From the NCBI GenBank assembly GCA_022828125.1, contig JAJEJD010000002.1, positions 1 to 64,000 of the forward strand: a stretch of 64,000 nucleotides of DNA. The letters are read 5' to 3'. This document shows positions 1-64,000 of the stretch, one piece after another (position 1 is the first letter of the stretch; every line of letters starts with the position of its first letter). The notes beneath the pieces are model-generated. The model did no database searches and was not told the origin of the DNA. It saw only the letters and a list, made by a program, of their open reading frames with translations. The stretch is from a bacterium (GTDB taxonomy: Bacteria > UBA8248). A program made the translations under genes and the position numbers.

Positions 1-587
1 CCCGCCACGGCTCTCCCGTCTTCGCCGCGGCCTCGCGCGCATTTGCCCGCATTTGCCGTACCTTGTGAGATCGCGGGTTGCGGTATCGTGCGCGCCGCTC
101 GGGGGAACCCGGCCCCGCCGGCCGGGGTTGACTCCCCGCAAAGAGCGAAAAGGGGGCTTTCAGGTGAGAGCGCATTATACGAAAAAGGGAACCCGGCGCT
201 CGGCCACCGACCGGGGAGGAGCGGCTCCCCTCTCCCCGGACGGGACCCGTCTTTCGCGCCCGGCGAACACGCCTCCATCAGCCCGGTTCGACCGCCCGGA
301 ATTTCCGAAAAATACGGTAAATATCGATAAATTCACGGGGTTTTTCGATAAATTTCCGAAAAATTTTTTCCTTGTAACCGATTGTAATCAAAGGAATTCA
401 CACTTAAACCTGAGTCCATAGCACTAAAATCCTGCGGCAAAAAAGTTTTTCGCCTCACGCGCATTTCCCCGCATTTCCTCTCGCACCGCATAGCCGCATC
501 GCCTTGAAACGATGTATAATCCCGCCACCGCACCGGCCGCCTGGTGCCGAACATCTCTCCACTCATTCCCAAAACCAGGAGACCGTC
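1..587. other. Left-edge non-coding stretch
   Basis: No supportable gene. Short overlapping reading frames here have no recognisable domains and no ribosome binding site. The first 300 bases are GC-rich; bases 300-430 form an AT-rich island holding a 57-bp dispersed repeat (listed separately). The last 100 bases form the leader of the hydrolase gene that starts at 588. Confidence 0.5.
300..356 (+). repeat. 57-bp AT-rich dispersed repeat, copy 1
   Basis: This block recurs in inverted orientation at 40301-40357 with 55 of 57 positions identical by eye. It contains two direct sub-repeats of the form TNTCGATAAATT and begins with AATTTCCGAAAAAT, a motif that partly recurs just after its end. It lies upstream of the hydrolase gene. 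Both copies are intergenic. Function unknown; it could be a small mobile element end, a protein-binding array or a structured regulatory RNA. Confidence 0.75.
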
Positions 588-1475
588 ATGGAGCGCAAGC
601 AAGCGAGTGATTTCGACCAGGAACTGCTGGACCTCTTCGATGAGTACGTGCACGGCGTCATCGAGCGCAGGGAGTTTCTCGACAAGGCGGCCAAGTTCGC
701 CGTGGGCGGCCTCACCGCCACCGCCCTGCTCGACATGCTCTCGCCCGACTACGCACTGGCGAAGCAGGTAGACGAGAACGACGCGCGCATCAAGGGCGAG
801 ACCATCGAGTATGCCTCGCCTAAGGGCCACGGCAGGATCAAGGGCTATCTCGTGCGCCCCGCGGGCGGAGGCAAGCGAGGCGGCGTGGTCGTCGTGCACG
901 AGAACAGGGGGCTGAACCCCTATATCGCGGACGTCGCCCGGCGCGTGGCCGTCGCCGGCTTCACCGCCCTTGCGCCCGACGGCCTCACCCCTCTGGGCGG
1001 ATACCCCGGCAACGACCCCGACGGCAAGGTCATGCAGCGAAAGCTGGACAAGGCGAAGCTGCTGCAGGATTTCTTCGCCGCCTTCGATCACCTGAAGGCC
1101 GACGCGAGCGCGAACGGCAAGGTCGGCGTGGTGGGCTTTTGCTACGGGGGCGGCGTCTCGAACGCCATGGCCGTCCACAAGCCGGACTTGGCCGCGTCGG
1201 TTCCCTTCTACGGCCGCCAGCCCAAAACCGAAGCCGAGGTCGCCCAAATAAAAGCGCCCCTGCTGCTCCACTTCGGCGAATTCGATAAGCGCATCAACAA
1301 GGGTTGGCCCGCCTATGAGGCCGCGCTCAAGAAACACGGCAAGGAGTACACCGCGCATTTTTATCCCAAGGCGAACCACGGCTTTCACAACGACACCACG
1401 CCGCGCTACGACAAGGCCGCGGCCGAACTCGCCTGGAGGCGCACGATAGACTTCTTCCGGGCGAAGCTGGGGTAG
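588..1475 (+). CDS. Dienelactone hydrolase family protein, probably Tat-exported
   Basis: An alpha/beta-hydrolase of about 295 residues. The nucleophile elbow GFCYGGG (Cys near residue 184) carries the cysteine typical of dienelactone hydrolases, VHENRG supplies the conserved Glu, and NHGFHN supplies the catalytic His. The N-terminus contains [16 protein letters not shown] followed by a hydrophobic stretch, which resembles a twin-arginine signal, so export to the periplasm is likely. The ATG at 588 is chosen because CAGGAG lies six bases upstream; an upstream in-frame ATG at 504 lacks a site. Family members cleave cyclic or ester bonds; the substrate here is unknown. It stands alone, followed by a hairpin. 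Confidence 0.9.
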
Positions 1476-1496
1476 TCGGTTCGATTAAAGGAAACA

Positions 1497-1518
1497 GCCT
1501 CCCTCGAAAGGGGGAGGC
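1497..1518 (+). terminator. Possible terminator hairpin after the hydrolase gene
   Basis: GCCTCCC and GGGAGGC form a 7-bp perfect stem with an 8-base loop 21 bases after the stop codon. The T-rich tract follows only after about 12 bases, so it is not a textbook intrinsic terminator. Confidence 0.45.
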
Positions 1519-1586
1519 GCCTTCATGCTTGATTTTCCACTATACAACTTCCCCCCAACCCCGCTCATCTGACATAATGGACGGCC

Positions 1587-2411
1587 ATGAGGACCCTGTT
1601 CGGGTGGACATCGTCTCCGCCCTCCGTTTTCAGCGAGACAGGGATTTTCAGCCTCATGCGCGGTCTGCCGGGAAAATTCATCGACTTCAACAAATCACTC
1701 TCCAGGCGTTTGGATGGAATGTTGCCCGAAGCATTCCGGGTGGACGGGCAGGCGCATTTCCAACAAGAATTCGCGCCGCTCCACATTCCCAAGGGTGCGC
1801 TCGTCTACGATGTAGGCGGAGGGAAACATCCCCTCCATCGTGGAGAGGAGAAGGAGCGGCGAGGCCTTCGGATCGTCGGTCTCGACATTGACCAAGGAGA
1901 ACTGGCCGGAGCGCCGCGCGCAGCCTACGATGCCACCATCCGCGCCGACATCACCGCATATCGGGGACGTGGAGACGCAGACGTGGTGATTTGCCAGGCG
2001 CTGCTCGAGCACGTCGCCGACACGAAATCCGCTTTCGCAGGCTTGGCGAGCATATTGAAAAAGGGTGGCGTCGCCCTCCTGTTTACGCCGTCGAAAACCT
2101 CACTCTACGCGCGTGTGAACCTCATCATGCCTGAGAAACTCAAGCGAAATCTGTTGAGGCTTTTCTATCCCGAACTCGCGGACAAGACCGGTTTTCCGTG
2201 TCGCTACCATCGCTGCACGTTGCCCGAATTCGAAGAAATGGCGCGCGGGCAAGGCTTCGCCGTGGTTCAGAAAAGAGCCTATTATTACAGTGAGTATTTC
2301 AGCTTCTTTGCGCCCCTGCACATTCTCTGGCGGCTCTGGCTATGGGTCTTCTATCTCCTCTTTCGCGAGCGGGCGGCCGAGACCTTCAGCCTGGCGCTGC
2401 GCAAAATGTAA
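1587..2411 (+). CDS. SAM-dependent class I methyltransferase (methyltransferase 11 type)
   Basis: The protein of about 274 residues has a Rossmann methyltransferase core. VYDVGGGKHP is motif I for SAM binding, LDIDQGEL follows at the second strand, and ICQALLEHVADTKSAF is the post-motif II segment of the methyltransferase 11 family. A hydrophobic stretch near the C-terminus could be membrane-associated. It is the first gene of a rightward set with asparagine synthetase and a glycosyltransferase, so a role in modifying a surface sugar is inferred. ATG 1587 is used; an internal ATG at 1656 is possible because no strong ribosome binding site precedes either. Confidence 0.8.
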   Translation: MRTLFGWTSSPPSVFSETGIFSLMRGLPGKFIDFNKSLSRRLDGMLPEAFRVDGQAHFQQEFAPLHIPKGALVYDVGGGKHPLHRGEEKERRGLRIVGLDIDQGELAGAPRAAYDATIRADITAYRGRGDADVVICQALLEHVADTKSAFAGLASILKKGGVALLFTPSKTSLYARVNLIMPEKLKRNLLRLFYPELADKTGFPCRYHRCTLPEFEEMARGQGFAVVQKRAYYYSEYFSFFAPLHILWRLWLWVFYLLFRERAAETFSLALRKM

Positions 2412-2462
2412 TAATGGAAACCAGGGCGCGGCCCAGTATATTCATTTAGTTGAGCGAACATT

Positions 2463-4409
2463 ATGTGCGGCGTTACAGGTTTTCTCTTCACACATAAGGA
2501 AACAGAGGACCCCAGGGGCGTCGTTTCGAGGATGGCGGAGAGCCTGCGTCACCGCGGCCCCGACGATGGCGGAAGCTGGGTCGATGAGACTACGGGCGTC
2601 GCTCTGGGGCACAGGAGGCTCGCCGTCATCGACTTGAGCGCAGACGGCCGCCAGCCGATGATCTCACACGATGGGCGATACGTCCTCTCCTGCAACGGGG
2701 AAATCTATAGTTTCATTGAACTGCACGATGAATTAACGCGCGGGGGTACACGCTTCAACGGGCGCTCGGACACCGAGGTGTTGCTCGCCGCTGTGGAAAG
2801 GTGGGGTCTGGAAGCAGCCATACGGCGATTCGTCGGCATGTTCGCCTTCGCCCTGTGGGATCGTACGGAGAAAACGCTGCATCTCGCGCGCGACCGCATG
2901 GGTGAAAAACCCGTCTACTACGGCTGGTGCGGAAAATCCTTTCTATTTGGTTCGGAACTCAAAGCCCTCCGTGCACATCCTGATTGGGTAGGCGAAATTT
3001 CCGCCGACGCGCTGAGCGCGTACATGAAACTGGGCTGCGTACCTGCTCCACATTCCATCTACCGGGGAATCCATAAACTGCCACCCGCCACCATCTTGAG
3101 CCTACGCGCCTCGGATGCGCCCGGGCATCTGCCGGGACCAAGCGCGTATTGGTCTGCACATGATGTTGTGAGGCATATATCCGCAGATAGAGGGACAATC
3201 TCCGACGATGAGGCGCTTGACCAACTGGAAGAGGTGCTGAAACGCTCCGTACGCCAGATGCTGCACTCCGATGCACCACTCGGCGCGTTTCTCTCGGGCG
3301 GGGTCGATTCCTCGACCGTAGTCGCTCTGATGAAGGCGGAGAGCAGCACTCCCGTTCGTACGTTTTCCATCGGATTTCACGAGAAAAACTACGACGAGGC
3401 TCATCATGCGCGCGAGATGGCCCGCCATCTCGAAACCGAGCATACCGAACTCTACGCGGGTTCCGGAGAAGCGCTCGAGGTCATCCCGCACCTGCCCCGG
3501 TTCTATGACGAGCCGTTTGCGGATCCCTCCCAGATTCCCACGCACCTGCTGTGCGCACTCACGAGGGAGCACGTGACGGTCGCTCTCTCGGGCGATGGGG
3601 GCGATGAACTTTTTGGCGGCTACAACCGCCATTTCTGGGCTACAAAAGTCTGGAAATGGACACATTTGCTGCCGGAGCGAGTGAAAACGCGAATCGCGAA
3701 GGGTTTGACGACGCATCATCCTGAGTTGGCACGGTATTACGAAAAAATATCTCCTCTGCTTCCAAGGCGATATCGGTTTGAGGTGGCCGGGGAGAAGATC
3801 CTCAAGCTGGCAAATCTCTTTAACACAGCGAGTCTTGATGAGATGTATGGACGCCTGAGGATGTACGGGGATGCTTCGGTTTGCCTCAATGCGCATCTGG
3901 ACCCGGAAGGGGTGTTTGCCCCAATACCAGCCCCGGGCGATCTTCATCCCGCCGAGATGATGATGTACCGCGACATGGTGGAATACTTGCCCGATGATAT
4001 CCTCGTGAAAGTAGACAGGGCGTCCATGGGAGCGAGCCTGGAGGTGAGATCTCCCTATCTGGACCCCCGCGTCGTGGAGTTCGTCTGGAGTCTGCCTATA
4101 AGGTTAAAGTTGCGGTACGGCGCGGGAAAATGGATTTTAAGGCGGTTGCTGTCCCGCTACGCTCCCGCCTCTCTGATTCAAAAGCCCAAAATGGGGTTCT
4201 CCGTTCCTATCGGCGAATGGCTAAGAGGGCCTCTCAATGATTGGGCGGAAGATTTGTTGGGAGAATCACGGCTCAAGGAAGAGGGATTCTTTCACCCGGG
4301 ATCCGTTCGCCGAATGTGGGAACAACACGAATCCGGTGCAAGGAACTGGCAATTCTGTCTTTGGGGTTTGTTGATGTTTCAGGCATGGCTGGATGATCAA
4401 GGACGATAA
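2463..4409 (+). CDS. asnB: Asparagine synthase (glutamine-hydrolysing)
   Basis: The 648-residue protein starts MCGVTGF, leaving Cys as the N-terminal nucleophile of a class II glutamine amidotransferase domain (residues 1 to about 210). The synthetase domain carries the PP-loop SGGVDSS and the following ALSGDGGDELFGGY signature. Length matches bacterial AsnB. In polysaccharide loci such enzymes often amidate uronic acids rather than make free asparagine; the location between a methyltransferase and a glycosyltransferase favours that reading, but this is inference. It is separated from the next gene by one base. A second copy lies at 10683-12608. Confidence 0.93.
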   Translation: MCGVTGFLFTHKETEDPRGVVSRMAESLRHRGPDDGGSWVDETTGVALGHRRLAVIDLSADGRQPMISHDGRYVLSCNGEIYSFIELHDELTRGGTRFNGRSDTEVLLAAVERWGLEAAIRRFVGMFAFALWDRTEKTLHLARDRMGEKPVYYGWCGKSFLFGSELKALRAHPDWVGEISADALSAYMKLGCVPAPHSIYRGIHKLPPATILSLRASDAPGHLPGPSAYWSAHDVVRHISADRGTISDDEALDQLEEVLKRSVRQMLHSDAPLGAFLSGGVDSSTVVALMKAESSTPVRTFSIGFHEKNYDEAHHAREMARHLETEHTELYAGSGEALEVIPHLPRFYDEPFADPSQIPTHLLCALTREHVTVALSGDGGDELFGGYNRHFWATKVWKWTHLLPERVKTRIAKGLTTHHPELARYYEKISPLLPRRYRFEVAGEKILKLANLFNTASLDEMYGRLRMYGDASVCLNAHLDPEGVFAPIPAPGDLHPAEMMMYRDMVEYLPDDILVKVDRASMGASLEVRSPYLDPRVVEFVWSLPIRLKLRYGAGKWILRRLLSRYAPASLIQKPKMGFSVPIGEWLRGPLNDWAEDLLGESRLKEEGFFHPGSVRRMWEQHESGARNWQFCLWGLLMFQAWLDDQGR

Positions 4410-4410
4410 G

Positions 4411-5553
4411 ATGAGCAGAACTTTGCTTTTGCTGGATTTAGAGGACAGATACTTTTTGAGCCACCGGCGTGCTCTCGCGCTGGCAGCCAAGGATGCAGGA
4501 TATCGCGTCGTCGTATGCGTGAGAATCGGCGGAGAATATATGGAGCGGATTCGCGCAGAAGGAATCGAATGTCTCGCATTGGGGAGTGAGAACAGGGGAA
4601 AGGTCAGTTTTTGGAGAGAATGTCTCGTCCTGCTCAAGCTCATTCACGCTTACCGGAAATACCGCCCCCGAATCGCCCACCATTTCGGCGTGAGAAACCT
4701 GCTTCACGGATCGCTCGCTGCGCGTCTCGCCAAAACGCCCTTCGTCGTAAACTCGTTTCTGGGTTTAGGCTCACTGTTTTCCGAAGACTCGCTGAAATTC
4801 CATTGTCTGAAAAAAATCATTTTGCCCCTGCTACGATATTTCCACCGGGCGAAAAACACCTGCGTAATCGTGCAGAACGACGCCGACAAGGAGATGGTTC
4901 TCCAAAACGTGCTTCCCGATGAATCGCGCCTGAGCGTCGTTCGCGGTTCGGGCGTCGACGTTCGCTCCTTTTATCCCGCTCCGGAAGCCCCAAGCATGCT
5001 CCTGGCGGTTCTCGCCTCTCGGATGCTCGTAGAAAAAGGAGTGCATGAATTTGTTGAAGCGGCAGGCCTGCTCAAAAATGAGGGCGTAAAAATTCGCATG
5101 GCGTTGGCGGGAAACCCCGACCCAAAGAACCCTTCCTCCATTCCCGAAAGTACGCTAGCGCAATGGAACCGAGAGGGCCAAGTCGAATGGTGGGGCTACA
5201 GGAAAGACATGGCCAAGGTCTGGCGAGACTGCCACATCGCCGTTTTGCCGACTTACTACAAAGAGGGGCTCCCGAGAAGTCTGCTGGAAGCGGCGTCATG
5301 CGCTCGCCCATTGGTGGCCACGGATGTTCCCGGCTGCCAAGATATTCTGAAGGATCGTGTGAACGGACTGCGCGTCGCGCCGCGAGATTCAAAAGCCTTG
5401 GCCGGCGCCATTAAAAAGCTGGCCAGGGATGCCGCCCTGAGGCGAAAGATGGGCGCAGCGGGCCGGAGAATCGTGGAAAGGGAGTTTTCCGATGAAATCG
5501 TCTCGGGAAAAATCTTGAAGCTCTATGAGCATATGAGCGCGACGGGAAAATAG
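4411..5553 (+). CDS. Glycosyltransferase family 4 protein
   Basis: The 380-residue GT-B type glycosyltransferase has an N-terminal Rossmann-like half that opens with SRTLLLLDLEDRYFLSHR. The C-terminal nucleotide-sugar half shows ASRMLVEKGVHEF, WWGYRKDM, and the YYKEGLPRSLLEA segment, where the glutamate-containing E-x7-E motif of GT4 enzymes lies. It probably transfers a hexosamine or hexose to a lipid-linked intermediate at the inner membrane. ATG 4411 begins one base after asnB stops, so translation is probably coupled. It resembles the WbuB/WfgS kind of enzyme; donor and acceptor cannot be read from sequence. Confidence 0.9.
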   Translation: MSRTLLLLDLEDRYFLSHRRALALAAKDAGYRVVVCVRIGGEYMERIRAEGIECLALGSENRGKVSFWRECLVLLKLIHAYRKYRPRIAHHFGVRNLLHGSLAARLAKTPFVVNSFLGLGSLFSEDSLKFHCLKKIILPLLRYFHRAKNTCVIVQNDADKEMVLQNVLPDESRLSVVRGSGVDVRSFYPAPEAPSMLLAVLASRMLVEKGVHEFVEAAGLLKNEGVKIRMALAGNPDPKNPSSIPESTLAQWNREGQVEWWGYRKDMAKVWRDCHIAVLPTYYKEGLPRSLLEAASCARPLVATDVPGCQDILKDRVNGLRVAPRDSKALAGAIKKLARDAALRRKMGAAGRRIVEREFSDEIVSGKILKLYEHMSATGK

Positions 5554-5604
5554 TCGGGAAGAAATAAACTGAGTTTCGGGCAGCCAACCAGATGCGGTGG
5601 GATG

Positions 5605-6276
5605 CTAGATACCATGGCCCCGCAGGCGCAAAAAGGCGATCATGGTCAGGAAAATCACTTGCAGGTCCATCCAGAGTGAGTAGTTCAGAATGTAGTATAA
5701 ATCGTGCTCCAGCTTGATTCTGTAGTCTTCAATCTGGTCGACGTGGCCCTGCCGGATTTGCGCCCACCCCGTGATTCCAGCCGGAACGAGTTCTCGATAT
5801 GCGAATTCGGGATAATGTTTCTTGGCTATCTCCTGTGTCTTGATATATTCCGCCCTCGGACCGACGATGCTCATATCCCCCTTGATGACATTCCACAATT
5901 GGGGAAATTCATCGAGATGATACCGGCGTAGGAAACGCCCGAACGGATAGATTCTCGGATCGTTTTCTTTCGTCGACATGGTTCCCTGCGGCTGGTCGGC
6001 ATTTACGCGCATGGTTCGGAATTTATAGAGCGTGAACAATCTTCCACCCTGAGTAACACGAACCTGAGAATAGAATATCGGCCCCTCGCTCACGAGCTTG
6101 ACCAAGATGGCGATAAGAAAGCCAAACGGGGCAAACAAGATCAGAGCCGCAATGCTGAATCCCAAATCAAACGCGCGCTTGCAAAGATACTGACAACGGC
6201 TCAATACCCGTCCGCTCTTCAGGGCGGCTAATTTCCCACTACCAGAAATGGACTCCAACGGAACGCGGCCTTCCAT
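5605..6276 (-). CDS. Polyprenyl-phosphate sugar-phosphate transferase (bacterial sugar transferase)
   Basis: The conserved core begins at CKRAFDLGFSIAALIL, a membrane re-entrant helix, and continues with LYKFRTMRVNADQ, LRRYHLDEFPQLWNV and GDMSIVGPRAE, the diagnostic motifs of WbaP/WcaJ/PglC-type monotopic phosphoglycosyl transferases; the Asp-Glu dyad of DEFPQ is present. It transfers a sugar-1-phosphate from a nucleotide sugar to undecaprenyl phosphate, the first step of repeat-unit synthesis. The start is uncertain: an open frame runs to a GTG at 6453, but residues before 6276 look unrelated to the family. It is convergent with the preceding glycosyltransferase gene. Confidence 0.92.
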   Translation of the reverse strand: MEGRVPLESISGSGKLAALKSGRVLSRCQYLCKRAFDLGFSIAALILFAPFGFLIAILVKLVSEGPIFYSQVRVTQGGRLFTLYKFRTMRVNADQPQGTMSTKENDPRIYPFGRFLRRYHLDEFPQLWNVIKGDMSIVGPRAEYIKTQEIAKKHYPEFAYRELVPAGITGWAQIRQGHVDQIEDYRIKLEHDLYYILNYSLWMDLQVIFLTMIAFLRLRGHGI

Positions 6277-6984
6277 GAGAAAACTCAACCCATTGCATGA
6301 GAGCATGGGACATGATGCGACGAATGCAAACTCAAATTTCCAGCGATTGCTCTTTTTCGCTTTACATCCAAACCGGATTCCCATATATTCAAATGAATAG
6401 CGAAAATAAAACGAAAATTCTGGCGCGCGACCGAAACAATATTCATAATGCACCGCACAGGCGAAAAATACGACATGGCCGCACGCAAGATAAAGCGGAT
6501 GAAAACGAAAAAATTATCTGGGCGTAAAACGAATTGCCGACTGTTTCCGACGGACTTGGGAGGAAGTTGATGAAATGCGGATTTTCCCTCCATCTTAGAG
6601 GGCACTAGCCCACAGTCCTGATTGTTGGATGAGAAGAGTGATGATGAAAACACATGAGCATCGAACCTTCACGAATTTTTGCGCAAAACGAGTCTGAGTC
6701 CTCGAGCCTTTCACGAGCTGGTCGGCGTGCAGACCACTACCCGCAGAAAGCGGCTTTACACTTGCTCCGACTTGAAGACAGCCGTCTTGAATTCAGCGAG
6801 CAGCCCGTGAATCTACGCGCATGAATTGTATGCCAAGAGGCATAGTGTGATGAAAAATTGGAGTTGTCAACTTTAAGCGAAGCAAAAGAATTTTGAGGCA
6901 TATACATTTTTATCGATCATGAAGGTGTGAGATTTTCGGTTCTTTTCAAGAAAGTCTCCGCTTCCTGGAGGCCATTTTCCCTTG
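6277..6984. other. AT-richer divergent intergenic region
   Basis: About 700 bases between the leftward sugar transferase and the rightward O-antigen ligase-type gene. Short reading frames on both strands match nothing recognisable. The lower GC than flanks and divergent arrangement suggest promoters for both sides; no confident -35/-10 pair was identified. It may hold decayed sequence. Confidence 0.4.
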
Positions 6985-8433
6985 ATGAATCCTTCGTTCC
7001 TGGCATATGGCGGCATGGCCATCGGCTCAGCGGCGATCATCGGGTCGAGCCTATACAACCTCGGAGCCGGGGGAGCGCTGTTCTTGTTCCTGAACCCGCT
7101 CGTGAACATCGAGGTCGCCTTCGGCGACACGGGAAGGAGCATCTCGTACGACAAAGTGGCGCTCCTGGCATTGGCCTTGGGCTTCGCGTGGTATGTCCTG
7201 AGAAACAAAAAGCGCCTCAGTCTTCAAAGCCAACCGATTTTTTGCCACATATGGCTCGTCTACATCGCCTGGAGTCTCGTGGCGGCATGGCTGAGTGGCG
7301 CTCCTTTGAAGCAACAATTCTGGGACCTCGCCGAAACGATCGCCTATTTCATCACCTTCCTCATTTTTCAGGATATTTGCGCAGACGACTCTTCCCGCAG
7401 CCGTATTCTGAAAGCCATCCTTTACAGTGGCGTCATCATGCTGGCGGCGGTCTTGCTCCAGAATCTGGCCTATCAAATCACCTGGAAAATCTGGGGGCCG
7501 CACCAAAGTTTCCGCGCTGATTTGTTGTATTCGCCGTTTCCCCGGACGTTCTTCCATTCCCGGCCCGGTCCGATCGGGCATCCGAATTTTCTCGCCGCCT
7601 ATCTGGTTCTTTGGGCGACGCTCTACCCGCTGCTTTACCGCACGTTATCAAGCCCGGCGGCGTTCGCCATTCTAGCCGCGCATCTCATCGTTTTGGCTTC
7701 GACAGGCAGCTATGGAGGAGTATTGGGCTTCGCCATTTGCTTTTCGCTGGTTTTATACTTCACAAAACCATGCCCCGCGAACATGATTTCCGGTCGCATC
7801 TCCCGCTCCGGGATTCGCCTGCTTCGGCATATCCTGGTTGCTTTCCTGATTCTGTCCATAGGCACTATCGCCGCCAATGACGAAGATTTCATGGACCTAT
7901 CGCTGTTCCCCAGGATCTATATCTATCGCGTCGGCGGAAAAATGCTCGCAGAGCGCCCCCTCGCGGGCCATGGAAACGGCCTCTTCCCCCAGGCGTTTCA
8001 GAAAAGCGAGAGTGCATACATCAAAAACGAGGGTCTCAAAGCGCCGCCATGGAGAGTGAAGGGTTCCGATTCAGGAAAAGCCGATGAGCCCCGGGGCCGG
8101 GGAGAGGAGTTCTCCACTCGCAGGGATGAAAATCTCCCGCCGCTTTCGGCCCATTCCTCTTATCTCAAAGCATTCGTCGAAACAGGCTTTCCGGGAGGCT
8201 TTCTGTTCCTGTGCCTGATTGCCGGAGGACTGATCGAGGTATTTGTTCATCTGAGGAAAACGGGGCGGCTTTCGATACGCTCACCCGAAGCCTGGGGATG
8301 GGCCGCTTGCATCGGCGTATGTTTTCAAGCCGGAGCCGAGAACATTTTTTCGTCTCCCAAAATTTCCGTTCTCTACTGGGCCGTCATGGCGTATTGCCTG
8401 ACGGCGAAATTCACACGCTCAGAAAGTCCTTAG
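6985..8433 (+). CDS. O-antigen ligase/polymerase family membrane protein
   Basis: The 482-residue polytopic protein has about ten to twelve hydrophobic segments and a large periplasmic loop before the C-terminus, as in Wzy/WaaL proteins. The segment LFPRIYIYRVGGKMLAERPLAGHGNG, written here only in part as AERPLAGHGNG, is the typical Wzy_C motif, and an HSSYLKAFVETGFPGG-like stretch follows with the conserved His. It would join or polymerise lipid-linked glycan in the periplasm. GGAGG lies 13 bases before ATG 6985; TTG 6982 is an alternative. Its 3' end overlaps the convergent gene at 8419 by 15 bases. Confidence 0.85.
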   Translation: MNPSFLAYGGMAIGSAAIIGSSLYNLGAGGALFLFLNPLVNIEVAFGDTGRSISYDKVALLALALGFAWYVLRNKKRLSLQSQPIFCHIWLVYIAWSLVAAWLSGAPLKQQFWDLAETIAYFITFLIFQDICADDSSRSRILKAILYSGVIMLAAVLLQNLAYQITWKIWGPHQSFRADLLYSPFPRTFFHSRPGPIGHPNFLAAYLVLWATLYPLLYRTLSSPAAFAILAAHLIVLASTGSYGGVLGFAICFSLVLYFTKPCPANMISGRISRSGIRLLRHILVAFLILSIGTIAANDEDFMDLSLFPRIYIYRVGGKMLAERPLAGHGNGLFPQAFQKSESAYIKNEGLKAPPWRVKGSDSGKADEPRGRGEEFSTRRDENLPPLSAHSSYLKAFVETGFPGGFLFLCLIAGGLIEVFVHLRKTGRLSIRSPEAWGWAACIGVCFQAGAENIFSSPKISVLYWAVMAYCLTAKFTRSESP

Positions 8434-9831
8434 CCGCCTCTGTATGGCTTCGTAATAAAGATAACGGAGAAAACAAAACAGGATGGCAAACAGCCAATAG
8501 GGATAAAAATGCGCCGTCGTGGAAACGCCGACGAGCAGGGCGACGACGGTGGAGAAGATGACGGCGAAAGGCATGACGGTTACGAGTGAATCCTCACGCG
8601 GCGGGGAGCGCATGACTCTGTAGAAATACATCACGCCCGTTGTTAGCATGGCCATCACTAAAACGAGACCCAGCAATCCCAAATCCACAATAAAGTTCAA
8701 CGGCAAGCTGTGCAGGGAAACCGGCGCGCTTTTTCTCGGGTTTTCCTGAAACAAATCCGAAGTCGACCATCCCCGGATACCCGATTCATACCGGGTGATA
8801 TCGCCATAAAAATACATAGACATCCTGGCCGGCGTATCTTTGGAGTATCCATACAAGAATCCTTGCCTCGGCCCGCCTCCCGAAAAAGGCCGCGCGAAAA
8901 GCACGTCCACCGCCCGCGCGTACTGAAAGAGCCGCTCCTTGACGCTCATTGAGAGATTCGATGCCTCGACGAACTCTCCCCGCACCCTCGTCCCCACCAT
9001 CACCGAAACGCTGATGCACGCAAAGAAAACCGATGCCGTGAGACAATAAACGAAAAAAGATTTCATCATCTCCTTTGCGCCCGGGCGTCCTCTGAACTTC
9101 ATGAAAAAGAGAATCAAAAGGAATGCGCCCAGAAACAGCGCGAAAATCGGAACCCTGCGCCATGTAGAAAATACCATGAGTATTCCGGTGAACGACGCGA
9201 ACAGATAAAACCAGCCGCTTCTTCTCCAGAAGAAATAAAAGGCGACACCCGCCAGTATCAGCCCGAGTCTGCTGGCAACGATGTGGTGCCGGACAAACGT
9301 GCCGAGAAAAAACTGCCCCTCATGATTGAGCGAATACGAATTGGGAATGCGCAAATAATAGAACAGAATGCTCTCGATACCCATCGCCAAGGCGACCCAG
9401 AATACACTTCCGAGTGCGTCTTCGAATTCTTGTCTCCCCCACCGGTTGTTATGAACCAGATACCATACGAGCATGCCGTCGGCGTAGGGCACGGCATCGG
9501 CCAGGAGCCGATAGAAGGGAACCGACGTCTTGATGAGATCATCCTGAGCATAGCCATAGACTATCCCTGCCCAGAATATCACCCAGAACCAGAGGGCGGC
9601 GACGGCAAACCCCGGCATCGGTTTTCGCGCCCCGAACCGAATGACTTCTACCACCCATGCGGCGCACAGCAGAACGAAAAGGAGCACATAGACCTTATAC
9701 GGGCCCACGAATTGGCCCGGGAAGTAGGGAACGCGCTCCCATGGGATGAGAAAATAGACCGCATGCAGACGAATGGCCGCGTTGGTAAGTCGATGAGGAG
9801 AGGCGTTTGACCCCGCGCGGTCCGCGCTCAC
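8419..9831 (-). CDS. O-antigen ligase/polymerase-like membrane protein
   Basis: A second polytopic protein of about 470 residues with around ten hydrophobic segments. The loop ending ARPFSGGGPRQGFLYG and the later SLHSLPLNFIVDLGLLGL match the Wzy_C pattern, including the His-containing segment. Having two such proteins suggests one polymerase and one ligase. The frame is open to a GTG at 9888, which would overlap the upstream gene; I prefer GTG 9831, preceded by AGGAG (11 bases away), just after the upstream stop. It is the last gene of the long leftward glycan operon. Confidence 0.8.
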   Translation of the reverse strand: MSADRAGSNASPHRLTNAAIRLHAVYFLIPWERVPYFPGQFVGPYKVYVLLFVLLCAAWVVEVIRFGARKPMPGFAVAALWFWVIFWAGIVYGYAQDDLIKTSVPFYRLLADAVPYADGMLVWYLVHNNRWGRQEFEDALGSVFWVALAMGIESILFYYLRIPNSYSLNHEGQFFLGTFVRHHIVASRLGLILAGVAFYFFWRRSGWFYLFASFTGILMVFSTWRRVPIFALFLGAFLLILFFMKFRGRPGAKEMMKSFFVYCLTASVFFACISVSVMVGTRVRGEFVEASNLSMSVKERLFQYARAVDVLFARPFSGGGPRQGFLYGYSKDTPARMSMYFYGDITRYESGIRGWSTSDLFQENPRKSAPVSLHSLPLNFIVDLGLLGLVLVMAMLTTGVMYFYRVMRSPPREDSLVTVMPFAVIFSTVVALLVGVSTTAHFYPYWLFAILFCFLRYLYYEAIQRRLRTF

Positions 9832-9839
9832 GGAAAAAC

Positions 9840-10661
9840 TTACTCCTGCGCGTCCGGGCGTCTGGAAAAATAGCTTCTCTTTACCCACATACGCACCTTA
9901 TGCGGCAACATGCGATATGAAAACCAAAGCGGCAACAGCACCCGATACGAAAATCCGCCTCCCAGAGCGCGAATCGCCCTGTTTTGCAACACGACCCCAT
10001 CGAGCACATAGCGAAGCCTGGCACCTCGCTCGAAGAACTGTCTCGCATGGATTCTTTTCGCCGCCACGGGCACCTCCAAGGCCCCGAGCTTCAACCCGTT
10101 TTCATACAATCGCACATAGAGATCCCAATCGAGTTGGGAGGCACGGCTCTCGTCGTAGCCCCGGATTTTCAGCATAGCCTCGCCTCTCACGAACAATGAC
10201 GTGTGAACGACAGGATTGAACAACATGAGTTTTTTCCTCACGTCACTCAAAGAAGTCCTCGCTGTTTCCAATTCGAATGCGGGCCAATGTGGAACGTCTT
10301 CGGCATGAAAGGCGAACAGCGGAGAAACGACAGCGGAATAATCGGGAAAACGCCGCATCGCCGCTTTTTGAACTTCAAATCTTCTGGGATGAGACAAATC
10401 GTCGGCGTCATGGCGAGCGATAAACTCACCTCTACTCTCGCACACCCCGAGGTTGAGTGCTCTTGCGAGTCCGATTCTTCCCGCTTCTATCAGGCGAATT
10501 CGGGGGTCGTGAAATTGCTTGACGATGCGAATCGTATCGTCCGTGGAACCGTCATCGATGATGACGCACTCAAAATCAGGCTCCGTCTGCGCGAGTATGC
10601 TCTTCACGGCGTCGGCGATGTAGTCCTGAGCGTTGTAAGATGTCATCAAAACGCTTATCAC
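9840..10661 (-). CDS. Glycosyltransferase family 2 protein
   Basis: The 273-residue GT-A type enzyme starts MISVLMTSYNAQDYIADAV, followed by CVIIDDGSTDDT and RHDADDLSHPRR; the last holds the DxD-type metal and donor-binding acid residues. It probably transfers a sugar in the cytoplasm during assembly of the surface glycan. The GTG start at 10661 is preceded by GGGGAGAGG. It lies 21 bases from the asparagine synthetase gene upstream and directly before the ligase-type gene downstream, so it belongs to the same operon. Confidence 0.9.
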   Translation of the reverse strand: MISVLMTSYNAQDYIADAVKSILAQTEPDFECVIIDDGSTDDTIRIVKQFHDPRIRLIEAGRIGLARALNLGVCESRGEFIARHDADDLSHPRRFEVQKAAMRRFPDYSAVVSPLFAFHAEDVPHWPAFELETARTSLSDVRKKLMLFNPVVHTSLFVRGEAMLKIRGYDESRASQLDWDLYVRLYENGLKLGALEVPVAAKRIHARQFFERGARLRYVLDGVVLQNRAIRALGGGFSYRVLLPLWFSYRMLPHKVRMWVKRSYFSRRPDAQE

Positions 10662-10682
10662 TTCGAATTCCTCTCCCCTGCA

Positions 10683-12608
10683 TCAAGCCTCCGCCGAGCG
10701 ATGGGCGTCCAGCACCTCCCGAAACCAAAGCTCCAAAACCGCCAGAAACCATACAAGGGGATAGGTTGATTTCCCTTCCCGGAAACGGGCGTATTGCCTG
10801 CGAACTTCTTTGGGCGAGAAAATCCCTCTTCTGCGAAGCGACTCCTCACTCAGCGCGTCTTCGAGGATTTCTCGTAAATCTCCTCTCATCCACTTCGCCA
10901 TCGGAAGGGCGAAGCCCTGTTTTCTCCTGCCTGAAATCTCAGGAGGGATAACGTCGCGAAGCGAAGCCTCAAGCAATTTCTTCGGGTGCCCCCATCTTCT
11001 CTCCCACCCGGACGGCAGGCCACAAACGAATTCCACGACATGATGATCGACAAACGGCACCCGCACTTCCAGAGAATGGGCCATGCTCATTGCGTCGGTA
11101 TCCCGCAAGGTTCTCCATCCCATGTACACCTGCATTTCGAGTTCGCTCAGAACGCTCCAGGGTCTCTCGCCGATGCGGACCAACGAATCGAGCATCGCCA
11201 AAATATCTTCATCCGCTTTTCGCTCGTGAAAATGGTCCTGAAATTGCGGGGAATACAAAGCCCTCTTCTCCTCGGGCCACAACAAAAGGCGCGCCAAGGC
11301 GTACAATCCCAGCGGCGATTCCACCCGTTGCAGCCGACGAAACTTTTCGATGCGCTCCAAAGGCATATTCGGACAGAAGGGGAGCATCAGCGAGACAAGA
11401 GTCACGAGGGTTTTTCTCGCCGCAAAAGGCAACTTTCCCCATGTGGTCGACATCCGCCACCAAGGCGGTATCAGGCGAAACGAGTCGTAGCCGCCGAAAA
11501 GCTCATCCGCCCCGAGACCGGACAAGGCGACGGTAACGCCATTTTGCCTGGCTATCTGGGATACGAGATAAGTGTTGACTCCATCGAAGCTGGGCTGATC
11601 CAGGTGCCGTATGATCCGGGGAAGTTGCTCCACTAATTTCGAGCCTTTGAGCACGAACTCGGTATGGTGCGTTGAGAAGAATTGCGCGGCCGTTCTCGCA
11701 TATCGCCTCTCGTCGTATCCTTCCGGAGCATTATCAAAACCGACCGAATAGGTCCTTACAGGCTTATCCGCCTGATGCGACATCAATCCCACAATCGCCG
11801 AAGAGTCCAAGCCACCACTCAAAAAAACCCCTAAGGGGACATCGCTTATCATGTGGAGTTCGACGCTTTCCTGCAGCAAGCTACGCAGGCGGGGAAGGAT
11901 TTCCCCATCGGCGCATCGTGTCGTTCCGGCCATCGGCATCTCCCACCACCGCTCGATGGATGCTTTCCTCTCCGTAATGCGTATCCGGTGTCCAGGAGGC
12001 AAGGCCTTCACGCCTTTCAGTAGCGTGCGCGGACCGGGAACAAAGCCCAGGGAAAGGCCGAGGTCGAGAGAATTCAGGTCGAGTTCGGGGCGAATAACGC
12101 CGCTTCGCACCAATGCTCCCAGTTCCGAGGCGAACGCCCATCCACCCGCAATCGGCGCGTAGTACAAAGGCTTGACGCCTAGCCGGTCGCGGGTCAAAAG
12201 CAAAACTCCTCGACCGGCGTCCATGATCGCAAATGCGAACATACCTCTCAAAAAACGAGCGCATTCATCTCCCTCTTCCTCGTAAAGGCGTAGTAGAACC
12301 TCCGTGTCGGATTGCGATCTGAAGACATGGCCGCAACCCTCTAAATGCTCCCTCAATCGTCTGAAATTGTAGATTTCTCCGTTCAGTGCAACGCAGATTT
12401 TCCCATCTTCGCTGATCATGGGTTGTTTCGCAGCCGAACTCGGGTCGATGACGCCCAGACGCCTCACGCCGATGCCGGTCGCGCGGAAACGCCAAAGCCC
12501 CACATCGTCGGGTCCGCGATGCGTCATCGCATCACACATCCGCGCAACGCCCTCCTCTATCGAGGACGGCGAGAGTTCGGTCGAGGTGATTCCACAAATT
12601 CCGCACAT
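10683..12608 (-). CDS. asnB: Asparagine synthase (glutamine-hydrolysing), second copy
   Basis: About 641 residues starting MCGICG, giving the Cys nucleophile of the amidotransferase domain. The PP-loop SGGLDSSAIVGL and the ALSGLGADELFGGY segment mark the synthetase domain. The start is set at 12608 so that Cys is residue 2; an open frame extends 12 bases upstream. It differs clearly from the first copy at 2463-4409 and sits in the glycan operon between an ABC exporter and a GT2. As with the first copy, amidation of a sugar acid is more likely than asparagine supply, but this is inferred from context. Confidence 0.92.
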   Translation of the reverse strand: MCGICGITSTELSPSSIEEGVARMCDAMTHRGPDDVGLWRFRATGIGVRRLGVIDPSSAAKQPMISEDGKICVALNGEIYNFRRLREHLEGCGHVFRSQSDTEVLLRLYEEEGDECARFLRGMFAFAIMDAGRGVLLLTRDRLGVKPLYYAPIAGGWAFASELGALVRSGVIRPELDLNSLDLGLSLGFVPGPRTLLKGVKALPPGHRIRITERKASIERWWEMPMAGTTRCADGEILPRLRSLLQESVELHMISDVPLGVFLSGGLDSSAIVGLMSHQADKPVRTYSVGFDNAPEGYDERRYARTAAQFFSTHHTEFVLKGSKLVEQLPRIIRHLDQPSFDGVNTYLVSQIARQNGVTVALSGLGADELFGGYDSFRLIPPWWRMSTTWGKLPFAARKTLVTLVSLMLPFCPNMPLERIEKFRRLQRVESPLGLYALARLLLWPEEKRALYSPQFQDHFHERKADEDILAMLDSLVRIGERPWSVLSELEMQVYMGWRTLRDTDAMSMAHSLEVRVPFVDHHVVEFVCGLPSGWERRWGHPKKLLEASLRDVIPPEISGRRKQGFALPMAKWMRGDLREILEDALSEESLRRRGIFSPKEVRRQYARFREGKSTYPLVWFLAVLELWFREVLDAHRSAEA

Positions 12609-12721
12609 ATTCTTCACCAAGCCGTCTTTTTGTCGTTAAATAAAATCCATATCGCTCATCTGATGGCGACAGCCCTCGTTCCCGGCGAGAACCGGCGCGC
12701 CCCGGAATTTCGTGAGTTGCT

Positions 12722-14485
12722 CTACGATTGCAACTCTACGAATTTCCTGTAACGACTTTCCGTCCTCATGAGAGCGAGATGGTCCCCTTCCTCGACGATT
12801 CTCCCGTCCTCGAGGACCAGAATCTTGTCCGCATCTCTAATCGTGGAAAGACGGTGAGCGACGATCAGGATGGTCAATCGCCCGCGGAGATTCCGCACGG
12901 CCTCCTGGATGAGACGCTCGAACCCGCTATCGAGCGAACTCGTCGCTTCGTCCAGAACCAGTACCCGGGGAGAACGAACCAAGGCTCTTGCAAGGGCCAG
13001 ACGCTGTTTCTGGCCTCCGGACAATTTAAACCCCCGGTTCCCGATTATCGTCCGGTACCCTTCGGGCAACCGGCAGATAAATTCATGTGCAAAGGCGATT
13101 TCCGCGGCCTTTTGCACCTGCGCCTTACCCGCGGTTAAGTTTCCATAGCGGATGTTGTTGTAAACCGAGTCATTGAAGAGATAGGGGTCCTGTTCCACTA
13201 CTCCGATCCGGCTTCGCCACTGACTTGCGGACACGCCTCTCAAATCCACGTCATCGACATAAATGACGCCCTGCGCCGGATCGTGAAGACGCAGGAAGAG
13301 ATCGACGAAAGTCGTCTTCCCACTTCCCGAAGAACCCACCAGCGCCGTCGTGGCATCTTTTTCGATCGACGCGTTTATTCCGCTTAGCGCCTCGTCCTGC
13401 GCGCCCGGATAGGCGTACGAGACGTTTTCAAATCGAACTTCTTTTTTCAGGGAACCGACGGAAGCGGTTCCTTTCGGCAAGCATTCCAGGTTTTTGCCTT
13501 CAGCGTATTCGCGAACCCTTGCCAAATGAGGGGCAAATTCGCTAACGATGAGCCAATAGTTGCCTATCAGCTTGAGCTTGGGCAGGACCTGCAAGAAGAT
13601 CGCCAAAAACACCGTAAGAGTGAAAAAGGGAATTTCCAGAAACTTGACCGAAACGACCAGACAGAAAACCATCATCAGGAAAATCAACGGTTCGTAGAAG
13701 AACGACGCGACGATTCTGTTATCCATGATCCGGACCGACACGCGACGATATTCGCTCGCTCGCATCGTGTAATTTTCGATGTGGTGCTCGAGGTTTCCGA
13801 ACACCTGCACCGTCTTGATTCCCGAGAAAACGTCGTGAAGATAAGAACTGATGTTTTCCACGCCCTGCGATTCTTTCGCTCCTTTCTTATGCGCCTCTCG
13901 AAACCAGGGGAGCAGAAAAATCCATGAAATCGACGTGAGACCGAGAACCAGAACGCTCAGCGAAAAAGAAACCATCAGATTCAGAATAAAATACAAGACA
14001 CAGAAGAAAACGGCGTTCGTGATGAGCATCACGTGTTCGAAAACGAAACCGCAATTATTCGCAGAAGTGAATTGAACGGCGAGGAGGTCACCGACTTTTT
14101 TCCGGTAAAAAAACGAGAGCGGGAGCTCCATGAGGGTCCGGAAGATTTTTTCTCTCATGTCGCACGCGATTCTTGCGCTCAGCACCCGCGCAAAGCGCAT
14201 GGAGAGCGCAACCAGGGCATATTTGACCAGCATGGCGATCGTGAACAGAACGATGAGATTGATGAGTGAAAACTCAAGACCGACGACGCCGAATCCCCAT
14301 TCGGCGTACATCGTAAGGACGTGGTCCGTTTCGATGCCCTGAATCGACTGGGAGATGGGCATTAACAGGCCCAATCCGACACTCTCGAACATCGTCGCCA
14401 AAATGAGGATGACCAGATACAAGAACAGAAAATCCTTGTAATCCCGCGCGACGACGAGGATATCCTTTCGCTTATTGCTCCACAT
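12722..14485 (-). CDS. ABC transporter, fused permease and ATPase (MsbA/PglK type)
   Basis: An N-terminal six-helix exporter domain (to about residue 330) is followed by an ATPase domain with Walker A GSSGSGKTT, signature LSGGQKQRLALARAL, Walker B VLVLDEATSSLD and the switch His in VAHRLSTI. In a glycan locus that lacks an obvious Wzx, it is the best candidate for flipping the lipid-linked oligosaccharide across the inner membrane, as PglK does. An open frame reaches 14575, but the Met at 14485 (MWSNKRKD) gives the normal family N-terminus. It is transcribed with asnB downstream. Confidence 0.9.
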   Translation of the reverse strand: MWSNKRKDILVVARDYKDFLFLYLVILILATMFESVGLGLLMPISQSIQGIETDHVLTMYAEWGFGVVGLEFSLINLIVLFTIAMLVKYALVALSMRFARVLSARIACDMREKIFRTLMELPLSFFYRKKVGDLLAVQFTSANNCGFVFEHVMLITNAVFFCVLYFILNLMVSFSLSVLVLGLTSISWIFLLPWFREAHKKGAKESQGVENISSYLHDVFSGIKTVQVFGNLEHHIENYTMRASEYRRVSVRIMDNRIVASFFYEPLIFLMMVFCLVVSVKFLEIPFFTLTVFLAIFLQVLPKLKLIGNYWLIVSEFAPHLARVREYAEGKNLECLPKGTASVGSLKKEVRFENVSYAYPGAQDEALSGINASIEKDATTALVGSSGSGKTTFVDLFLRLHDPAQGVIYVDDVDLRGVSASQWRSRIGVVEQDPYLFNDSVYNNIRYGNLTAGKAQVQKAAEIAFAHEFICRLPEGYRTIIGNRGFKLSGGQKQRLALARALVRSPRVLVLDEATSSLDSGFERLIQEAVRNLRGRLTILIVAHRLSTIRDADKILVLEDGRIVEEGDHLALMRTESRYRKFVELQS

Positions 14486-14686
14486 ACGGCTTCTTTTGGT
14501 TAAGCCGGAAATTGCCCGAAAATGAAGCGATTGAAGCGAGCCGAAAACCCCGAGCGCATAAAAAAGACCACTCAACGCGCCTTGGAGGTTACGCCATGCG
14601 TTTCATCGTACTCGCTCCCGGGCCGGGTCGACATCTCCGGAACCTTTTGCCTCGTGGCGGGTCTGATTTATCTCGTGGAGTGGCAT

Positions 14687-16093
14687 TTACGGGTTTTGAA
14701 CATCAGCAAGTTTAGCAGATGGAGCCGACTGCATCCACTCGGCGGCTATTTTCTCCGCCAGCCAAAACTCATATTCGGAATCGATCCTCACGCTTTCCTC
14801 CGGAAGCATCGTGATGTGCCCGGTTCTTTCTCCCAGGAATTTCCCGGCCAGAACAGTGTCCACGCGATTCAGGAAAATCGCGCCGTTTTCCTTGAACAAC
14901 GCTTTTCTCTCCAGACGCAGCGTTCTCTGGAGAGAGCCGTTGACGGGGATGAGTCCGTTTCTCCCGTGATGATAGAAAAACGAAATATCCTCGGTGATGG
15001 ATATTACGGAATCGACGCCGAAAATCGTCATGGTGTCCACCGCCTTGTCGATGTGCTTGCCCCTGCGAAAAGGGGTGTTGATGCAGCATACGCAAACAGC
15101 GTCGGGGACATATCCTCGCTCCTCCAACGTCCTCAAAACATGAAGCGCCGTATCCGCCATCCTTGCGGTCCGTCTCGCCAGTGCCTGGGGTCTGAGGATT
15201 GCCTCCACTCCTTCGAAACGCTTCGCATAAGCCAATACATCTTCATCATTTGAAGATACGACTATCCTGTCGACGGAGCGCGCTTCCTGGATTTGCCCCA
15301 GGGTTCGCTCCAGCAGCGGTTTTCCCATCAACCGGGTAAAGGGATTCCCCAACTCGAATCCCGCATCCACGACGACGGGAACGAGCGCCAGCACTTTCGG
15401 TTTGCAGGGGAGGTTTATCTCCTCCACCACCCGCCTTTTGATTTTGCGGCGCGTCTCCAGAATCAGTCGTTGGGATTTCGACAAGCTCTCGCCGTGTTGT
15501 CGATAGTAGAACAAGGGCAAATTCACGTTGTAGGGATGGTGCCGCTCGATAAATTTCAGCCACATCCCGTAGCCGTCCTGGCAATCGAACTCCTCGAAAT
15601 AACCGCCTATCTCCAGCAGCACTTCTTTGCGAATCATGGTGCACGCGCCATGCGCCGGAAGATCCAGCAAATCGACCTCTTCTCCTATTTTCTGGCGACG
15701 GACGATTTCGACGATCTCTCCACCCTCACCCACGTGATAATAGTCCGGATACACCAGACCCACGCCGGGCTTCGTGTCCAGGACATGGGAAAGAACCAGA
15801 AGAATGTTCTCGTCCAGGAAATCATCCGCATCCAGCCGCATGAGGTATTCGCCCCTGGCGATGCGCAAGGCGATGTTGCTCGTGATATTCAAGCCTTTGT
15901 TTTCTTGCTCGAGAATGCGAATCCTGGGATGCGTTCCGTAGGGCGCGAGTATTTCCGAAGTGTCGTCGGTCGAGCCGTCGTCGATGACGATCAACTCCCA
16001 GTCGTCCATCGTCTGCTTCAGTACGCTCTGTATCGCTGCGTCGAGAAAACGGCCGTAATTGTGGGCGGGAATGTATACCGTGACCTTAGGCAT
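14687..16093 (-). CDS. Fusion of GT2 glycosyltransferase and cytidylyltransferase-like domain
   Basis: Residues 1 to about 230 form a GT-A glycosyltransferase: TVYIPAHNYGRFLDAAI, VIDDGSTDDTSE and MRLDADDFLDEN. From about residue 233 the sequence switches to a CMP-sialate-synthetase-like fold: VLALVPVV, GKPLLERTL, RIVVSSNDEDVLAYA, FKENGAIFLNR and RIDSEYEFWLAEK. The usual nucleotide-binding start (PARGGSKGIPGKN type) is not preserved, being VPVVVDAGFELGNP here, so catalytic competence of the second domain is doubtful. The fusion suggests activated nonulosonic acid is passed directly to, or sensed by, the transferase. It lies 39 bases after the NeuA-NeuB gene. Confidence 0.87.
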   Translation of the reverse strand: MPKVTVYIPAHNYGRFLDAAIQSVLKQTMDDWELIVIDDGSTDDTSEILAPYGTHPRIRILEQENKGLNITSNIALRIARGEYLMRLDADDFLDENILLVLSHVLDTKPGVGLVYPDYYHVGEGGEIVEIVRRQKIGEEVDLLDLPAHGACTMIRKEVLLEIGGYFEEFDCQDGYGMWLKFIERHHPYNVNLPLFYYRQHGESLSKSQRLILETRRKIKRRVVEEINLPCKPKVLALVPVVVDAGFELGNPFTRLMGKPLLERTLGQIQEARSVDRIVVSSNDEDVLAYAKRFEGVEAILRPQALARRTARMADTALHVLRTLEERGYVPDAVCVCCINTPFRRGKHIDKAVDTMTIFGVDSVISITEDISFFYHHGRNGLIPVNGSLQRTLRLERKALFKENGAIFLNRVDTVLAGKFLGERTGHITMLPEESVRIDSEYEFWLAEKIAAEWMQSAPSAKLADVQNP

Positions 16094-16132
16094 GACGAAT
16101 CCACCCTATTGGCATGAATCCCGCCTCCACGA

Positions 16133-17725
16133 TCACTCCACCATATCCATCGAGATGGCCTGATCCGCCTGGATGTTCGTTTTCGCCCTTTGGCCGATCA
16201 ACGCATCCATCATCCAGCCCGGAAGTCCCTCTGCGGGACGCTTCATGCCCAACATCGAGGATTCGATGGTTTCTCCGCGCCGAATGTCCCGCTCGGCGAC
16301 GATGCTGCGCCGCGCGCTGGTTCGCGCGGAGTTTTCCGCTTCGGCGACTCCGAGCGCGCCGTCGCCCAAAACGCTCTCCGCTAGACGAACGTTTCGCACC
16401 ATTTTCTTCAAATCTTCCGGGTTCATCGAAAAGAAATGCCCCGAACCGTTGAGGCTCCGGTCCAGGGTGTAGTGTTTCTCGATTACCTTAGCGCCCAGAG
16501 CCACGCCCAGCGAAGGTATGACCATGTGCGCATCCGGCTCCGTATGGTCGGACAGGCCGACGATGAGGCCGGGATATCTTTCCTTCAAAGCGTGGGTGCG
16601 CAGAAGGTTCGCGTCTTCGTTCGCCGCCGGATAACTCAAGGTGCAAGCCATGAGGATGAGTTGATGATTTCCCGTGGTGAAAATGGTGGCGATAGCCCGT
16701 TCGATTTCCTCCACCGTCGAACCGCCGGTCGAAAGAATAACGGGCTTGCCGAAACCGGCCACGCACTTGAGCAACCGACTGTCGGGAAGATCGCACGAGG
16801 CAATCTTGAAGATCGGCGCGCCCAAATCGTTCAGCATCTCGGCGCTTTCTACGTCGAACGGCGTGGAGAACGTGATAACACCCTTCTCGCGGCCATGTTT
16901 GATAAGCGCTTCATATTCAGGCGCACCGAAGCGATCGAGTTTCCGATAATACTCGATTTGCGGAATCCGCTTTCCCCGCCAGTAAGTCATCGCCCCTTTG
17001 CGCGTCAGGCGCTCCGCCTTGTAAGTCTGGAACTTGATCGCATCCGCCCCGGCATCGGCGGCGAGGTCGATCATCTCCTTGGCCGTTTCTAAGTCACACA
17101 TGTGGTTGCAGGCGGCTTCTGCGATCAGAAAGGCGGGATGTCCCGCGCCTATCATTTTGCCTCCAACAGCGATTTCCTTTGAATATGGACTCATCTCATG
17201 CGCAGCCATGGCGAAGTCGAATGCAGTGTGGATGTTGACGCAATCATCCTGAACAACGGAGGGATATAGTGGCGGGTCTGCCGTTAGGGCTTTCATACTC
17301 ATGATGCGAAGCGCCCCGTTCCGCTCCCCGCGGCGATCCACCGTACACAAATCATCAATTTGCCGGACTTCGACGTATCTTAAGAGAGTATCTAAATCAC
17401 TTTTTCTGTTCGGGTGATCAGGCTGAATTCCAACGAGGAAAGAAATGTTCCCAAGACCCAATTTCTCTGCGACTTCCCGGTAGACTTCAATCAGGGGCGC
17501 TTCACCACCCAACTCCAAGCCACGGAAATGAACCATCGCGCCGTTTCGCCTGGCGATTTCGGCAACTTCTTCTGAATCAGTAGATACGACGATTTTATCC
17601 ACGCTCTTGAATCTGCCTGCGTACCGAATCGCGTGCGTCACCAAAGGCAATCTGTCGATTTTCAACAAATTCTTGTCCGCCAGGCGACTCGAATGCCGCT
17701 TGGCGGGTATGACAGCGACGATCAA
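16133..17725 (-). CDS. Fusion of acylneuraminate cytidylyltransferase (NeuA) and N-acylneuraminate synthase (NeuB)
   Basis: Residues 1 to about 185 are NeuA-like: VIPAKRHSSRLADKN, KIVVSTDSEEVAEIA and IQPDHPNRKSDLD. Residues 190-530 are a complete NeuB: LIAEAACNHM, IKFQTYKAERL, FSTPFDVESAEML, FKIASCDLPDSRLL, GLSDHTEPD, KVIEKHYTLDRSLNG and a C-terminal SAF/antifreeze-like domain with RRSIVAERDI. NeuB condenses an N-acetyl sugar with phosphoenolpyruvate to a nonulosonic acid; NeuA activates it with CTP. The start is TTG at 17725, overlapping the upstream stop by four bases. The acidic metal site near the NeuA C-terminus reads NIHTAFDF instead of the usual DIDT type. Confidence 0.9.
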   Translation of the reverse strand: MIVAVIPAKRHSSRLADKNLLKIDRLPLVTHAIRYAGRFKSVDKIVVSTDSEEVAEIARRNGAMVHFRGLELGGEAPLIEVYREVAEKLGLGNISFLVGIQPDHPNRKSDLDTLLRYVEVRQIDDLCTVDRRGERNGALRIMSMKALTADPPLYPSVVQDDCVNIHTAFDFAMAAHEMSPYSKEIAVGGKMIGAGHPAFLIAEAACNHMCDLETAKEMIDLAADAGADAIKFQTYKAERLTRKGAMTYWRGKRIPQIEYYRKLDRFGAPEYEALIKHGREKGVITFSTPFDVESAEMLNDLGAPIFKIASCDLPDSRLLKCVAGFGKPVILSTGGSTVEEIERAIATIFTTGNHQLILMACTLSYPAANEDANLLRTHALKERYPGLIVGLSDHTEPDAHMVIPSLGVALGAKVIEKHYTLDRSLNGSGHFFSMNPEDLKKMVRNVRLAESVLGDGALGVAEAENSARTSARRSIVAERDIRRGETIESSMLGMKRPAEGLPGWMMDALIGQRAKTNIQADQAISMDMVE

Positions 17726-19017
17726 CTCACCTCTCCCGCCGTTTTCATGTGTGAAATCAAGGGCATGATTTGCCCCGCCTGCCGAAGGACGATGACTTTC
17801 GAATCCGGTCCCGCAGAACCCAAGGCGCTATCGACCGCCGCACCTATTGACCCGGCCCAGCCGAATCCCATCCTCTCCGCCTCTTCGCGACCGATGTGAG
17901 GAGAAACCAATACCCCTTTCACGCGCCTGGAGATGATTCTGCCGACGGCGACGAGCGTGTAGGCGAGGAGTTTTTCACGAAATTCACCAGCTTCGACCTT
18001 GCGGTAAAGGGCGTCAGGGTCTTTGAATCCATAACGTTCAAAACTGGGGAATTGCGGTGAAACACCCTCCCGGCAATCCGCGGCCAGGATGATCACCCCG
18101 CCGTCGCGACAGACGACGTCCGCCGCGCACACGGCCTTGATGGCCTGGCGCAGATCGATGTCGGAGGGATAGGCTTCTGCGACGACGACTTCCGCTTTCG
18201 CGGCGACCGGCACGCCGTATAGTTCCAGGCATCGCCCGCAGCCCGCCTTGTGAGCCGACTCCACGTCTCCGGCAACGGCGTCATAAATTCTTTCCTCATC
18301 CATCATGATCGTGTTGACGATGAAGCGCAGCCCGGCCCGGCGCGCGATGCGAACGAACGCTTCCCTTACCTTGTTGTCGAAGTTGCCGAGAATCTCGCTC
18401 ATCTCATAATCCAGGGCGGCCCAATGGGTCGCCTCTATCGTCGCCTCTCCGCAAATGCCGGGCATCACGCTCTTCGCCCCGCCCGAGAAACCCGCCGTCG
18501 CATGGGGGATGATGCTGCCGACGGATATGAGGAGACCCGTCTCCATGATTTCCCTGTTCATCAGCACTTCGAAGCCCAATTCGCTCCTTCCCAGCGAAGT
18601 CAGCCTGGCGGGGTTTTTCCATTCGTGGTTCAAAATCTCGAATCGAGCAGCCAGATCGTCACCGAACTTGCGCTGTATCTCCTCATCCGACATGGCGCGG
18701 TGTGTGCCCAACCCGATCAATATACGGACCGCGGAATCGGAGATGCCCGCCTCGGCGAGTTCTTCCAAGATAATGGGAACCACACGATGAAGCGGGGTAT
18801 GGCGCGTATTGTCGTCGGTGATGATCAACACCCTCCCGGCGCCTTTGGAAATCTCCCGGAGAGGGGGAGAGCCGATCGGGTTTCGAATCCGCTCCCTGAG
18901 GGCTTCATCGTCAAGGCCTGCGCCTTGATGCAGGGAGGGGCCATAGACGCCCATCAGCCGTCCATCCCCGACTTCGAAGTCCGCGAACAAATCGTTCGTC
19001 AAAGATATTCTGGCCAT
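17722..19017 (-). CDS. LarA-like nickel-dependent hydroxyacid racemase/epimerase homologue
   Basis: The 431-residue protein has LarA family marks in order: ITDDNTRHTP near residue 66, LGTHRAMSDEE near 103, IIPHATAGFSGGAKSVMPGI near 170 and EATHW near 195. These place the His, Lys and Arg residues that in LarA bind the nickel-pincer nucleotide or act as bases. Known homologues racemise lactate and other 2-hydroxyacids, and some epimerise sugar acids. It overlaps the NeuA-NeuB start by four bases and begins inside the stop of the upstream transferase gene, so it is firmly part of the glycan operon. A sugar-acid epimerase role is inference; cofactor genes larB/C/E are not in the window. Confidence 0.85.
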   Translation of the reverse strand: MARISLTNDLFADFEVGDGRLMGVYGPSLHQGAGLDDEALRERIRNPIGSPPLREISKGAGRVLIITDDNTRHTPLHRVVPIILEELAEAGISDSAVRILIGLGTHRAMSDEEIQRKFGDDLAARFEILNHEWKNPARLTSLGRSELGFEVLMNREIMETGLLISVGSIIPHATAGFSGGAKSVMPGICGEATIEATHWAALDYEMSEILGNFDNKVREAFVRIARRAGLRFIVNTIMMDEERIYDAVAGDVESAHKAGCGRCLELYGVPVAAKAEVVVAEAYPSDIDLRQAIKAVCAADVVCRDGGVIILAADCREGVSPQFPSFERYGFKDPDALYRKVEAGEFREKLLAYTLVAVGRIISRRVKGVLVSPHIGREEAERMGFGWAGSIGAAVDSALGSAGPDSKVIVLRQAGQIMPLISHMKTAGEVS

Positions 19018-20903
19018 CAGCCTGTCTCCGCCTCATCGTTTCTCCACAATTCGGAATCGGGGGATGAGAAAATATCCACCCATTCCGCACGCCAGTTCGT
19101 GTTGCTCCTGTAGTAGCGATGCGCAAACTCGGCGACGGCTTCCCGCGTGCGCTCCTCCTCCCACCACGAATCGACGTCGGGCCAGATGGCGTTCAGGTGT
19201 CTCGCCGCTCTCTCGCCGGAGGAATGATGAACGCTCACACTTGAGAGTTTTCTCAAGTAGGGTTTCGCATGATTCGAAACCCGCCAGGCGTTTTGATGGC
19301 CAAAGAAGAGGGTCGGGATGCCCGCCGCCATCGTGAAGGCCGCGGTCGTGCCCGGACGGTCGAGAACGCAAACGCTACAGTTCGCCAACGCGGACGAGAG
19401 CCTGCTCGGCATGTATCGCGCCAATTTGCCGTGAAGTATTTTTACGTCGGGATATCGCGTTTCGATGTAGACTTGGTCGTACTGATTGTTTCTCCTGCGC
19501 ATATACGGCCTGTACCACAAGGCGGAACGGGGCCCGTCACCTAAGTGTTCGATGAAACTCGCTTTCTCCCGCATGTAGTGAGCAATGTCTTCGGGAAGGC
19601 AGTCCGCCGCCAGCCATTTGAGATAGAGGGTGAGTTCGGAGCTGACCAGAATGATGGATGAACTCCGCTTCTTGCTCCGCCTCATCTTGGAGAGAAAAGG
19701 GGAGGAAGCCGGCGCGGCGCTTACCCGATAATCGGATTGGCGCTTCCATCCCCACGATAGGAACCGATCGGCCGTCTCATACTCGGTGAGATAATGCCAG
19801 GGCGCCGATTCGATGATGCCGTAGTTTCCTCCATGTTGATTGATGACCAGCCTGACGGGGCGTTTTTCGAGGAGAGCGGCCACGTAAAAATTCGACTGAT
19901 CGTCGTTGCCCAGATGGCCATAGGCGATGGTGTCCGTCCAGGGCGCCGTCGCCTTCACCTTGAGCAGGGCTTTTTTCTCGTTTTTCAAGTAATGTTCCGT
20001 GAATACCCTCGGTATCGTTTCCAAAACGAGTTCATCCAGAACATTCAGGAAAATCCCGGCTTCCTCGGTCGCGATGCGTTGAATCGATTGGAGTTCTCCA
20101 ACTACGTCTCCCCTGGTGAGTTGCGCATTTCCCGCGTCAAGCGTCTTCTGAAACGCTCTCGCGGCCTCCCTCCAGCGTCTTCTGCCTCGAAACACCATGC
20201 GTAAGGATATATAAGCGGCATCCAGCGGACTTAAGCCGTGTACTTTGTGAAACTGCACGTATCCCAAGTTTGAGGAGAGGATACTGGCCCAGCGATACAC
20301 CTCCATTTTTCTTTGTACTTTTTCGAAAACGGCGTAGTTTTCTGCTGTAGAAGCGCCCGGGGAGGGGTTCAAAGAAAAATATGAATCTTCCGGGGCCGGC
20401 GCGCCCTCTCGGAATACCCAATCGTGGGGACGGAATGCACGGATGAACCTGCTGAAGATCAGCCGGTTCAGCGAGTCGTCAATCATCATCTGGTTGAAAT
20501 GAGGCGTCGTGATGGCCGAGAGGGTCTCATCGTTCGGTGCGAGATGCACCAGGTACGGAATGGCAGCCCGCACGCGATTTCTTACGCGCAAAAACCGCTC
20601 GAATGCACACATGACCAGATTGACGAGCCACGGCATCAGTAATATGCGCCAGTAGCGATTCGAATAAGAGCACCCGTGCCTTTCGTTTTGCCGGGTGCTC
20701 AGTCTGAAAAGATAGTATTCACAAACCTTCTCCAGGCTCCTGGAGACGGAGTGAACATCCTCGCTTCGGAGTGGAGACTCAATTCCGTATTTTCGCCATT
20801 CCCACCCGAAAAACTGGGACTCCGAAAGCGACCAGGGTCCCAGATGCTCGGCCTGTCGCTCATCCGGTATGGAATCGATCTTCGTAAGAATGAGTCGTTT
20901 CAT
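19017..20903 (-). CDS. LIC12162-family putative transferase
   Basis: About 628 residues. The opening KRLILTKIDSIPDERQAEHLGPWSL (positions 2-26; key elements ILT and LGPW) and later INQHGGNYGI, YETADRFLSWGW and a C-terminal VCVLDRPGTTAAFTMAAG resemble the LIC12162 family of large glycosyltransferase-like proteins first noted in Leptospira O-antigen loci. The last segment looks like the nucleotide-sugar-binding half of a GT-B fold. The substrate is unknown. It is the first gene of the leftward operon and overlaps the LarA-like gene as TGATG. The Met at 20903 is chosen; a GTG at 20924 is possible. The family assignment rests on recalled pattern, not a search. Confidence 0.72.
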   Translation of the reverse strand: MKRLILTKIDSIPDERQAEHLGPWSLSESQFFGWEWRKYGIESPLRSEDVHSVSRSLEKVCEYYLFRLSTRQNERHGCSYSNRYWRILLMPWLVNLVMCAFERFLRVRNRVRAAIPYLVHLAPNDETLSAITTPHFNQMMIDDSLNRLIFSRFIRAFRPHDWVFREGAPAPEDSYFSLNPSPGASTAENYAVFEKVQRKMEVYRWASILSSNLGYVQFHKVHGLSPLDAAYISLRMVFRGRRRWREAARAFQKTLDAGNAQLTRGDVVGELQSIQRIATEEAGIFLNVLDELVLETIPRVFTEHYLKNEKKALLKVKATAPWTDTIAYGHLGNDDQSNFYVAALLEKRPVRLVINQHGGNYGIIESAPWHYLTEYETADRFLSWGWKRQSDYRVSAAPASSPFLSKMRRSKKRSSSIILVSSELTLYLKWLAADCLPEDIAHYMREKASFIEHLGDGPRSALWYRPYMRRRNNQYDQVYIETRYPDVKILHGKLARYMPSRLSSALANCSVCVLDRPGTTAAFTMAAGIPTLFFGHQNAWRVSNHAKPYLRKLSSVSVHHSSGERAARHLNAIWPDVDSWWEEERTREAVAEFAHRYYRSNTNWRAEWVDIFSSPDSELWRNDEAETG

Positions 20904-21048
20904 GCGTCGGGCACTTTTTCTCACGCCTCATGACATAGACATAAGGCGTGAACGGAGTTACGGCGCTGATGGCCGTCCCCCCAAGGCGCGCGTTGTTACA
21001 CCCTCGCGCCGCCCGACTTGACGGGAAAGAAATCTCGATATTCAGGCA

Positions 21049-21126
21049 TGGCGTCCCCAAGGGGATTCGAACCCCTGTTGCCGGCGTGAAAGGCCGGTGT
21101 CCTGGGCCAGGCTAGACGATGGGGAC
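21049..21126 (-). tRNA. tRNA-Glu (anticodon TTC)
   Basis: Reading the minus strand, acceptor arms GTCCCCA and TGGGGAC pair fully, the anticodon stem CCGGC/GCCGG encloses CTTTCAC with TTC at the anticodon, and the T arm is AGGGG-TTCGAAT-CCCCT. The 3' CCA is encoded. It stands between the glycan locus and an EamA transporter gene and could mark one boundary of the variable locus. Confidence 0.97.
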
Positions 21127-21225
21127 AAGCTAATCAACCATGATGCCCGGGACGGGAAACCCCGAACCATCAAGGGGTGGATTTATACTGGTTTTCAGGC
21201 CGGAAGTCCATCCTGTTCCACTGTT

Positions 21226-22095
21226 TCAAACGCGCAAGACGACGAGTATCACCCCGCTCACGGTGAGCGTCGCGCCCGCGGGCACGCGCCATGTGATGAA
21301 TTCGGCTCGCCTGAGAAAGACCACGCTGAAAAGCACGGTGAACAAAGGGCTGATCTGAACGAGCGGCACCACCCTGAAAACCTGGCTCACCTGCAATGCG
21401 GAGGTGAAGAGAAAAATTCCCATCCCCGCCGCAATCCCACCCAGCAGATATGGCCAAAACGCTTGTTTCACGTCTCCCGCCTCCTCTTCGCGCAAGGCGT
21501 AACAGGTGTATGCGCCCACCAGGACGAGAGCAGCAGAGGCACCTACCATCGAAGCGGGAAGTGCGCTCGAAAAGGCAACCAGCCCCTTCTTCCAGGACAT
21601 GGCTCCAAACCCCGAAATGATAGCTGCGATCAGGGGCCAACGGGCATCCCACCGGCTCCATCGCCCTTGCGTCTTTCCCGATACGAGCAACACGATGCCG
21701 CCAACCACGAACACAATACCTGCCAGATGATACCAAGCCGGGTCCTCTCCCAGAAAAACAAGTGCGAAAAGAGCGGCGAATATAGGAGACATACCCTTTA
21801 TCGGCGCCGCGCGCGCTACGCCAATCCGGTGGATACCAATCAGGAAGAAAATGAGGAAAAGACCCGGATTGCACAGGCCGCCAATCACCACCCACAGATA
21901 ATGCGCACCCATTTCCGGGAACGGAGGACCCAAGAGAAAAATCAACGGAGCGAAGAAGAGCAACTCCCCCACCAGCGTGATGGTGGCGCCCACGAAATGG
22001 TTGGCGTACTGCAAGCCCTTGCGAGCGAAGATATCCGCACAGGTGAAAGAGAGCGCCGCGCTCAGAGCGAGAAAAACAAACGGCTCGATCAACAA
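21226..22095 (-). CDS. DMT superfamily (EamA) transporter
   Basis: The 289-residue protein has about ten hydrophobic helices in two repeated halves. The second half ends PLVQISPLFTVLFSVVFLRR, and the first contains APIKGMSPIFAALFALVFLG, both typical of EamA domains. It is an inner-membrane metabolite or drug exporter; the substrate cannot be predicted. It lies 66 bases downstream of the M20 amidohydrolase gene on the same strand, so they may be cotranscribed, and ends about 100 bases before the tRNA gene. Confidence 0.88.
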   Translation of the reverse strand: MLIEPFVFLALSAALSFTCADIFARKGLQYANHFVGATITLVGELLFFAPLIFLLGPPFPEMGAHYLWVVIGGLCNPGLFLIFFLIGIHRIGVARAAPIKGMSPIFAALFALVFLGEDPAWYHLAGIVFVVGGIVLLVSGKTQGRWSRWDARWPLIAAIISGFGAMSWKKGLVAFSSALPASMVGASAALVLVGAYTCYALREEEAGDVKQAFWPYLLGGIAAGMGIFLFTSALQVSQVFRVVPLVQISPLFTVLFSVVFLRRAEFITWRVPAGATLTVSGVILVVLRV

Positions 22096-22161
22096 GGCGG
22101 GAGTCTCCGCGCGAAAATCGACGACCTCAAAGATACCCTCACTCAGAGGAGTCCTGAAAAT

Positions 22162-23382
22162 CTAGGCGAGGTATTTTTCCGAATTTCCCAGGAACTCGAC
22201 TACAGCTTGAGCGTAGACGCTCACGCCTACCGGCAAAGCGTCCTCATCCAGGTCGAACAGATCGGAATGCAACCCGTGAACGAATCCTTTTTCCGGGTTC
22301 GATATGCCCACGCGAAACAAGGCGCCGGGCCGTTTCTCCGCCATATAGGAAAAATCCTCGGCCCCCATGGAAATCGGCATTTCCTCCACGTTCTCCGCGC
22401 CGAGAACCTGAACGCCCGCACTTTCGACGAGTGCAGCGGCGGCCTCGTGGTTTACCAGAACGGGATACCCCGGCGTTATCTCAAGATCGATTTCCACGTC
22501 GAAGGCTTCCGCCACGCCGCGCGCCACGGCCCGTACGCGCTCGGCCAATTTGTCTCTGACCTTCGGATCATGCGTTCGGATAGTGCCTTTTATCCTCGCA
22601 TCACGCGGCATGATGTTGAAAGCAACGCCGGACTCGAAAGTAGTGATGGAGAGGACAGCGGCCTCTAAAGGACCAACGTTTCTGCTCACGATGCTTTGAA
22701 GCGCAGTCACCAGATGGCAGGCGGCCAACAGGGCGTCTTTGGATTTATGGGGATACGCCGCGTGCGAGCTTTCGCCTCTCACGTGAATCTGGAGCCTGTC
22801 GCCCGCCGCCAGCGAAGGCCCTGACCTCTTGCCGATGCGGCCCGCAGGCATATCGGGCCACACGTGCGCGGCAATAAGGAGATCCACCCGCGGTTCTTCC
22901 AGAACGCCTTCTTCCACCATTCTCTTGCCGCCGGCCTTGCCCTCCTCCGCCGGCTGAAAGATGAATTTGACGTTGCCCCCTAAATCATCGAGCCAGTTTT
23001 TGTTCTCGGAAAGCAGGCGAGCCGCGCCCAGCAGCATGCTCACATGGGCGTCGTGACCGCAGGCGTGCATTTTCCCCGGCCGGCGGCTCTTGTAGGGCAC
23101 GTCGTTGGACTCATCGATGGAGAGCGCATCCATATCCGCGCGTATGCCAATTGTGGGGCCGGGGCGCCCTGTCTCGAGCAGGCCGACTACTCCCGTTTCC
23201 GCGATGCCGGCATGCACATCGAGGCCGAAACTCTCGAGGTTCTCCACGATGAGGCGGGAGGTTTCATGCTCCTCATAGCCGAGCTCGGGGTTCATGTGAA
23301 TGGCGCGCCTGGTCTCTGAAAGCCACGGCAGCAGCGCCAGTGAGGCATCCCGTATCGATCGAGACGTGTCGGCAGACTTCAT
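22162..23382 (-). CDS. M20 family amidohydrolase
   Basis: The 406-residue cytosolic metallohydrolase shows MHACGHDAHVSMLLGAA, FIFQPAEEGKAGG with the catalytic glutamates, and SMGAEDFSYMAEKRPG near the C-terminus, all hallmarks of the M20D group (hippurate hydrolase, IAA-amino acid hydrolase, N-acyl-amino acid deacetylase). RADMDAL carries the metal-binding Asp. It probably cleaves an N-acyl amino acid or related amide. ATG 23382 is the only good start. It follows an acyl-CoA synthetase gene after 258 bases with no recognisable feature, and precedes an EamA exporter. Confidence 0.93.
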   Translation of the reverse strand: MKSADTSRSIRDASLALLPWLSETRRAIHMNPELGYEEHETSRLIVENLESFGLDVHAGIAETGVVGLLETGRPGPTIGIRADMDALSIDESNDVPYKSRRPGKMHACGHDAHVSMLLGAARLLSENKNWLDDLGGNVKFIFQPAEEGKAGGKRMVEEGVLEEPRVDLLIAAHVWPDMPAGRIGKRSGPSLAAGDRLQIHVRGESSHAAYPHKSKDALLAACHLVTALQSIVSRNVGPLEAAVLSITTFESGVAFNIMPRDARIKGTIRTHDPKVRDKLAERVRAVARGVAEAFDVEIDLEITPGYPVLVNHEAAAALVESAGVQVLGAENVEEMPISMGAEDFSYMAEKRPGALFRVGISNPEKGFVHGLHSDLFDLDEDALPVGVSVYAQAVVEFLGNSEKYLA

Positions 23383-23640
23383 CGATTCGTTTTCCTCATC
23401 ACCTTGATGTCCTCGCTGAAGTAAATCCGCAAGGGTTCGCTAGACACTCGGGTAATTTGTTCAATGAAGGGTAAATATCACAAACAATGGTGATAAACCA
23501 ATCCGTCGTCCGAACCTGCGCTTATGGGTCTGGGCGGCTATTTCGTTCAGGCATGAATGCTTTGTTCTGCCGCGGGTTTGATAAAGTAGTAACACCACAA
23601 ATTAAAAAACGCACACGGATCTATCACCCACACCAGGCCA

Positions 23641-25317
23641 TCAAAAATCATCCACAGAGAATTCTGGCTGCTCACGCAATATCGCCTTGATGTCCTCTCG
23701 CTTGTGTTTGCGCGTGGTGGTTTTGGGCAACTCCTCTTCAGGCCAGAGGAAAAACCCGGCCACCCTCTTGTAATCCGCGAGATGCGCGCTCAGCCGTTTG
23801 AGTTCGGAATCGGCCAGGGCAGTGCGCTTTTCGTCTTCTTCGGGCAAATCGGCTTCGGGGTCGAGCACCACGACGGCGAACACCTCCTCGCCGCCGCGGG
23901 ATGTTTTGCGCCCGATGACACATACGTCCTGAATCCACTCGCTCTCGAGAAGCTGCTCTTCCACCTCTTCCGGGTAAATATTTTTCCCCGCCTCGGAGAC
24001 GATGACGTTCTTGGAGCGACCGCAAATCGTGAGGTAACCGTCCGCGCCCAGGCGGCCGATGTCTCCGGTATGGAACCATCCATCCCGCAGGACCTCCGCC
24101 GTGAGTTCGGGGTTCTCGAAGTAGCCCTGCATCACGTTCGGGCCGCGTATGAGAATTTCACCCTCTCCCTCGTCCCCACCCTCTACAGGTTCGATCCGCG
24201 CCTCCACCCCCGGAATCGGCGGGCCGACGGTTCCGATTCTGTTCGGCGCTCCCGGTGGATTCGCATGGGTGACGGGGGAGGTTTCCGTCAAGCCATACCC
24301 CTGGAGTACCTCGATCCCCAGAATAAGCAAATCACGAGCGATTTTGGGGTCGAGCGCCGCTCCCCCGCTCGCGAAATAGCGCAGATTCGGGCCGAGATTC
24401 TTCTTGACCTGGGAAAACAGAAGATGCCCGACGCGAAGGCCCATGGACAAGCAAACACCGGAAATCCCGAAAAGCATATTGAAGACGAGTTTCTTCGCCC
24501 CACTCAGCGAATCCACGTTCGAAATGATTCGTTTGTGGATGAGCCGCGCCAGCGCAGGCACCATCAGGCAGATGGTGATGCCTTCGTTTTGCATGGCCTC
24601 CACGAGGAGGCGAGGGTTCAACGATGAGAGGTAATGCACACGGGCGCCGGCCGCAAGCGGTATCAGAAAACCGCCCGTACTCTCGAACATGTGATGAAGC
24701 GGCAGAATCGATAGAAAAACATCGTCCTCCCCGGCAAAGAAAGGTTCAAGTACGGCGCACACGTTGGATGTGATGTTCCCGTGAGAGAGCATCACGCCCT
24801 TGGGCGTTCCCGTCGTTCCCGATGAAAACGACACCAGCGCAAGATCGCCCGGGCCGCGTTCCGCGCCCGGCAGCGCATCCAGTGAAGAGACAGGGTCAAC
24901 TTCTCTCTCTACATCGATTCGCAACACCGCGCAATTCGATGCGAGGCCATCCACCAGCGCACTGGCGCGTTCTTGTTCGCTGGCGTCCGTAAACAGGCAT
25001 ACGGGTCTTGCCTTCTCCAGTATGTTCGCGAGTTCTCCTTCCCTTAGATTCACGTCAAGAGGCACGAGAACGCCGCCGGCGAGCAGCGCGCCGAAATACC
25101 CCACCCCCCATTCGGGTTGATTCGGCGCCAGCAGGGCGACGAAATCGCCAGGTTTCACGCCCGCATCCATTAACTCGCGCGCCAGGGCAGCTGCCTTTCC
25201 GCACAACTGCCTTCTCGTGAGCCTCACCCGGCCGCGTCCTTCTACATCGCCTTCCAGGGCAATCGAATCGGGAAATTTCGCGGTTGTCTCTTTCAGGAGC
25301 TCAATCAGCGTATCCAT
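23641..25317 (-). CDS. Long-chain acyl-CoA synthetase (AMP-binding enzyme)
   Basis: The 558-residue ANL superfamily enzyme carries the P-loop SFSSGTTGTPKGVMLSH, QGYGLTETSPVTHAN, DGWFHTGDIGRLG and the C-terminal VSEAGKNIYPEEVEE and ELPKTTTRKHKRED, whose lysine closes the thioester-forming state. It activates a fatty or aryl acid to the CoA thioester. Length and motif spacing are normal for FadD-type enzymes. The region between it and the M20 gene (258 bases) shows nothing notable. Its substrate is unknown. Confidence 0.93.
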   Translation of the reverse strand: MDTLIELLKETTAKFPDSIALEGDVEGRGRVRLTRRQLCGKAAALARELMDAGVKPGDFVALLAPNQPEWGVGYFGALLAGGVLVPLDVNLREGELANILEKARPVCLFTDASEQERASALVDGLASNCAVLRIDVEREVDPVSSLDALPGAERGPGDLALVSFSSGTTGTPKGVMLSHGNITSNVCAVLEPFFAGEDDVFLSILPLHHMFESTGGFLIPLAAGARVHYLSSLNPRLLVEAMQNEGITICLMVPALARLIHKRIISNVDSLSGAKKLVFNMLFGISGVCLSMGLRVGHLLFSQVKKNLGPNLRYFASGGAALDPKIARDLLILGIEVLQGYGLTETSPVTHANPPGAPNRIGTVGPPIPGVEARIEPVEGGDEGEGEILIRGPNVMQGYFENPELTAEVLRDGWFHTGDIGRLGADGYLTICGRSKNVIVSEAGKNIYPEEVEEQLLESEWIQDVCVIGRKTSRGGEEVFAVVVLDPEADLPEEDEKRTALADSELKRLSAHLADYKRVAGFFLWPEEELPKTTTRKHKREDIKAILREQPEFSVDDF

Positions 25318-25404
25318 ACCAGTTCCTCCTGCTTCGGCCCGGCCGAAAGCTTCCGACAGGCAGAGCGGGGTTTACCACCACTCGACTCAAGCAAACGTCC
25401 CGGG

Positions 25405-26196
25405 CTAAATCAACCGTTTCCTGACCTGCCAGGCGGCGAACTCTCCCGCGAAAACCAGGGCGATAATCGCCAACACCAGCACGCCTGATTTTTGCCACTG
25501 AAACTGCTTCACGTATAAAAACACATAAAACCCCAGCCCCCCCGCGCCGACGAGACCCAGAATTGTGGAATCGCGAAGGTTCATCTCGAAACGTATGGCC
25601 AGATGCGCGACCATCTGCGGCAAAACCTGGGGAATGAGGCCGTGTTGAATGATCTGAAGGGAAGAGGCGCCCGTACCCTGCAATGCAAGCAGGGGTTTCG
25701 GGTCGGTCGCCTCGATTTCCTCCGCCACGAACCGGCCGAGCACTCCGACGGAGTGCACCGCCAGCGCCAACACGCCGGGAAAAGGTCCGAGCCCCACGGC
25801 GGAGACGAACAACAACGCGAGGAGCAGCAGGGGAATGGAGCGGACGAATGCCATGAACGCCTTGATGGGCAGGTGCACCCAGATAGGCGTCCAGTTCGAC
25901 GCCGCAAGCACGCCCAGAGGATAGGCGAACAACGCGCCCAGAAAAGTGCCCGCAATGGTGGTTTGCAGCGTTTCGATAGCCGAGGTCAGCAAAACGTCCC
26001 AGACTGACCAATCCGGCGGCGTCATCCGGCCAAAGAAGTGAAAGAGTTGGGGAATCCCGCGCCAGAATTGCCCGGGTGAAAACTCAGAACCCTGAAAAGA
26101 CCAGAATAAGAGTGCGCTAACCGCCAGGAAGAGGCTGGCCTTGCCAGCCATACGGCCAGGTGAAAGCGCTTCTGCTTGCTCTCGTTCCGTTGCCAT
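25405..26196 (-). CDS. phnE: Phosphonate-type ABC transporter permease (PhnE family)
   Basis: The 263-residue inner-membrane protein has about six helices. The SAIETLQTTIAGTFLGALFA segment opens the permease domain, and GASSLQIIQHGLIPQ is the EAA loop that docks on the ATPase. It is part of a phnD-phnC-phnE order. Its start region overlaps the phnC 3' end by 80 bases; a Met at 26151 would shorten this. Known relatives import phosphonate, phosphite or phosphate; the cargo here may differ given the operon's unusual leader gene. Confidence 0.9.
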   Translation of the reverse strand: MATEREQAEALSPGRMAGKASLFLAVSALLFWSFQGSEFSPGQFWRGIPQLFHFFGRMTPPDWSVWDVLLTSAIETLQTTIAGTFLGALFAYPLGVLAASNWTPIWVHLPIKAFMAFVRSIPLLLLALLFVSAVGLGPFPGVLALAVHSVGVLGRFVAEEIEATDPKPLLALQGTGASSLQIIQHGLIPQVLPQMVAHLAIRFEMNLRDSTILGLVGAGGLGFYVFLYVKQFQWQKSGVLVLAIIALVFAGEFAAWQVRKRLI

Positions 26197-26962
26197 TCAC
26201 GACTCCGTTCGTTCCCATGAACTCGTAGATTTCAGATATCCTATCATTCGAGAGGGAATCCGAAGAACCATCCCACATGATTTTTCCGTTTTTCATCGCG
26301 AGGATTCTATCCGCATATTTCCGCGCAAGCTCGGGAAGGTGGAGACTCATGATGAGCGTGAGTTTATAGGCGTCGCATACTGACACGAGAAGATCCATGA
26401 TGTCCTCGGCCAATGCCGGGTCCAGGCTCGAAACGGGTTCGTCTGCCAGCAGAATCGTCGGCTCCTGTGCCAACGCCCGGGCAATGGCCACGCGCTGCTG
26501 CTCCCCGCCAGAGAGTGTGCGGGCGAAACGGCGTTGCTTGTCCTCGAGATGCACCTCGTGAATGGCCTGTGCGCAGATTTGTAAATCGCGCTGCGAACAG
26601 ATTCCCAACATGCTTTTCAACAAAGACACATAGCCGAGTCTTCCGTGATAGACGTTTTGCCAAACGGTTTCCCGGCCTATCAAATCGAAATGCTGATGTA
26701 TCATGCCGATATGCCGATGGTGGGTTTTCATCTTATGCGTATCCTTGATCGGGAAAACATCACCCATCACGACCACCTTACCTTTCTGGCAAGGCACATA
26801 GCCTTTCAGCATTCTCATGAGAGTCGTCTTGCCGGAACCGCTGTTGCCGATGATAGCCACTCTCTCTCCACGAGAGACCTCGAGATGCTCGAGAGAAAGA
26901 ATCGTCCGCCCCTCCATCTCAACGCGTGCATCTTCGATTTGGATGACCACCTCTTTCGACAT
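26117..26962 (-). CDS. phnC: Phosphonate-type ABC transporter ATP-binding protein (PhnC family)
   Basis: The 281-residue ATPase has Walker [11 protein letters not shown], the Q-loop region [11 protein letters not shown], signature [15 protein letters not shown], Walker [13 protein letters not shown] and the switch His in MSLHLP. It powers the importer formed with the PhnE-like permease. It begins three bases after phnD stops. The C-terminal 30 residues beyond the normal domain end overlap the phnE reading frame, which suggests tight translational coupling. Confidence 0.93.
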
Positions 26963-26965
26963 TTT

Positions 26966-27889
26966 CTACTCCTTTAGAAAACCATACTTACGAGCCATAT
27001 CGGCAACCGATTTATAACGGCTGTGACCGACCCTGACGTAACCATCCGTTCCGTATAGAGCCCGCAGCAAACCGCGATTCTGGGGCCGGTTCATCTTCAT
27101 CATCGCTACGATGAATTTTTCCCTGATTTCAGGGGCCAGCCCTTTGCGCACCACTACATTGTGACTGGGAATTCTGGCCGACTGCTCAATGGCGACGACT
27201 TGATCGCGCTGCTCTGGGCGCAAGAGGTTGAGCGCGTATTGGCTGACGCCGGCGGCGTCGACGAAGCCGCCGACCATCGAGTTGATCGCCTGCTGATCCC
27301 CGCCTGCGAAATAAACTCTCCGGAAAAATCCGCCCTCGGGCTTTTCCAGTCCCCCATTCACCAGACCAGTGCGAATAAAAATATCATGGGGGTACATGAA
27401 CCCCGAACTCGAAATGGGGTCGACATAGGCAATAGTCTTTCCCTTGAGATCGGATAATTTCTTGATGCCGCTTTCCTTGCGAACAAAAATCCTCGAATAG
27501 TAGTAGGGCTTTCCGTCGTATATTTCCCCGAGTACCGCCTCGACTCCCGAATACTTGTTTGCCAGGACATAGGGCAGCGGAGACATGAAGCTTACGTCCG
27601 CCTTTTTCGAGATCATGGCCTCTACGGCGGCTGAATAATTCAATGTGATGAAATAGCGGACTTTCCGCCCCATCTCTTTTTCCAGGAAATTCATCGCCGG
27701 CTTCACGTTGCTGATGAGTTTCTCGGGATTCTCGAGTGGAATGAACGCGACCCGAAGCTCCTTATCGCCCGCGTGAACGGGAACCGAAGCGAACAAGAGC
27801 GCGGAGAAAACGAGGAGAACCACCACTGGTAGAAACACCCCCGGCGCTTTCGGCGATAATACTCGGATGAAACGCATGACTCTGCTCAT
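26966..27889 (-). CDS. phnD: Phosphate/phosphite/phosphonate-type substrate-binding protein (PhnD family)
   Basis: The 307-residue protein begins with a signal peptide: a hydrophobic run around residues 17-37 ending VPVHAG, giving a periplasmic mature form that opens DKELRVAFIPLENPEKL. PhnD features include KADVSFMSPLPYVLANKY, LKGKTIAYVDPISSSGF and VNGG. It captures a ligand for the adjacent ABC importer. The start overlaps the upstream peroxidase gene stop by four bases (ATGA), so the two are made together. That link to a di-haem protein leaves the true ligand open. Confidence 0.9.
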   Translation of the reverse strand: MSRVMRFIRVLSPKAPGVFLPVVVLLVFSALLFASVPVHAGDKELRVAFIPLENPEKLISNVKPAMNFLEKEMGRKVRYFITLNYSAAVEAMISKKADVSFMSPLPYVLANKYSGVEAVLGEIYDGKPYYYSRIFVRKESGIKKLSDLKGKTIAYVDPISSSGFMYPHDIFIRTGLVNGGLEKPEGGFFRRVYFAGGDQQAINSMVGGFVDAAGVSQYALNLLRPEQRDQVVAIEQSARIPSHNVVVRKGLAPEIREKFIVAMMKMNRPQNRGLLRALYGTDGYVRVGHSRYKSVADMARKYGFLKE

Positions 27890-29847
27890 TTCAGTTTGTC
27901 CTGGTTTTTCTGATAAAGCGTGTGATAAGCCGCGATTTTATGGTCGGTCATTTTCACGTCGCCGGCGAGATGAGCTCGCAAAGCCTCATTGAGTTTCTTT
28001 TCCATCTCATTGAGAATCGGCAGATTTTCCTTGTTCTGAACGTCCCATTTGTGGGCCTGTACTTCACGCACCACTGTTTTCAATAAGACGGAGATTAACT
28101 CTCTTTTCTTTCTCTGTTTCAAACGGTCATAAGTAGAGAGAAAGAACTTGAACTCCTCCAACTCCGACTCCAGTGTGTAAACTGTATCCTCAATCCCCTG
28201 GACGCCATCCCCCACGGCTTCGACGTAGGCCGTGAGGTCGTCAATATCTTCTCGACTCAGCCCCAACTTGAATTGCGTGTTAAACCATTCATTCACCGCC
28301 CGCAGGGTGGGCAGGCTCCCGTCGTGGAAATATGGGCCCGTGAATTTTGACGAGAGTAGTGTGGGCGTATCCAGACCTCCCACGTGGAAGGGTTGGTTCT
28401 CTCCTCCCGTGGAACCAATGTTGTGGCGTTTGTGGTCGACGAAATTCGCGTTCGGGATGTGACAACTCGCGCAACTCATGCCGCCCATCATCTGCGGGAA
28501 TTTCCGGTCAAATATCTTCTCGCCCCGAAGCGCTGCTTCTGAAACCTTACCGGGATTGAGCTTCCCGCTTTTTTTCAGCTTCGGGTTAGGCAAAAACTCG
28601 AACTCGTTCATGTATGCGATCATCCCGTCCATGACCATCGGATCAGGCTCCGGCCCATTGAACTCATTCACGATGACGTTGCGGACGAATTCCCTGAGCG
28701 AAGCGAAACGCCCGTTTCTGCCATAAGGGGCCGTAAAGCGAATGCCCCGCAAGTCGGGTGTGTCCAATGGATCGTGCAGGCCATTGTTGGCGTGCCCTGC
28801 GAAGAAACTGTTCGACACGTCCATCCCGCCCTTTTCCCTGGAAAGTCCCGGGATGAAGAATTTGGGATTCGTCACTCCCTTGTTGTGGCAAGTGTTGCAA
28901 CTTATACCGAGGCTACGCGCGGGTTCACCGAAAATCTCCGCGCTGTCGAAAGCCATATCACCCAGGGCGATGAGAAAGGTTTCCGCCTCGCTTGCTCCGC
29001 GCTCCGCCATGCCGAGAATTTGTCTGGGGCGCGGGAGTTGCTTGTTGATATCGGAGCCGGGTGGCAAGCGCCACGGCACTTTCGCTGATTCAATATACGT
29101 TTCGCTCGTCTTGGGACGGGGTAAAAGTCTGTGTTCTTTTCCGGCCCGAAAGCCGGAAAAATTCGAATGAAAATACCGGCGAATAAACGCGATGCTCTCG
29201 CGAATTTTCTCCGGAGTCATCGGCCTTGCGCCGATGCCCATCACGCCCGCAACCCCAAGGTTAGAATTCGCTTCGAGCCAATGGACCTGCAGCCTCTTCC
29301 ACCCTTCCGGATCCAGATGCGGCAAGGCATCAGCGAAAGCCTGAGATATTCTGCGCGCTTCATTCAGGCGGCTTTTCACCTCCTCTCTGTTCGAATCCGC
29401 TTTGATCCCGTCCAAGCGAGAGATTAACAACGAGGCGACTCCCCGCGTCACCAAGGAGAAAGCCAAGCGACTTCCGTTTTTGCGCGCGACGACCATATCC
29501 GGCTCTTCATCGCCTGTCGCCACGGGCTGGGCTACACGCCTGGCAATGGCCAGACCTTCCGAGAACTTCTTCGCACCAGGAGAATTCACCCGCTTCAACG
29601 CCTCTTCGACACGCTTCAAATCGGACCACACCTGCGGCCACAGCACGGGATTCAGATTCAAGATGAAACTGACTCGACGATAACTTTCGGCAACGGGGTG
29701 TAATTCTTCGGGGGGTACGATGTGCGCCGAGGTCGGGCTGAAACTCGTCATCACCAACCCGGCAGCCAAAAGCCATGCCGGCATCGTCAAGGAATTTTTC
29801 ACACGCAGAGCAAGCCTCGCCCCGGGCGCTATGAGGCTGCATAACAT
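27886..29847 (-). CDS. Di-haem cytochrome c peroxidase/MauG-type protein with long N-terminal region
   Basis: The 653-residue protein has an N-terminal hydrophobic signal segment (around residues 23-41, ending TSAH). Two c-haem sites are visible: CNTCH near residue 317 and CASCH near residue 458. The region between and after contains GIRFTAPYGRNGRFASLREFV, TPTLLSSKFTGPYFHDGS and LTAYVEA, typical of the di-haem cytochrome c peroxidase family. The first 250 residues are not part of the usual enzyme and look helical. It would act in the periplasm on peroxide or as an oxidase of another protein. It leads the phnDCE-like operon, with TGGAG upstream of ATG 29847. Confidence 0.9.
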   Translation of the reverse strand: MLCSLIAPGARLALRVKNSLTMPAWLLAAGLVMTSFSPTSAHIVPPEELHPVAESYRRVSFILNLNPVLWPQVWSDLKRVEEALKRVNSPGAKKFSEGLAIARRVAQPVATGDEEPDMVVARKNGSRLAFSLVTRGVASLLISRLDGIKADSNREEVKSRLNEARRISQAFADALPHLDPEGWKRLQVHWLEANSNLGVAGVMGIGARPMTPEKIRESIAFIRRYFHSNFSGFRAGKEHRLLPRPKTSETYIESAKVPWRLPPGSDINKQLPRPRQILGMAERGASEAETFLIALGDMAFDSAEIFGEPARSLGISCNTCHNKGVTNPKFFIPGLSREKGGMDVSNSFFAGHANNGLHDPLDTPDLRGIRFTAPYGRNGRFASLREFVRNVIVNEFNGPEPDPMVMDGMIAYMNEFEFLPNPKLKKSGKLNPGKVSEAALRGEKIFDRKFPQMMGGMSCASCHIPNANFVDHKRHNIGSTGGENQPFHVGGLDTPTLLSSKFTGPYFHDGSLPTLRAVNEWFNTQFKLGLSREDIDDLTAYVEAVGDGVQGIEDTVYTLESELEEFKFFLSTYDRLKQRKKRELISVLLKTVVREVQAHKWDVQNKENLPILNEMEKKLNEALRAHLAGDVKMTDHKIAAYHTLYQKNQDKLK

Positions 29848-29883
29848 ATTTACGGTTCTCCAGAAAAAAACACCAACAAAACA

Positions 29884-29913
29884 ATTTTATTGGCATTCAA
29901 AAAATAAAGTCAA
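29884..29913 (-). promoter_or_regulatory. Sigma-70-type promoter of the peroxidase-phnDCE operon
   Basis: On the minus strand, TTGACT is followed by an 18-base spacer and TAAAAT, a good match to the -35 and -10 consensus. The -10 lies about 37 bases before the ATG at 29847, leaving room for a short leader with a TGGAG ribosome binding site. Confidence 0.7.
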
Positions 29914-29930
29914 CCCTCACTGAATAAATT

Positions 29931-29946
29931 TTTAGACATGTCTAAA
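29931..29946. promoter_or_regulatory. 16-bp perfect palindrome, probable operator
   Basis: TTTAGACATGTCTAAA is a perfect 16-bp dyad, centred about 28 bases upstream of the -35 element of the promoter at 29884-29913. Its form resembles boxes bound by dimeric metal-responsive regulators of the DtxR/MntR group, though that match is from general pattern only. The regulator gene is not in the window. Confidence 0.65.
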
Positions 29947-30044
29947 TTCAACAAAGGCCACCAACATCAGCATAAACAGATGCTTGAGGGAGTTGATTGA
30001 AAATGATGCACGGGAAGTTTATCTTCTTTGAGAAGATAGAGTGC

Positions 30045-30077
30045 AAAAAACCGGCCCTTACAAGGACCGGTTTTTTT
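30045..30077 (-). terminator. Intrinsic terminator of amtB-glnB
   Basis: AAAAAACCGG and CCGGTTTTTT pair around an inner CCTT/AAGG stem, giving a strong hairpin with U-tracts in both directions. It lies 119 bases past the glnB stop and about 100 bases before the peroxidase operon's palindrome, so it insulates the two leftward units. Confidence 0.85.
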
Positions 30078-30195
30078 AAGACCGGATGCTTGGTATTTGA
30101 AGAATCAATCCGAATATAGATACTGAAGACGGTAAAATCTTTTACACCATCAGCTCCGCCTTGTCGTGAAAACGACTCCGTTGCGGAGCAGATTC

Positions 30196-30534
30196 CTAAA
30201 TAGCGCTATCGCCTCTATCGCCGGTGCGTATGCGCACGCAATCTTCCACCGCCTGGACGAATATTTTGCCGTCGCCTATCTGGCCCGAATTCGCCGCATC
30301 GCAAATCGCAGTGACGATAGCATCGGCGTTGTCGTCCTGCGTCAAGATTTCGACCTTGATCTTCGGCAGAAAATCGACCACGTACTCGCTGCCGCGATAT
30401 AGTTCGGTGTGGCCCTTTTGACGGCCGAAACCCTTCACTTCGGTGACCGTCATGCCCGTCACACCGGCATCTCCCAGCGCTTCTTTCACACTTTCCAGCT
30501 TGAATGGCTTGATAATCGCCGTGACTAAACGCAT
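30196..30534 (-). CDS. glnB: PII nitrogen regulatory protein
   Basis: The 112-residue protein is a full-length PII trimer subunit. The start MRLVTAIIKPFKLESV is diagnostic, the T-loop GRQKGHTELYRGSEYVV has Tyr at residue 51, the uridylylation site, and the C-terminus has the conserved DGKIFV and RTGDRG motifs for ATP/2-oxoglutarate binding. It senses nitrogen and energy status and, as the partner of the adjacent amtB, probably gates the ammonium channel (GlnK role). It lies 60 bases downstream of amtB, the reverse of the common glnK-amtB order. Confidence 0.96.
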   Translation of the reverse strand: MRLVTAIIKPFKLESVKEALGDAGVTGMTVTEVKGFGRQKGHTELYRGSEYVVDFLPKIKVEILTQDDNADAIVTAICDAANSGQIGDGKIFVQAVEDCVRIRTGDRGDSAI

Positions 30535-30594
30535 TGCTCATTCCTCTCAAGATGACAGACTGGACTCATCCGGTATAAATCCTTCGCCCCTGAA

Positions 30595-31986
30595 TCAACC
30601 CAGCCGCTCGCCCGCGTAAGCCTCCATGGCGTGCTCCGAGATGTCAAGACCCGCCAATTCGTCCTCTGCGGAAACACGCACGCCCATCACGGCTTTCACC
30701 GCCTGCCAAAGGATAAATGATAGTACGAAGGTGAAGACACCGACTGCGACGACACCCGCAAGCTGTTTCATGAGGAGCCCTGCGCCGCCCCCGTAGAACA
30801 ATCCCACGACGCCTTCGTCAATGGAAGGCGCGGCGAACAATCCCAGCGCAAGCGTGCCGAAGACACCGCACACGAGGTGAACCGAAACCACCCCAACAGG
30901 ATCGTCAATCTTGATCTTGTCGAGAAACGGAATCGCAACACAGACGATAAAGCCTGCTGCCAGACCGATAATCACCGCCCCCAGCGGAGTGACGTTGGCG
31001 CAAGGCGCCGTGATGGCGACCAACCCTGCAAGCGCGCCGTTCACACTCATGGAAAGATCGGCTTTGCCGAACATGGCCCTCGAAGTCATGCTCGAAGCGA
31101 CGACACCCGCTGAGGCGGCGAGGTTCGTCGTCACGGCGATGCGCGCGATGGCGCCCGCGTCGGCGGCCATGGTGCTGCCCGGGTTAAATCCGAACCATCC
31201 AAGCCATAATATGAACCCACCCAACGTGACGAGCGGCATATTGTGGCCGGGCATCGGCTGCATGCGGCCATCGGAGGTGTATTTGCCGAGCCGCGGGCCG
31301 AGGACGATTATTCCGGCGAGTCCCGCCCAGCCGCCCACGGAGTGAACCACGGTGGAACCGGCGAAATCGAGAAAACCCATTCCACCCAGCCAGCCGCCAC
31401 CCCAAATCCAATGACCCTGGATGGGATAGATGATGGCGACGAGCAGGAAACTGAAGATCATGAACGAGGAAAACTTGATGCGCTCGGCCACACAGCCCGA
31501 GACGATGGTCGCCGCCGTTGCTGCGAAAACAAGTTGGAAGAAAAACTTCGCGTATAGCGGCACGCCCGTCCAATTGAGGGACGAGAAAACGCCTTTGTAC
31601 GCATCACCCGTGGCAGGGCTGTTGTCCACTCCCGAAAGGAAGAAACCGTTCGTCCCGAATATCGAGCTGCCATCGCCGAACATCAAAGCGAAACCCAATA
31701 TCCAGAATGCCAGAGACGAGACGGCGACGACACCGAAGTTCTTATAAAGAATGGCGACGGTGTTCTTGGCCCGGCAAAGCCCCGATTCGAGCATCGCAAA
31801 GCCCGCGTGCATGAAAAACACCAGAAAGCCGGCCACCATCACCCAAACAGTGTCTGCCGCGACTTGCAAATTCGCGAGGCTCTTTGCCATGGCCTTGACA
31901 TCCTGCGCCCAGCCGTTGCCGGCAAAAGAAAAAATCCCCACGGCGAAGACAATCCCGGTCGTAATGTAGAGATACCCTCTTCTCAT
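30595..31986 (-). CDS. amtB: Ammonium transporter (Amt/MEP/Rh family)
   Basis: The 463-residue protein begins with a cleavable signal peptide (hydrophobic run ending GNGWA), then eleven predicted helices. Family motifs include FMHAGFAMLESGLCRAKN, DFAGSTVVHSVGGWAGLAG with the first pore His, and VHLVCGVFGTLALGLFA with the second. It conducts ammonium across the inner membrane under PII control. GGAGGAGG stands directly before ATG 31986. The 264 bases upstream contain no sigma-54 promoter I can recognise. Confidence 0.96.
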   Translation of the reverse strand: MRRGYLYITTGIVFAVGIFSFAGNGWAQDVKAMAKSLANLQVAADTVWVMVAGFLVFFMHAGFAMLESGLCRAKNTVAILYKNFGVVAVSSLAFWILGFALMFGDGSSIFGTNGFFLSGVDNSPATGDAYKGVFSSLNWTGVPLYAKFFFQLVFAATAATIVSGCVAERIKFSSFMIFSFLLVAIIYPIQGHWIWGGGWLGGMGFLDFAGSTVVHSVGGWAGLAGIIVLGPRLGKYTSDGRMQPMPGHNMPLVTLGGFILWLGWFGFNPGSTMAADAGAIARIAVTTNLAASAGVVASSMTSRAMFGKADLSMSVNGALAGLVAITAPCANVTPLGAVIIGLAAGFIVCVAIPFLDKIKIDDPVGVVSVHLVCGVFGTLALGLFAAPSIDEGVVGLFYGGGAGLLMKQLAGVVAVGVFTFVLSFILWQAVKAVMGVRVSAEDELAGLDISEHAMEAYAGERLG

Positions 31987-32250
31987 GCCTCCTCCTCCAG
32001 TCTGTTTTGGCTATTTTTTTACGTTTCGCTATTTTCGTGAATTTACGTTCCCAGAGAATCATCTTTCATTGTGTAGGCAAGAAGTATTTCGGTATCGTTT
32101 CGACTGTATTACCCAAACGTTAATTATGCTCCCAATCCCCGACCCGCTTCGGTTTGACAGGCGATTTCGTGCGTGCTAGCAATTCCGCCAATTCGATAAA
32201 TTTCTTTTGAACAAGCCCTTTTCCGGGATCAATCCACTGAAGGAGATACA

Positions 32251-32694
32251 ATGCCTCCAAAACGAAAACCCAAAATTCCCGCAAGAGCCCTCAAGCGCGG
32301 CACACACCTGTGGACCAAGGAATTCACCGAGCGTATCGGTCATGACATGGCCGAATGGGCGGATGAGGAATTCATGGAGCTTTTCATGAACTTCTGCTAC
32401 GGCGGGCTTTACGATCGAAACGTTCTGTCCCATAAAACCAGGGAACTTTGCGCCGTGGCCGCATGTGTGATGGCCAACGCGCATCCGCAACTGCGCACCC
32501 ACATTCAGGCCTCGTGGAACTGCGGGGCGACGAAGCGTGAGATCATGGAAGTCATCATCCAGATGGCCACTTACTGCGGGATGCCGTATATGCTTCAGGC
32601 GGCTCGAATCGCCGCGAATGAAGTATTCCCCCTGCTCAAGCGCGGAGAGAAGGCCGCCGCTCCGCCGCCGGGCCTGAAATTGGATAAGAAGTAA
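32251..32694 (+). CDS. Carboxymuconolactone decarboxylase family protein
   Basis: The 147-residue small helical protein has the family core KTRELCAVAACVMANAHP followed by LRTHIQASWNCGATKREIMEV and QMATYCGMPYMLQAA. These match carboxymuconolactone decarboxylase/AhpD-like proteins of the gamma-CMD type. The AhpD CxxC pair is not obvious, so a peroxidase role is not supported. It is followed after 63 bases by a cyclase-family gene on the same strand; the pair may act on an aromatic or ring-opened acid. ATG 32251 follows AAGGAG. Confidence 0.9.
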   Translation: MPPKRKPKIPARALKRGTHLWTKEFTERIGHDMAEWADEEFMELFMNFCYGGLYDRNVLSHKTRELCAVAACVMANAHPQLRTHIQASWNCGATKREIMEVIIQMATYCGMPYMLQAARIAANEVFPLLKRGEKAAAPPPGLKLDKK

Positions 32695-32757
32695 CCCGAA
32701 ACCGTCAGGCGCCGGGCGGCCTACACCCAAAACCAAATACGTGAGGAGTATCTAATA

Positions 32758-33534
32758 ATGGCCCGTAGAATCGTAGATTTAAGCGTTCCCCTTCAAAACG
32801 CGCCCATGGAGAACAATCCGGCCGCCATCCAGTACGTGAACCACACCGAGCTTGCCCGCATGCGAGCCAAATCATACAAGTTTCCGGACACCAGTTATTT
32901 TCCCGACCACATGCATTGCGCGACCGAGAACATCACGGCCATCAGTACGCACAGCGGCACGCACCTCGACTCTCCGTACCACTACGGTCCCGAATGTGAA
33001 GGGAACCCCTCGAAAACGATTGACCTCGTTCCCCTCGAGTGGTGCGTGAGCGATGGGGTGGTCCTGGACTTCCATGACGCCGAGCGCGGCCACAACATCA
33101 CGCTGGAGGAGACGCAGCAGAAAGTGGCAGCCCTCGAAGAGAAAGGCTATTCCCTCAAGCCGATGGATATCGTCCTCATCCGAACCGACCATACCACGAA
33201 ATATCTGTATACCCCCGATTTCGAACAAACCCATCCCGGCATGAGCGTAGACGCCACGGAATGGCTGGTCGACCAAGGAATCAAGGTGATGGGGATAGAC
33301 GCATGGGGTTTTGACATTCCCGTCTCCAGGATGACGGAACTCAGACGCCAGGGAAACACGAAAGACTTCTTTGGCAGCCATTTCCTGGGCCGCAAGAAAG
33401 AATACATCCATGCGGAAAAACTCATGAATCTCGATATAATCCCCGAGTTCGGGTTCACCGTCTCGATGCTCCCCATCAAGATTGAGCGTGCTAGCGGCGC
33501 CTGGTGTCGGGCGGTGGCCATCATTGATGATTAG
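32758..33534 (+). CDS. Cyclase family protein (kynurenine formamidase-like)
   Basis: The 258-residue metal-dependent hydrolase shows the family metal motif STHSGTHLDSPYHY (HxGTHxDxPxH), then LIRTDHT and GIDAWGFDIPVSRM. Members hydrolyse N-formylkynurenine or related amides, lactones or isatin. GTGAGGAGT before the ATG at 32758 serves as ribosome binding site. It probably shares a transcript with the CMD-family gene upstream; together they suggest a small catabolic unit, but the substrate is not evident. Confidence 0.9.
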   Translation: MARRIVDLSVPLQNAPMENNPAAIQYVNHTELARMRAKSYKFPDTSYFPDHMHCATENITAISTHSGTHLDSPYHYGPECEGNPSKTIDLVPLEWCVSDGVVLDFHDAERGHNITLEETQQKVAALEEKGYSLKPMDIVLIRTDHTTKYLYTPDFEQTHPGMSVDATEWLVDQGIKVMGIDAWGFDIPVSRMTELRRQGNTKDFFGSHFLGRKKEYIHAEKLMNLDIIPEFGFTVSMLPIKIERASGAWCRAVAIIDD

Positions 33535-33648
33535 CCCGAATCTCTAAGGGGAGGCCGAGATCGGCGCGTGGAGTGACTTCTCGGAAAAATATGGTAATAT
33601 CTCTCGCACAAGATATCAGTGCGGCAAGAAACCTAAAGGAGCGGAACG

Positions 33649-33846
33649 ATGGCCTTACATGAAAGCGCAGTGAAGCAAGAAGCCTTATCCGGCGGCCTGA
33701 TCCGGCGCATGGCGGCCGTCAAACCGGCCATCCTGGCGATCGTTCTCGGCGTATTCATCCTCTATGGCGTAGGTTTCGCTCAACCCCAACTTTTGCATGA
33801 TGCCGCCCACGACACTCGCCACGCCTTCGCCTTCCCCTGCCATTAA
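33649..33846 (+). CDS. cbtB: CbtB-type cobalt transporter small subunit
   Basis: The 65-residue protein has one transmembrane helix (around residues 26-44, with AILAIVLGVFILYG) and ends HDAAHDTRHAFAFPCH, the histidine-rich metal-binding tail diagnostic of CbtB. CbtB normally partners the membrane protein CbtA under a cobalamin riboswitch. Neither cbtA nor a riboswitch is present: the next gene is a cupin, and the 113-base leader has no B12-box sequence. AAAGGAGCGG precedes the ATG. Two hairpins follow the stop. Confidence 0.85.
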   Translation: MALHESAVKQEALSGGLIRRMAAVKPAILAIVLGVFILYGVGFAQPQLLHDAAHDTRHAFAFPCH

Positions 33847-33851
33847 GAGGC

Positions 33852-33869
33852 CTGGCAACCTGTTGCCAG
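33852..33869. repeat. Perfect inverted repeat after cbtB
   Basis: CTGGCAAC and GTTGCCAG form an 8-bp perfect stem with a two-base centre, starting five bases after the cbtB stop. With no T-run it is not a terminator itself; it may protect the 3' end or bind a protein. Confidence 0.6.
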
Positions 33870-33878
33870 ACAATAAAC

Positions 33879-33906
33879 GGCGCCCCTTCCCGAGGCGTCT
33901 TTTTTT
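33879..33906 (+). terminator. Intrinsic terminator after cbtB
   Basis: GGCGCC pairs with GGCGTC (one wobble) around a nine-base loop and is followed by seven Ts. It ends the cbtB transcript just before the cupin gene at 33921, whose own promoter would then have to lie within this short region, or the gene is reached by readthrough. Confidence 0.7.
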
Positions 33907-33920
33907 CTTTGAGGGACCGA

Positions 33921-34271
33921 ATGCCCACAGATAATACCGAACATAGACCTTGGGGGCATTTCACCATATTGGCGGATGAGCCGGATCATAAGGTCAAGCG
34001 GGTTGTCGTTCATCCTGGGCATCGCCTCAGTCTGCAGCGTCACATGCGCAGATTGGAGCACTGGCATGCCATATCCGGAAAGGCCGTCGTCATCCGCGAA
34101 GAAGAAGAAATCACGTTTTCCGCCGGCGAGAGCATTGATATCCCACAAGGAGCATGGCACAGGGTTCAAAATGAAAAAGATTCGCCCTTCGTTTTCATCG
34201 AGGTGCAAACCGGCGCCTACTTCGGCGAGGACGACGTCGAACGCCGAGAAGATGATTACGGAAGAGTCTGA
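33921..34271 (+). CDS. Cupin, type II phosphomannose isomerase-like
   Basis: The 116-residue single-domain cupin opens with RPWGHFTILADEPDHKVKR and contains HRLSLQRHMRRLEHWHAISG, which supplies the metal-binding His and Glu residues, then DIPQGAWHRVQN with the last His. This matches the C-terminal cupin of mannose-1-phosphate guanylyltransferase/mannose-6-phosphate isomerase enzymes found as free-standing proteins. It may isomerise a sugar phosphate. Start at ATG 33921 after GAGGGA. It ends 89 bases before a convergent aminotransferase gene. Confidence 0.88.
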   Translation: MPTDNTEHRPWGHFTILADEPDHKVKRVVVHPGHRLSLQRHMRRLEHWHAISGKAVVIREEEEITFSAGESIDIPQGAWHRVQNEKDSPFVFIEVQTGAYFGEDDVERREDDYGRV

Positions 34272-34300
34272 CGAGGCATCATTTGGATAACCGGGCAAAT

Positions 34301-34329
34301 AAACACCCCCATTGCTTGAGGAGGTGTTT
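34301..34329. terminator. Terminator hairpin between convergent genes
   Basis: AAACACC and GGTGTTT form a 7-bp stem, with further CC/GG pairing inside, between the cupin gene and the leftward aminotransferase gene. On the minus strand a TTTATTTG tract follows, so it probably stops that transcript or both. Confidence 0.6.
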
Positions 34330-34360
34330 CTGAAACACACGGGGATACGAACGTTTCAAC

Positions 34361-35560
34361 CTAGTCTTTTCGAAGTTGCTCCAACGCGCTTGCCAGACGC
34401 TCCACGCCGCGCTCGCATTCTTCCGTCGAGCACGAATATGCGATTCTGAGGTATCCTTCACCGCCGAAAACAGCGCCGTTCACCGTGGCGATGGCATGCT
34501 CGTTCAGGAGGTAATCCGCCACTTCGCCCGAGGTTTCACCAAATACCTTCACGTTCGGGAACGCATAGAAAGCGCCCGTAGGCTCCGCCAGCGTGACGCC
34601 CTCTATGGCGCGCAGCCCTTCTGATATCACGCGCCGCCGCTTGTCGAATTCACTCGTCATCGCCTCCATGGGCGCCTGATCCTCGAGCACGCCGCGCGCC
34701 GCACCGTGTTGAATGAACGTGTTGACACACACGGTGGTGTATTGGCGAATTTTGAGCAGGTGGCGGGTAATCTCGGGGCTCGCCACTGTCCAGCCGAGGC
34801 GCCAGCCGTCCATACTGTAGAATTTCGAAAACCCGTTGATAATTACCGTACGCTCCGCCATACCGGGCTGCGAGAAAATACTCGGGGCGCATGGCGCATC
34901 GCCGTAATATATGCGCGCATATATCTCATCGCTCATCACCATGAAATCACGCTGCACCGCCAGTTCGGCGATTTTTTTGAGTTCACTCTCGGGGATTGTG
35001 CAGCCCGTGGGATTGCCGGGCGAGGTGAGGCAAACGAGTTTCGTCTTGGGCGTCAAAACCGCCTCGATGTCCTCGGCGCGCAACGCGAAATCGTTCTCTT
35101 CTTTCGTCATTACCTCGACGGGAACGCCACCCGCCAACGCCGTGCAGGATTTGTAGTGATGCCAGTTCGGCTGCGCGATGATCACCTCATCACCGGGATT
35201 CACCAGCGCCAGCATGGAAACCATGATGCCCTCGTTCGCTCCCGCCATGACGATTACCTGCGTATCGGGGTTCACCTCCACGCCGGTGTCGATTTCCGTT
35301 CTGTGCGCGATGCCCTTGCGCAGGGCGGGAACCCCCGTGCTGGGTGCGTAGTGCACGTCGCCGCGAGCGAGGGACTCGGCGGCTCCTTGCTTGATGTGCT
35401 CGGGCGTATCGAAATCGGTGCGGCCGATCTGCCAGTGGATCACGTCGCGCCCTTCGCTTTCGAGTTTCGCCACGGCGTCGAATACCTTGCGTATGCCCGA
35501 AAAGGGAATCTCTTCCAAACGATCCGCGCCCACGGCCTGGGCGTCAAAAGCAGTAACCAT
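34361..35560 (-). CDS. Aminotransferase class I/II (aspartate aminotransferase-like)
   Basis: The 399-residue fold-type I PLP enzyme has GVPALRKGIAHR near residue 80, LTSPGNPTGCTIPESEL with the conserved Asn, and INGFSKFYSMDGWRLGW with the PLP-binding Lys. AYSCSTEECERGVERLASAL at the end supplies the substrate-carboxylate Arg region seen as LRIAYS. It transfers an amino group between an amino acid and a 2-oxoacid. It is separated by about 200 bases from the PhzF gene. That interval contains no feature I recognise. Confidence 0.93.
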   Translation of the reverse strand: MVTAFDAQAVGADRLEEIPFSGIRKVFDAVAKLESEGRDVIHWQIGRTDFDTPEHIKQGAAESLARGDVHYAPSTGVPALRKGIAHRTEIDTGVEVNPDTQVIVMAGANEGIMVSMLALVNPGDEVIIAQPNWHHYKSCTALAGGVPVEVMTKEENDFALRAEDIEAVLTPKTKLVCLTSPGNPTGCTIPESELKKIAELAVQRDFMVMSDEIYARIYYGDAPCAPSIFSQPGMAERTVIINGFSKFYSMDGWRLGWTVASPEITRHLLKIRQYTTVCVNTFIQHGAARGVLEDQAPMEAMTSEFDKRRRVISEGLRAIEGVTLAEPTGAFYAFPNVKVFGETSGEVADYLLNEHAIATVNGAVFGGEGYLRIAYSCSTEECERGVERLASALEQLRKD

Positions 35561-35760
35561 CTAGATCTCCTTGCGTATGAAAACAACCATGTATTCAATA
35601 AGTCCAGAACACTGAAAAACGCGATTGAAGGCGCCCGTTATAGCTCTTGGTGCTACAAGGCGCAAGATAGTTCCCGCCCCGGATTTCTCTCAAATGCAAC
35701 CAGCCGTTTTCCTGTTTTTCGGCGAAGGAAAATGTAAATGACTATCCGGCTGCCGGATGA

Positions 35761-36549
35761 CTAGAGCAAATCCCCCTGGAGGACGGTTACGGCCTTACCA
35801 CTCAGGACGATGCGATCTCCCAGAATTCTCATACGCACCACCCCGCCTCTCGTGGATGCCTGATAGGCCGTAAGTTCTTCTTTTTTGAGGCGTTTCGACC
35901 AGAACGGCCCCAGGCAACAATGGGCGGACCCCGTCACAGGGTCTTCGTTCACGCCCAGGCCGGGTGCGAAGAATCGAGACACGAAATCGTATTGGGGGTC
36001 CTCCGAGCGCGCCGTGACGATGCAGCCGCGCATGGAAACTGTCTGGAGAAGCTGAAAATCAGGCGCCAGGGTCCTGATTGCCGCCTCGGAGTCGGCTTCC
36101 ACCAGATAATCGAACTCGTTTTTCCCTACATAGCGGGGCATCAGGCCGAGACCCTCCACCAGGGCATCAGGAGGCGCTGCGGGAGACTCTCTGCTTATGG
36201 GGAAATTCATCTCTATCCATTCATTTTTCTGCTCACAGGTCAAAACCCCGCTTTTCGTGTGGAAGATGACCGTCTCATCCGACTCAAGATGCCCCTTCTC
36301 CCAGAGAACATGGGCGCTCGCAAGCGTTGCGTGGCCGCAGAGCTCTACCTCGCTCACGGGCGTGAACCATCGCAGGCCGTAGCCGTCTTCTTGTTTCACC
36401 ACGAACGCGGTCTCAGAGAGGTTCATCTCCGACGCCACGCGCTGCATCCACCCCTCATCCACTTGCGACGGCAGGATGCAGACAGCGGCCGGATTGCCCG
36501 AAAAGGGCGTATCGGTAAACGCATCCACCTGAATGATGGGAAATGACAT
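35761..36549 (-). CDS. PhzF family isomerase
   Basis: The 262-residue protein has the PhzF marks FSGNPAAVCIL near the start, EMNLSETAFV with the catalytic Glu, ELCGHATLASAHVLW, and GVNEDPVTGSAHCCLGP with the second-domain Asp. PhzF enzymes isomerise or epimerise small acids such as dihydrohydroxyanthranilate in phenazine synthesis, but most bacterial members have unknown substrates. No phenazine genes are near. It is followed upstream by a MOSC gene 25 bases away on the same strand, so it is part of a selW-MOSC-phzF unit. Confidence 0.92.
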   Translation of the reverse strand: MSFPIIQVDAFTDTPFSGNPAAVCILPSQVDEGWMQRVASEMNLSETAFVVKQEDGYGLRWFTPVSEVELCGHATLASAHVLWEKGHLESDETVIFHTKSGVLTCEQKNEWIEMNFPISRESPAAPPDALVEGLGLMPRYVGKNEFDYLVEADSEAAIRTLAPDFQLLQTVSMRGCIVTARSEDPQYDFVSRFFAPGLGVNEDPVTGSAHCCLGPFWSKRLKKEELTAYQASTRGGVVRMRILGDRIVLSGKAVTVLQGDLL

Positions 36550-36574
36550 TAGAGGATCTCTAGAAAATATTGAT

Positions 36575-37045
36575 TCAGATACGTTTGATGACGTCGCCTG
36601 CGCGAATTGAGCCTTCGCGTAATACCTGCGCGTTCAGCCCCGAGCGGTTGATGAGCGCGTCGTGCAGGCCGTCTATCCCAAGCAAATTCTCGAAATACCT
36701 GCATGGCTCGTTCAGGCGAACGCCGCGCATCCTTACATCGCCTACCTGAAATTCCGCGCCCACCAGGTGATTGAGCGGAACGCCGCGCGTCACGATGTTT
36801 CTCCTGCTCTGACCCGCGTCGAGATGGATATCGTGGTCGCGCGTAAGCGCCTCGATCGCTTCTATTTCGATGAGCGTGACCTCGCGATCGGGCCCCTGTT
36901 TTTTGGAGTACGTTCCCACGCCCTCGGCGTAGCGATCTCCTGCAAGTCCTGATCCTGCAACTGCTTGCGCCTGGGCGACCTCCATCATGGGTTCACCGCC
37001 CACCGAGGCGATATGCACCGAGACCACCTCGCCCTCGAAAGTCAT
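36575..37045 (-). CDS. MOSC domain-containing protein
   Basis: The 156-residue MOSC protein begins FEGEVVSVHIASVGGEPM, then GLAGDRYAEGVGTYS, TLIEIEAIEALTRDH, SRRNIVTRGVPLNHLVGA and LNEPCRYFENLLG with the conserved Cys. MOSC domains deliver sulfur or bind molybdenum cofactor, as in YiiM and mARC enzymes. The start at ATG 37045 is set by a four-base overlap with the stop of the selenoprotein gene; a longer frame to 37120 is less likely. A redox link with the SelW-like protein is plausible because the two are translationally coupled. Confidence 0.88.
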   Translation of the reverse strand: MTFEGEVVSVHIASVGGEPMMEVAQAQAVAGSGLAGDRYAEGVGTYSKKQGPDREVTLIEIEAIEALTRDHDIHLDAGQSRRNIVTRGVPLNHLVGAEFQVGDVRMRGVRLNEPCRYFENLLGIDGLHDALINRSGLNAQVLREGSIRAGDVIKRI

Positions 37046-37284
37046 GCTTTCACATGCTCCCCGATGAGATTGACGGCTTCTTCTTCCGTGGGGAAATTGC
37101 CCGAGTCGAGTTTCGACCACAAAAGCTCGCCGTCAAGCACCAGTTCGAAAGAGCCGACGCGGAAATTACCGTCCTCGTTTCCGGCGATTTCCATGTCCGG
37201 GTAATGTTTTTTCAGGTCCTGAGCCAACTGCTCATATCGTGGCCCGTAGTTTCACTTTTCGCAGTATTCAACGTGAAGTTTCAT
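37042..37284 (-). CDS. selW: SelW-like selenoprotein (SelT/SelW/SelH, Rdx family) with in-frame UGA
   Basis: Reading from ATG 37284 the protein is 80 residues: MKLHVEYCEK, then TGA at 37252-37254, then NYGPRYEQLAQDLKKH and on to NLIGEHVKA. The TGA sits exactly where the family's redox motif CxxU or CxxC has its second residue. Downstream, LVLDGELLWSKLDSGNFPT is the conserved Rdx core, and EEEAVNLI ends it. GAGAGGGG lies before the ATG. A standard gene finder would start at TTG 37227 and lose the active site. A SECIS-like hairpin follows the UGA (37220-37234). The thioredoxin-like fold likely acts as a thiol or selenol redox protein. Coupled to MOSC by ATGA. Confidence 0.9.
37220..37234 (-). 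promoter_or_regulatory. SECIS-like hairpin downstream of the selW UGA
   Basis: In the mRNA, TGAGC pairs with GCTCA around the five-base loop AGTTG, starting 18 nucleotides after the UGA. A G is the second loop base and lies 24 nucleotides from the UGA. Bacterial SECIS elements, as I recall, have a short stem, a small loop with a G among its first two bases, and that spacing range. The hairpin lies inside the coding region, as expected in bacteria. Confidence 0.7.
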
Positions 37285-37492
37285 TCATCCCCTCTCCGGT
37301 AGAGAACAAAAGTTGGCGGGCACCCGCATCATAGAAGAATTCCGCCGCGAGGAGAAGGCGTGCAGGAAGCAAAGTCCTCAAATCTGATTCTTCACACGCC
37401 GACAATTCTCCGAAACCCCCACGCGGCTTGACTATTTCGCCCACACAAGAGAAAAACACCCCGATTTCCAAAACAGAACCCGAGGAGGAGAA

Positions 37493-38896
37493 ATGGCTGG
37501 TATCACGCGTGTGGGAGCATATATACCCTTTCATCGGCTGGGCGGAGATACCGTGCGGGCCGTATGGGGCAGCGGCAGTCCGAGGGCTTCACGCCCGCTG
37601 GCCGGTTTTGACGAAGACCCCATCACCATGGGGGTGGAGGCGCTCATCAACGCCGCAGGCTGGGGCGATTCCGAGGTCGATTCGCTGTATTTCGCCTCTA
37701 CGTCTCACCCATATGCCGAAAAATCAAACGCTTCCGTGCTTGCCGCGGCGGCGGATTTGCCCGAAAAACTCTTCACCCTGGATGCGGGCGGCTCGGTGCG
37801 CGCGGGCACATCCGCCCTCAAGGCTGCGTGTGACGCCATAGAAGCGGGCTCCTCCAAATCGGCGGCTGTTGTGGCGGCGGAGAAAAGGCCATCCCTGCCG
37901 GGAAGTCCAGATGAACTAAGCCTTTGCGACGGCGCGGCGGCGGTGTTGCTGGGCAAGGGGGAGGACGTCGCCGCCGAGATCGAGGCGATTTACTCATGGT
38001 CCGAGGATTTCATCGACAGGTGGCGGTTGCCGGGCGAGGGCGCCGTATCCGCAGGCGACGCCAAATTCATCCAGGACTACGGCTACGTGCGCCAGAGCGT
38101 CGCCACGGTCGAGGGATTGCTTGAGCAAACGGGCGCCACGAGGGAAGACATCGCGCGCGTGCTCGTCTACGCCCCCGACGCCCGCACCCACGCCGCAATC
38201 GCCCGAAAACTGGGCTTTCCCGAGTCGGCTTATCCCGAAAACCCCCTCATCGCGCGTCTCGGGGACTCGGGAGCGGCGGCGCCTCTGCTATCCCTCGTCG
38301 ATGCGCTCCAGGGCGCGGAACCGGGCGAACACATCATCGTCGCGGGTCACGGGAGCGGGGGGGAGGCCATCCTGCTCCGGGCGACGGACAGGGTCCATTC
38401 CTTAAGATCACAGCGGGGAGTCGGCTGGTCCGTCGAGCGAGCGCGGCCCATCCCGAATTACGGTCAATGGTTGAAATTCAATGGTTTATCGCCCGAGGAG
38501 GAAATCAAGCCCTTCACCTCGCCCAGCATCCTGTGGAAGGAAAACAGGGCGACCATGCGCCTGATGGCCGGCGTTTGCCGCTCATGCGGGGAGCTCCAGT
38601 ATCCCCGCCAGCAGGTCTGCAACGCCTGCGGCGCGCGGGATGAGTGGGATGAGCGGAAACTGAGCCGCCGGGGCAAAATCTTCACCTTCATCCACGATTA
38701 CCTGCCCCCGTCGCCCGAGGGCTTCATCACGATGGCCACGGTGGAATTAGAGGGCGGCGGGCGCTTTTACGGCCAGATGACGAACCAGGTGAAGGACGAC
38801 GTCCACATCGGTATGGAGTGCGAACTCGTTTTCCGGCTTCTCCATCAGGGCGATGGGTATTATAATTACTTCTGGAAACTGCGCCCCGCCGAATAG
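37493..38896 (+). CDS. HMG-CoA synthase-like protein with C-terminal zinc ribbon/OB-fold (DUF35)
   Basis: The 467-residue protein has an N-terminal thiolase-fold half like hydroxymethylglutaryl-CoA synthase: ITRVGAYIPFHRL, SLYFASTSHPYAEKSNAS and DAGGSVRAGTSALKAACDA. At the position of the catalytic Cys in active synthases (ACKAGT type) the sequence reads VRAGT, so acyl transfer through Cys is not expected. From about residue 345 a zinc ribbon CRSCGELQYPRQQVCNACG leads into an OB-fold. Such proteins act beside thiolases as acyl-CoA channel partners. The thiolase gene follows after 47 bases. ATG 37493 follows GAGGAGAA. Confidence 0.88.
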   Translation: MAGITRVGAYIPFHRLGGDTVRAVWGSGSPRASRPLAGFDEDPITMGVEALINAAGWGDSEVDSLYFASTSHPYAEKSNASVLAAAADLPEKLFTLDAGGSVRAGTSALKAACDAIEAGSSKSAAVVAAEKRPSLPGSPDELSLCDGAAAVLLGKGEDVAAEIEAIYSWSEDFIDRWRLPGEGAVSAGDAKFIQDYGYVRQSVATVEGLLEQTGATREDIARVLVYAPDARTHAAIARKLGFPESAYPENPLIARLGDSGAAAPLLSLVDALQGAEPGEHIIVAGHGSGGEAILLRATDRVHSLRSQRGVGWSVERARPIPNYGQWLKFNGLSPEEEIKPFTSPSILWKENRATMRLMAGVCRSCGELQYPRQQVCNACGARDEWDERKLSRRGKIFTFIHDYLPPSPEGFITMATVELEGGGRFYGQMTNQVKDDVHIGMECELVFRLLHQGDGYYNYFWKLRPAE

Positions 38897-38943
38897 GGCA
38901 TTCTCTTTTCCTCGGGAAATACATATTTTTCAAGGAGTTGGCC

Positions 38944-40140
38944 ATGAGCGGAAACATCGCCGGAAAAGTCGCCATCATCGGCGCGGGCATCACGAAATTC
39001 GGGGAACTCTTCGAGCAGAGCTATAACGACCTCGTGGTGGAAGCCGCCTTCGAAGCCTATGCGGACGCGGGCGTGAGCGGCGAGGATATCGAAGCCGCAT
39101 GGCTGGGCACGTATCTGCCGCTCGGCTGGGGCTTCGACGGCACGGGCGGCCCCTCGCTCGCAGAGGCGCTGAACCTCTACCCGAAGCCCGTCTCGCGGGT
39201 CGCGAACTACTGCACCACGGGCATGGAGGCCGTCCGCATGGCGGCGATGGCCGTGGCCTCGGGGATGCACGACGTCGTCCTCGCCGTCGGCGCCGAGAAG
39301 ATGCGCGAGGTCCCCCCGCGCGGCAGCCTGGTCGCACAACACGTTGAAAAACTTCACCCTATGTACTCGAAGGGCCGCACGGCGCCGGGCAGCTTCGCCG
39401 TCCTGGCGAGACGGTATTTCGAGGAATTCGGCGCGGACAAGGAAGACCTCGCCGAGGTGGCGGTGAAGAACCACTACCACGGGAGCCTGAACAAGCGCGC
39501 GCATTTCAGAAAAGAGATCACCAAGGAACAGGTCCTGAAGGCCCCTCCCGTCACGGAACCCTTGGGGCTGTACGATTGCTGCCCCACGACGGACGGCGCC
39601 GCCGCCGTCGTGCTCTGCCGGGCGGAGCTGGCCGAGGCGCGCTTCGACAAGAAAGACTACGTCCTGATCGACGGCATGGGCCTTTCGTGCGCGACGGGCT
39701 ACATCACCACGGCGTTCAACCCCAAGTTCAGCTTCATCGGCTTCGAGGCCACCCAGGAGGCCGCGCGCCAGGCCTATGAGCAGGCCGGCGTGACGAACCC
39801 CCGCGAGGAGATAGACGTCGCGGAAGTGCATGATTGTTTTACGATTACGGAGATTCTGAACTACGAGGATCTGGGCTTCGTCGAGAAGGGAGAGGGCCCC
39901 GATTTCGTGAAAAGCGGCGCGAGCAGGCTCGGCGGCGAGCTGCCCGTGAACACCTCGGGCGGCCTCAAGAGCTGCGGCCATCCCATCGGGGCGACGGGCG
40001 CGCGCGTGGTCGCCGACCTGACGCACCAGCTCCTGGGGCGCTGCGGCGACCGCCAGGTGAAGGGCGCCAAGCGGGCGCTCGGCCACACCCTGGGCGGCCC
40101 CGGCGCCGTCTCGAGCGTCTTCGTTCTGAGCAAGAACTAG
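38944..40140 (+). CDS. Thiolase family protein (SCP2/SCPx-type acetyl-CoA acetyltransferase)
   Basis: The 398-residue thiolase shows RVANYCTTGMEAVRMAAMA with the nucleophilic Cys, VAEVHDCFTITEILNYEDL, NTSGGLKSCGHPIGATG with the catalytic His, and GHTLGGPGAVSSVFVLS. The HDCFT signature places it in the SCPx-type group that works with OB-fold DUF35 partners, consistent with the gene upstream. It makes or cleaves a 3-oxoacyl-CoA. AAGGAG lies six bases before ATG 38944. After it come about 490 bases without a gene. Confidence 0.93.
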   Translation: MSGNIAGKVAIIGAGITKFGELFEQSYNDLVVEAAFEAYADAGVSGEDIEAAWLGTYLPLGWGFDGTGGPSLAEALNLYPKPVSRVANYCTTGMEAVRMAAMAVASGMHDVVLAVGAEKMREVPPRGSLVAQHVEKLHPMYSKGRTAPGSFAVLARRYFEEFGADKEDLAEVAVKNHYHGSLNKRAHFRKEITKEQVLKAPPVTEPLGLYDCCPTTDGAAAVVLCRAELAEARFDKKDYVLIDGMGLSCATGYITTAFNPKFSFIGFEATQEAARQAYEQAGVTNPREEIDVAEVHDCFTITEILNYEDLGFVEKGEGPDFVKSGASRLGGELPVNTSGGLKSCGHPIGATGARVVADLTHQLLGRCGDRQVKGAKRALGHTLGGPGAVSSVFVLSKN

Positions 40141-40633
40141 CCAGCCGAATCATGCCCCCGGGCGCCCGCCCGGGGGGCTTTCACCTGGGCAACTCCCCGC
40201 ATTTCCGCGCATTCTCTGTTATCGCAGAGGTCTCGTTCCATGGCAGAATTCCCCTGCGCCGCGATACCGCGTCGTCATTTCTCAAGAAAATAAATAGTCT
40301 GAAATTTATCGAAAAACCCCGTGAATTTATCGATATTTATCGAATTTTTCGGAAATTATTATTTGCATTTTGCGCGTTCCGCACCTCGCCCGGGCGGCGG
40401 CTCGATTCCCGCGAGCAGCACCCCTTCCGCCACCTGAAAAACCCCGAGTCGACGGGCGGCCTCTCCAGCATACCCCATCGACGCGAAAACCCGGCGACGG
40501 CAAATGCGGGGAAGTGCGCGGGCCGGGCCGGCCGGTGAAGAAGGGCGTGTCGACCGAACGGGAGGGACTCTCCTCCCGCGCAGCCGCCCCGCGGCAGATA
40601 TCGAGTCCGCGTCTTCCACCGGCCCCGGCCGCC
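40141..40633. other. Intergenic region between convergent genes
   Basis: No supportable gene. A GC-rich short hairpin-like stretch (CCCGGGCGCCCGCCCGGGG) follows the thiolase stop and could end transcription. The middle is an AT-rich island with the second copy of the 57-bp repeat. The last 250 bases are GC-rich without recognisable content. Confidence 0.5.
40301..40357 (-). repeat. 57-bp AT-rich dispersed repeat, copy 2
   Basis: Inverted copy of the element at 300-356, differing at two positions. It is embedded in a GC-rich neighbourhood, which makes the AT-rich block stand out. The two copies lie 40 kb apart in opposite orientation. Confidence 0.75.
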
Positions 40634-42391
40634 TCACGCTTCTCCGCCGGAAGCCGGCCTGGGAGGTTCCACGCGGACGGTCACGATGTCCACGCCGTGG
40701 TATTGCTGGTGACGAACCGAAGCCGCGAGATGGCGAAGGAGCCGGAGCGACACCTCGTGTTCGAGCAAGTCATCTTCTGTCTGTTCACCGAGCAGTGCGA
40801 CCTGATCCTCCAGGTTCCCCTCCTCGCCCGTCGCGGCGATGAACTCGAGAACCGCTCCGCCGCCTTCTTTTTTCGCGAGCAGAACCAGGCGCCGCCGCCC
40901 GCTCGGCTCTTCACCTTCATCTCGCCGGAGGAGCGCCAGCAAAACCTCCTCACCCGCGGCGCTCAGGCGATGCGCCATCGACTCGTCCCAGCCGCCCCCG
41001 GCGGCGAATTCGCAGAGAAACTCCCTGATCCCCGGCAGGGCCGACTGGTCGAACCCCACTTCCGTCCGGCTGGGTCGGGGTTCCGTGATCTCCGTGAACA
41101 GGGTCATGATGATGGCGACGAGGCCGCCCGCCGTCATCCCGTTGTTCAAAAAGCCGCCCGCGAATTTCGAGAAAAACTCAGGAAAGATGACGCCGCTCTG
41201 GAACCCGATGCCCATCCAGAACGCGACGCCGACGATCAGGCTCTTGCGGTAGTCGATCCCGTCCTGAAGGATTACCTGCACGCCCACCATGAAGAGCATC
41301 GCGATCATGATGAGAAGATAGGCCCCGAAGACCGGCCCCGGTATCGCCAGCATCAGGGCGAGCGCCTTTGGCAGAAACGCAAGCGCCAGGAACACCGCGC
41401 CGGCCGCGATTCCGACGTGGCGGGCCGCCACCCCGGTGAGCTGGGCCAGGGATGCGCCCGTCGTATAGGAGGTGTTCGGCGCCGTCCCCGCCAGACCCGA
41501 CAGCAGGTTGCTCAGCCCGTCAGCGGCCACGGCGCCCTGCACCGCCTTGAAATCCACTGCGCGGGGTCTGCGCCAGGAGACGCGCTGAATGGCGACGGCG
41601 CTGCTGATCGTTCGGATGGCGCCGATCATGGCCGCCAGCAGGAACCCCGGAAGAAGCGTCCAGAAAGCCGCCCCGAAGCCGAAATCAAGGCCCGGCCATT
41701 GAACCCGGGGCAAACCGACCCACGAAGCCTCCGCGACGCGGGCCGTGTCGTAGAGGCCGAAAGCAGCGGCTACGGCAGAGCCTCCGAAAACGCCGATGAC
41801 AGGCGCCCAGAGGCGAAGCGTCCCCCTCGCCTTCAGCGTGATTCCGCAGATGAGGAGCAGTGTTGACAGAGCGCTCAATTGAGCTCCGATAGCCGGGCTG
41901 CCTTGCGGAACATCCTTGAGGAGGTTAAAGACGGCCGACATGACCGAGACCGGGATCAGCATGAGCACCGTTCCCGAAACGGTCGGGGTCAGGATCCGGC
42001 GGAACAGCGAGAGTCGATCGGAGACGACAAACTGGAAGAGCGCCGAGACGACCACCAGGGTGGCGAAGATAGCGGGCCCGCCGGCTGTGAGCGCCTCGAT
42101 GGAAACCGCGATGAAAGCCGCGGAACTCCCCATCATGAGCACATGACTCATTCCGAATCGCCCGAGCCGGAGCGCCTGGAGAATCGTGGCGGCGCCTCCG
42201 ATTGCGACGGCGGCGAACACGGCCCATGCCAGATACGCTTCGCCCTGTCCGGCGGCCCGCATAATGATCGTCGTGATCAATATCGTGGCGGATACGCTGA
42301 GAGCGGTGAGTTGCAGGCCCAGCCCGAGAGCAATCGTTATCGGCGGCTTTTCGTCGGCCTGGTAGCGTAGCCCCGAATCATTCGAACTCAT
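40634..42391 (-). CDS. NCS2 xanthine/uracil permease with C-terminal HATPase-like domain
   Basis: The 585-residue protein has an N-terminal transporter of about 430 residues with 12 or more helices: GLGLQLTALSVSATILITT, LPRVQWPGLDFGFGAAF, GLAGTAPNTSYTTGASLAQL and LMIAMLFMVGVQVI belong to the nucleobase/ascorbate transporter family. A soluble tail of about 145 residues (from EPRPSRTEVGFD) has AGEEVLLALLRR and LRLLRHLAASVRHQQYHG-DIVTVRV, a pattern like the RsbW/HATPase anti-sigma group though its ATP-lid glycines are poorly kept. It imports a purine or pyrimidine across the inner membrane. Confidence 0.85.
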   Translation of the reverse strand: MSSNDSGLRYQADEKPPITIALGLGLQLTALSVSATILITTIIMRAAGQGEAYLAWAVFAAVAIGGAATILQALRLGRFGMSHVLMMGSSAAFIAVSIEALTAGGPAIFATLVVVSALFQFVVSDRLSLFRRILTPTVSGTVLMLIPVSVMSAVFNLLKDVPQGSPAIGAQLSALSTLLLICGITLKARGTLRLWAPVIGVFGGSAVAAAFGLYDTARVAEASWVGLPRVQWPGLDFGFGAAFWTLLPGFLLAAMIGAIRTISSAVAIQRVSWRRPRAVDFKAVQGAVAADGLSNLLSGLAGTAPNTSYTTGASLAQLTGVAARHVGIAAGAVFLALAFLPKALALMLAIPGPVFGAYLLIMIAMLFMVGVQVILQDGIDYRKSLIVGVAFWMGIGFQSGVIFPEFFSKFAGGFLNNGMTAGGLVAIIMTLFTEITEPRPSRTEVGFDQSALPGIREFLCEFAAGGGWDESMAHRLSAAGEEVLLALLRRDEGEEPSGRRRLVLLAKKEGGGAVLEFIAATGEEGNLEDQVALLGEQTEDDLLEHEVSLRLLRHLAASVRHQQYHGVDIVTVRVEPPRPASGGEA

Positions 42392-42594
42392 GGCGCAACC
42401 GGTATTCGAGTGCCGCCGCGCGCCTGCGCGAGGGCCGCGTCTTCAACTTCGCCGAAAGAACCTCCCGCGCCGTGGCGCGTCATCAACGAATCCCGCGCAT
42501 CGCGAATGAATCCGTGCCTCAAGGCGTCGTTATCCTCTTCCGTCATGTGCGAAGGCGGGGCGGTGATTGGAAATATGCTCGAATCATAGGGCAT
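42388..42594 (-). CDS. Small hypothetical protein upstream of the permease
   Basis: A 68-residue frame whose stop overlaps the permease ATG by four bases, suggesting translational coupling. A shorter version starting MTEEDNDALRHGF at 42546 is possible. It has no recognisable domain, signal or helix-rich membrane segment. It could be a leader peptide or may be spurious; evidence is only the overlap and the strand. Confidence 0.35.
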   Translation of the reverse strand: MPYDSSIFPITAPPSHMTEEDNDALRHGFIRDARDSLMTRHGAGGSFGEVEDAALAQARGGTRIPVAP

Positions 42595-42931
42595 CGGACG
42601 TGAATGTCAAGAATTCAGGATGTCCCGAACAGTCAGCGCCGGTGTCGGAACGGATAACCCGCCAGCGAAATCCGGCGCCTCTCCTCTCCGGTGAACGACC
42701 CGGCAAAATCAGGATTCAGCCCCGCCTCGTACGCCGACGGCCGAGCGCTGCATACGGCTTTCCGCTTCGGTGAGCCGCCATGAGAAGTCGGACATCCTCC
42801 CCGTCGCACGCCTCGTCTCATCCCGAGTTCACCAATCCCTCCTTGTTCTGTAATCTTTCTTGCAAGAGGAGCTTCACCCACCTCACGAAGAGAACCCGAA
42901 GCACCACACGAGGAACACGAGGAGACCCGAG
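42595..42931. other. Divergent intergenic region
   Basis: About 337 bases between the permease-side genes and the rightward nuclease gene. It contains short frames on both strands that match nothing. The last 30 bases carry the nuclease ribosome binding site. No promoter identified with confidence. Confidence 0.4.
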
Positions 42932-43372
42932 ATGCGCTTAAAGACCCGACTCATCCTGTACGGAATCATAACCCTGGCCCTTGCGCTCGCGGCCAATGCG
43001 GCGGCGTTCGATCAGCGCGTGCCTGCGCGCGTGACGAGAGTCATCGACGGCGACACCTTCAAGGTCGAGGCCAGGCCCTGGCCGGGCATCGTCGCGCAGG
43101 CCAATGTTCGGATACGGGGCGTCGACACGCCCGAGACCGGCCGGCGGGCGAGGTGCGGCGACTACGAACGCCGGCGGGGCCGCGCTGCGCGCGAATTCGT
43201 CCGCGGCGTCATCGGCACGGACGTATGGCTCATCAACGTGAGCTACGGCAAATACGCCCGCCGCGTCGTGGCGAGCGTGTGGCTCGCGGACGGGCGCGAC
43301 CTCGCCACGCTGCTCCTCGCCACCGGCCACGCCCTGCCCTACCGGGGCGGCCGACGCCCGAGCTGGTGTTGA
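42932..43372 (+). CDS. Thermonuclease (SNase-like) family protein, exported
   Basis: The 146-residue protein has an N-terminal signal segment (LILYGIITLALALAANAAA) and a staphylococcal-nuclease OB domain. VIDGDTFKV and VRIRGVDTPETG hold the conserved metal Asp and the catalytic Arg and Glu; YGKYARRVVA holds the second catalytic Arg; ATLLLATGHALPYRG is the usual end. It cleaves DNA or RNA in the periplasm or outside. GAGGAGA precedes ATG 42932. Right after the stop a 9-bp inverted repeat begins the repeat cluster. Confidence 0.92.
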   Translation: MRLKTRLILYGIITLALALAANAAAFDQRVPARVTRVIDGDTFKVEARPWPGIVAQANVRIRGVDTPETGRRARCGDYERRRGRAAREFVRGVIGTDVWLINVSYGKYARRVVASVWLADGRDLATLLLATGHALPYRGGRRPSWC

Positions 43373-43375
43373 GGG

Positions 43376-43406
43376 GTCAAACGCGAGTGATGAATGAGCG
43401 TTTGAC
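43376..43406. repeat. Inverted repeat after the nuclease gene
   Basis: GTCAAACGC and GCGTTTGAC are perfect 9-base arms separated by 13 bases, and CGCGAGTGA occurs both inside and just after. No T-run follows, so it is more repeat than terminator. Confidence 0.6.
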
Positions 43407-43450
43407 GCGAGTGAAGAGGGGTTGTTGAAAAAGCCCGAGGAGAGAGGAAT

Positions 43451-43598
43451 CACTCCCCCCTTGAGGGGGAGTCAACGAGGCAAGGGCGAAGCCCGCAGGC
43501 GAGTTGGTGGGGGGACATGCCACAGAAAAGCTCCCCCCACCGATTCAGCCTTCGCACAAACCGCTCGGCTTCATCGACTCCCCCTCAAGGGGGGAGTG
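43451..43598. repeat. 148-bp palindromic element with 23-bp perfect terminal inverted repeats
   Basis: The left arm begins CACTCCCCCCTTGAGGGG and the right arm is its exact inverse over 23 bases. Similarity continues outward in AGAGAGGAAT against its loose inverse. An inner pair GGTGGGGGGA/TCCCCCCACC-type lies near the middle. MITE-like; no transposase is present. Confidence 0.75.
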
Positions 43599-43710
43599 GT
43601 TTCTTCTCTCTCGTCAGTTGCCTAAATTCCCAAAAAGCCCCTCGTTGGGGGACATTGCCTTTAGTGGGAAGACCGCTTTCGCGCGAACCCCCGACCTCCC
43701 TCTTTGAAAC

Positions 43711-43823
43711 CAACCCCCCCTACCCCCCCCCTGACAGGGGGGTAAAAAAGGCGACGCGCCCCACTGGGCTGAGGGGGTTTTGCTTTTTCTTGCCCCCCTG
43801 ACAAGGGGGGGTAGGGGGGGTTG
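43711..43823 (+). repeat. Palindromic C/G-tract element, copy 1
   Basis: Starts CAACCCCCCCTACCCCCC and ends in its inverse, with an inner segment GGGCTGAGGGGGTTTTGC. A second copy in the same orientation lies at 59840-59953 and shares nearly the whole length. This copy has small changes in the left arm. Confidence 0.8.
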
Positions 43824-43902
43824 CCTTTATCACCTGACAAAAGGGGCTTTTATCAACAACCCCTCATCAATCGCGTTCGCCCTTCGATACGCGGCTTCGC
43901 CG

Positions 43903-45069
43903 CTACTCCAACGCGCAGCCTTTGCGCTCCCGGCGCAGGCAGCCGAGATTGCGGTGGAACACCGCCGCCTGCGCACGTGCGAAGCCGGCAGGGCCTGCGC
44001 CGTTCTCCCGGCTGTTCCGGTACCGCGCCCAGTCGCCCTCGTTCCCCTCGCGCCAGTAGCCGTCGAGTATCTGCGCGGGCAGGGGCTTGAGTTCGGGCAG
44101 GGTGTTGTAGCGGGCACCGGGCGGGCCGTCGCGGCCGGGCAGCGAGCGGCGCTCGCCGAGGAAGCCCTGGAACGAGTAGAAGGCGTCGGAGCCGGGGAGG
44201 AAGGCGAGCTCGTAGTCGACGGTGCGGTCCGGGTCGGTGATGTCGTCCGCCGACATCATCGGGCGCGCTCCGAAACCCATCATGAAGGCCCTGGCGTCAT
44301 GATCCATAAACCGAACTGCCCGGCGGGCCGTCCGTCCCGGAACGTGGGGGTAGAGCTCGTTCGAGCGGATGGCCACGTCGACCTCGAAGCGTCCGTCGGG
44401 CCCGGGCTGCACCGACTCGCCGACCAGGTAGGTGCGCAGGTAGTTGTGCTGCTGCAGGGTCAGGGCGACGGGACGCCCGTCCGCAGCCAGGACCACGAAC
44501 GCGGCGGTGTAGTGGTCGAGCTGGTGCCAGTCGTCGAGGTCCGCCACCAGCCGGAGCGGGACCGCCGCGACCGGGGACAACCCCGCCGGCAGGCCGCTCA
44601 CCCGAAACACCAGGTGGTAGGTGAGAACGGTGAATTCCCCGGCCGGCCGGTCCGGTTCTTGCGGCGCCCAAAGGCCGGGGCGCTCCACCGCGGCGTAGAC
44701 GACGGGCCGGGGCGCGGCCCCGCCCGGCACGTGCGTGAACTCGGCGCGGGCGTCGTCGCGGTAGCGGTTCAGGTCACCGGCGGTGGGGCCTTCGATGCGG
44801 ACGCCGTCGCCCGTTACCAGGTAGCCGTGGGCGATGTAGTCGCGGTAGAAGTCGATGGGACCTTCGTGGCCGGCGGGCAGGTAGAAGCGCGGCGCGTGGC
44901 GGCGGGCCAGGGCCCGATCGGCCGGGCCGGCGGCGTCGGCCGGAGGGTTGGCCGCGAAATACTCGGCGAACCCGGGGCGCTGCGAGAAGTTGCCGGCGGC
45001 GGCGGGGCCTGTCCACGCGCAGATCAGCACAAGCCCCGCGAGACAGCCGATCATGTATCCGTAACGCAT
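43903..45069 (-). CDS. Secreted protein of unknown function
   Basis: The 388-residue protein starts MRYGYMIGCLAGLVLI, a signal peptide ending near GPAAAG. The mature part contains APRFYLPAGHEGPIDFYRDY, ADLDDWHQLDHYTAAFVVLA, LTLQQHNYLRTYLVGE and RAVRFMDHDARAFMMGFGA, with many His and Asp residues, which could bind metal. I recognise no family. The frame extends upstream to 45219, but the Met at 45069 begins the signal peptide. The gene is very GC-rich and lies between the repeat cluster and a gene remnant, in an accessory stretch. Confidence 0.7.
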   Translation of the reverse strand: MRYGYMIGCLAGLVLICAWTGPAAAGNFSQRPGFAEYFAANPPADAAGPADRALARRHAPRFYLPAGHEGPIDFYRDYIAHGYLVTGDGVRIEGPTAGDLNRYRDDARAEFTHVPGGAAPRPVVYAAVERPGLWAPQEPDRPAGEFTVLTYHLVFRVSGLPAGLSPVAAVPLRLVADLDDWHQLDHYTAAFVVLAADGRPVALTLQQHNYLRTYLVGESVQPGPDGRFEVDVAIRSNELYPHVPGRTARRAVRFMDHDARAFMMGFGARPMMSADDITDPDRTVDYELAFLPGSDAFYSFQGFLGERRSLPGRDGPPGARYNTLPELKPLPAQILDGYWREGNEGDWARYRNSRENGAGPAGFARAQAAVFHRNLGCLRRERKGCALE

Positions 45070-45128
45070 CACGTCACCGCGGAATGCCTGTGAAGCCTGG
45101 TTTTCGGCCTTCCCGTGCGCGTTTCCAA

Positions 45129-45217
45129 TCCCCCCTACCCCAAAACCTCCCGGCACGCCGCCTCGATGTGCGCCTGTCCAATCTGGAGGGCGTCGTAGAC
45201 CTCGTGCGGAAGGCCGC
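45129..45217 (-). pseudogene. 3' remnant of a second transketolase gene
   Basis: This segment matches the last 89 bases of the transketolase gene region (45636-45724) with about eight differences. The encoded tail, GLPHEVYDALQIGQAHIEAA and on to the stop, differs at one residue only, so most changes are silent. That pattern suggests the tail once belonged to a functional paralogous gene, the rest of which was deleted or replaced by the adjoining frame. Confidence 0.75.
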
Positions 45218-45385
45218 AAATAGATTGTCGAATTGCATCAACCGGAAAATGCGGATACGGATTATTCCGAGCAGCTTGGAGCCTTCCGCAGGCGTGTAGG
45301 CTGCGGCGATATGGACCTCGTCGATGAGGACATTCTTCCGCTCGTCGAAATATGTCGTGTAGGCGAAACCGGATGGTCCAGACAT
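45218..45385 (-). pseudogene. Truncated frame following the DUF5678-like gene
   Basis: Starts at ATG 45385, directly abutting the TAG of the upstream gene, and encodes about 56 residues (MSGPSGFAYTTYFDERKN to FDNLFAAF). The segment EGSKLLGIIRIRIFRLM may be the end of a small beta-rich domain. After 45218 the frame runs into the transketolase remnant in the wrong phase and continues to 45074 as nonsense-like Arg-rich sequence. No domain is assigned; a broken partner of the upstream gene is the best reading. Confidence 0.5.
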
Positions 45386-45631
45386 CTAGGAAAAACAGAC
45401 TCTCGAATGGAAGGTCTCTACCGTGCTCTCCGGATCGGAGTTGCATTCCTGCACGAGAAACGTGCCGAGTTCGTGTTTTTTGGCAGTCTTCTCAACGGCC
45501 TCCATCTCGTCGTCGTAGGTCCCGAGCACCCGCCGGTTCTTGATGACGATGTACTTCCCCCCGTACTTCTCGGCGAGTTCGGGCTGGTGATCGAGGTAGT
45601 ATTGAAAATCATCTTTCAAAAGCGATTCCAT
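45386..45631 (-). CDS. Small DUF5678-like protein
   Basis: The 81-residue protein contains YYLDHQPELAEKYGGKYIVI, followed by TYDDEMEAVEKTAKKHELG and TFLVQECNSDPESTVE. This resembles a small family (DUF5678) that commonly sits before aspartyl-protease-like genes; the assignment is from memory of the pattern. Function unknown. It lies ten bases after the transketolase stop in the same direction and is followed without a gap by a truncated frame. Confidence 0.75.
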   Translation of the reverse strand: MESLLKDDFQYYLDHQPELAEKYGGKYIVIKNRRVLGTYDDEMEAVEKTAKKHELGTFLVQECNSDPESTVETFHSRVCFS

Positions 45632-45641
45632 GGCTTCCCCC

Positions 45642-48014
45642 CTACCCCACCACCTCCCGACACGCCGCCTCGATGTGCGCCTGTCCGATTTGCAAGGCGT
45701 CGTAGACCTCGTGCGGGAGGCCGCTCTGGCCGAACTGGTCGGTGCCGAGGCATCTCTGATCCGCGCCCAGCGCGCCGCCGAGGAACGAGAGCGCGAGCGA
45801 GTGGCCGTCCAGCACGGAGACGACCGGGTTGTCGCGGTGTTCGTCGCCCACCATCATCTCGAGGCGCGAGGGGCGGCCCGCTTTTTTCGCCTTTTTGTGC
45901 TCGGCGTAAATCCTGTCCGCGCTCGTGAGGACGTAGACGTTCGCGTAAACGCCCTCGGCTTCGAGCGCGCGGGCGGCGGCCAGGGCTTCGGGCGTCATCA
46001 CCCCGCTCACGAAGAGGTTCACCGCGTTCACGCCCGCCAGATAGCCGGGCGCCTCTTTCGAAGAGTAGAGCAGGTAGCCCCCGCCCAGGACGTTATTCCT
46101 GAGCACCTCGCGCTTTAAGGGGTCCCCGAGCCACTCGGCGGGCAGGAGGTTCTGCTCCACCTGCTTCGTGCTCAGGCGCAGGTAGAAGGCCGGGCAATCG
46201 GCATCCCCCAGAACGCGGCCGATAGCTGAGAGGAGCAGCCACTCGACCTCGACGGCGAAGGTCGGCTCGTAGGCTTCCAGCCCCGGCATCTCCAGGGATA
46301 TGGCGGGCGTCAGGATGCTCTGGTGCGCGCCGCCTTCAGGCGAGAGGCTCGTGCCGCTCGGCGTCGCCACCACGATGAAGCGCCCCCCGTTATAGACCGC
46401 GTAGCGGAGCGCGTCGAGACAGCGGCTGATGAAGGTGTCGTACACCGTGCCGATGGGGCAGACGCGCACCCCGCAAAGCTCCTTCGAGACCCCGAAGGCG
46501 GCGAGCAGGAGCATGAGGTTGTTCTCGGAAATCCCCAGTTCGATGTGCCGGCCCGCAGGCGACTCCTCCCACTTCAACAGCCTTTGCACCTGCTGTAAGG
46601 CGAAGAAATCCGCCTTGCCCTCGGGGTGGTAGACGCCGCGCCGGTTGATCCAGCCGCCCAGGTTCGTGCTCACCGCCACGTCGGGCGAGGTGGTGACGAT
46701 GTGGCGCGCGAGCGCGTCCTCCCGCGCCAGGTTCGTCATGATCGCGCCGAACGCCTCCTGCGTGGAAGTCCTGGAGGCGAAGTTCGCCCCCACTTCCCGA
46801 GGCACGGGATCGGGGGTTATCTCTTCTCTGGCGAGAGTCGCCCGCGCGTCGTAGCGCGCCACCGCTCGCTCGACCGCGCGGGCCTCGGGGCTTTCTCCCG
46901 AGAGGGGCGCCAGTTCCTCGCCCTCGCCCAGGCCCGCGGAATCGCGCAGTTCCGCGATTTGCGCCTCCGTGAGGAGTTGGGAGTGGTTCATGGGGTCGCC
47001 CGCGATGGGAAGCCCCCAGCCCTTGATGGTGTAGGCGAGGATCATCACGGGCTTGTCTCGAACCCCGTCCGCCTCTTCGAGCGCCTCTAATATGCACTCG
47101 ATGTCGTGGCCGCCCAGGTCGGACAGGAGCGCGGGCAGTTCTTCGTCCGGGTAGCGATCCAGAAGCCCCGCGAGACCCTTGTATTCGCCCGCCTCACCGC
47201 GCGTGAGGCCTTCCCTTATCTCGCGCCCGCTTCTCCCGATGAGCATCTGGTATTCGCCGTTCGACATGTCGTCGATTCGCCGCCTCAGCGATTCGCCGTT
47301 TCTTTCCGCGAACGCGGCCTGCAGGCGTTTTCCGTACTTGAGCTCCACCACGTGCCAGCCGTGCAGGCGGAACTGATCCCGAATCTGCTGCGCCTTGCCG
47401 TCGGGCACGACGCGGTCGAGGCTCTGGCGGTTCAGGTCCACCACCCAGATGACGTTGCCGAGGTGGGCCACGTATTCCTCGGCCAGCGCCTCCCAGATGT
47501 TGCCCTCGTCGAGTTCGGCGTCCCCCACCAGGGAGATGAAGCGCTGCGGCGGGCCCGCGCCGAAATGATCGTCGATGTAGGACTGCATGAGCGCCGCGAA
47601 CGAGGCGGCCACCGAGGGCAACCCGAGCGAGCCGGTGGAAAAATCGACGGGGTATTCATCCTTGGAGCGGCTGGGATAGGCCTGCAGGCCGCCGAAGGCG
47701 CGGAGATCGCGCAAACGCTCCATCGGCAAATCGCCGCGAAGCGCATGGGCCGCATGCAGGACGGGCGAGGCGTGGGGCTTGATGGCGAGCCTGTCGCCCG
47801 TCTTGAGCCAGCGGAAGAACATGGCCGTCATCAGGCTCACGACGGAGGAGGAACTCGCCTGGTGGCCGCCTATCTTGATGTTTTCGGAGCCTGCGCGCAG
47901 GTTGTTCGCGTAGTGGACGCTGTAGGTGGAAAGCCACAGGAGACGCTTCTCGATAAGCCGCAGAATGTCGGCCTCGTCCTGCTCGATGGCGTTCGTCTCT
48001 GGTGGAGGGTTCAC
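45642..48014 (-). CDS. Transketolase/pyruvate dehydrogenase E1 (AceE-like) family enzyme
   Basis: The 790-residue thiamine diphosphate enzyme has SENIKIGGHQASSSSVVSLM, then VGDAELDEGNIWEALAEEYV through IWVVDLNRQ, the GDG-to-N thiamine diphosphate and metal motif (here GDA), and the pyrimidine-domain segment WEESPAGRHIELGISENNLM with the catalytic Glu. It is longer than a normal transketolase and looks like a homodimeric E1 without the rest of the complex nearby. It may decarboxylate a 2-oxoacid or transfer a ketol group. GTG 48014 follows AGGGAAGG. It is the last intact large gene of the leftward run. Confidence 0.85.
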   Translation of the reverse strand: MNPPPETNAIEQDEADILRLIEKRLLWLSTYSVHYANNLRAGSENIKIGGHQASSSSVVSLMTAMFFRWLKTGDRLAIKPHASPVLHAAHALRGDLPMERLRDLRAFGGLQAYPSRSKDEYPVDFSTGSLGLPSVAASFAALMQSYIDDHFGAGPPQRFISLVGDAELDEGNIWEALAEEYVAHLGNVIWVVDLNRQSLDRVVPDGKAQQIRDQFRLHGWHVVELKYGKRLQAAFAERNGESLRRRIDDMSNGEYQMLIGRSGREIREGLTRGEAGEYKGLAGLLDRYPDEELPALLSDLGGHDIECILEALEEADGVRDKPVMILAYTIKGWGLPIAGDPMNHSQLLTEAQIAELRDSAGLGEGEELAPLSGESPEARAVERAVARYDARATLAREEITPDPVPREVGANFASRTSTQEAFGAIMTNLAREDALARHIVTTSPDVAVSTNLGGWINRRGVYHPEGKADFFALQQVQRLLKWEESPAGRHIELGISENNLMLLLAAFGVSKELCGVRVCPIGTVYDTFISRCLDALRYAVYNGGRFIVVATPSGTSLSPEGGAHQSILTPAISLEMPGLEAYEPTFAVEVEWLLLSAIGRVLGDADCPAFYLRLSTKQVEQNLLPAEWLGDPLKREVLRNNVLGGGYLLYSSKEAPGYLAGVNAVNLFVSGVMTPEALAAARALEAEGVYANVYVLTSADRIYAEHKKAKKAGRPSRLEMMVGDEHRDNPVVSVLDGHSLALSFLGGALGADQRCLGTDQFGQSGLPHEVYDALQIGQAHIEAACREVVG

Positions 48015-48049
48015 GCCCTTCCCTCCCTCGGGAGCGCGGGGTGGCGGAA

Positions 48050-48757
48050 CTACTCGCGCACCCCGGTATGAAGCTCGGCGATGCCGCCCGTCATCGGGCG
48101 ATGGCTCACCTCGCGGAAGCCCGCATCGCGCATCATCGCCGAGAGCTGCTCGGCTTCGGGAAATTCATAAACCGTGTTTGGGAGGTAATTATACGCGCTT
48201 CGGTGCGCGGAGACGAGCCGCCCCACCACCGGGAGCAGGGCCCGGAAGTAAAAGGCGTACAATAGCCCGAAGGGGCCCTTGGGGTGGCCGAATTCCAGCA
48301 CCACGAGCCTGCCGCCCCCGCGCAGCACGCGGCCCATCTCGGCCAGGCCCGCCTCTCTGTCCTCGAAATTGCGAAGCCCGAACGCGATGATCACACCGTC
48401 GAAAGCGCCGTCCGGAAAAGGGAGGCTCAAGCCGTCTCCCTGTATCAGCGAAAGGGGGGCGCCCCGTTTCTCCGCCTTCGACTTTCCGCGCGCGAGCATG
48501 GGATACGCGAAATCAACGCCGACGATGCGGGCGCCGCTCCCGGCTTGGGCGTACGCTTCCAGCGCCACGTCCGCCGTGCCCGTCGCCAGGTCGAGAAAGC
48601 GGGCTTCTCCTTTGAAATTGCCAAGAAGGCTCGCCACCGCGCGCTTGCGCCAGAGGCGGTCCACGCCGAAACTCAAAAGCCGGTTCAGGAGGTCGTAGGT
48701 GGGCGCGATGTCCGAGAACATCGCCTGGACATCTTTTTTCTCGACCCGGGTCGGCAC
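48050..48757 (-). CDS. ubiE: Demethylmenaquinone/demethylubiquinone C-methyltransferase
   Basis: The 235-residue protein begins VQAMFSDIAPTYDLLNRLLS and has LDLATGTADVALEA (SAM motif I), FDGVIIAFGLRNFEDREAGL and a C-terminal SAYNYLPNTVYEFPEAEQL, all signatures of UbiE/MenG. It adds the ring C-methyl group in the last steps of quinone synthesis. It starts with GTG, eight bases after ubiA, and belongs with ubiA and ubiD. Confidence 0.95.
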   Translation of the reverse strand: MPTRVEKKDVQAMFSDIAPTYDLLNRLLSFGVDRLWRKRAVASLLGNFKGEARFLDLATGTADVALEAYAQAGSGARIVGVDFAYPMLARGKSKAEKRGAPLSLIQGDGLSLPFPDGAFDGVIIAFGLRNFEDREAGLAEMGRVLRGGGRLVVLEFGHPKGPFGLLYAFYFRALLPVVGRLVSAHRSAYNYLPNTVYEFPEAEQLSAMMRDAGFREVSHRPMTGGIAELHTGVRE

Positions 48758-48765
48758 GCGCGCGC

Positions 48766-49626
48766 TCAGCCCGCGCCGATGAGCACGTCGGCGACCGCGC
48801 CCGTTGCGACCACCACGGACACCCAGGCGTTCAGGTTAAAGAACGATATGTCCACGCGGCTCAGGTCGTCGGGCCGCACGATCCAGTGCTCCCAGAACAG
48901 GAGACACCCCGCCGCCGCCAGCGCCAGCCAGTAAATGGAGCCCAGGCCGAACGCCAGTCCCGCCGCGAAGAAACAGGCCATCGTCCCCAGATGGGCAAGC
49001 GCCGAGACGATGAGCGCGCCTTTAATACCCAGAAGACGCGGCAGGGAATGGATGTCCTCCTCATCGTCGAAATCTACGTCCAGACAGGCGTATATGAGGT
49101 CGAAGCCGCCGACCCAGAGGGTGACGCCCAAAAAGAGCAGAACGGGCACAAAGCCCAGGTCGCCGCGCACGGCCACCCACGCGCCCGCGGGCGCGCATCC
49201 CAGGACGAAGCCCAGGAACAGGTGCGTCAAGGAGGTGAAGCGCTTGGAGTAGCTGTAGAGGACGATGCACGCCGCCACGGCGAAGGAAAGCGCGAACGCG
49301 AGGGGGTTCAGCATCCAGGCCGAGAGGAGGAAGAGCGCCAGAAAGCCCGCCAGCATCGCGAGGATGGATTTCGAATGCAGCAGCGCCTGGAACTCGGCGC
49401 GGTCTTTCGTCCTCGGGTTCCTGGGGTCGATGTCCCTGTCGGCGAAGCGGTTGAGCGACATGGCGAAATTCCGCGCGCCCACCGCCGCCATGACCATCCA
49501 GAACAGGACCCAGGCGGAAGGAACCCCGCCGGCCGCCATCACGCCGCCCATGAGCACGAAGGGAAGCCCGAAGACGGTGTGCTCGAACTTCACCATGCGC
49601 AGGAACTGCCGGAAACTTCTCGCCAT
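48766..49626 (-). CDS. ubiA: UbiA-family prenyltransferase (ubiquinone/menaquinone pathway)
   Basis: The 286-residue membrane enzyme has about eight helices, NRFADRDIDPRNPRTKDR (first Asp-rich motif) and DVDFDDEEDIHSLP (second), as in 4-hydroxybenzoate polyprenyltransferase and futalosine-pathway MqnP. It attaches the polyprenyl tail to the quinone ring. ATG 49626 is chosen because the frame's earlier TTG would overlap ubiD; the gene then starts seven bases after ubiD stops. Which quinone is made cannot be told from this window. Confidence 0.93.
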   Translation of the reverse strand: MARSFRQFLRMVKFEHTVFGLPFVLMGGVMAAGGVPSAWVLFWMVMAAVGARNFAMSLNRFADRDIDPRNPRTKDRAEFQALLHSKSILAMLAGFLALFLLSAWMLNPLAFALSFAVAACIVLYSYSKRFTSLTHLFLGFVLGCAPAGAWVAVRGDLGFVPVLLFLGVTLWVGGFDLIYACLDVDFDDEEDIHSLPRLLGIKGALIVSALAHLGTMACFFAAGLAFGLGSIYWLALAAAGCLLFWEHWIVRPDDLSRVDISFFNLNAWVSVVVATGAVADVLIGAG

Positions 49627-49633
49627 CGACGCC

Positions 49634-51097
49634 TCAGCCGCCAAGGCCGTACTCCTCCCAGCGCCTCGTGACGCGCTCCTTAATCTCGTCCGTCATCACG
49701 ATCTCGGGCGGCCATTCGCGCTCGAAACCCTCCGACGCCCACTTCCGGGTGCCGTCCACGCCCACCTTGCTGCCCACGTGGAGGCGCGGCGCGGCGTGTT
49801 CGAGCGCGTCCACGGGGCCGTCGACGAACACCATGTCGCGCCTCGGGTCGATGCTGCCGAGCACCTTCCAGGAGACCTCGCTGATGTCGTGCACGTTCAC
49901 GTCCTCATCCACGATGACGATGACCTTCGCGAGCGCCATCTGGCCCATCCCCCACAGGGCGTACATGACCTTCCGCGCGTGGTAGGGATAGGACTTGCGG
50001 ATGGAGACGATCACCATGTTGTGGAACACGCCCTCGGCGGGCATGTGCACGTCCACGATCTCGGGGAGCTGCATCTTCATGAGCGGCAGGAAGATGCGCC
50101 CCGTGGCGCCGCCGAGCCAGTAGTCCTCCATCGGGGGCCTGCCCACGATGGTGGTGGGGTAGATGGCCTCGCGCTTCCTCGTGATGGCCGTGACGTGAAA
50201 GACGGGGTAATCGTCCGCCAGCGAATACCAGCCGGTGTGGTCGCCGAAGGGTCCCTCTTCGCGCAGCTCGCCGGGGTTCAGGTAGCCCTCCACCACGATG
50301 TCCGAATCCGCGGGCACCTCCACGTCCACCGTCTTGCACTTGACCAGCTCGGCGCTCTTTCTTCTCAGGAAACCGGCGAGGTTCAACTCGTCTATCGCGG
50401 GCGGGAGCGGCGCGCTCGCCGCGTAGACGTAGACGGGGTCGCCGCCCAGGGCGATGGCCATCTCCATGCGCGCGCCCATCTTCGTGCTGTCCTGAAAATT
50501 CTGCGCCCCGTCGTGGTGTAAGTGCATGTGCATGCCGGCGGTCTTCTCGTCGAAGAACTGCACGCGGTAGAGGCCCACGTTCCTGCGGCCCGTCCTCGGA
50601 TTCCGCGAATAGATGTGCCCGAAGGTGATGTAGCGTCCCGCGTCCTCGGGCCAGCACTTGATGGCGGGAATCGAGAAGAGGTTCGGGTTTTCGGTCTCGA
50701 CGATCTCCTGGCAAGGCGCCGAGCTTACCGACTTGGGCGAGAAAGAGGCGAGCCGCGCGAGCTTGGGCAGCATCTTCACCTTCTCGATGATGCCCTCGGG
50801 CGGCTTGATCTCCAGAAGCTCGGCCACCTCGTCCGCCACCGCGTCCATGCTGTCGACGCCGAGCGCCATCTTCATCCGCTGGTCCGAAGCGTAGGCGTTG
50901 ATGAGGACGGGGATGTCGTATTCGTGTCCGTCGGGATCGACCGGCTTTTCGAACAACAGGGCGGGGCCGCCGCTCTTCACCGAGCGGTCGGCGATCTCGG
51001 TGATCTCCAGTTCGATATCCACCGGAACCTTGACGCGGCGCAACTCGCCCGCGCGTTCTAAGTCGTCGACGAAATCTTTAAGGGAGGCGTACGCCAT
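49634..51097 (-). CDS. ubiD: UbiD family decarboxylase
   Basis: The 487-residue enzyme shows YASLKDFVDDLERAGELRRV, KCWPEDAGRYITFGHIYSR, NVGLYRVQFFDEKTAGMH, EGPFGDHTGWYS with the catalytic Glu region, and PREVIL-like ASEGFEREWPPEIVMTDE near the end. UbiD enzymes use prenylated FMN to remove the ring carboxyl in quinone synthesis (UbiD or MqnL). The prenyl-FMN maker ubiX is not in the window. It lies 15 bases downstream of gatC and directly before ubiA. Confidence 0.95.
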   Translation of the reverse strand: MAYASLKDFVDDLERAGELRRVKVPVDIELEITEIADRSVKSGGPALLFEKPVDPDGHEYDIPVLINAYASDQRMKMALGVDSMDAVADEVAELLEIKPPEGIIEKVKMLPKLARLASFSPKSVSSAPCQEIVETENPNLFSIPAIKCWPEDAGRYITFGHIYSRNPRTGRRNVGLYRVQFFDEKTAGMHMHLHHDGAQNFQDSTKMGARMEMAIALGGDPVYVYAASAPLPPAIDELNLAGFLRRKSAELVKCKTVDVEVPADSDIVVEGYLNPGELREEGPFGDHTGWYSLADDYPVFHVTAITRKREAIYPTTIVGRPPMEDYWLGGATGRIFLPLMKMQLPEIVDVHMPAEGVFHNMVIVSIRKSYPYHARKVMYALWGMGQMALAKVIVIVDEDVNVHDISEVSWKVLGSIDPRRDMVFVDGPVDALEHAAPRLHVGSKVGVDGTRKWASEGFEREWPPEIVMTDEIKERVTRRWEEYGLGG

Positions 51098-51112
51098 GAT
51101 TTTCGGGGAAAA

Positions 51113-51394
51113 CTATTCGATGACCTTGGGAACGCGGAAATGGCCCTTTGCGAAATCGGGCGCCATCTTTTCCATGTTCTCGATGGGGGGGTCGGTGACC
51201 GCATCCTCGCGGAACACGTTCGTGATGTCGAGAACGTGCGAGGTGGGCGCCACGCCCTCGGTGTCCACCTCGTTCAGCTTGGCGATGTGCTCCAGAATCG
51301 CGCCGAGCTGCCCGGTGAATTTCTCGATCTCATCCTCGCTGAGGTTGAGCCGCGCCAGCCTGGATACGTGAACCACGTCTTCTCTTGAAATCGA
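51113..51394 (-). CDS. gatC: Aspartyl/glutamyl-tRNA amidotransferase subunit C
   Basis: The 93-residue protein starts SISREDVVHVSRLARLNLSEDEIEKF (key motif VxHVxxLARLxL), then LGAILEHIAKLNEVDTEGV, TSHV and FREDAV, and ends AKGHFRVPKVIE, the full GatC pattern. It stabilises GatAB, which amidates Glu-tRNA(Gln) or Asp-tRNA(Asn). gatA and gatB are not adjacent, which is unusual but seen in some genomes. ATG 51394 is used; it lies 22 bases after uvrD. Confidence 0.95.
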   Translation of the reverse strand, partial: SISREDVVHVSRLARLNLSEDEIEKFTGQLGAILEHIAKLNEVDTEGVAPTSHVLDITNVFREDAVTDPPIENMEKMAPDFAKGHFRVPKVIE

Positions 51395-51416
51395 CATCTC
51401 TTCCCCCTTTGCGCCC

Positions 51417-53726
51417 TTATACCGCCCGGTTCTCGCCCGCGTCAACGCCCTCATCCGCAGGCGAGAGCGGCGCGTACTTCAACACCAGCTTCCTGGGGCC
51501 CGCGTTCTCGAACTCCACGCTCACCGTCGTGCGGTCCCCGGTTCCCTCGCGTGCGCGGATGACGCCGACCCCGAATTTCTTGTGCCTGACGCGCGCGCCG
51601 GGCGCGAACGGGCCGAGCGCTGCGGCGGGTACGGCGGGCGCGCTTTTCTCTTTCCGGGGAGGAGAGGTTTTCGCTTCCGCCAGAATATCGGCGTAGCGCG
51701 AGTCGGTGGAATCGCGCGGCGCCTTGAAACCGCGCGGGGCGCGTCTGCGCGTTTGGGCGTGATCGCCTATGCGCTTGATGAGATCGGACCCCAATCCCTC
51801 CATAAAGCGGCTCGGCCGCGACGCCCAGCTTTCCTTGGCGCCATCGGGCCGCCGCTCCTTCGCCCAGGAGAGACTTAAAAACTCCTTCGCCCGCGTGACG
51901 CCCACGTAGAGGAGCCTCCTCTCTTCATCGAGGGAAGCAGGATCATCCTTTGAGCGGCCTAATGGGATCAAGCCCTCCTGCACGCCGACGATGCCCACGG
52001 CGGTGGCCTCGATGCCCTTCGCCGCATGAAGCGTCATCAGGGAGAGCGCGCCGCTCTCACCGGACATCTCATCCGCCTCGCCCATCAAGGCCAACTCCTC
52101 TAAAAACAAGCTCCTGGCCTCATCTGACTCGGGCGAGAGGCCCTCTTCTTCGGTGATCCGCTTCTCGAACGCACGCGCCGCCTCGGCGAACTCTTTTGCA
52201 CCCTCCAGCGCCCTGGCGGCGGCGCGGCGGCGCTCCGGCGACGTGCTCCTCTGCGCCGCGCCTTCCAGCCAGGCCCGGTAGCCCGTCCGTTCGAGCACTT
52301 CTTCGATCAGGCGCGCGGGTCTCGCCTTCAGGGCGGCCAGAGACTCGAGCGTCTTCAGCAAGTCCGCAAGCATTTGCGCGGCATTTCCCCGGATGCGGCC
52401 CTGGGCCAGGGCGGCCTCAGCGTCTGCCACCGTGACACCCTGCGCGTCTTCTCCCGCTATCGCCTTCAAGCGCTCGGGCCCCAGCCCCCGGGGCGGGCGG
52501 TTGACGACCCGCGAGAAAGCCGCGCCGTCCCCGGGCCGGATGAGCAGCCTGAAATAGGCCGCCAGGTCCTGCACCTCATTGCGGTCGAAAAACCGCTGGC
52601 CTTTCACCACCTGGTAGGGAATCCCCCGCCTGCGGGCCGCCTCCTCGAGCGGGCGCGACTGCGTGTTGATGCGGTAGAAGACGGCGACATCTTTCCAGGG
52701 TATCGCATCACCCGCTCCCGCTTCGATGAGGCGCTTGATGACGGCTTCCGCCTCTTCTTCCGCGTTCGCCGCCGCCAGATAGCAGACGGCCTCTCCCGCC
52801 GCCTTGCGCGTGAAGAGGCGCTTCTCGTGCCGCGCCCCGGCCCCACCCATGATGCGCGAGGCGAGGTTCAGTATCGCGCCGCTCGAGCGGTAGTTCTCCT
52901 CCAGGCGGAACACCCTGGCGCCTGCGAACCTGCGCTCAAAATCGAGGATGTTCTCCACACGCGCGCCCCGCCAGCCGTAGATACCCTGATCGTCATCTCC
53001 CACGGCGAACACGCGCCCGTGAACGCGCGAGAGTAGGGCCACGAGTTCGTCCTGCGCGGGGTTGGTGTCCTGATATTCATCGACGAGTATTTCCTCGAAG
53101 CGGTCCTGGTATTTTTGGAGAACGTCTGGATGCCGTTTGAACATACTCAAAGGCCGCGCGAGCAGGTCGTCGAAATCCACCGCGCCCGCCTCGCGCAGGG
53201 CGCGCTCATAGGCGGGGGTGATTTTCCGGGCCGCCGCGTCGATGCTGAAGGGAGCGGGTTCCGCATCCTCCGCCTCCGCCAGCGAGGTCTTGCGGCGGCC
53301 TATCTGCTCCAGAACCGCCCGGGGCGCGTATCGCTCCTCGCTGATCTTCGCCTCCGCCAGGCACCGTTTTACGAGCGTCATGCACTCCCCGCGCGAGAAG
53401 ATAGTGAAACTCGGCGACAAGCCCGCCGCCTCGGCTTCTGTTCTCAGAATCCTTGCGCAGACGGCGTGAAAGGTGCCCACCCAGATGCCCCGCGCGCCAT
53501 CTTCCAGCGATGCGAACAGGCGCTCTTTCATCTCGCCCGCCGCCTTGTTCGTGAACGTGATGGCCAGAATCCGGTTCGGGGCGAGGCCCTCTTCGAGCAG
53601 GCGCAGGATGCGGTGGACGATCACCCGCGTCTTGCCCGAACCCGCGCCCGCCAGCACCAGGTTCGCGCCCGGCGGCGCGAGAACGGCCTCTTTCTGCTGG
53701 GGGTTCAGGTTTTCCAGATAGTCCAC
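51417..53726 (-). CDS. UvrD/PcrA-type ATP-dependent DNA helicase
   Basis: The 769-residue superfamily 1 helicase has LENLNPQQKEAVLAPPGANL (Q motif), LVLAGAGSGKTRV (Walker A), ILVDEYQDTNPAQ (motif II), GDDDQGIYGWRG (motif III), LMTLHAAKGIEA (motif V) and LLYVGVTRAKEFLSLS (motif VI). It unwinds DNA with 3'-5' polarity in repair or removes stalled complexes. The C-terminus has the PcrA-type tail with VRHKKFGVGVIRAREGT, a Tudor-like RNA polymerase-binding domain. Starts with GTG. Confidence 0.95.
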   Translation of the reverse strand: MDYLENLNPQQKEAVLAPPGANLVLAGAGSGKTRVIVHRILRLLEEGLAPNRILAITFTNKAAGEMKERLFASLEDGARGIWVGTFHAVCARILRTEAEAAGLSPSFTIFSRGECMTLVKRCLAEAKISEERYAPRAVLEQIGRRKTSLAEAEDAEPAPFSIDAAARKITPAYERALREAGAVDFDDLLARPLSMFKRHPDVLQKYQDRFEEILVDEYQDTNPAQDELVALLSRVHGRVFAVGDDDQGIYGWRGARVENILDFERRFAGARVFRLEENYRSSGAILNLASRIMGGAGARHEKRLFTRKAAGEAVCYLAAANAEEEAEAVIKRLIEAGAGDAIPWKDVAVFYRINTQSRPLEEAARRRGIPYQVVKGQRFFDRNEVQDLAAYFRLLIRPGDGAAFSRVVNRPPRGLGPERLKAIAGEDAQGVTVADAEAALAQGRIRGNAAQMLADLLKTLESLAALKARPARLIEEVLERTGYRAWLEGAAQRSTSPERRRAAARALEGAKEFAEAARAFEKRITEEEGLSPESDEARSLFLEELALMGEADEMSGESGALSLMTLHAAKGIEATAVGIVGVQEGLIPLGRSKDDPASLDEERRLLYVGVTRAKEFLSLSWAKERRPDGAKESWASRPSRFMEGLGSDLIKRIGDHAQTRRRAPRGFKAPRDSTDSRYADILAEAKTSPPRKEKSAPAVPAAALGPFAPGARVRHKKFGVGVIRAREGTGDRTTVSVEFENAGPRKLVLKYAPLSPADEGVDAGENRAV

Positions 53727-53742
53727 GGATTTATTTTTCGGC

Positions 53743-54519
53743 TCAGAACCGGCGGCGGCCCACGCTCGGCTTGGGAGCGCGGATGAGCGTTCGCTCGGGA
53801 TAGACCCCCTTGGAGACGGTCGCGTTGGGCGCGACCCAGGAGCCGGGGCCGAGCATCACGCCCGGAGACGTCACGACGTTGCAGCCGATCTCTGCGTCAT
53901 CGCCCACGATAGCGCCCAACTTCGTGAGGCCTGTGTCGATGCGCTCTCCCTCGGCGCGCAGGACGATGTTCTTCACCGCGCCCGCTCTTTTCTCTTCTTC
54001 CGTCCTGAGTTCCAGGTTCGCCAGCTTGGCGCCCGCGCCCAGGTTGGCATCCGCACCCAGAATGCTGTCCCCCACGTAGGCGAAATGCCCCGCCTGCGCG
54101 CCGTTCAAAAAGGCGCTGTTCTTGACTTCGGTCGCATGGCCCACGACGGCGCCCGGCCCGATGAGGCAGCCGCCCCGCAGATACGCCCCGTGCCTCACTT
54201 CCGCGCCTGCGCAAAGCACCGTCGGCCCCTTGATGACGCATCCAGGCTCCACCCGCACGCCCGCCTCGATGAACAGGCCGACGGAGGCGATTTTCAGGCT
54301 CTCCTCCGGGACGCACAGCCCCTCGCTCACCACGAGGCCCTCCTCCACCCGGAGCGCTGTGGCCTCACCCAAAGGCGCATCCGCCTCATCCACCAGTTTC
54401 CGGGTGAAATCATCCAGCAGGCCAACCGCCTCCCAGGCGTGCGCAGCGCTTTTGAGGAGGGCGGCGTGGGGAAATTCGCCGAGCCTTCGGAAATAGGTTT
54501 GAGTCGCAGTCGCGCTCAT
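53743..54519 (-). CDS. Left-handed beta-helix protein, GlmU C-terminal-like acyltransferase
   Basis: The 258-residue protein has a helical N-terminal part (1-95) and then hexapeptide repeats: GVFIEAGVRVEPGCVIKGPT-type turns, GHATEVKNSAFLNGAQAGHF, YVGDSILGADANLGAGAKLAN. This is the acetyl/acyl-transferase half seen in archaeal-type GlmU proteins. It probably transfers an acetyl group to glucosamine-1-phosphate or another sugar phosphate. ATG 54519 overlaps the upstream mutase stop by four bases. It ends 16 bases before uvrD. Confidence 0.85.
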   Translation of the reverse strand: MSATATQTYFRRLGEFPHAALLKSAAHAWEAVGLLDDFTRKLVDEADAPLGEATALRVEEGLVVSEGLCVPEESLKIASVGLFIEAGVRVEPGCVIKGPTVLCAGAEVRHGAYLRGGCLIGPGAVVGHATEVKNSAFLNGAQAGHFAYVGDSILGADANLGAGAKLANLELRTEEEKRAGAVKNIVLRAEGERIDTGLTKLGAIVGDDAEIGCNVVTSPGVMLGPGSWVAPNATVSKGVYPERTLIRAPKPSVGRRRF

Positions 54520-56447
54520 CTTTTCTGCTCCAGATACCACTCACCGAGCGGCGTGATGCTGAAAGTTCCGGCCTCCTCCCGCGCGAGTCCGCCGCGCAGA
54601 ACCTCTTTTCTGACGCCGGCCGCTCGAGTCGGCGCGCCGAAGCGGGCCTCTGCGTCCGAGTCCAGATGCGCATCGACGGCCGCAATATCCATTTCACGCT
54701 CTTTCAAGGCTTCGAGCAAGCTCGCCTCCGCCCGCGCGCCGGGGGCGTCATGGTCCTTCATGCGCCCTAGAATCTCGCGCAGCACCTCATCCCCCACGGC
54801 GCAGAGTTTTTCTTCCCACCCGGCGGGGCCTCTCAAAACCACGCCCGTCCGGCTCTCGGTGCCGGAGTTCCTCACGTATATCGCGCCAAGAGGGCCGCCC
54901 GCGTCGTCTTCCAGGGCGAGATACATGACGCCCGGGTCGTCCTCCAAAGGTGCAAAGCGCGGGGTGGCTACGCCCGAGAAGGTGCTCTTTGCGCCCTGCA
55001 TGAGTTTCGCGCCGATGGCCTCCCACGCCCCCGTTCCCGGCGCGAAGCGGCTCCGCGCCACATGGTAGGCATAATAAGACCTCTTGAACCCGCGGGGAAA
55101 CGGCGCGGCGATTGCCGCATAGGCATCTTCGGGTTCCGCCTCCTCGAACAGGCTCCGCACAGAGGCGCAGGTGTTCAGGAAACTCTTCAAGCCGTCTCCG
55201 ACTGCGATTCTTTGCCCCTCGCCCAAAGCGTTGACGAGCAGGCCCGGCGCGACCGTGTGGCCCGATTCCTCACCCCCCAGGGCGAAGCGGTCCCCGAATC
55301 TGCGCGCCTCGTTCAGTATCCACTTATCCCCCACGGGGGTGAAGACGACGCTCAGGCCCACCTCGGCCAGGGCCGCCGCCGCGCCCGAATCGCTCTCTAT
55401 CGTCAGGGCGGCCACGCCGTCTTCGGGCAGTTCATCTTCTCCTTTCAGGAAACGGGCCTGCAAAACGAGCGCGTCGTCGCCGTCCAGGACGTGAAGCGCG
55501 TCGCGAAACGGATTGTAGACGAGGGTGTAGCCCCTGTCGCCGTCGGCATCCAGAACGCAGGCCGCCGCCAGACCGTTGCCCTTTCTCAGATCTTCGCGCC
55601 GCGCGCGGCCCGCCTCAAACAGCGCGCGCGCGCCCGCGTGGCCGTCGATGAAACCGGCGTCATCTCCCTCGACGATGCGCCTGCCCTCGAGAGCAACCAC
55701 GCCGCCGCCCTCGTTCACGCGGCCCTCACCCAAAGCGTTCACCTCACACACGCTCAAAGGATCAAATTCTTCCAGCACCCCTGCGGCCAGCCCGCTCCAC
55801 GCCCCCGCCGCCGGGTCCACCACGAGGCTCCACCGGGCGAGGTCGCCCGCGCGCAGCCAGCAGTTGGGAAGCTGGGTAATGTAATCGACGTAAAACGCGC
55901 GCGCCTCGGCGGCTGCTTCCACGCCGTGTCCGCTCTCGGGCGTCTGCTCGACCGCGCTCCACTCGCTCGCCCGGACGCGGGCGCTCAGCGCCGCATCCTC
56001 ATCCGGCAGGGGCTTGGCCGAATCGGGGGCCAACAGGATTTTCACGCCGTTTTGCTCCGCGGGGTTGTGAGAGGCGGTGAGGACCACCGCGCCCGCGCCG
56101 CCCACGCCCGCCAGATAGGCGGCCGCCGCAGGCGTCGGCATCACCCCAAGCGAGAGGGCGTGCGCGCCCGCGCGCAGAAGGCCGTTCACGCACGCGGCAG
56201 TGAATTCCCCCTCAACGTCCCTCGGGTCCCAGGCCAGCACCACCGCGGTCGGGGAGATGAGCTGCTCGGAAGCCCGCTCCAGAAGCCAGGCGCCGGCCTC
56301 GAAAACATAGTGCTCGATGAAGCGGGGCGTCAGGATTCCATGCTCCAGGAAGGCCGTGCGCGGGTCGAGGCCCGCCGCCTGTGGATGCTCCTCATCGGCG
56401 GCTAGGCCGCGAACTCCGTCCGTTCCCTGAAACTTCGCGTTCGGCAT
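54516..56447 (-). CDS. Phosphohexomutase (GlmM/PGM-PMM-like) with extra C-terminal domain
   Basis: The 643-residue protein begins KFQGTDGVRGL, a GlmM-type start, and has the phosphoserine loop VLTASHNPAEQNGVK, the metal loop DADGDRGYTLVYN, the sugar-binding GGEESGHTV and the phosphate-binding RNSGTESRTG. It is about 200 residues longer than GlmM; the end (from about residue 575) includes GTFSITPLGEWYLEQ, which resembles the wing of a winged-helix domain. It interconverts sugar-6- and sugar-1-phosphate, probably glucosamine phosphate given the glmS neighbour. ATG at 56447. Confidence 0.88.
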   Translation of the reverse strand: MPNAKFQGTDGVRGLAADEEHPQAAGLDPRTAFLEHGILTPRFIEHYVFEAGAWLLERASEQLISPTAVVLAWDPRDVEGEFTAACVNGLLRAGAHALSLGVMPTPAAAAYLAGVGGAGAVVLTASHNPAEQNGVKILLAPDSAKPLPDEDAALSARVRASEWSAVEQTPESGHGVEAAAEARAFYVDYITQLPNCWLRAGDLARWSLVVDPAAGAWSGLAAGVLEEFDPLSVCEVNALGEGRVNEGGGVVALEGRRIVEGDDAGFIDGHAGARALFEAGRARREDLRKGNGLAAACVLDADGDRGYTLVYNPFRDALHVLDGDDALVLQARFLKGEDELPEDGVAALTIESDSGAAAALAEVGLSVVFTPVGDKWILNEARRFGDRFALGGEESGHTVAPGLLVNALGEGQRIAVGDGLKSFLNTCASVRSLFEEAEPEDAYAAIAAPFPRGFKRSYYAYHVARSRFAPGTGAWEAIGAKLMQGAKSTFSGVATPRFAPLEDDPGVMYLALEDDAGGPLGAIYVRNSGTESRTGVVLRGPAGWEEKLCAVGDEVLREILGRMKDHDAPGARAEASLLEALKEREMDIAAVDAHLDSDAEARFGAPTRAAGVRKEVLRGGLAREEAGTFSITPLGEWYLEQKR

Positions 56448-56461
56448 TGCGGGGAGCGCCC

Positions 56462-58285
56462 TCAGGCGACGGTGACGGACTTCGCCAGGGCGCGCGGCCT
56501 GTCGACGTCGCGCTTGAGCGCCACCGCGAGGAAATAGGCCAGCAACTGCCCCGAGACGAGATGCAGGAAGGGCGCAAGCTGCGCGGAGACCCTGGGCAGC
56601 ACGATCTCCTCGCTGAAGAGCCCTTCCACCATCTCGTCTCCCTCGAAGCGGTAGCCCAGGACGAAGCCGCCGCGCGCGCGGACTTCCTCCGCGCTGCTCC
56701 TGGTGAGCGCGTGGAGCTCGGCCTCTTCCGGTGTGGGCATCAGGACGATGGTGTGCATGTTCTCATCGATGAGGGAGATGGTCCCGTGCTTGAGGAACCC
56801 CGCGCTCATCCCCTCCGCGTGGAGGTAGGTGACTTCCTTCATCTTGAGCGCGCATTCGAGCGCCGCCGGGTAATAGATGCCCCGGCCCAGGTAGAGCCAG
56901 TTCTTCATGTGCTGGTGCGCGTTCGCAGCCGTGTGGAAATAACCCGAGCGCTCATTGAGCGTCTCGAGCACGAGGTCGGACAAGGTGGCGACCTCTTCCC
57001 TCAGCGCCTCGACTTCCGCCTCGCTCAAGCGCCCCGCGAGCAGACCCAGTTCCATCGAGGCGAGCAGCAATACGACCGCCTGGCTCAGGGCCGTCTTGGT
57101 GCTGATGACGCATTTTTCAGGTCCCGCGCCCTGGAGTATCGGAACGTCTACCGAGCGAACCAGGGTGGAGCCCATCATGTTCACGATGCCCGCCGTTCTG
57201 GCGCCTTTCGTTTTCGCATGGCGCAGGGCGCTCAGCGTGTCGTAGGTCTCCCCCGACTGGCTGATGGCGCAAAAGCCGTCCTCGGGCCCGATATCCGCGA
57301 TGTGGGAGAACTCGTCCGTACTGACGACGGGCAGATACTTCCCCCCCAGGCGGCTGAAGAAATACTGCCCCATCGACGCGATGTAATAAGTCGTTCCGAC
57401 GCCGCCCAGGAAGCATTGCCGCGATTCGTGGATCATCCCGGCCAGGGACTGGATGTCCTCCCTGGGAATCTGGAGGGCGGCCTGGACGGTGGTGGGCTGA
57501 TCGTAAATCTCCTTGAGCATGAAATGGGGGTAGCCGCCCCGGCGCGCCTTCTCCGCGTCCCACTCGATCTCGGTGACTTCCTTGTCGACGCGCTCCCGGG
57601 TGAGCAGGCTCTTGACCGCATAGCTCTCCGGCGTGATGAGCGCGTATTCGCCGTCTTCCATGATGATCGCCCGGCGGGTGAACTCGAAGAACGCGCTGAA
57701 ATCCGACCCCACGTAGTTCGCGTCGTCCCCCAGGCCGATGATGAGGGGCGATTCGCGCTTCACGCAGAAGATCCGGCCCGGCGCGTCGACCGAGATGACC
57801 GCCAGGGCGAAGGTGCCCTCGAGCTCGTCGATCGCCTCGACGAAACCCTCCTCCACGTCCTGGCCGTTTCGCGCGATTTTCTGCGCCACCAGGTGCGCGA
57901 TGACCTCGGAATCCGTCTCGGAGCGGAACGCCGCGCCATTGCGGGCGAGCCTCTCCTTGAGTTCCTTGTAGTTCGAGATGATGCCGTTGTGGACCACGGC
58001 CAGGCGGCTCTCGTTGTCCGCGTGGGGGTGCGCGTTCGCCTGCGTCACCCCGCCGTGCGTCGCCCAGCGCGTATGCGCGATGCCCACCAGGCCCTTCATG
58101 TCGGTGAAGCGCTCGAGGGAATTCACCGCCTCCACGGTGCCCACGTTCTTTCGGATGTCTATCGCCCCGTTTCTCTGGACGGCCATGCCGCAGGAGTCGT
58201 AGCCGCGGTATTCCAGGGCGGCGATGGAGCGCAGGAGCTTTTGCGAGACGTTCGCGCTCGCCGCCATGCCCGCGATGCCGCACAT
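56462..58285 (-). CDS. glmS: Glutamine-fructose-6-phosphate aminotransferase
   Basis: The 607-residue protein starts MCGIAGM with Cys as the glutaminase nucleophile, followed by IAHTRWATHGGVT and NGIISNYKELKE. Two SIS domains follow, with the first around TTYYIASMG and ISQSGETYDTLSAL, and the C-terminus DRPRALAKSVTVA is diagnostic. It makes glucosamine-6-phosphate, the entry to UDP-GlcNAc. It starts one base after the GlmU-like gene stops. Confidence 0.96.
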   Translation of the reverse strand: MCGIAGMAASANVSQKLLRSIAALEYRGYDSCGMAVQRNGAIDIRKNVGTVEAVNSLERFTDMKGLVGIAHTRWATHGGVTQANAHPHADNESRLAVVHNGIISNYKELKERLARNGAAFRSETDSEVIAHLVAQKIARNGQDVEEGFVEAIDELEGTFALAVISVDAPGRIFCVKRESPLIIGLGDDANYVGSDFSAFFEFTRRAIIMEDGEYALITPESYAVKSLLTRERVDKEVTEIEWDAEKARRGGYPHFMLKEIYDQPTTVQAALQIPREDIQSLAGMIHESRQCFLGGVGTTYYIASMGQYFFSRLGGKYLPVVSTDEFSHIADIGPEDGFCAISQSGETYDTLSALRHAKTKGARTAGIVNMMGSTLVRSVDVPILQGAGPEKCVISTKTALSQAVVLLLASMELGLLAGRLSEAEVEALREEVATLSDLVLETLNERSGYFHTAANAHQHMKNWLYLGRGIYYPAALECALKMKEVTYLHAEGMSAGFLKHGTISLIDENMHTIVLMPTPEEAELHALTRSSAEEVRARGGFVLGYRFEGDEMVEGLFSEEIVLPRVSAQLAPFLHLVSGQLLAYFLAVALKRDVDRPRALAKSVTVA

Positions 58286-58286
58286 G

Positions 58287-59492
58287 CTAGTTCTCCTCCC
58301 GTGGATAGGTGAAGTGATGCGGGATGACTTCGCCGGGCGGCACGACAGTTCCCGAGGCCAGCGTATTCGATGCGCCGACCATCGCCCCGTCGCCCAGGAA
58401 AGAACCCACCTTGTCGAGACCCGAATCGACCTCGCCGTCCGGCATGGGCACCACGATTTCGGACTGGTCGAGGTTCTGAATCAGCGTCAACGTCCCCGAG
58501 CCCACCACGGCGTCCTCACCCACGACGCTGTCGCCCACGAAGGAGAGGCGCCCCACCCGGACGCCGTTGAAGAGGATGCAGTTTTTGAGCTCCACGCCGA
58601 AGCCGATGGTCGCGTTCGCGCCGATGGCCGTATAGGGGCGCACCAGAACCCCGTTCCCCAGAAACGTATTCTCCCCGATGAAGCACGGCCCGAAGATGGA
58701 GGCGCCCGATTCGATCACCACGTTCTTCTCGATCACCACGGGCCCCCGGAACTGCACCGCGCCCCGCAGCCGCACGCTGCCGTCCACGCGGGCCTCGCTC
58801 CAGGTGTCCATGACCATCCGGTTGCCCTGAAGCAGGTCCCAGGGGTGCTGGGCGTCCAGCCAGGGTTCCTCCCAGATCGAGGAGCGAATCCCCTCGCCCG
58901 CGCACAGTTCGTTGAACGCCTCGTCCATCTCGAGGCTTTCGAGCAAATCGAACAGCCGGTAGGGCATGACGAACACGCCGGCCAGCACGTAATTGCCCAC
59001 CTCGCGCTCCACGGGCTTCTCCACGAGGCGCTCTATCTGCATGTCCTTGCCGAGATAGACCGTGCCGTAGTTCTGGGCATGGGGGGTGTGGCAAATCGCC
59101 GCCACGGGCTGGTGAAAAGTGCCGAACGCCTGCACGACCTGGCGGTACATGTTCTCGGACGCCAGCACGTCCGCGTAGACCAGCAGGAACGACTCATCCT
59201 CCTGGAAGTGGCCTTTCGCGAGACTGATGGCGTCGCGGATTCCCGTGGGCTCTTCTTGGCGGATGTACTGAATCGTCATCCCGTAGCGCGAACCCTGGCC
59301 GAATTCGTTGATGATCCTGTCGGCGCGGTGACCGACGACGACGACGAGGTCGCTGACGCCGGCGGCGCGTATTTTCTTGAGCGCCGAATGCAGGAGCATC
59401 TCGCCCGCCATCGGCAGCATCGCCTTGGGCCGGGTATTCGTAAACGGATATAAACCGGCCCCGCGGCCGGCCGCCAGAATCAGTGCTCTCAC
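58287..59492 (-). CDS. Bifunctional sugar-1-phosphate nucleotidylyltransferase/acyltransferase (archaeal-type GlmU)
   Basis: The 401-residue protein starts ALILAAGRGAGLYPFTNTRPKAMLP, reported here as the LILAAGRG and RPKAMLP motifs of nucleotidyltransferases, with the metal Asp in VYADVL. From about residue 250 a left-handed beta-helix contains FIGENTFLGNGVLVRP, FGVELKNCILFNGVRVG and SFVGDSVVGEDAVVGSGT. This layout is like archaeal ST0452-type GlmU rather than bacterial GlmU, whose start is different. It makes UDP- or dTDP-sugars. GTG start at 59492. Confidence 0.88.
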   Translation of the reverse strand: MRALILAAGRGAGLYPFTNTRPKAMLPMAGEMLLHSALKKIRAAGVSDLVVVVGHRADRIINEFGQGSRYGMTIQYIRQEEPTGIRDAISLAKGHFQEDESFLLVYADVLASENMYRQVVQAFGTFHQPVAAICHTPHAQNYGTVYLGKDMQIERLVEKPVEREVGNYVLAGVFVMPYRLFDLLESLEMDEAFNELCAGEGIRSSIWEEPWLDAQHPWDLLQGNRMVMDTWSEARVDGSVRLRGAVQFRGPVVIEKNVVIESGASIFGPCFIGENTFLGNGVLVRPYTAIGANATIGFGVELKNCILFNGVRVGRLSFVGDSVVGEDAVVGSGTLTLIQNLDQSEIVVPMPDGEVDSGLDKVGSFLGDGAMVGASNTLASGTVVPPGEVIPHHFTYPREEN

Positions 59493-59782
59493 GAGATACC
59501 TTCCTGAAATTCGCTCAAAACAGCCCCCGAACGGGCGTTTCCTCCCGTTTTTTCTATCTTGCGCGGCAAATTATAGCAAATCGGGGTTGTGGAAAAACCC
59601 CCGATTTCGTGATTCGGGGAACGAAACCGACCGGGGAGGGGGGAGATACCCGGTTCTCAAGAGGGAAGGATTTCGTAGGGTTCGGACATATATGCCCGAC
59701 TGTGTGTTCTCCCGTTCGGAGGCGGTCGTCATGGAAACGGGTGGACATTCGGGTCCGTGGGACAGCTACGAAGACCCCATGA

Positions 59783-59838
59783 TTTTGTAGGGACAGGTCG
59801 CGACCTCGGACAGGCGCAGGAGCCTGTCCGCTACAAAA
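59783..59838. repeat. 56-bp palindromic element
   Basis: TTTTGTAG-GGACAGG at the left pairs with CCTGTCC-G-CTACAAAA at the right. It abuts the C/G-tract element directly, suggesting insertion of one repeat beside another. Confidence 0.65.
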
Positions 59839-59839
59839 G

Positions 59840-59953
59840 CAACCCCCCCTACCCCCCCTTGTCAGGGGGGTATAAAAAGGCGATGCGCCCCCGCCGGGCT
59901 GAGGGGGTTTTGCTTTTTCTTGCCCCCCTGACAAGGGGGGGTAGGGGGGGTTG
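59840..59953 (+). repeat. Palindromic C/G-tract element, copy 2
   Basis: 114 bases with perfect 31-bp terminal inverted repeats, starting CAACCCCCCCTACCCCCC. The centre carries GGGCTGAGGGGGTTTTGC as in copy 1 at 43711-43823. Same orientation as copy 1. No protein is encoded. Confidence 0.85.
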
Positions 59954-60029
59954 CTTTTCGATGAGAGAGGCCGGCGGTTCGCGCGAAAGCGGCTCTCCAA
60001 CAGCACCGAATCGGGCGCGCCTGCGCGCA

Positions 60030-60791
60030 TCAGCCCCCGGATTTGCGCTTCTCGTATACCTCCTGCGCCCGGCGCAGGTCCTCCGGCGTGTTCACGCCCA
60101 GCGCCTCTTCGGGCGACGCCAGCTCAAGGCCCTGGATAACGCGGCCCTCGGCGCGCGCGATCGGGAAAACGTCGGGCAGGTAGTACTCCCCCTGCCTGTT
60201 CCCGGCCCTGACCCTCGGCAGGGCAGCGCGCAGGAAAGCGGCCTCGAAAGCGTAGGCGCCCGTGTTGATCTCGATAATTTTCTTCTGCGCATCCGTCGCG
60301 TCCGCCTCCTCCACCACGCCGATGAGTTCCCCCCCCTCGCGCAGGGCGCGGCCATAGCCGTGCGGCTCCCCCGCGACGGCCGTGAGCATGGTGGCGGCCG
60401 CGCGCGCCTCCTCATGCAGGCGGGCCAACCGCTTCAGAGTAGCCGTTCGTATCAGGGGCGCATCACCGCACAGGAGATACAGATGTTTCGCCTCCGAGGA
60501 CAGGGCGGACAAGCCGACCTCGGCGGCATGGCCCGTGCCGAGCTGCTCTTCCTGAACGGTGAAGACGACGTCCGCATCATCGCCGGAAAACGCCTCCTGA
60601 ACGTCCCGGGCCTGGTGACCCACGACGACGACGATGGGGTGCGCGCCCGCCTCTCTCGCGGTGGCTGCGACGTGGCGGATCATCGGCTCCCCGCCCACGG
60701 GATGGAGCACTTTCGCCAGCGGGGATCCCATGCGTTTTCCCTGGCCGGCCGCAAGGATGACGGCGGCGAATCCATCGCCTCGATGCGCCAA
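60030..60791 (-). CDS. UDP-GlcNAc pyrophosphorylase domain protein (GlmU N-terminal type)
   Basis: The 253-residue single-domain nucleotidyltransferase opens FAAVILAAGQGKRMGSPLAK, the bacterial GlmU uridylyltransferase motif, then VVVGHQARDV, QLGTGHAAE, LYLLCGDAPLI and NTGAYAFEA. The bacterial acetyltransferase beta-helix half is absent. It would convert GlcNAc-1-phosphate and UTP to UDP-GlcNAc, with acetylation supplied by a separate protein such as that at 53743-54519. It starts five bases after the regulator gene upstream and ends at the repeat region. Confidence 0.9.
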   Translation of the reverse strand: MAHRGDGFAAVILAAGQGKRMGSPLAKVLHPVGGEPMIRHVAATAREAGAHPIVVVVGHQARDVQEAFSGDDADVVFTVQEEQLGTGHAAEVGLSALSSEAKHLYLLCGDAPLIRTATLKRLARLHEEARAAATMLTAVAGEPHGYGRALREGGELIGVVEEADATDAQKKIIEINTGAYAFEAAFLRAALPRVRAGNRQGEYYLPDVFPIARAEGRVIQGLELASPEEALGVNTPEDLRRAQEVYEKRKSGG

Positions 60792-60796
60792 GAAAT

Positions 60797-62185
60797 TTAT
60801 CTCCGGCGGGAGGGGGAAGGCTTGGTGAGGCCGAATTCCAGGAGTTTTCTTCTCAGCGTGTTGCGGTTCATGCCCAACAGGCGCGCCGCCTGCACCTGGT
60901 TTCCGCCCGCTTCGCGGAGCACCAGTTCGAGCAGGGGTTTCTCGACGCTGCGGATGGTGTGATCGTAGAAGTCGCTGCTCTCCCCATCACCCAGGGCGGT
61001 GACCACCGAGGAGAGCCTGTCGCGGAAAAAGCCCTCGATGTCGCCGCCCACCTTTCCGCGGGGCGTGGGGCTCAAGTCTTCGAGTGAAATCGAGTTGCCC
61101 TCGCTCACGAGGAATGCGCGGCACACGGCCATCTCGAGTTCGGACTCATTTCCCCACCACTTCTGCCCGGAGAACCAATCCATCGCCGCCGGCGTGATCC
61201 GCCTCCTCGGCTGGCCGATGCGGTTCGAGAATTCATCCAGAATTCCCTGGGCCACGAGCGAAATGTCCTTTTTTCGCTCGCGCAGCGGGGGAATCTTGAT
61301 GAAGCGGGTCGTCTCCTTGCGATACAGACGCTTGAGAATCGTGTCCTGTATCAGCCTTTCGGGGTCGTGCGTACAGCCGAATATCACGCGGAACTCCCGG
61401 GAGAGGCTTTTTCCCCTCAACACCTTGGCCAACGCCTTCTGGAGATCCCTGCCGATGAGCTGGGCGTCCTCGATGAAGAGCGTACCTCCCTTTTCGACGA
61501 TGTCCCCCTCTTCGCCGCGCCTCTCTTCCATGCGCTTGATGGCCTTCTCCAGCGTCGAGGCGCGCCGCATCTTCGGCCCCCAGTGCAGGAACGGATGCCT
61601 CGCGCCAGGATACTGGGAATGCAGCGCGCGGGCGACGAGCCTGAAATTCAGCCCCTTCTCCCCTTCCAGGAGAATCGTGCGGTATTTCTGCCCCGCAAGC
61701 TGGATCGAACGCCTGAGCCTCTCGGCCGCAGCGCTCGTTCCCTCGAACCGCCATCCCCCGGACTCTTCCCTCGCCTCGGTGCGAAGCCACATGAGCTCCC
61801 TGCGAAGATTTCCCTCCTCGCTCAAGGCGCGGGAGAACTGGGACACTTCCTCGGGGTGCACCTCGTCGACGAAAACGGCGCGCGCACCCGAGTTGATGCT
61901 CAAGGGCGTGAACCCCTTGTCCTCGGGGCGCAGCACCGCGGCGAAAGGCTTGCCCGTCTCCGCGATTCTCCGCATCGGGGCCGCCTCGGCGGGGTCGGTT
62001 GCCCCGTAAAGAATGAAATCGCACCAATTCGTGCGCGCGCGCGCCTTATGGGGAGTTTCGAAATAAAGCGTCTCCATGCCGATGTTCCGCAAGCCGCCGA
62101 GCAAACCCTCTCTTGCCGGCGTGAGGCGGCCTACGAAGAGCGCCCTGGCGCGTACCGCTTCGTTGTTGATTGCGCTCACCGACAC
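60797..62185 (-). CDS. Degenerate sigma-54-activator-like regulator (pseudo-receiver, inactive AAA+, Fis-type HTH)
   Basis: The 462-residue protein has the NtrC-family layout. Residues 12-125 look like a receiver domain without a convincing phosphoacceptor site. The AAA+ core (150-390) lacks Walker A (GEKGLNFR at 175-182 in place of GESGTGKE type) and has no GAFTGA loop. Walker B reads GGTLFIEDA (233-241), LRERKKDI is intact (301-308), and the sensor II motif reads WWGNESEL instead of the usual NVREL form. The Fis-type HTH GGNQVQAARLLGMNRNTLRR (427-446) is well kept. It should bind DNA but not hydrolyse ATP or activate sigma-54. GTG start. Confidence 0.87.
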   Translation of the reverse strand: MSVSAINNEAVRARALFVGRLTPAREGLLGGLRNIGMETLYFETPHKARARTNWCDFILYGATDPAEAAPMRRIAETGKPFAAVLRPEDKGFTPLSINSGARAVFVDEVHPEEVSQFSRALSEEGNLRRELMWLRTEAREESGGWRFEGTSAAAERLRRSIQLAGQKYRTILLEGEKGLNFRLVARALHSQYPGARHPFLHWGPKMRRASTLEKAIKRMEERRGEEGDIVEKGGTLFIEDAQLIGRDLQKALAKVLRGKSLSREFRVIFGCTHDPERLIQDTILKRLYRKETTRFIKIPPLRERKKDISLVAQGILDEFSNRIGQPRRRITPAAMDWFSGQKWWGNESELEMAVCRAFLVSEGNSISLEDLSPTPRGKVGGDIEGFFRDRLSSVVTALGDGESSDFYDHTIRSVEKPLLELVLREAGGNQVQAARLLGMNRNTLRRKLLEFGLTKPSPSRRR

Positions 62186-62191
62186 ATATCC

Positions 62192-62494
62192 TCAAAGTAT
62201 CCGAAAGACCGGTCCGGTATCCGAAAGACCGGAAAAAACCACTTTATCGCCGATGGACGGCTCGCTCGCATCATCCGCCAGGCGGGCGAGAATTCGCCCC
62301 CCCTCTTCCAACTCCACCAAAGCGAGAAGATAGGGCGTCGGCATCCCCTGGGCCCCCATGTGCACCGAAGAAAAGCTGTAGACGACCCCCCGCCCGGAGG
62401 CTTGCCTCTGCTCCATCTCGGCGCCGCAATGTCCGCAGCGCTCCGCTCCTTCCAGATAAATCCGCCCGCATCCGGCGCAAACGAAGGTCTCCAT
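62192..62494 (-). CDS. Zinc-ribbon OB-fold protein (DUF35 family)
   Basis: The 100-residue protein starts METFVCAGCGRIYLEGAERC and continues GHCG, forming a four-Cys zinc ribbon, then an OB-fold with VVYSFSSVHMG and LALVELEEGGRILARL. DUF35 proteins partner SCPx-type thiolases in acyl-CoA chemistry; the thiolase gene lies 25 bases upstream. ATG 62494 is chosen because the zinc ribbon begins there; the longer frame upstream is unrelated. Confidence 0.9.
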   Translation of the reverse strand: METFVCAGCGRIYLEGAERCGHCGAEMEQRQASGRGVVYSFSSVHMGAQGMPTPYLLALVELEEGGRILARLADDASEPSIGDKVVFSGLSDTGPVFRIL

Positions 62495-62519
62495 GCGTGA
62501 ACATCCACCCTTATCCGCC

Positions 62520-63680
62520 TCAGGCGGTCGCACCCAGAATATGCACGGCGCACGTTGCGCCCGAGCCTCCCAGATTGTGGGCCAGGCCCACCTCGGCGCC
62601 CGGAACCTGGCGCGCGCCCGCCTCTCCGCGCAGCTGAAGCGTGAGTTCATGAATCTGCGCCACGCCCGTCGCCCCCACCGGGTGGCCTTTCGATTTCAGG
62701 CCGCCGCTGGTGTTCACCGGCATCGCGCCGCCGAGCTTCGTCATCCCCTCGACCGCGCCGCGGCCTCCCTCGCCTTTGGCGAAAAACCCCAAATCCTCGA
62801 GCGCGATGATCTCCGCCATCGTGAAACAATCGTGAATCTCGGCCAGGTCGACGTCCTCGCGGCTCAGCCCCGCCTGGGAGAAGGCCTCCTCCCCCGCTTT
62901 TTGCGTGGCGTGGAACGAGGTGATGTCGCGCTTGTCGGAGAGCGCGGGTGAATCCGAAGCCTGCGCCGATGCGAGAACCTCGACCGGTTTCTCGTGATGC
63001 GCCGAAGCCGTTTCAGACGGGCACAGCACGACGGCCGCCGCCCCGTCGCTGATGAGCGAACAATCGAAAAGCCCGAGCGGCTCGGCAACGGGCCTGGCGT
63101 CCATGACCTGGGGGAGCGTCACGTCTTTTTGCATGTGGGCGTTCGGGTTGAGCTTGCCGTGGGCGTGATTTTTCACCGCCACGTGGGCGATCTCCTCACG
63201 CGTCGTCCCGTGTTCGTGCATGTGGCGCCGGGCAATGAGGCCGAAAAGAGCGGGAAACGTGGAGCCGACGCTCGCCTCCACCGCCACGTCCCCGGCGGCG
63301 GCGAGGATGGAGGCCGTCTGGTCCGTCTCGGCGCAAGTCATCTTCTCCACCCCCGCGATGAGGGCGAAATCCACCTGGCCCGAAGCCACGGCCAGCACCC
63401 CCTGGCGCATGGCGAGTCCCCCGGAGGCGCAAGCGCCCTCGAGGCGGGTGCAGGGCACCGCGCCCAGCCCCGCCGCGTGCGCCACCATGGGCGCGATGTG
63501 GTTCTGCCCGGTGAAGGCCTGACCGGCGAAATTCCCCAGAAAAAACGCCTCGATCCGCTCAGGACCGAGGCCAGCGTCTTCAAGCGCGTCCCTGCAGGCG
63601 ATTGCGCCCAGGGCAACGAGACTCTCCGCCCGCACCCCGAAGGGCGTGATGCCTACTCCGATGACCGATACGCCGCGCAC
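62520..63680 (-). CDS. Thiolase family protein (SCPx type)
   Basis: The 386-residue thiolase shows CTRLEGACASGGLAMRQGVL with the nucleophilic Cys, LAEIHDCFTMAEIIALEDLG, NTSGGLKSKGHPVGATG with the catalytic His and GLAHNLGGSGATCAVHILGA at the end. The HDCFT signature matches the other thiolase at 38944-40140. It makes or breaks a C-C bond on an acyl-CoA with the DUF35 partner downstream. The start is GTG at 63680. An acyl-CoA ligase gene lies directly upstream, which suggests a fatty- or aryl-acid catabolic set. Confidence 0.94.
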   Translation of the reverse strand: MRGVSVIGVGITPFGVRAESLVALGAIACRDALEDAGLGPERIEAFFLGNFAGQAFTGQNHIAPMVAHAAGLGAVPCTRLEGACASGGLAMRQGVLAVASGQVDFALIAGVEKMTCAETDQTASILAAAGDVAVEASVGSTFPALFGLIARRHMHEHGTTREEIAHVAVKNHAHGKLNPNAHMQKDVTLPQVMDARPVAEPLGLFDCSLISDGAAAVVLCPSETASAHHEKPVEVLASAQASDSPALSDKRDITSFHATQKAGEEAFSQAGLSREDVDLAEIHDCFTMAEIIALEDLGFFAKGEGGRGAVEGMTKLGGAMPVNTSGGLKSKGHPVGATGVAQIHELTLQLRGEAGARQVPGAEVGLAHNLGGSGATCAVHILGATA

Positions 63681-63700
63681 TTTTCACCCCCTCGCTGTAT

Positions 63701-64000
63701 TCATACGTGCGATTCGCGCAAATCCACGAACCTTTTCGCCTTGAACGTCGTTCGCTCGAAAGAACCCGCGGGCAAAACCTCCACCTCGGGCGTCACCAGG
63801 AGTTCCGACCTGAGCCTGTCGCGCAATTTATCGCCCAGGCCCGAGTTCGCCTCCCCCTCGGCGGCTTCGGCCACGACGACGCAACGGTCCCGCCCCGTCG
63901 ATTTATCCGGATGCAGTTCCACGCGAAACTCGTTGCTGAGGCCTGCGAAACTGCGCACCACCTCTTCCACCTGGATGGGATAGAACTTCGCCCCCTTGTA
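63701..64000 (-). CDS. Phenylacetate-CoA ligase-like protein, C-terminal part (cut by window edge)
   Basis: Only the last 99 or so residues are in view; the gene enters from beyond 64000. Reading in from the edge it gives YKGAKFYPIQVEEVVRSFAG, with the conserved Tyr-Pro hinge of AMP-forming ligases, and ends PEVEVLPAGSFERTTFKAKR, matching the C-terminal lid domain of PaaK-type enzymes with the catalytic Lys region. It probably activates an aromatic or fatty acid to its CoA ester, feeding the thiolase gene 20 bases downstream. Confidence 0.85.
   Translation of the reverse strand, partial: YKGAKFYPIQVEEVVRSFAGLSNEFRVELHPDKSTGRDRCVVVAEAAEGEANSGLGDKLRDRLRSELLVTPEVEVLPAGSFERTTFKAKRFVDLRESHV

Follow-up and report, generated by a model that had tools for sequence, protein, structure and literature searches.

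A four-gene operon in a 64,000-nucleotide stretch of bacterial DNA (the window) probably encodes a manganese-responsive transition-metal uptake system, in which a di-haem enzyme is combined with an ABC importer. The unity of the operon and its linkage to MntR-type regulators are well supported, and its conservation, its association with a regulator and operator, and the substitution of pocket residues in its binding protein are supported. From these features we infer that the metal is manganese, possibly iron, that it flows inward, that MntR control takes the form of repression, and what part the haem enzyme plays.

The peroxidase and importer genes form one operon

Open reading frame calls together with Pfam and NCBIfam profiles place genes for a peroxidase, PhnD, PhnC and PhnE in that order on the minus strand throughout, tightly packed (Table 1). 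The start of phnD overlaps the stop of the peroxidase gene (ATGA), as described in the first-pass annotation, which had recognized a peroxidase with two CxxCH sites at the head of a phnDCE-like operon. Because the phnE reading frame overlaps phnC by 80 nt, its start may be overcalled by about that length, with the true start lying downstream.

Table 1. Features of the operon and its surroundings in the window
Feature	Position	Strand	Remarks
AMP-dependent acyl-CoA ligase	23641..25317	-	after phnE; candidate member by linkage
PhnE-like permease	25405..26196	-	TIGR01097 265.7 bits, above cut-off of 216.7
PhnC-like ABC ATPase	26117..26962	-	ABC_tran; TIGR02315 240.1 bits, below equivalog cut-off of 266.1
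PhnD/PtxB-superfamily substrate-binding protein	26966..27889	-	Phosphonate-bd; pocket Y130, D198, H243 and DPISSSG loop replace the phosphonate set
Di-haem c peroxidase-like enzyme	27886..29847	-	653 aa; CCP_MauG E=4.7e-12; two CxxCH
Second CxxCH haem site, residues 459-463	28459..28473	-	invariant, 38 sequences
First CxxCH haem site, residues 317-321	28885..28899	-	invariant, 38 sequences
Sigma-70-like promoter, TTGACT-18-TAAAAT	29884..29913	-	next to operator; 10/12 matches, consensus match only
Candidate palindromic operator, TTTAGACATGTCTAAA	29931..29946		perfect; about 85-100 nt upstream of peroxidase start

Directly after phnE lie genes for the acyl-CoA ligase and an M20 amidohydrolase (window 22162-25317; also L049-L057). 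The two are kept in most operon-bearing members of the Nitrospinota family, with one genus as the exception for the ligase, and were not seen in the other phyla. We rejected amtB-glnK as part of the operon, which it adjoins in the window's own genus only. A terminator scan listed no terminator in the interval between glnK and the peroxidase gene; by eye, a GC-rich hairpin followed by T can be seen there.

A profile search of bacterial and archaeal genomes gave 178 relatives, of which 80 were kept as loci. The order enzyme-phnD-phnC-phnE recurs in nearly all kept loci with enough sequence, L083 being one exception. These loci come from about eight phylum-level groups (Nitrospinota, Planctomycetota, Verrucomicrobiota, Acidobacteriota, Hydrogenedentota, Sumerlaeota, Desulfobacterota/Dadabacteria and Alphaproteobacteria); the search for the same gene order in other genomes, proposed with the first-pass annotation, succeeded in many phyla. 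Conservation on this scale goes far beyond what chance would give. Within the window's own family, 11 of 18 genomes keep the enzyme, and each of the ten relatives read has phnD and phnE next to the enzyme gene. Full-length enzyme homologues (37-43% identity) also occur on marine alphaproteobacterial plasmids, where all ten loci read have the four genes in this order, with mntR divergent just upstream. No relative was found on viral contigs.

The same PhnD encoded with phn or ptx genes and separated from the peroxidase would speak against a common function, and we looked for such a case. The plasmid PhnD relatives split into 42 at 45.7-49.6% identity and a lower set at no more than 34%. In the upper set the peroxidase is present in 10 of 10 loci read; in the lower set it is absent from all three read, one of which lies beside a phosphonate dehydrogenase gene. 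The idea that peroxidase and importer are one functional unit is supported.

On plasmids such as L030, L045, L047 and L048, several of them conjugative, the operon sits within islands of metal-resistance and cell-envelope genes, among them ZIP, P-type ATPase, lspA, lnt and L,D-transpeptidase genes. Among Acidobacteriota, Planctomycetota and Verrucomicrobiota, several loci (L059, L060, L066, L070) have genes for Phenol_MetA_deg outer-membrane barrels that adjoin the operon or lie in its region; these proteins possibly provide an outer-membrane route for the substrate.

The enzyme carries helical domains at both ends of a di-haem core

The first gene product belongs to the CCP_MauG family, with a PF03150 score of 47.2 bits against a cut-off of 25.6 and two CxxCH sites. 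Its N terminus resembles a signal peptide. The CCP_MauG core spans about residues 277-550, and in a predicted model this haem core matches bCCP structures (3o5c, Z 11.5; 1iqc, Z 11.3). The best NCBIfam match is the MbnH profile, far below its cut-off: the MauG and MbnH equivalogs score 34.7 and 49.5 bits against 443.85 and 362.85.

Extra residues had been noticed at the N terminus, and about 230, mostly helical (helical part about 51-230), are indeed present. That description covered one end of a protein extended at both, the second extension being a C-terminal helical bundle at about 553-653. The suggestion that the N-terminal part may bind PhnD gained no support. Most of the helical parts at either end are modelled confidently, with block means mostly 80-98. 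Among the matches listed, structural searches with the model assigned no fold to these extensions; generic helical bundles over residues 553-653 filled the list. An Imelysin/EfeO identity was rejected on insignificant Foldseek matches (E 1.8-5; EfeO E 1.8 and above).

Across the 38 aligned sequences, W70, W190, W521, Y56 and Y225 are near-invariant. With these aromatics, a single conserved acidic residue (D179, 34/38) and zero conserved histidines, the composition of the N-terminal part argues weakly that it is not itself a metal site. In a tentative profile alignment, the column that we take to hold the canonical Met ligand of the second bCCP haem falls on W521/F522.

The binding protein has lost the phosphonate-contacting histidine

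The window PhnD passes the cut-off of TIGR01098, the phosphate/phosphite/phosphonate subfamily profile, and scores 172 bits on the PhnD equivalog TIGR03431, below its cut-off of 261.1. Its AlphaFold model (pLDDT 88.8) matches ArrX and PtxB at Z about 28 and transferrin lobes at Z about 24; on this predicted structure, the likeness is one of common fold and shows no function. PtxB is the closest solved sequence, at 27% identity in the structural alignment.

The pocket residues point away from phosphonate. The column of the phosphonate-contacting histidine (198) holds Asp or Tyr in 40 of 40 aligned members, and all 40 have an invariant histidine at 243 within a PSHxVVAR motif; three ordinary PhnD controls keep His198 and lack His243. 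The oxyanion loop contains Asp or Glu in 26 of the 40 members, with SSS, SES or DMS as variants, and Ser in the window protein (DPISSSG). The GxH pocket histidine and Ser-Thr-Ser loop of phosphonate binders are therefore not the set found in the operon PhnDs, which share Tyr130 with them. As the first-pass annotation had suggested, the ligand is probably unrelated to phosphonate.

His243 falls in what we take to be the column of transferrin H249; the transferrin columns were mapped partly by hand, and the match is a lead, not proof. At the positions presumed on this mapping to correspond to Asp63, Tyr95, Tyr188 and His249, the members have Y130 and H243 in 40/40, Y198 in 17 and D103 in 9. The window protein presumably presents S103, Y130, D198 and H243 at these columns. 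A phmmer search with a C-terminal fragment, intended for the transferrin alignment, found no transferrin.

Unlike the window protein, PhnDs of alphaproteobacterial loci (L088, L095, L101, L105, L106, L113, L114, L118-L120, L122 and L128) begin with twin-arginine-like (RR) signals, a sequence feature that suggests Tat export.

MntR-type regulators and a predicted operator accompany the operon

Of the 80 genome loci, 46 have a manganese-type MntR/DtxR gene next to the operon, as do all ten plasmid loci read. This gene is placed in three ways (divergent, co-directional upstream, or downstream), and the enzyme tree requires a minimum of seven gains or losses of it as a neighbour. All 18 operon-linked regulators aligned carry the ExxEH metal site of the MntR type and not the Cys of DtxR/IdeR; the alignment included a row for B. 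subtilis MntR. For one operon-linked regulator, the best PDB match is E. coli MntR (E=1.4e-39). Among loci with no adjacent MntR, mntH lies nearby in Bosea and Methylobacterium, and a Fur-family gene is found in Bosea and L113. In L071 the gene after the operon encodes a binding protein of the TroA/ZnuA family.

The window locus has no adjacent mntR. Its genome encodes one MntR-like regulator, at another site (C4), for which the best NCBIfam match is the Thermus MntR model, below cut-off. No phyletic link between this gene and the operon was found, and family genomes without the operon carry it too. A Cys-type DtxR relative (G000:C8:29200-29755; L133:7201-7755) lies beside genes resembling an Fe(III) ABC importer and has AT-rich palindromes of its own. 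This iron-type gene was rejected as the operon's regulator, as the palindromes near it differ from the operon's. Either product, C4 or C8, is at most a putative reader of the window palindrome.

Upstream of the peroxidase gene, TTTAGACATGTCTAAA is the sole copy in the 3.9-Mb genome with up to two mismatches allowed, and a perfect palindrome of this kind is unexpected by chance. Similar palindromes lie upstream of the enzyme gene in Nitrospinota loci that have no adjacent mntR. In alphaproteobacteria, AAGTTAGCCATGTCTAACTT-like palindromes occupy the interval between mntR and the enzyme gene, and TTTAGACATGTCTAAA resembles them. Of 90 loci, 53 carry TTAGN6CTAA in the upstream 200 nt, where mononucleotide shuffles predict 0.33; as many loci are close relatives, these are not independent observations. 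Among 14 Rhodobacterales genomes, 9 contain a single site matching a stricter pattern, and in L088 its coordinates place it at the operon. MntR control is thus indicated by the palindrome, a predicted operator, in the window and by the gene itself in relatives. A metal signal common to peroxidase and importer, one of the explanations offered in the first-pass annotation, is probable given MntR adjacency, the shared operator and the ligand-residue swap; we consider a metal ion a likelier ligand than a non-metal compound needing periplasmic oxidation, the other possibility offered there.

Metal and phosphonate genes elsewhere in the genome

The window genome contains no C-P lyase PhnJ (no PF06007 match), hence no sign of phosphonate use by that route, and no phn or ptx genes are among the called neighbours of the operon, in agreement with the earlier reading that C-P lyase and phosphite dehydrogenase genes are missing. 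We found no Nramp gene in 18 family genomes, including that of the window, and no ZIP gene in the window genome. The operon proteins contain neither PF01566 nor PF01297 and so do not belong to the MntH (Nramp) or ZnuA-type manganese importers. The genome's two ZnuA proteins, and with them its ZnuABC, are probably zinc-type, because they are His-rich and their genes have znuBC-like genes and one of the Fur family as neighbours. These transporter absences, in one draft at 97% completeness, are suggestive only. In a family genome lacking the operon, two frames with DtxR-like stretches lie close to a ZnuA-type gene (G012:C41:6780-11300); this locus may be a substitute metal importer.

A model for metal uptake and its alternatives

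In the model that we favor, a metal-bound MntR/DtxR-family repressor would occupy the palindrome ahead of the peroxidase gene and keep the operon off when metal is plentiful; under scarcity the four genes would be expressed together. The PhnD-like protein, its pocket having changed toward that of transferrin (Tyr, Asp or Tyr, His, and a carboxylate in many members), would bind a metal ion and pass it to the PhnC/PhnE importer. In the periplasm, the di-haem enzyme would most likely act on the metal, for example using peroxide to oxidize Mn(II) to Mn(III) and thereby letting the PhnD pocket hold it, much as in oxidase-coupled iron uptake; the enzyme's target may alternatively be a protein partner. 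The full scheme, in which periplasmic Mn(II) oxidation by a di-haem enzyme, transferrin-like capture, PhnCE-type import and MntR control make up an undescribed class of manganese importer in many phyla and on marine plasmids, is one we advance only tentatively.

Several observations weigh against manganese uptake. The window locus has no mntR of its own, the C4 gene is not confined to operon-bearing genomes, and PhnD is still within the TIGR01098 subfamily, keeping Ser in its oxyanion loop and a Tyr130 common to phosphonate binders. The presumed transferrin columns are partly hand-mapped. General metal-resistance genes surround the plasmid copies, which would suit detoxification, and some DtxR-family regulators sense iron. 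This last point leads to an improbable alternative: Fe(III) uptake, in which the di-haem enzyme would be a ferroxidase and the adjacent regulator would sense iron or both metals. The mapped pocket is like that of transferrin, which binds Fe(III), and Fur-family genes adjoin the operon in L106 and L113, yet the aligned operon-linked regulators have ExxEH and not Cys, mntH genes are neighbours, and the window genome keeps a separate Cys-type DtxR gene, with different palindromes, beside an Fe(III)-uptake-like ABC system.

The remaining alternatives concern the enzyme or the ligand. Metal import with a different task for the enzyme is rather unlikely: a MauG/MbnH/CorB-like protein would create the metal site by oxidizing a Trp or Tyr, either in the binding protein or in the enzyme's own extra domain. 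MauG-like enzymes have been proposed to make the metal-binding kynurenine of CorA/MopE (PMC3912023), and the MbnH match and near-invariant aromatics fit such a role; however, the window PhnD contains no Trp, which rules out a CorA-type Trp change in it and leaves Tyr or the enzyme itself as target. Another account, about as improbable as iron uptake, makes the enzyme a simple H2O2 peroxidase and the operon a module for stress or metal resistance that is induced along with metal genes. The di-haem peroxidase fold and the P-type ATPase, ZIP and CDF genes near plasmid copies fit that account, but the enzyme is tied to the importer across phyla in which no adjoining resistance genes were seen, PhnCE are import-type ABC parts, and the presumed Met haem ligand aligns, tentatively, with W521/F522. 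Least plausible, and very much so, is the database annotation of an ordinary importer of phosphite, phosphonate, phosphate or a related oxyanion with an incidental peroxidase. TIGR01098 and TIGR01097 scores above cut-off, PtxB and ArrX as best structural matches (Z about 28) and the Ser-rich loop of the window protein speak for it; against it stand a pocket histidine lost, and a new one gained, in 40 of 40 members while controls differ, the missing PhnJ, and the linkage to MntR and an operator.

If manganese-responsive metal uptake is the function, a phosphonate-transport label leads phosphorus-cycle surveys to miscount the operon and metal-acquisition surveys to miss it. A manganese importer would fill the missing uptake route in Nitrospinota-type genomes that have no Nramp or ZIP, and would link periplasmic haem redox chemistry to manganese acquisition, making directly testable why bacteria oxidize manganese. 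In Pseudomonas putida GB-1, intracellular manganese is higher in the Mn-oxidizing wild type than in non-oxidizing mutants (PMC3798386). A search of the open-access literature found no description of the operon.

Comparison with known systems

The operon resembles the PhnDCE/PtxABC phosphonate-phosphite importers in the fold of its ABC parts and in gene content, and its PhnE passes TIGR01097. Unlike them, it is led by a di-haem enzyme, is accompanied by an MntR-type regulator in place of phn/ptx genes, and has a PhnD with Asp or Tyr for the phosphonate histidine and a new invariant histidine. With bacterial di-haem peroxidases and MauG it shares two CxxCH sites and a bCCP core; it differs in its helical domains at both ends, its scores below the MauG/MbnH cut-offs, its fixed ABC-importer partner and, tentatively, a Trp/Phe in the presumed column of the Met haem ligand. 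MntR-type control recalls MntH and SitABCD/MntABC, and mntH or TroA-type genes adjoin some copies, whereas the operon itself has no Nramp or ZnuA-type gene and instead encodes a haem enzyme and a binding protein of the PhnD type.

In oxidase-coupled iron uptake (EfeUOB, FtrABCD), a periplasmic redox enzyme is paired with a metal permease, and the operon would do likewise; its proteins include no EfeU or cupredoxin, and the EfeO matches are insignificant. In CorA/CorB and MopE/SACCP, the genes for a MauG-like di-haem protein and a metal-binding protein are transcribed together and controlled by metal (PMC3912023). Those systems, in contrast, use copper and have no ABC importer, and the Trp proposed as the target of modification has no counterpart in the Trp-less binding protein of the window.

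Follow-up and report, generated by a model that had tools for sequence, protein, structure and literature searches.

SelW-like proteins with a CxxU motif are the most abundant selenoprotein family in samples of marine bacteria, and have been known since 2005–2008 (PMC1088965, PMC2398784); these reports confirm the background to a preliminary description of the present locus, namely that bacterial selenoproteins of the SelW type exist. A 2026 review carries a SELENOW-like entry, of CxxU type with one Sec (PMC13188914). The locus considered here lies in a 64,000-nucleotide stretch of bacterial DNA (the whole stretch analysed, referred to as the window), and its sequence leaves us almost certain that it encodes a SelW-like selenoprotein in which UGA codon 11 is read as selenocysteine.

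The SelW-like (Rdx/SelWTH family) gene occupies positions 37042..37284 of the minus strand, begins with ATG (37284-37282) and ends with TGA (37044-37042). Its product of 80 aa would carry the CxxU active site C8-E-K-U11, residue 11 corresponding to an in-frame TGA (37252..37254, minus strand), the candidate selenocysteine codon. The read-through protein is MKLHVEYCEKUNYGPRYEQLAQDLKKHYPDMEIAGNEDGNFRVGSFELVLDGELLWSKLDSGNFPTEEEAVNLIGEHVKA. Upstream of the ATG is a Shine-Dalgarno-like sequence, GGAGAGGGG (37289..37297, minus strand), which is kept in most of the genus and accounts for the good ribosome binding site claimed in the preliminary description. The frame, start, TGA and length of 80 residues given there were all correct, as was the expectation that standard annotation would truncate the gene after its active site: ORF calling with table 11 returns only a 61-aa frame from TTG 37227. 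When all TGA codons in the window were scanned for coding potential, five passed, and that of the SelW gene stood out; no second selenoprotein-like TGA was found among the five. The top score in the scan went to a TGA at window position 10683 (minus strand), between open stretches of 650 and 280 codons: its sequence context suggests two neighboring genes that share a frame, not a selenoprotein.

Comparison with protein families shows that the read-through protein matches Pfam Rdx (PF10262) with an E-value of 8.9e-19 (67.9 bits vs. a cut-off of 22.6, positions 2-72 of 74) and NCBIfam TIGR02174 (CXXU_selWTH) with one of 9.2e-22 (77.1 bits vs. a cut-off of 34.2, almost full length). These matches bear out the SelW likeness that had been claimed on both sides of the UGA, and the reading of CEK-UGA as CxxU is matched by alignment of the TGA with Cys in CxxC homologues of known structure: Cys occupies this column in 2ljk (CEPC), 2fa8 and 3dex (CTQC). 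Among SelW homologues inside the phylum (18 genomes), Cys was not seen at the Sec position. In a structure predicted with AlphaFold (a model from 16 relatives; pLDDT 92.6), the motif C8-U11 sits between the first strand (E2-7) and the first helix (H14-27), and SelW-related or Rdx proteins make up the whole of its top 23 PDB matches (TM about 0.72-0.84; mouse SelW 0.72). The whole-domain profile match above cut-off, the place of the CxxU motif and the thioredoxin-like Rdx fold together place the protein among the Rdx/SelW-like proteins. PDB sequence matches to p27/CDKN1B were rejected as chance, since they left out the active site and were gone with a profile search; tblastn against plasmids gave only two distant Rdx-like matches.

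The comparison set comprised 18 genomes of the order (the same 18 serving for the phylum), which belong to one family and six genera. The SelW gene was found in 16 of the 18, with representatives in all six genera, and in each of the 16 a TGA stands at the same codon; the two genomes without it rank lowest in completeness (MAGs at 67% and 70%). A check for relatives with TGC or TGT at 37252-37254, proposed in the preliminary description, thus returned none. The region before the TGA, loss of which in relatives had been named as grounds for refutation, is conserved in all 16 homologues: residues H4, E6, Y7 and C8 are retained through synonymous changes in their codons, which indicates that the upstream part is translated in the SelW frame. 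Given that the Rdx match runs across the TGA, and that TGA and downstream hairpin are kept in 16/16 homologues, the read-through frame is, on comparative evidence, not a product of chance.

That hairpin is a candidate bacterial SECIS element, with the apical stem-loop UGAGC-AGUUG-GCUCA at 37220..37234 (minus strand); its arms are TGAGC (37234-37230) and GCTCA (37224-37220), flanking the loop AGTTG (37229-37225). The hairpin begins 17 nt, and the loop 22 nt, downstream of the UGA. The published model of the bacterial SECIS requires a loop of 3-9 nt with a G at its first or second position, an upper stem of 4-16 bp, a spacing of 16-37 nt and an MFE <= -7.5 kcal/mol (PMC13188914). The hairpin of the window, with a loop of 5 (AGUUG), a stem of 5, a spacing of 22 and an MFE of -11.0 kcal/mol (UGA plus 39 nt), conforms to all of these rules, which were applied directly rather than through bSECISearch; the 42-nt folds of two relatives (L040 and L047) fall slightly short of the energy rule. 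Since the hairpin is short, its folding energy is not distinctive against shuffled sequences (z -0.2 to -0.9); its stem is invariant among the homologues and so offers no covariation, and an Rfam scan of the SelW region matched no family to the hairpin and returned nothing relevant. The strongest evidence for the SECIS candidate is constraint on the nucleotides themselves. Over codons 17-21 there are 15 synonymous differences in 536 comparable pairs (2.8%), the lowest value of any five-codon window, against a mean of 37% over windows along the gene. GAG CAG TTG GCT is unchanged even in the AT-rich relative L040, and the hairpin is present in 16/16 homologues with a single change, TTA in the loop of L047. 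Genome-wide, there is a single occurrence of this exact hairpin pattern behind a UGA. The SECIS-like hairpin claimed at the outset is therefore sustained by the published rules and by strong local synonymous constraint.

The position of the hairpin also bears on the frame returned by ORF calling. On one alternative reading the mechanical ORF is the real one: the functional product would be the 61-residue protein from TTG 37227, and the codons up to the TGA would encode a short leader peptide of their own. We regard this as extremely improbable: such a protein would be without strand 1 and the active site, its start falls inside the hairpin loop and is without a clear ribosome binding site, the supposed leader residues align with the N-terminus of the family and are conserved, and L047 has TTA in place of the TTG codon.

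Selenocysteine machinery is encoded in the genome to which the window belongs (3.92 Mb, 97% complete). The preliminary description had inferred selA, selB, selC and selD in the host, and all four are present: selA at C30:163419-164807 (E 5e-173), selB at C30:165740-167626 (E 5.9e-115), a tRNA-Sec with anticodon TCA at C30:107402-107494 and selD at C30:4116-5078 (minus strand; E 5.5e-100). The search for selB and tRNA-Sec, set beforehand as a refutation test, thus found both. Among the 18 genomes, tRNA-Sec was detected in 16 – the same 16 that have the SelW gene – and SelB in 15. The selD gene has an in-frame TGA of its own, close to the N-terminus (GG-U-GSK), and after it a possible SECIS-like hairpin, GGUCC-GGA-GGACC (read from the sequence): selD is probably a second selenoprotein gene, and the genome would then have at least two. 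One relative, G015, gave two tRNA-Sec matches (L049 and L050), on contigs C100 and C104. These contigs share only one identical stretch of 123 bases, at the very end of C100, and the pair looks like an assembly fork, not a true second gene.

Taken with this machinery, conservation of the TGA bears on two further readings. The first is that the TGA is a true stop and the locus a decayed CxxC Rdx gene, turned into a pseudogene by mutation of TGC to TGA. The two codons differ by one base, and certain Rdx homologues elsewhere are indeed CxxC; however, all 16 homologues, from six genera, have the TGA, with the frame open and constrained on both sides, the hairpin downstream is under constraint at the nucleotide level, and the genome holds the full Sec machinery. 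The conservation pattern already refutes decay, for which we see next to no likelihood. The second is that the TGA is read as a different amino acid, such as Trp or Cys, whether by another tRNA or through general suppression of UGA. Although read-through alone leaves the identity of the residue unspecified, the genome has the sel genes, CxxU is the known motif of the family, the SECIS-like hairpin is under constraint, and the SelW gene's own stop is TGA, four bases into the start of the following MOSC gene: insertion of any residue other than selenocysteine appears very improbable.

Recoding to selenocysteine is strongly supported by the comparative evidence, and would proceed as follows. Initiation would occur at ATG 37284, and the ribosome would then meet the UGA at codon 11; SelB carrying Sec-tRNA(UCA) would bind UGAGC-AGUUG-GCUCA, 22 nt downstream of the UGA, and selenocysteine would be inserted in place of termination. 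The 80-residue product is expected to adopt a small thioredoxin-like (Rdx) fold in which strand 1 and helix 1 flank the CxxU redox site; to judge from its family, it is probably a thiol/selenol oxidoreductase.

Analysis of the neighborhood shows that a gene for a MOSC-domain protein of 156 aa (36575..37045, minus strand; Pfam MOSC 6.6e-13) overlaps the SelW stop with its start (ATGA) and is a probable operon partner; the next gene downstream, of the PhzF family (35761..36549, minus strand; Pfam PhzC-PhzF 6e-67), is possibly on the same transcript. The ATGA overlap is common to the whole genus (seven genomes, the host and six relatives). The two g2 genomes that have the SelW gene (L032, L045) also encode a MOSC-like protein immediately downstream, and g4 (L035) does so after a longer gap. 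For L037 and L040, from two other genera, the gene directly after SelW encodes a PhzF-like protein, recognized by sequence resemblance, and the gene after SelW in L033 and L038 looks by eye like a putative member of the DapA family. The order SelW-MOSC-PhzF is thus conserved in part, which makes the MOSC link a lead but no proof. A literature search for SelW together with MOSC returned nothing relevant. One specific but unlikely proposal is that the two overlapping genes form a translationally coupled pair, the selenoprotein serving sulfur, selenium or molybdenum-cofactor chemistry of the MOSC protein and failure of UGA decoding lowering MOSC expression: if true, SelW would have an identifiable partner. 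The linkage offers a testable lead on the role of bacterial SelW.

A further observation concerns the homologue L047 (G015:C35:5123-5338, minus strand), whose sequence, MKMHVEY-U-QR-U-NYKPQFEQL, has a TGA in each of the two motif positions (UxxU). The distance from its first UGA to the loop is 31 nt and falls inside the 16-37 nt range. A UxxU motif is on record for SELENOW of amphioxus and Ostreococcus (PMC7539508), and a 2026 table holds no bacterial SELENOW-like UxxU entry (PMC13188914). From its sequence, L047 is possibly the first bacterial case, or else an assembly error (one MAG, one base, TGC to TGA).

Among proteins of known structure the best sequence match is Rdx12/MIEN1 (C17orf37, PDB 2ljk), which shares the EYCExC context; unlike the window protein it is an animal protein with Cys in place of Sec. 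Atu0228 (2fa8), SAV_2001 (3dex) and the SelW-related 2p0g have the same fold (TM about 0.72-0.84) at 21-27% identity in structural alignment, although Atu0228 and SAV_2001 are CxxC proteins without selenocysteine. Mouse SelW (2npb) belongs to the same family and is a selenoprotein with U at the corresponding position; the solved chain has Cys there. It differs in being eukaryotic, in having a eukaryotic SECIS in the 3' UTR (PMC1088965) and in its identity of about 29%. A narrow full-text literature search found no paper that connects selenoproteins or selenocysteine with Nitrospinae/Nitrospinota. Across the family, the near-frozen SECIS nucleotides are a compact natural data set on the requirements of SelB, and the gene, which standard pipelines would cut just after the active site, is corrected here. 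Like the bacterial SelW-like selenoproteins from the Sargasso Sea and GOS surveys, it is an Rdx family member with a CxxU motif and with a bacterial SECIS inside the coding sequence, immediately behind the UGA (PMC1088965, PMC2398784); it differs from them in the lineage of its host. The arrangement is thus a well-known one: only the host lineage is new, and this lineage may be a new entry on the selenoprotein map.
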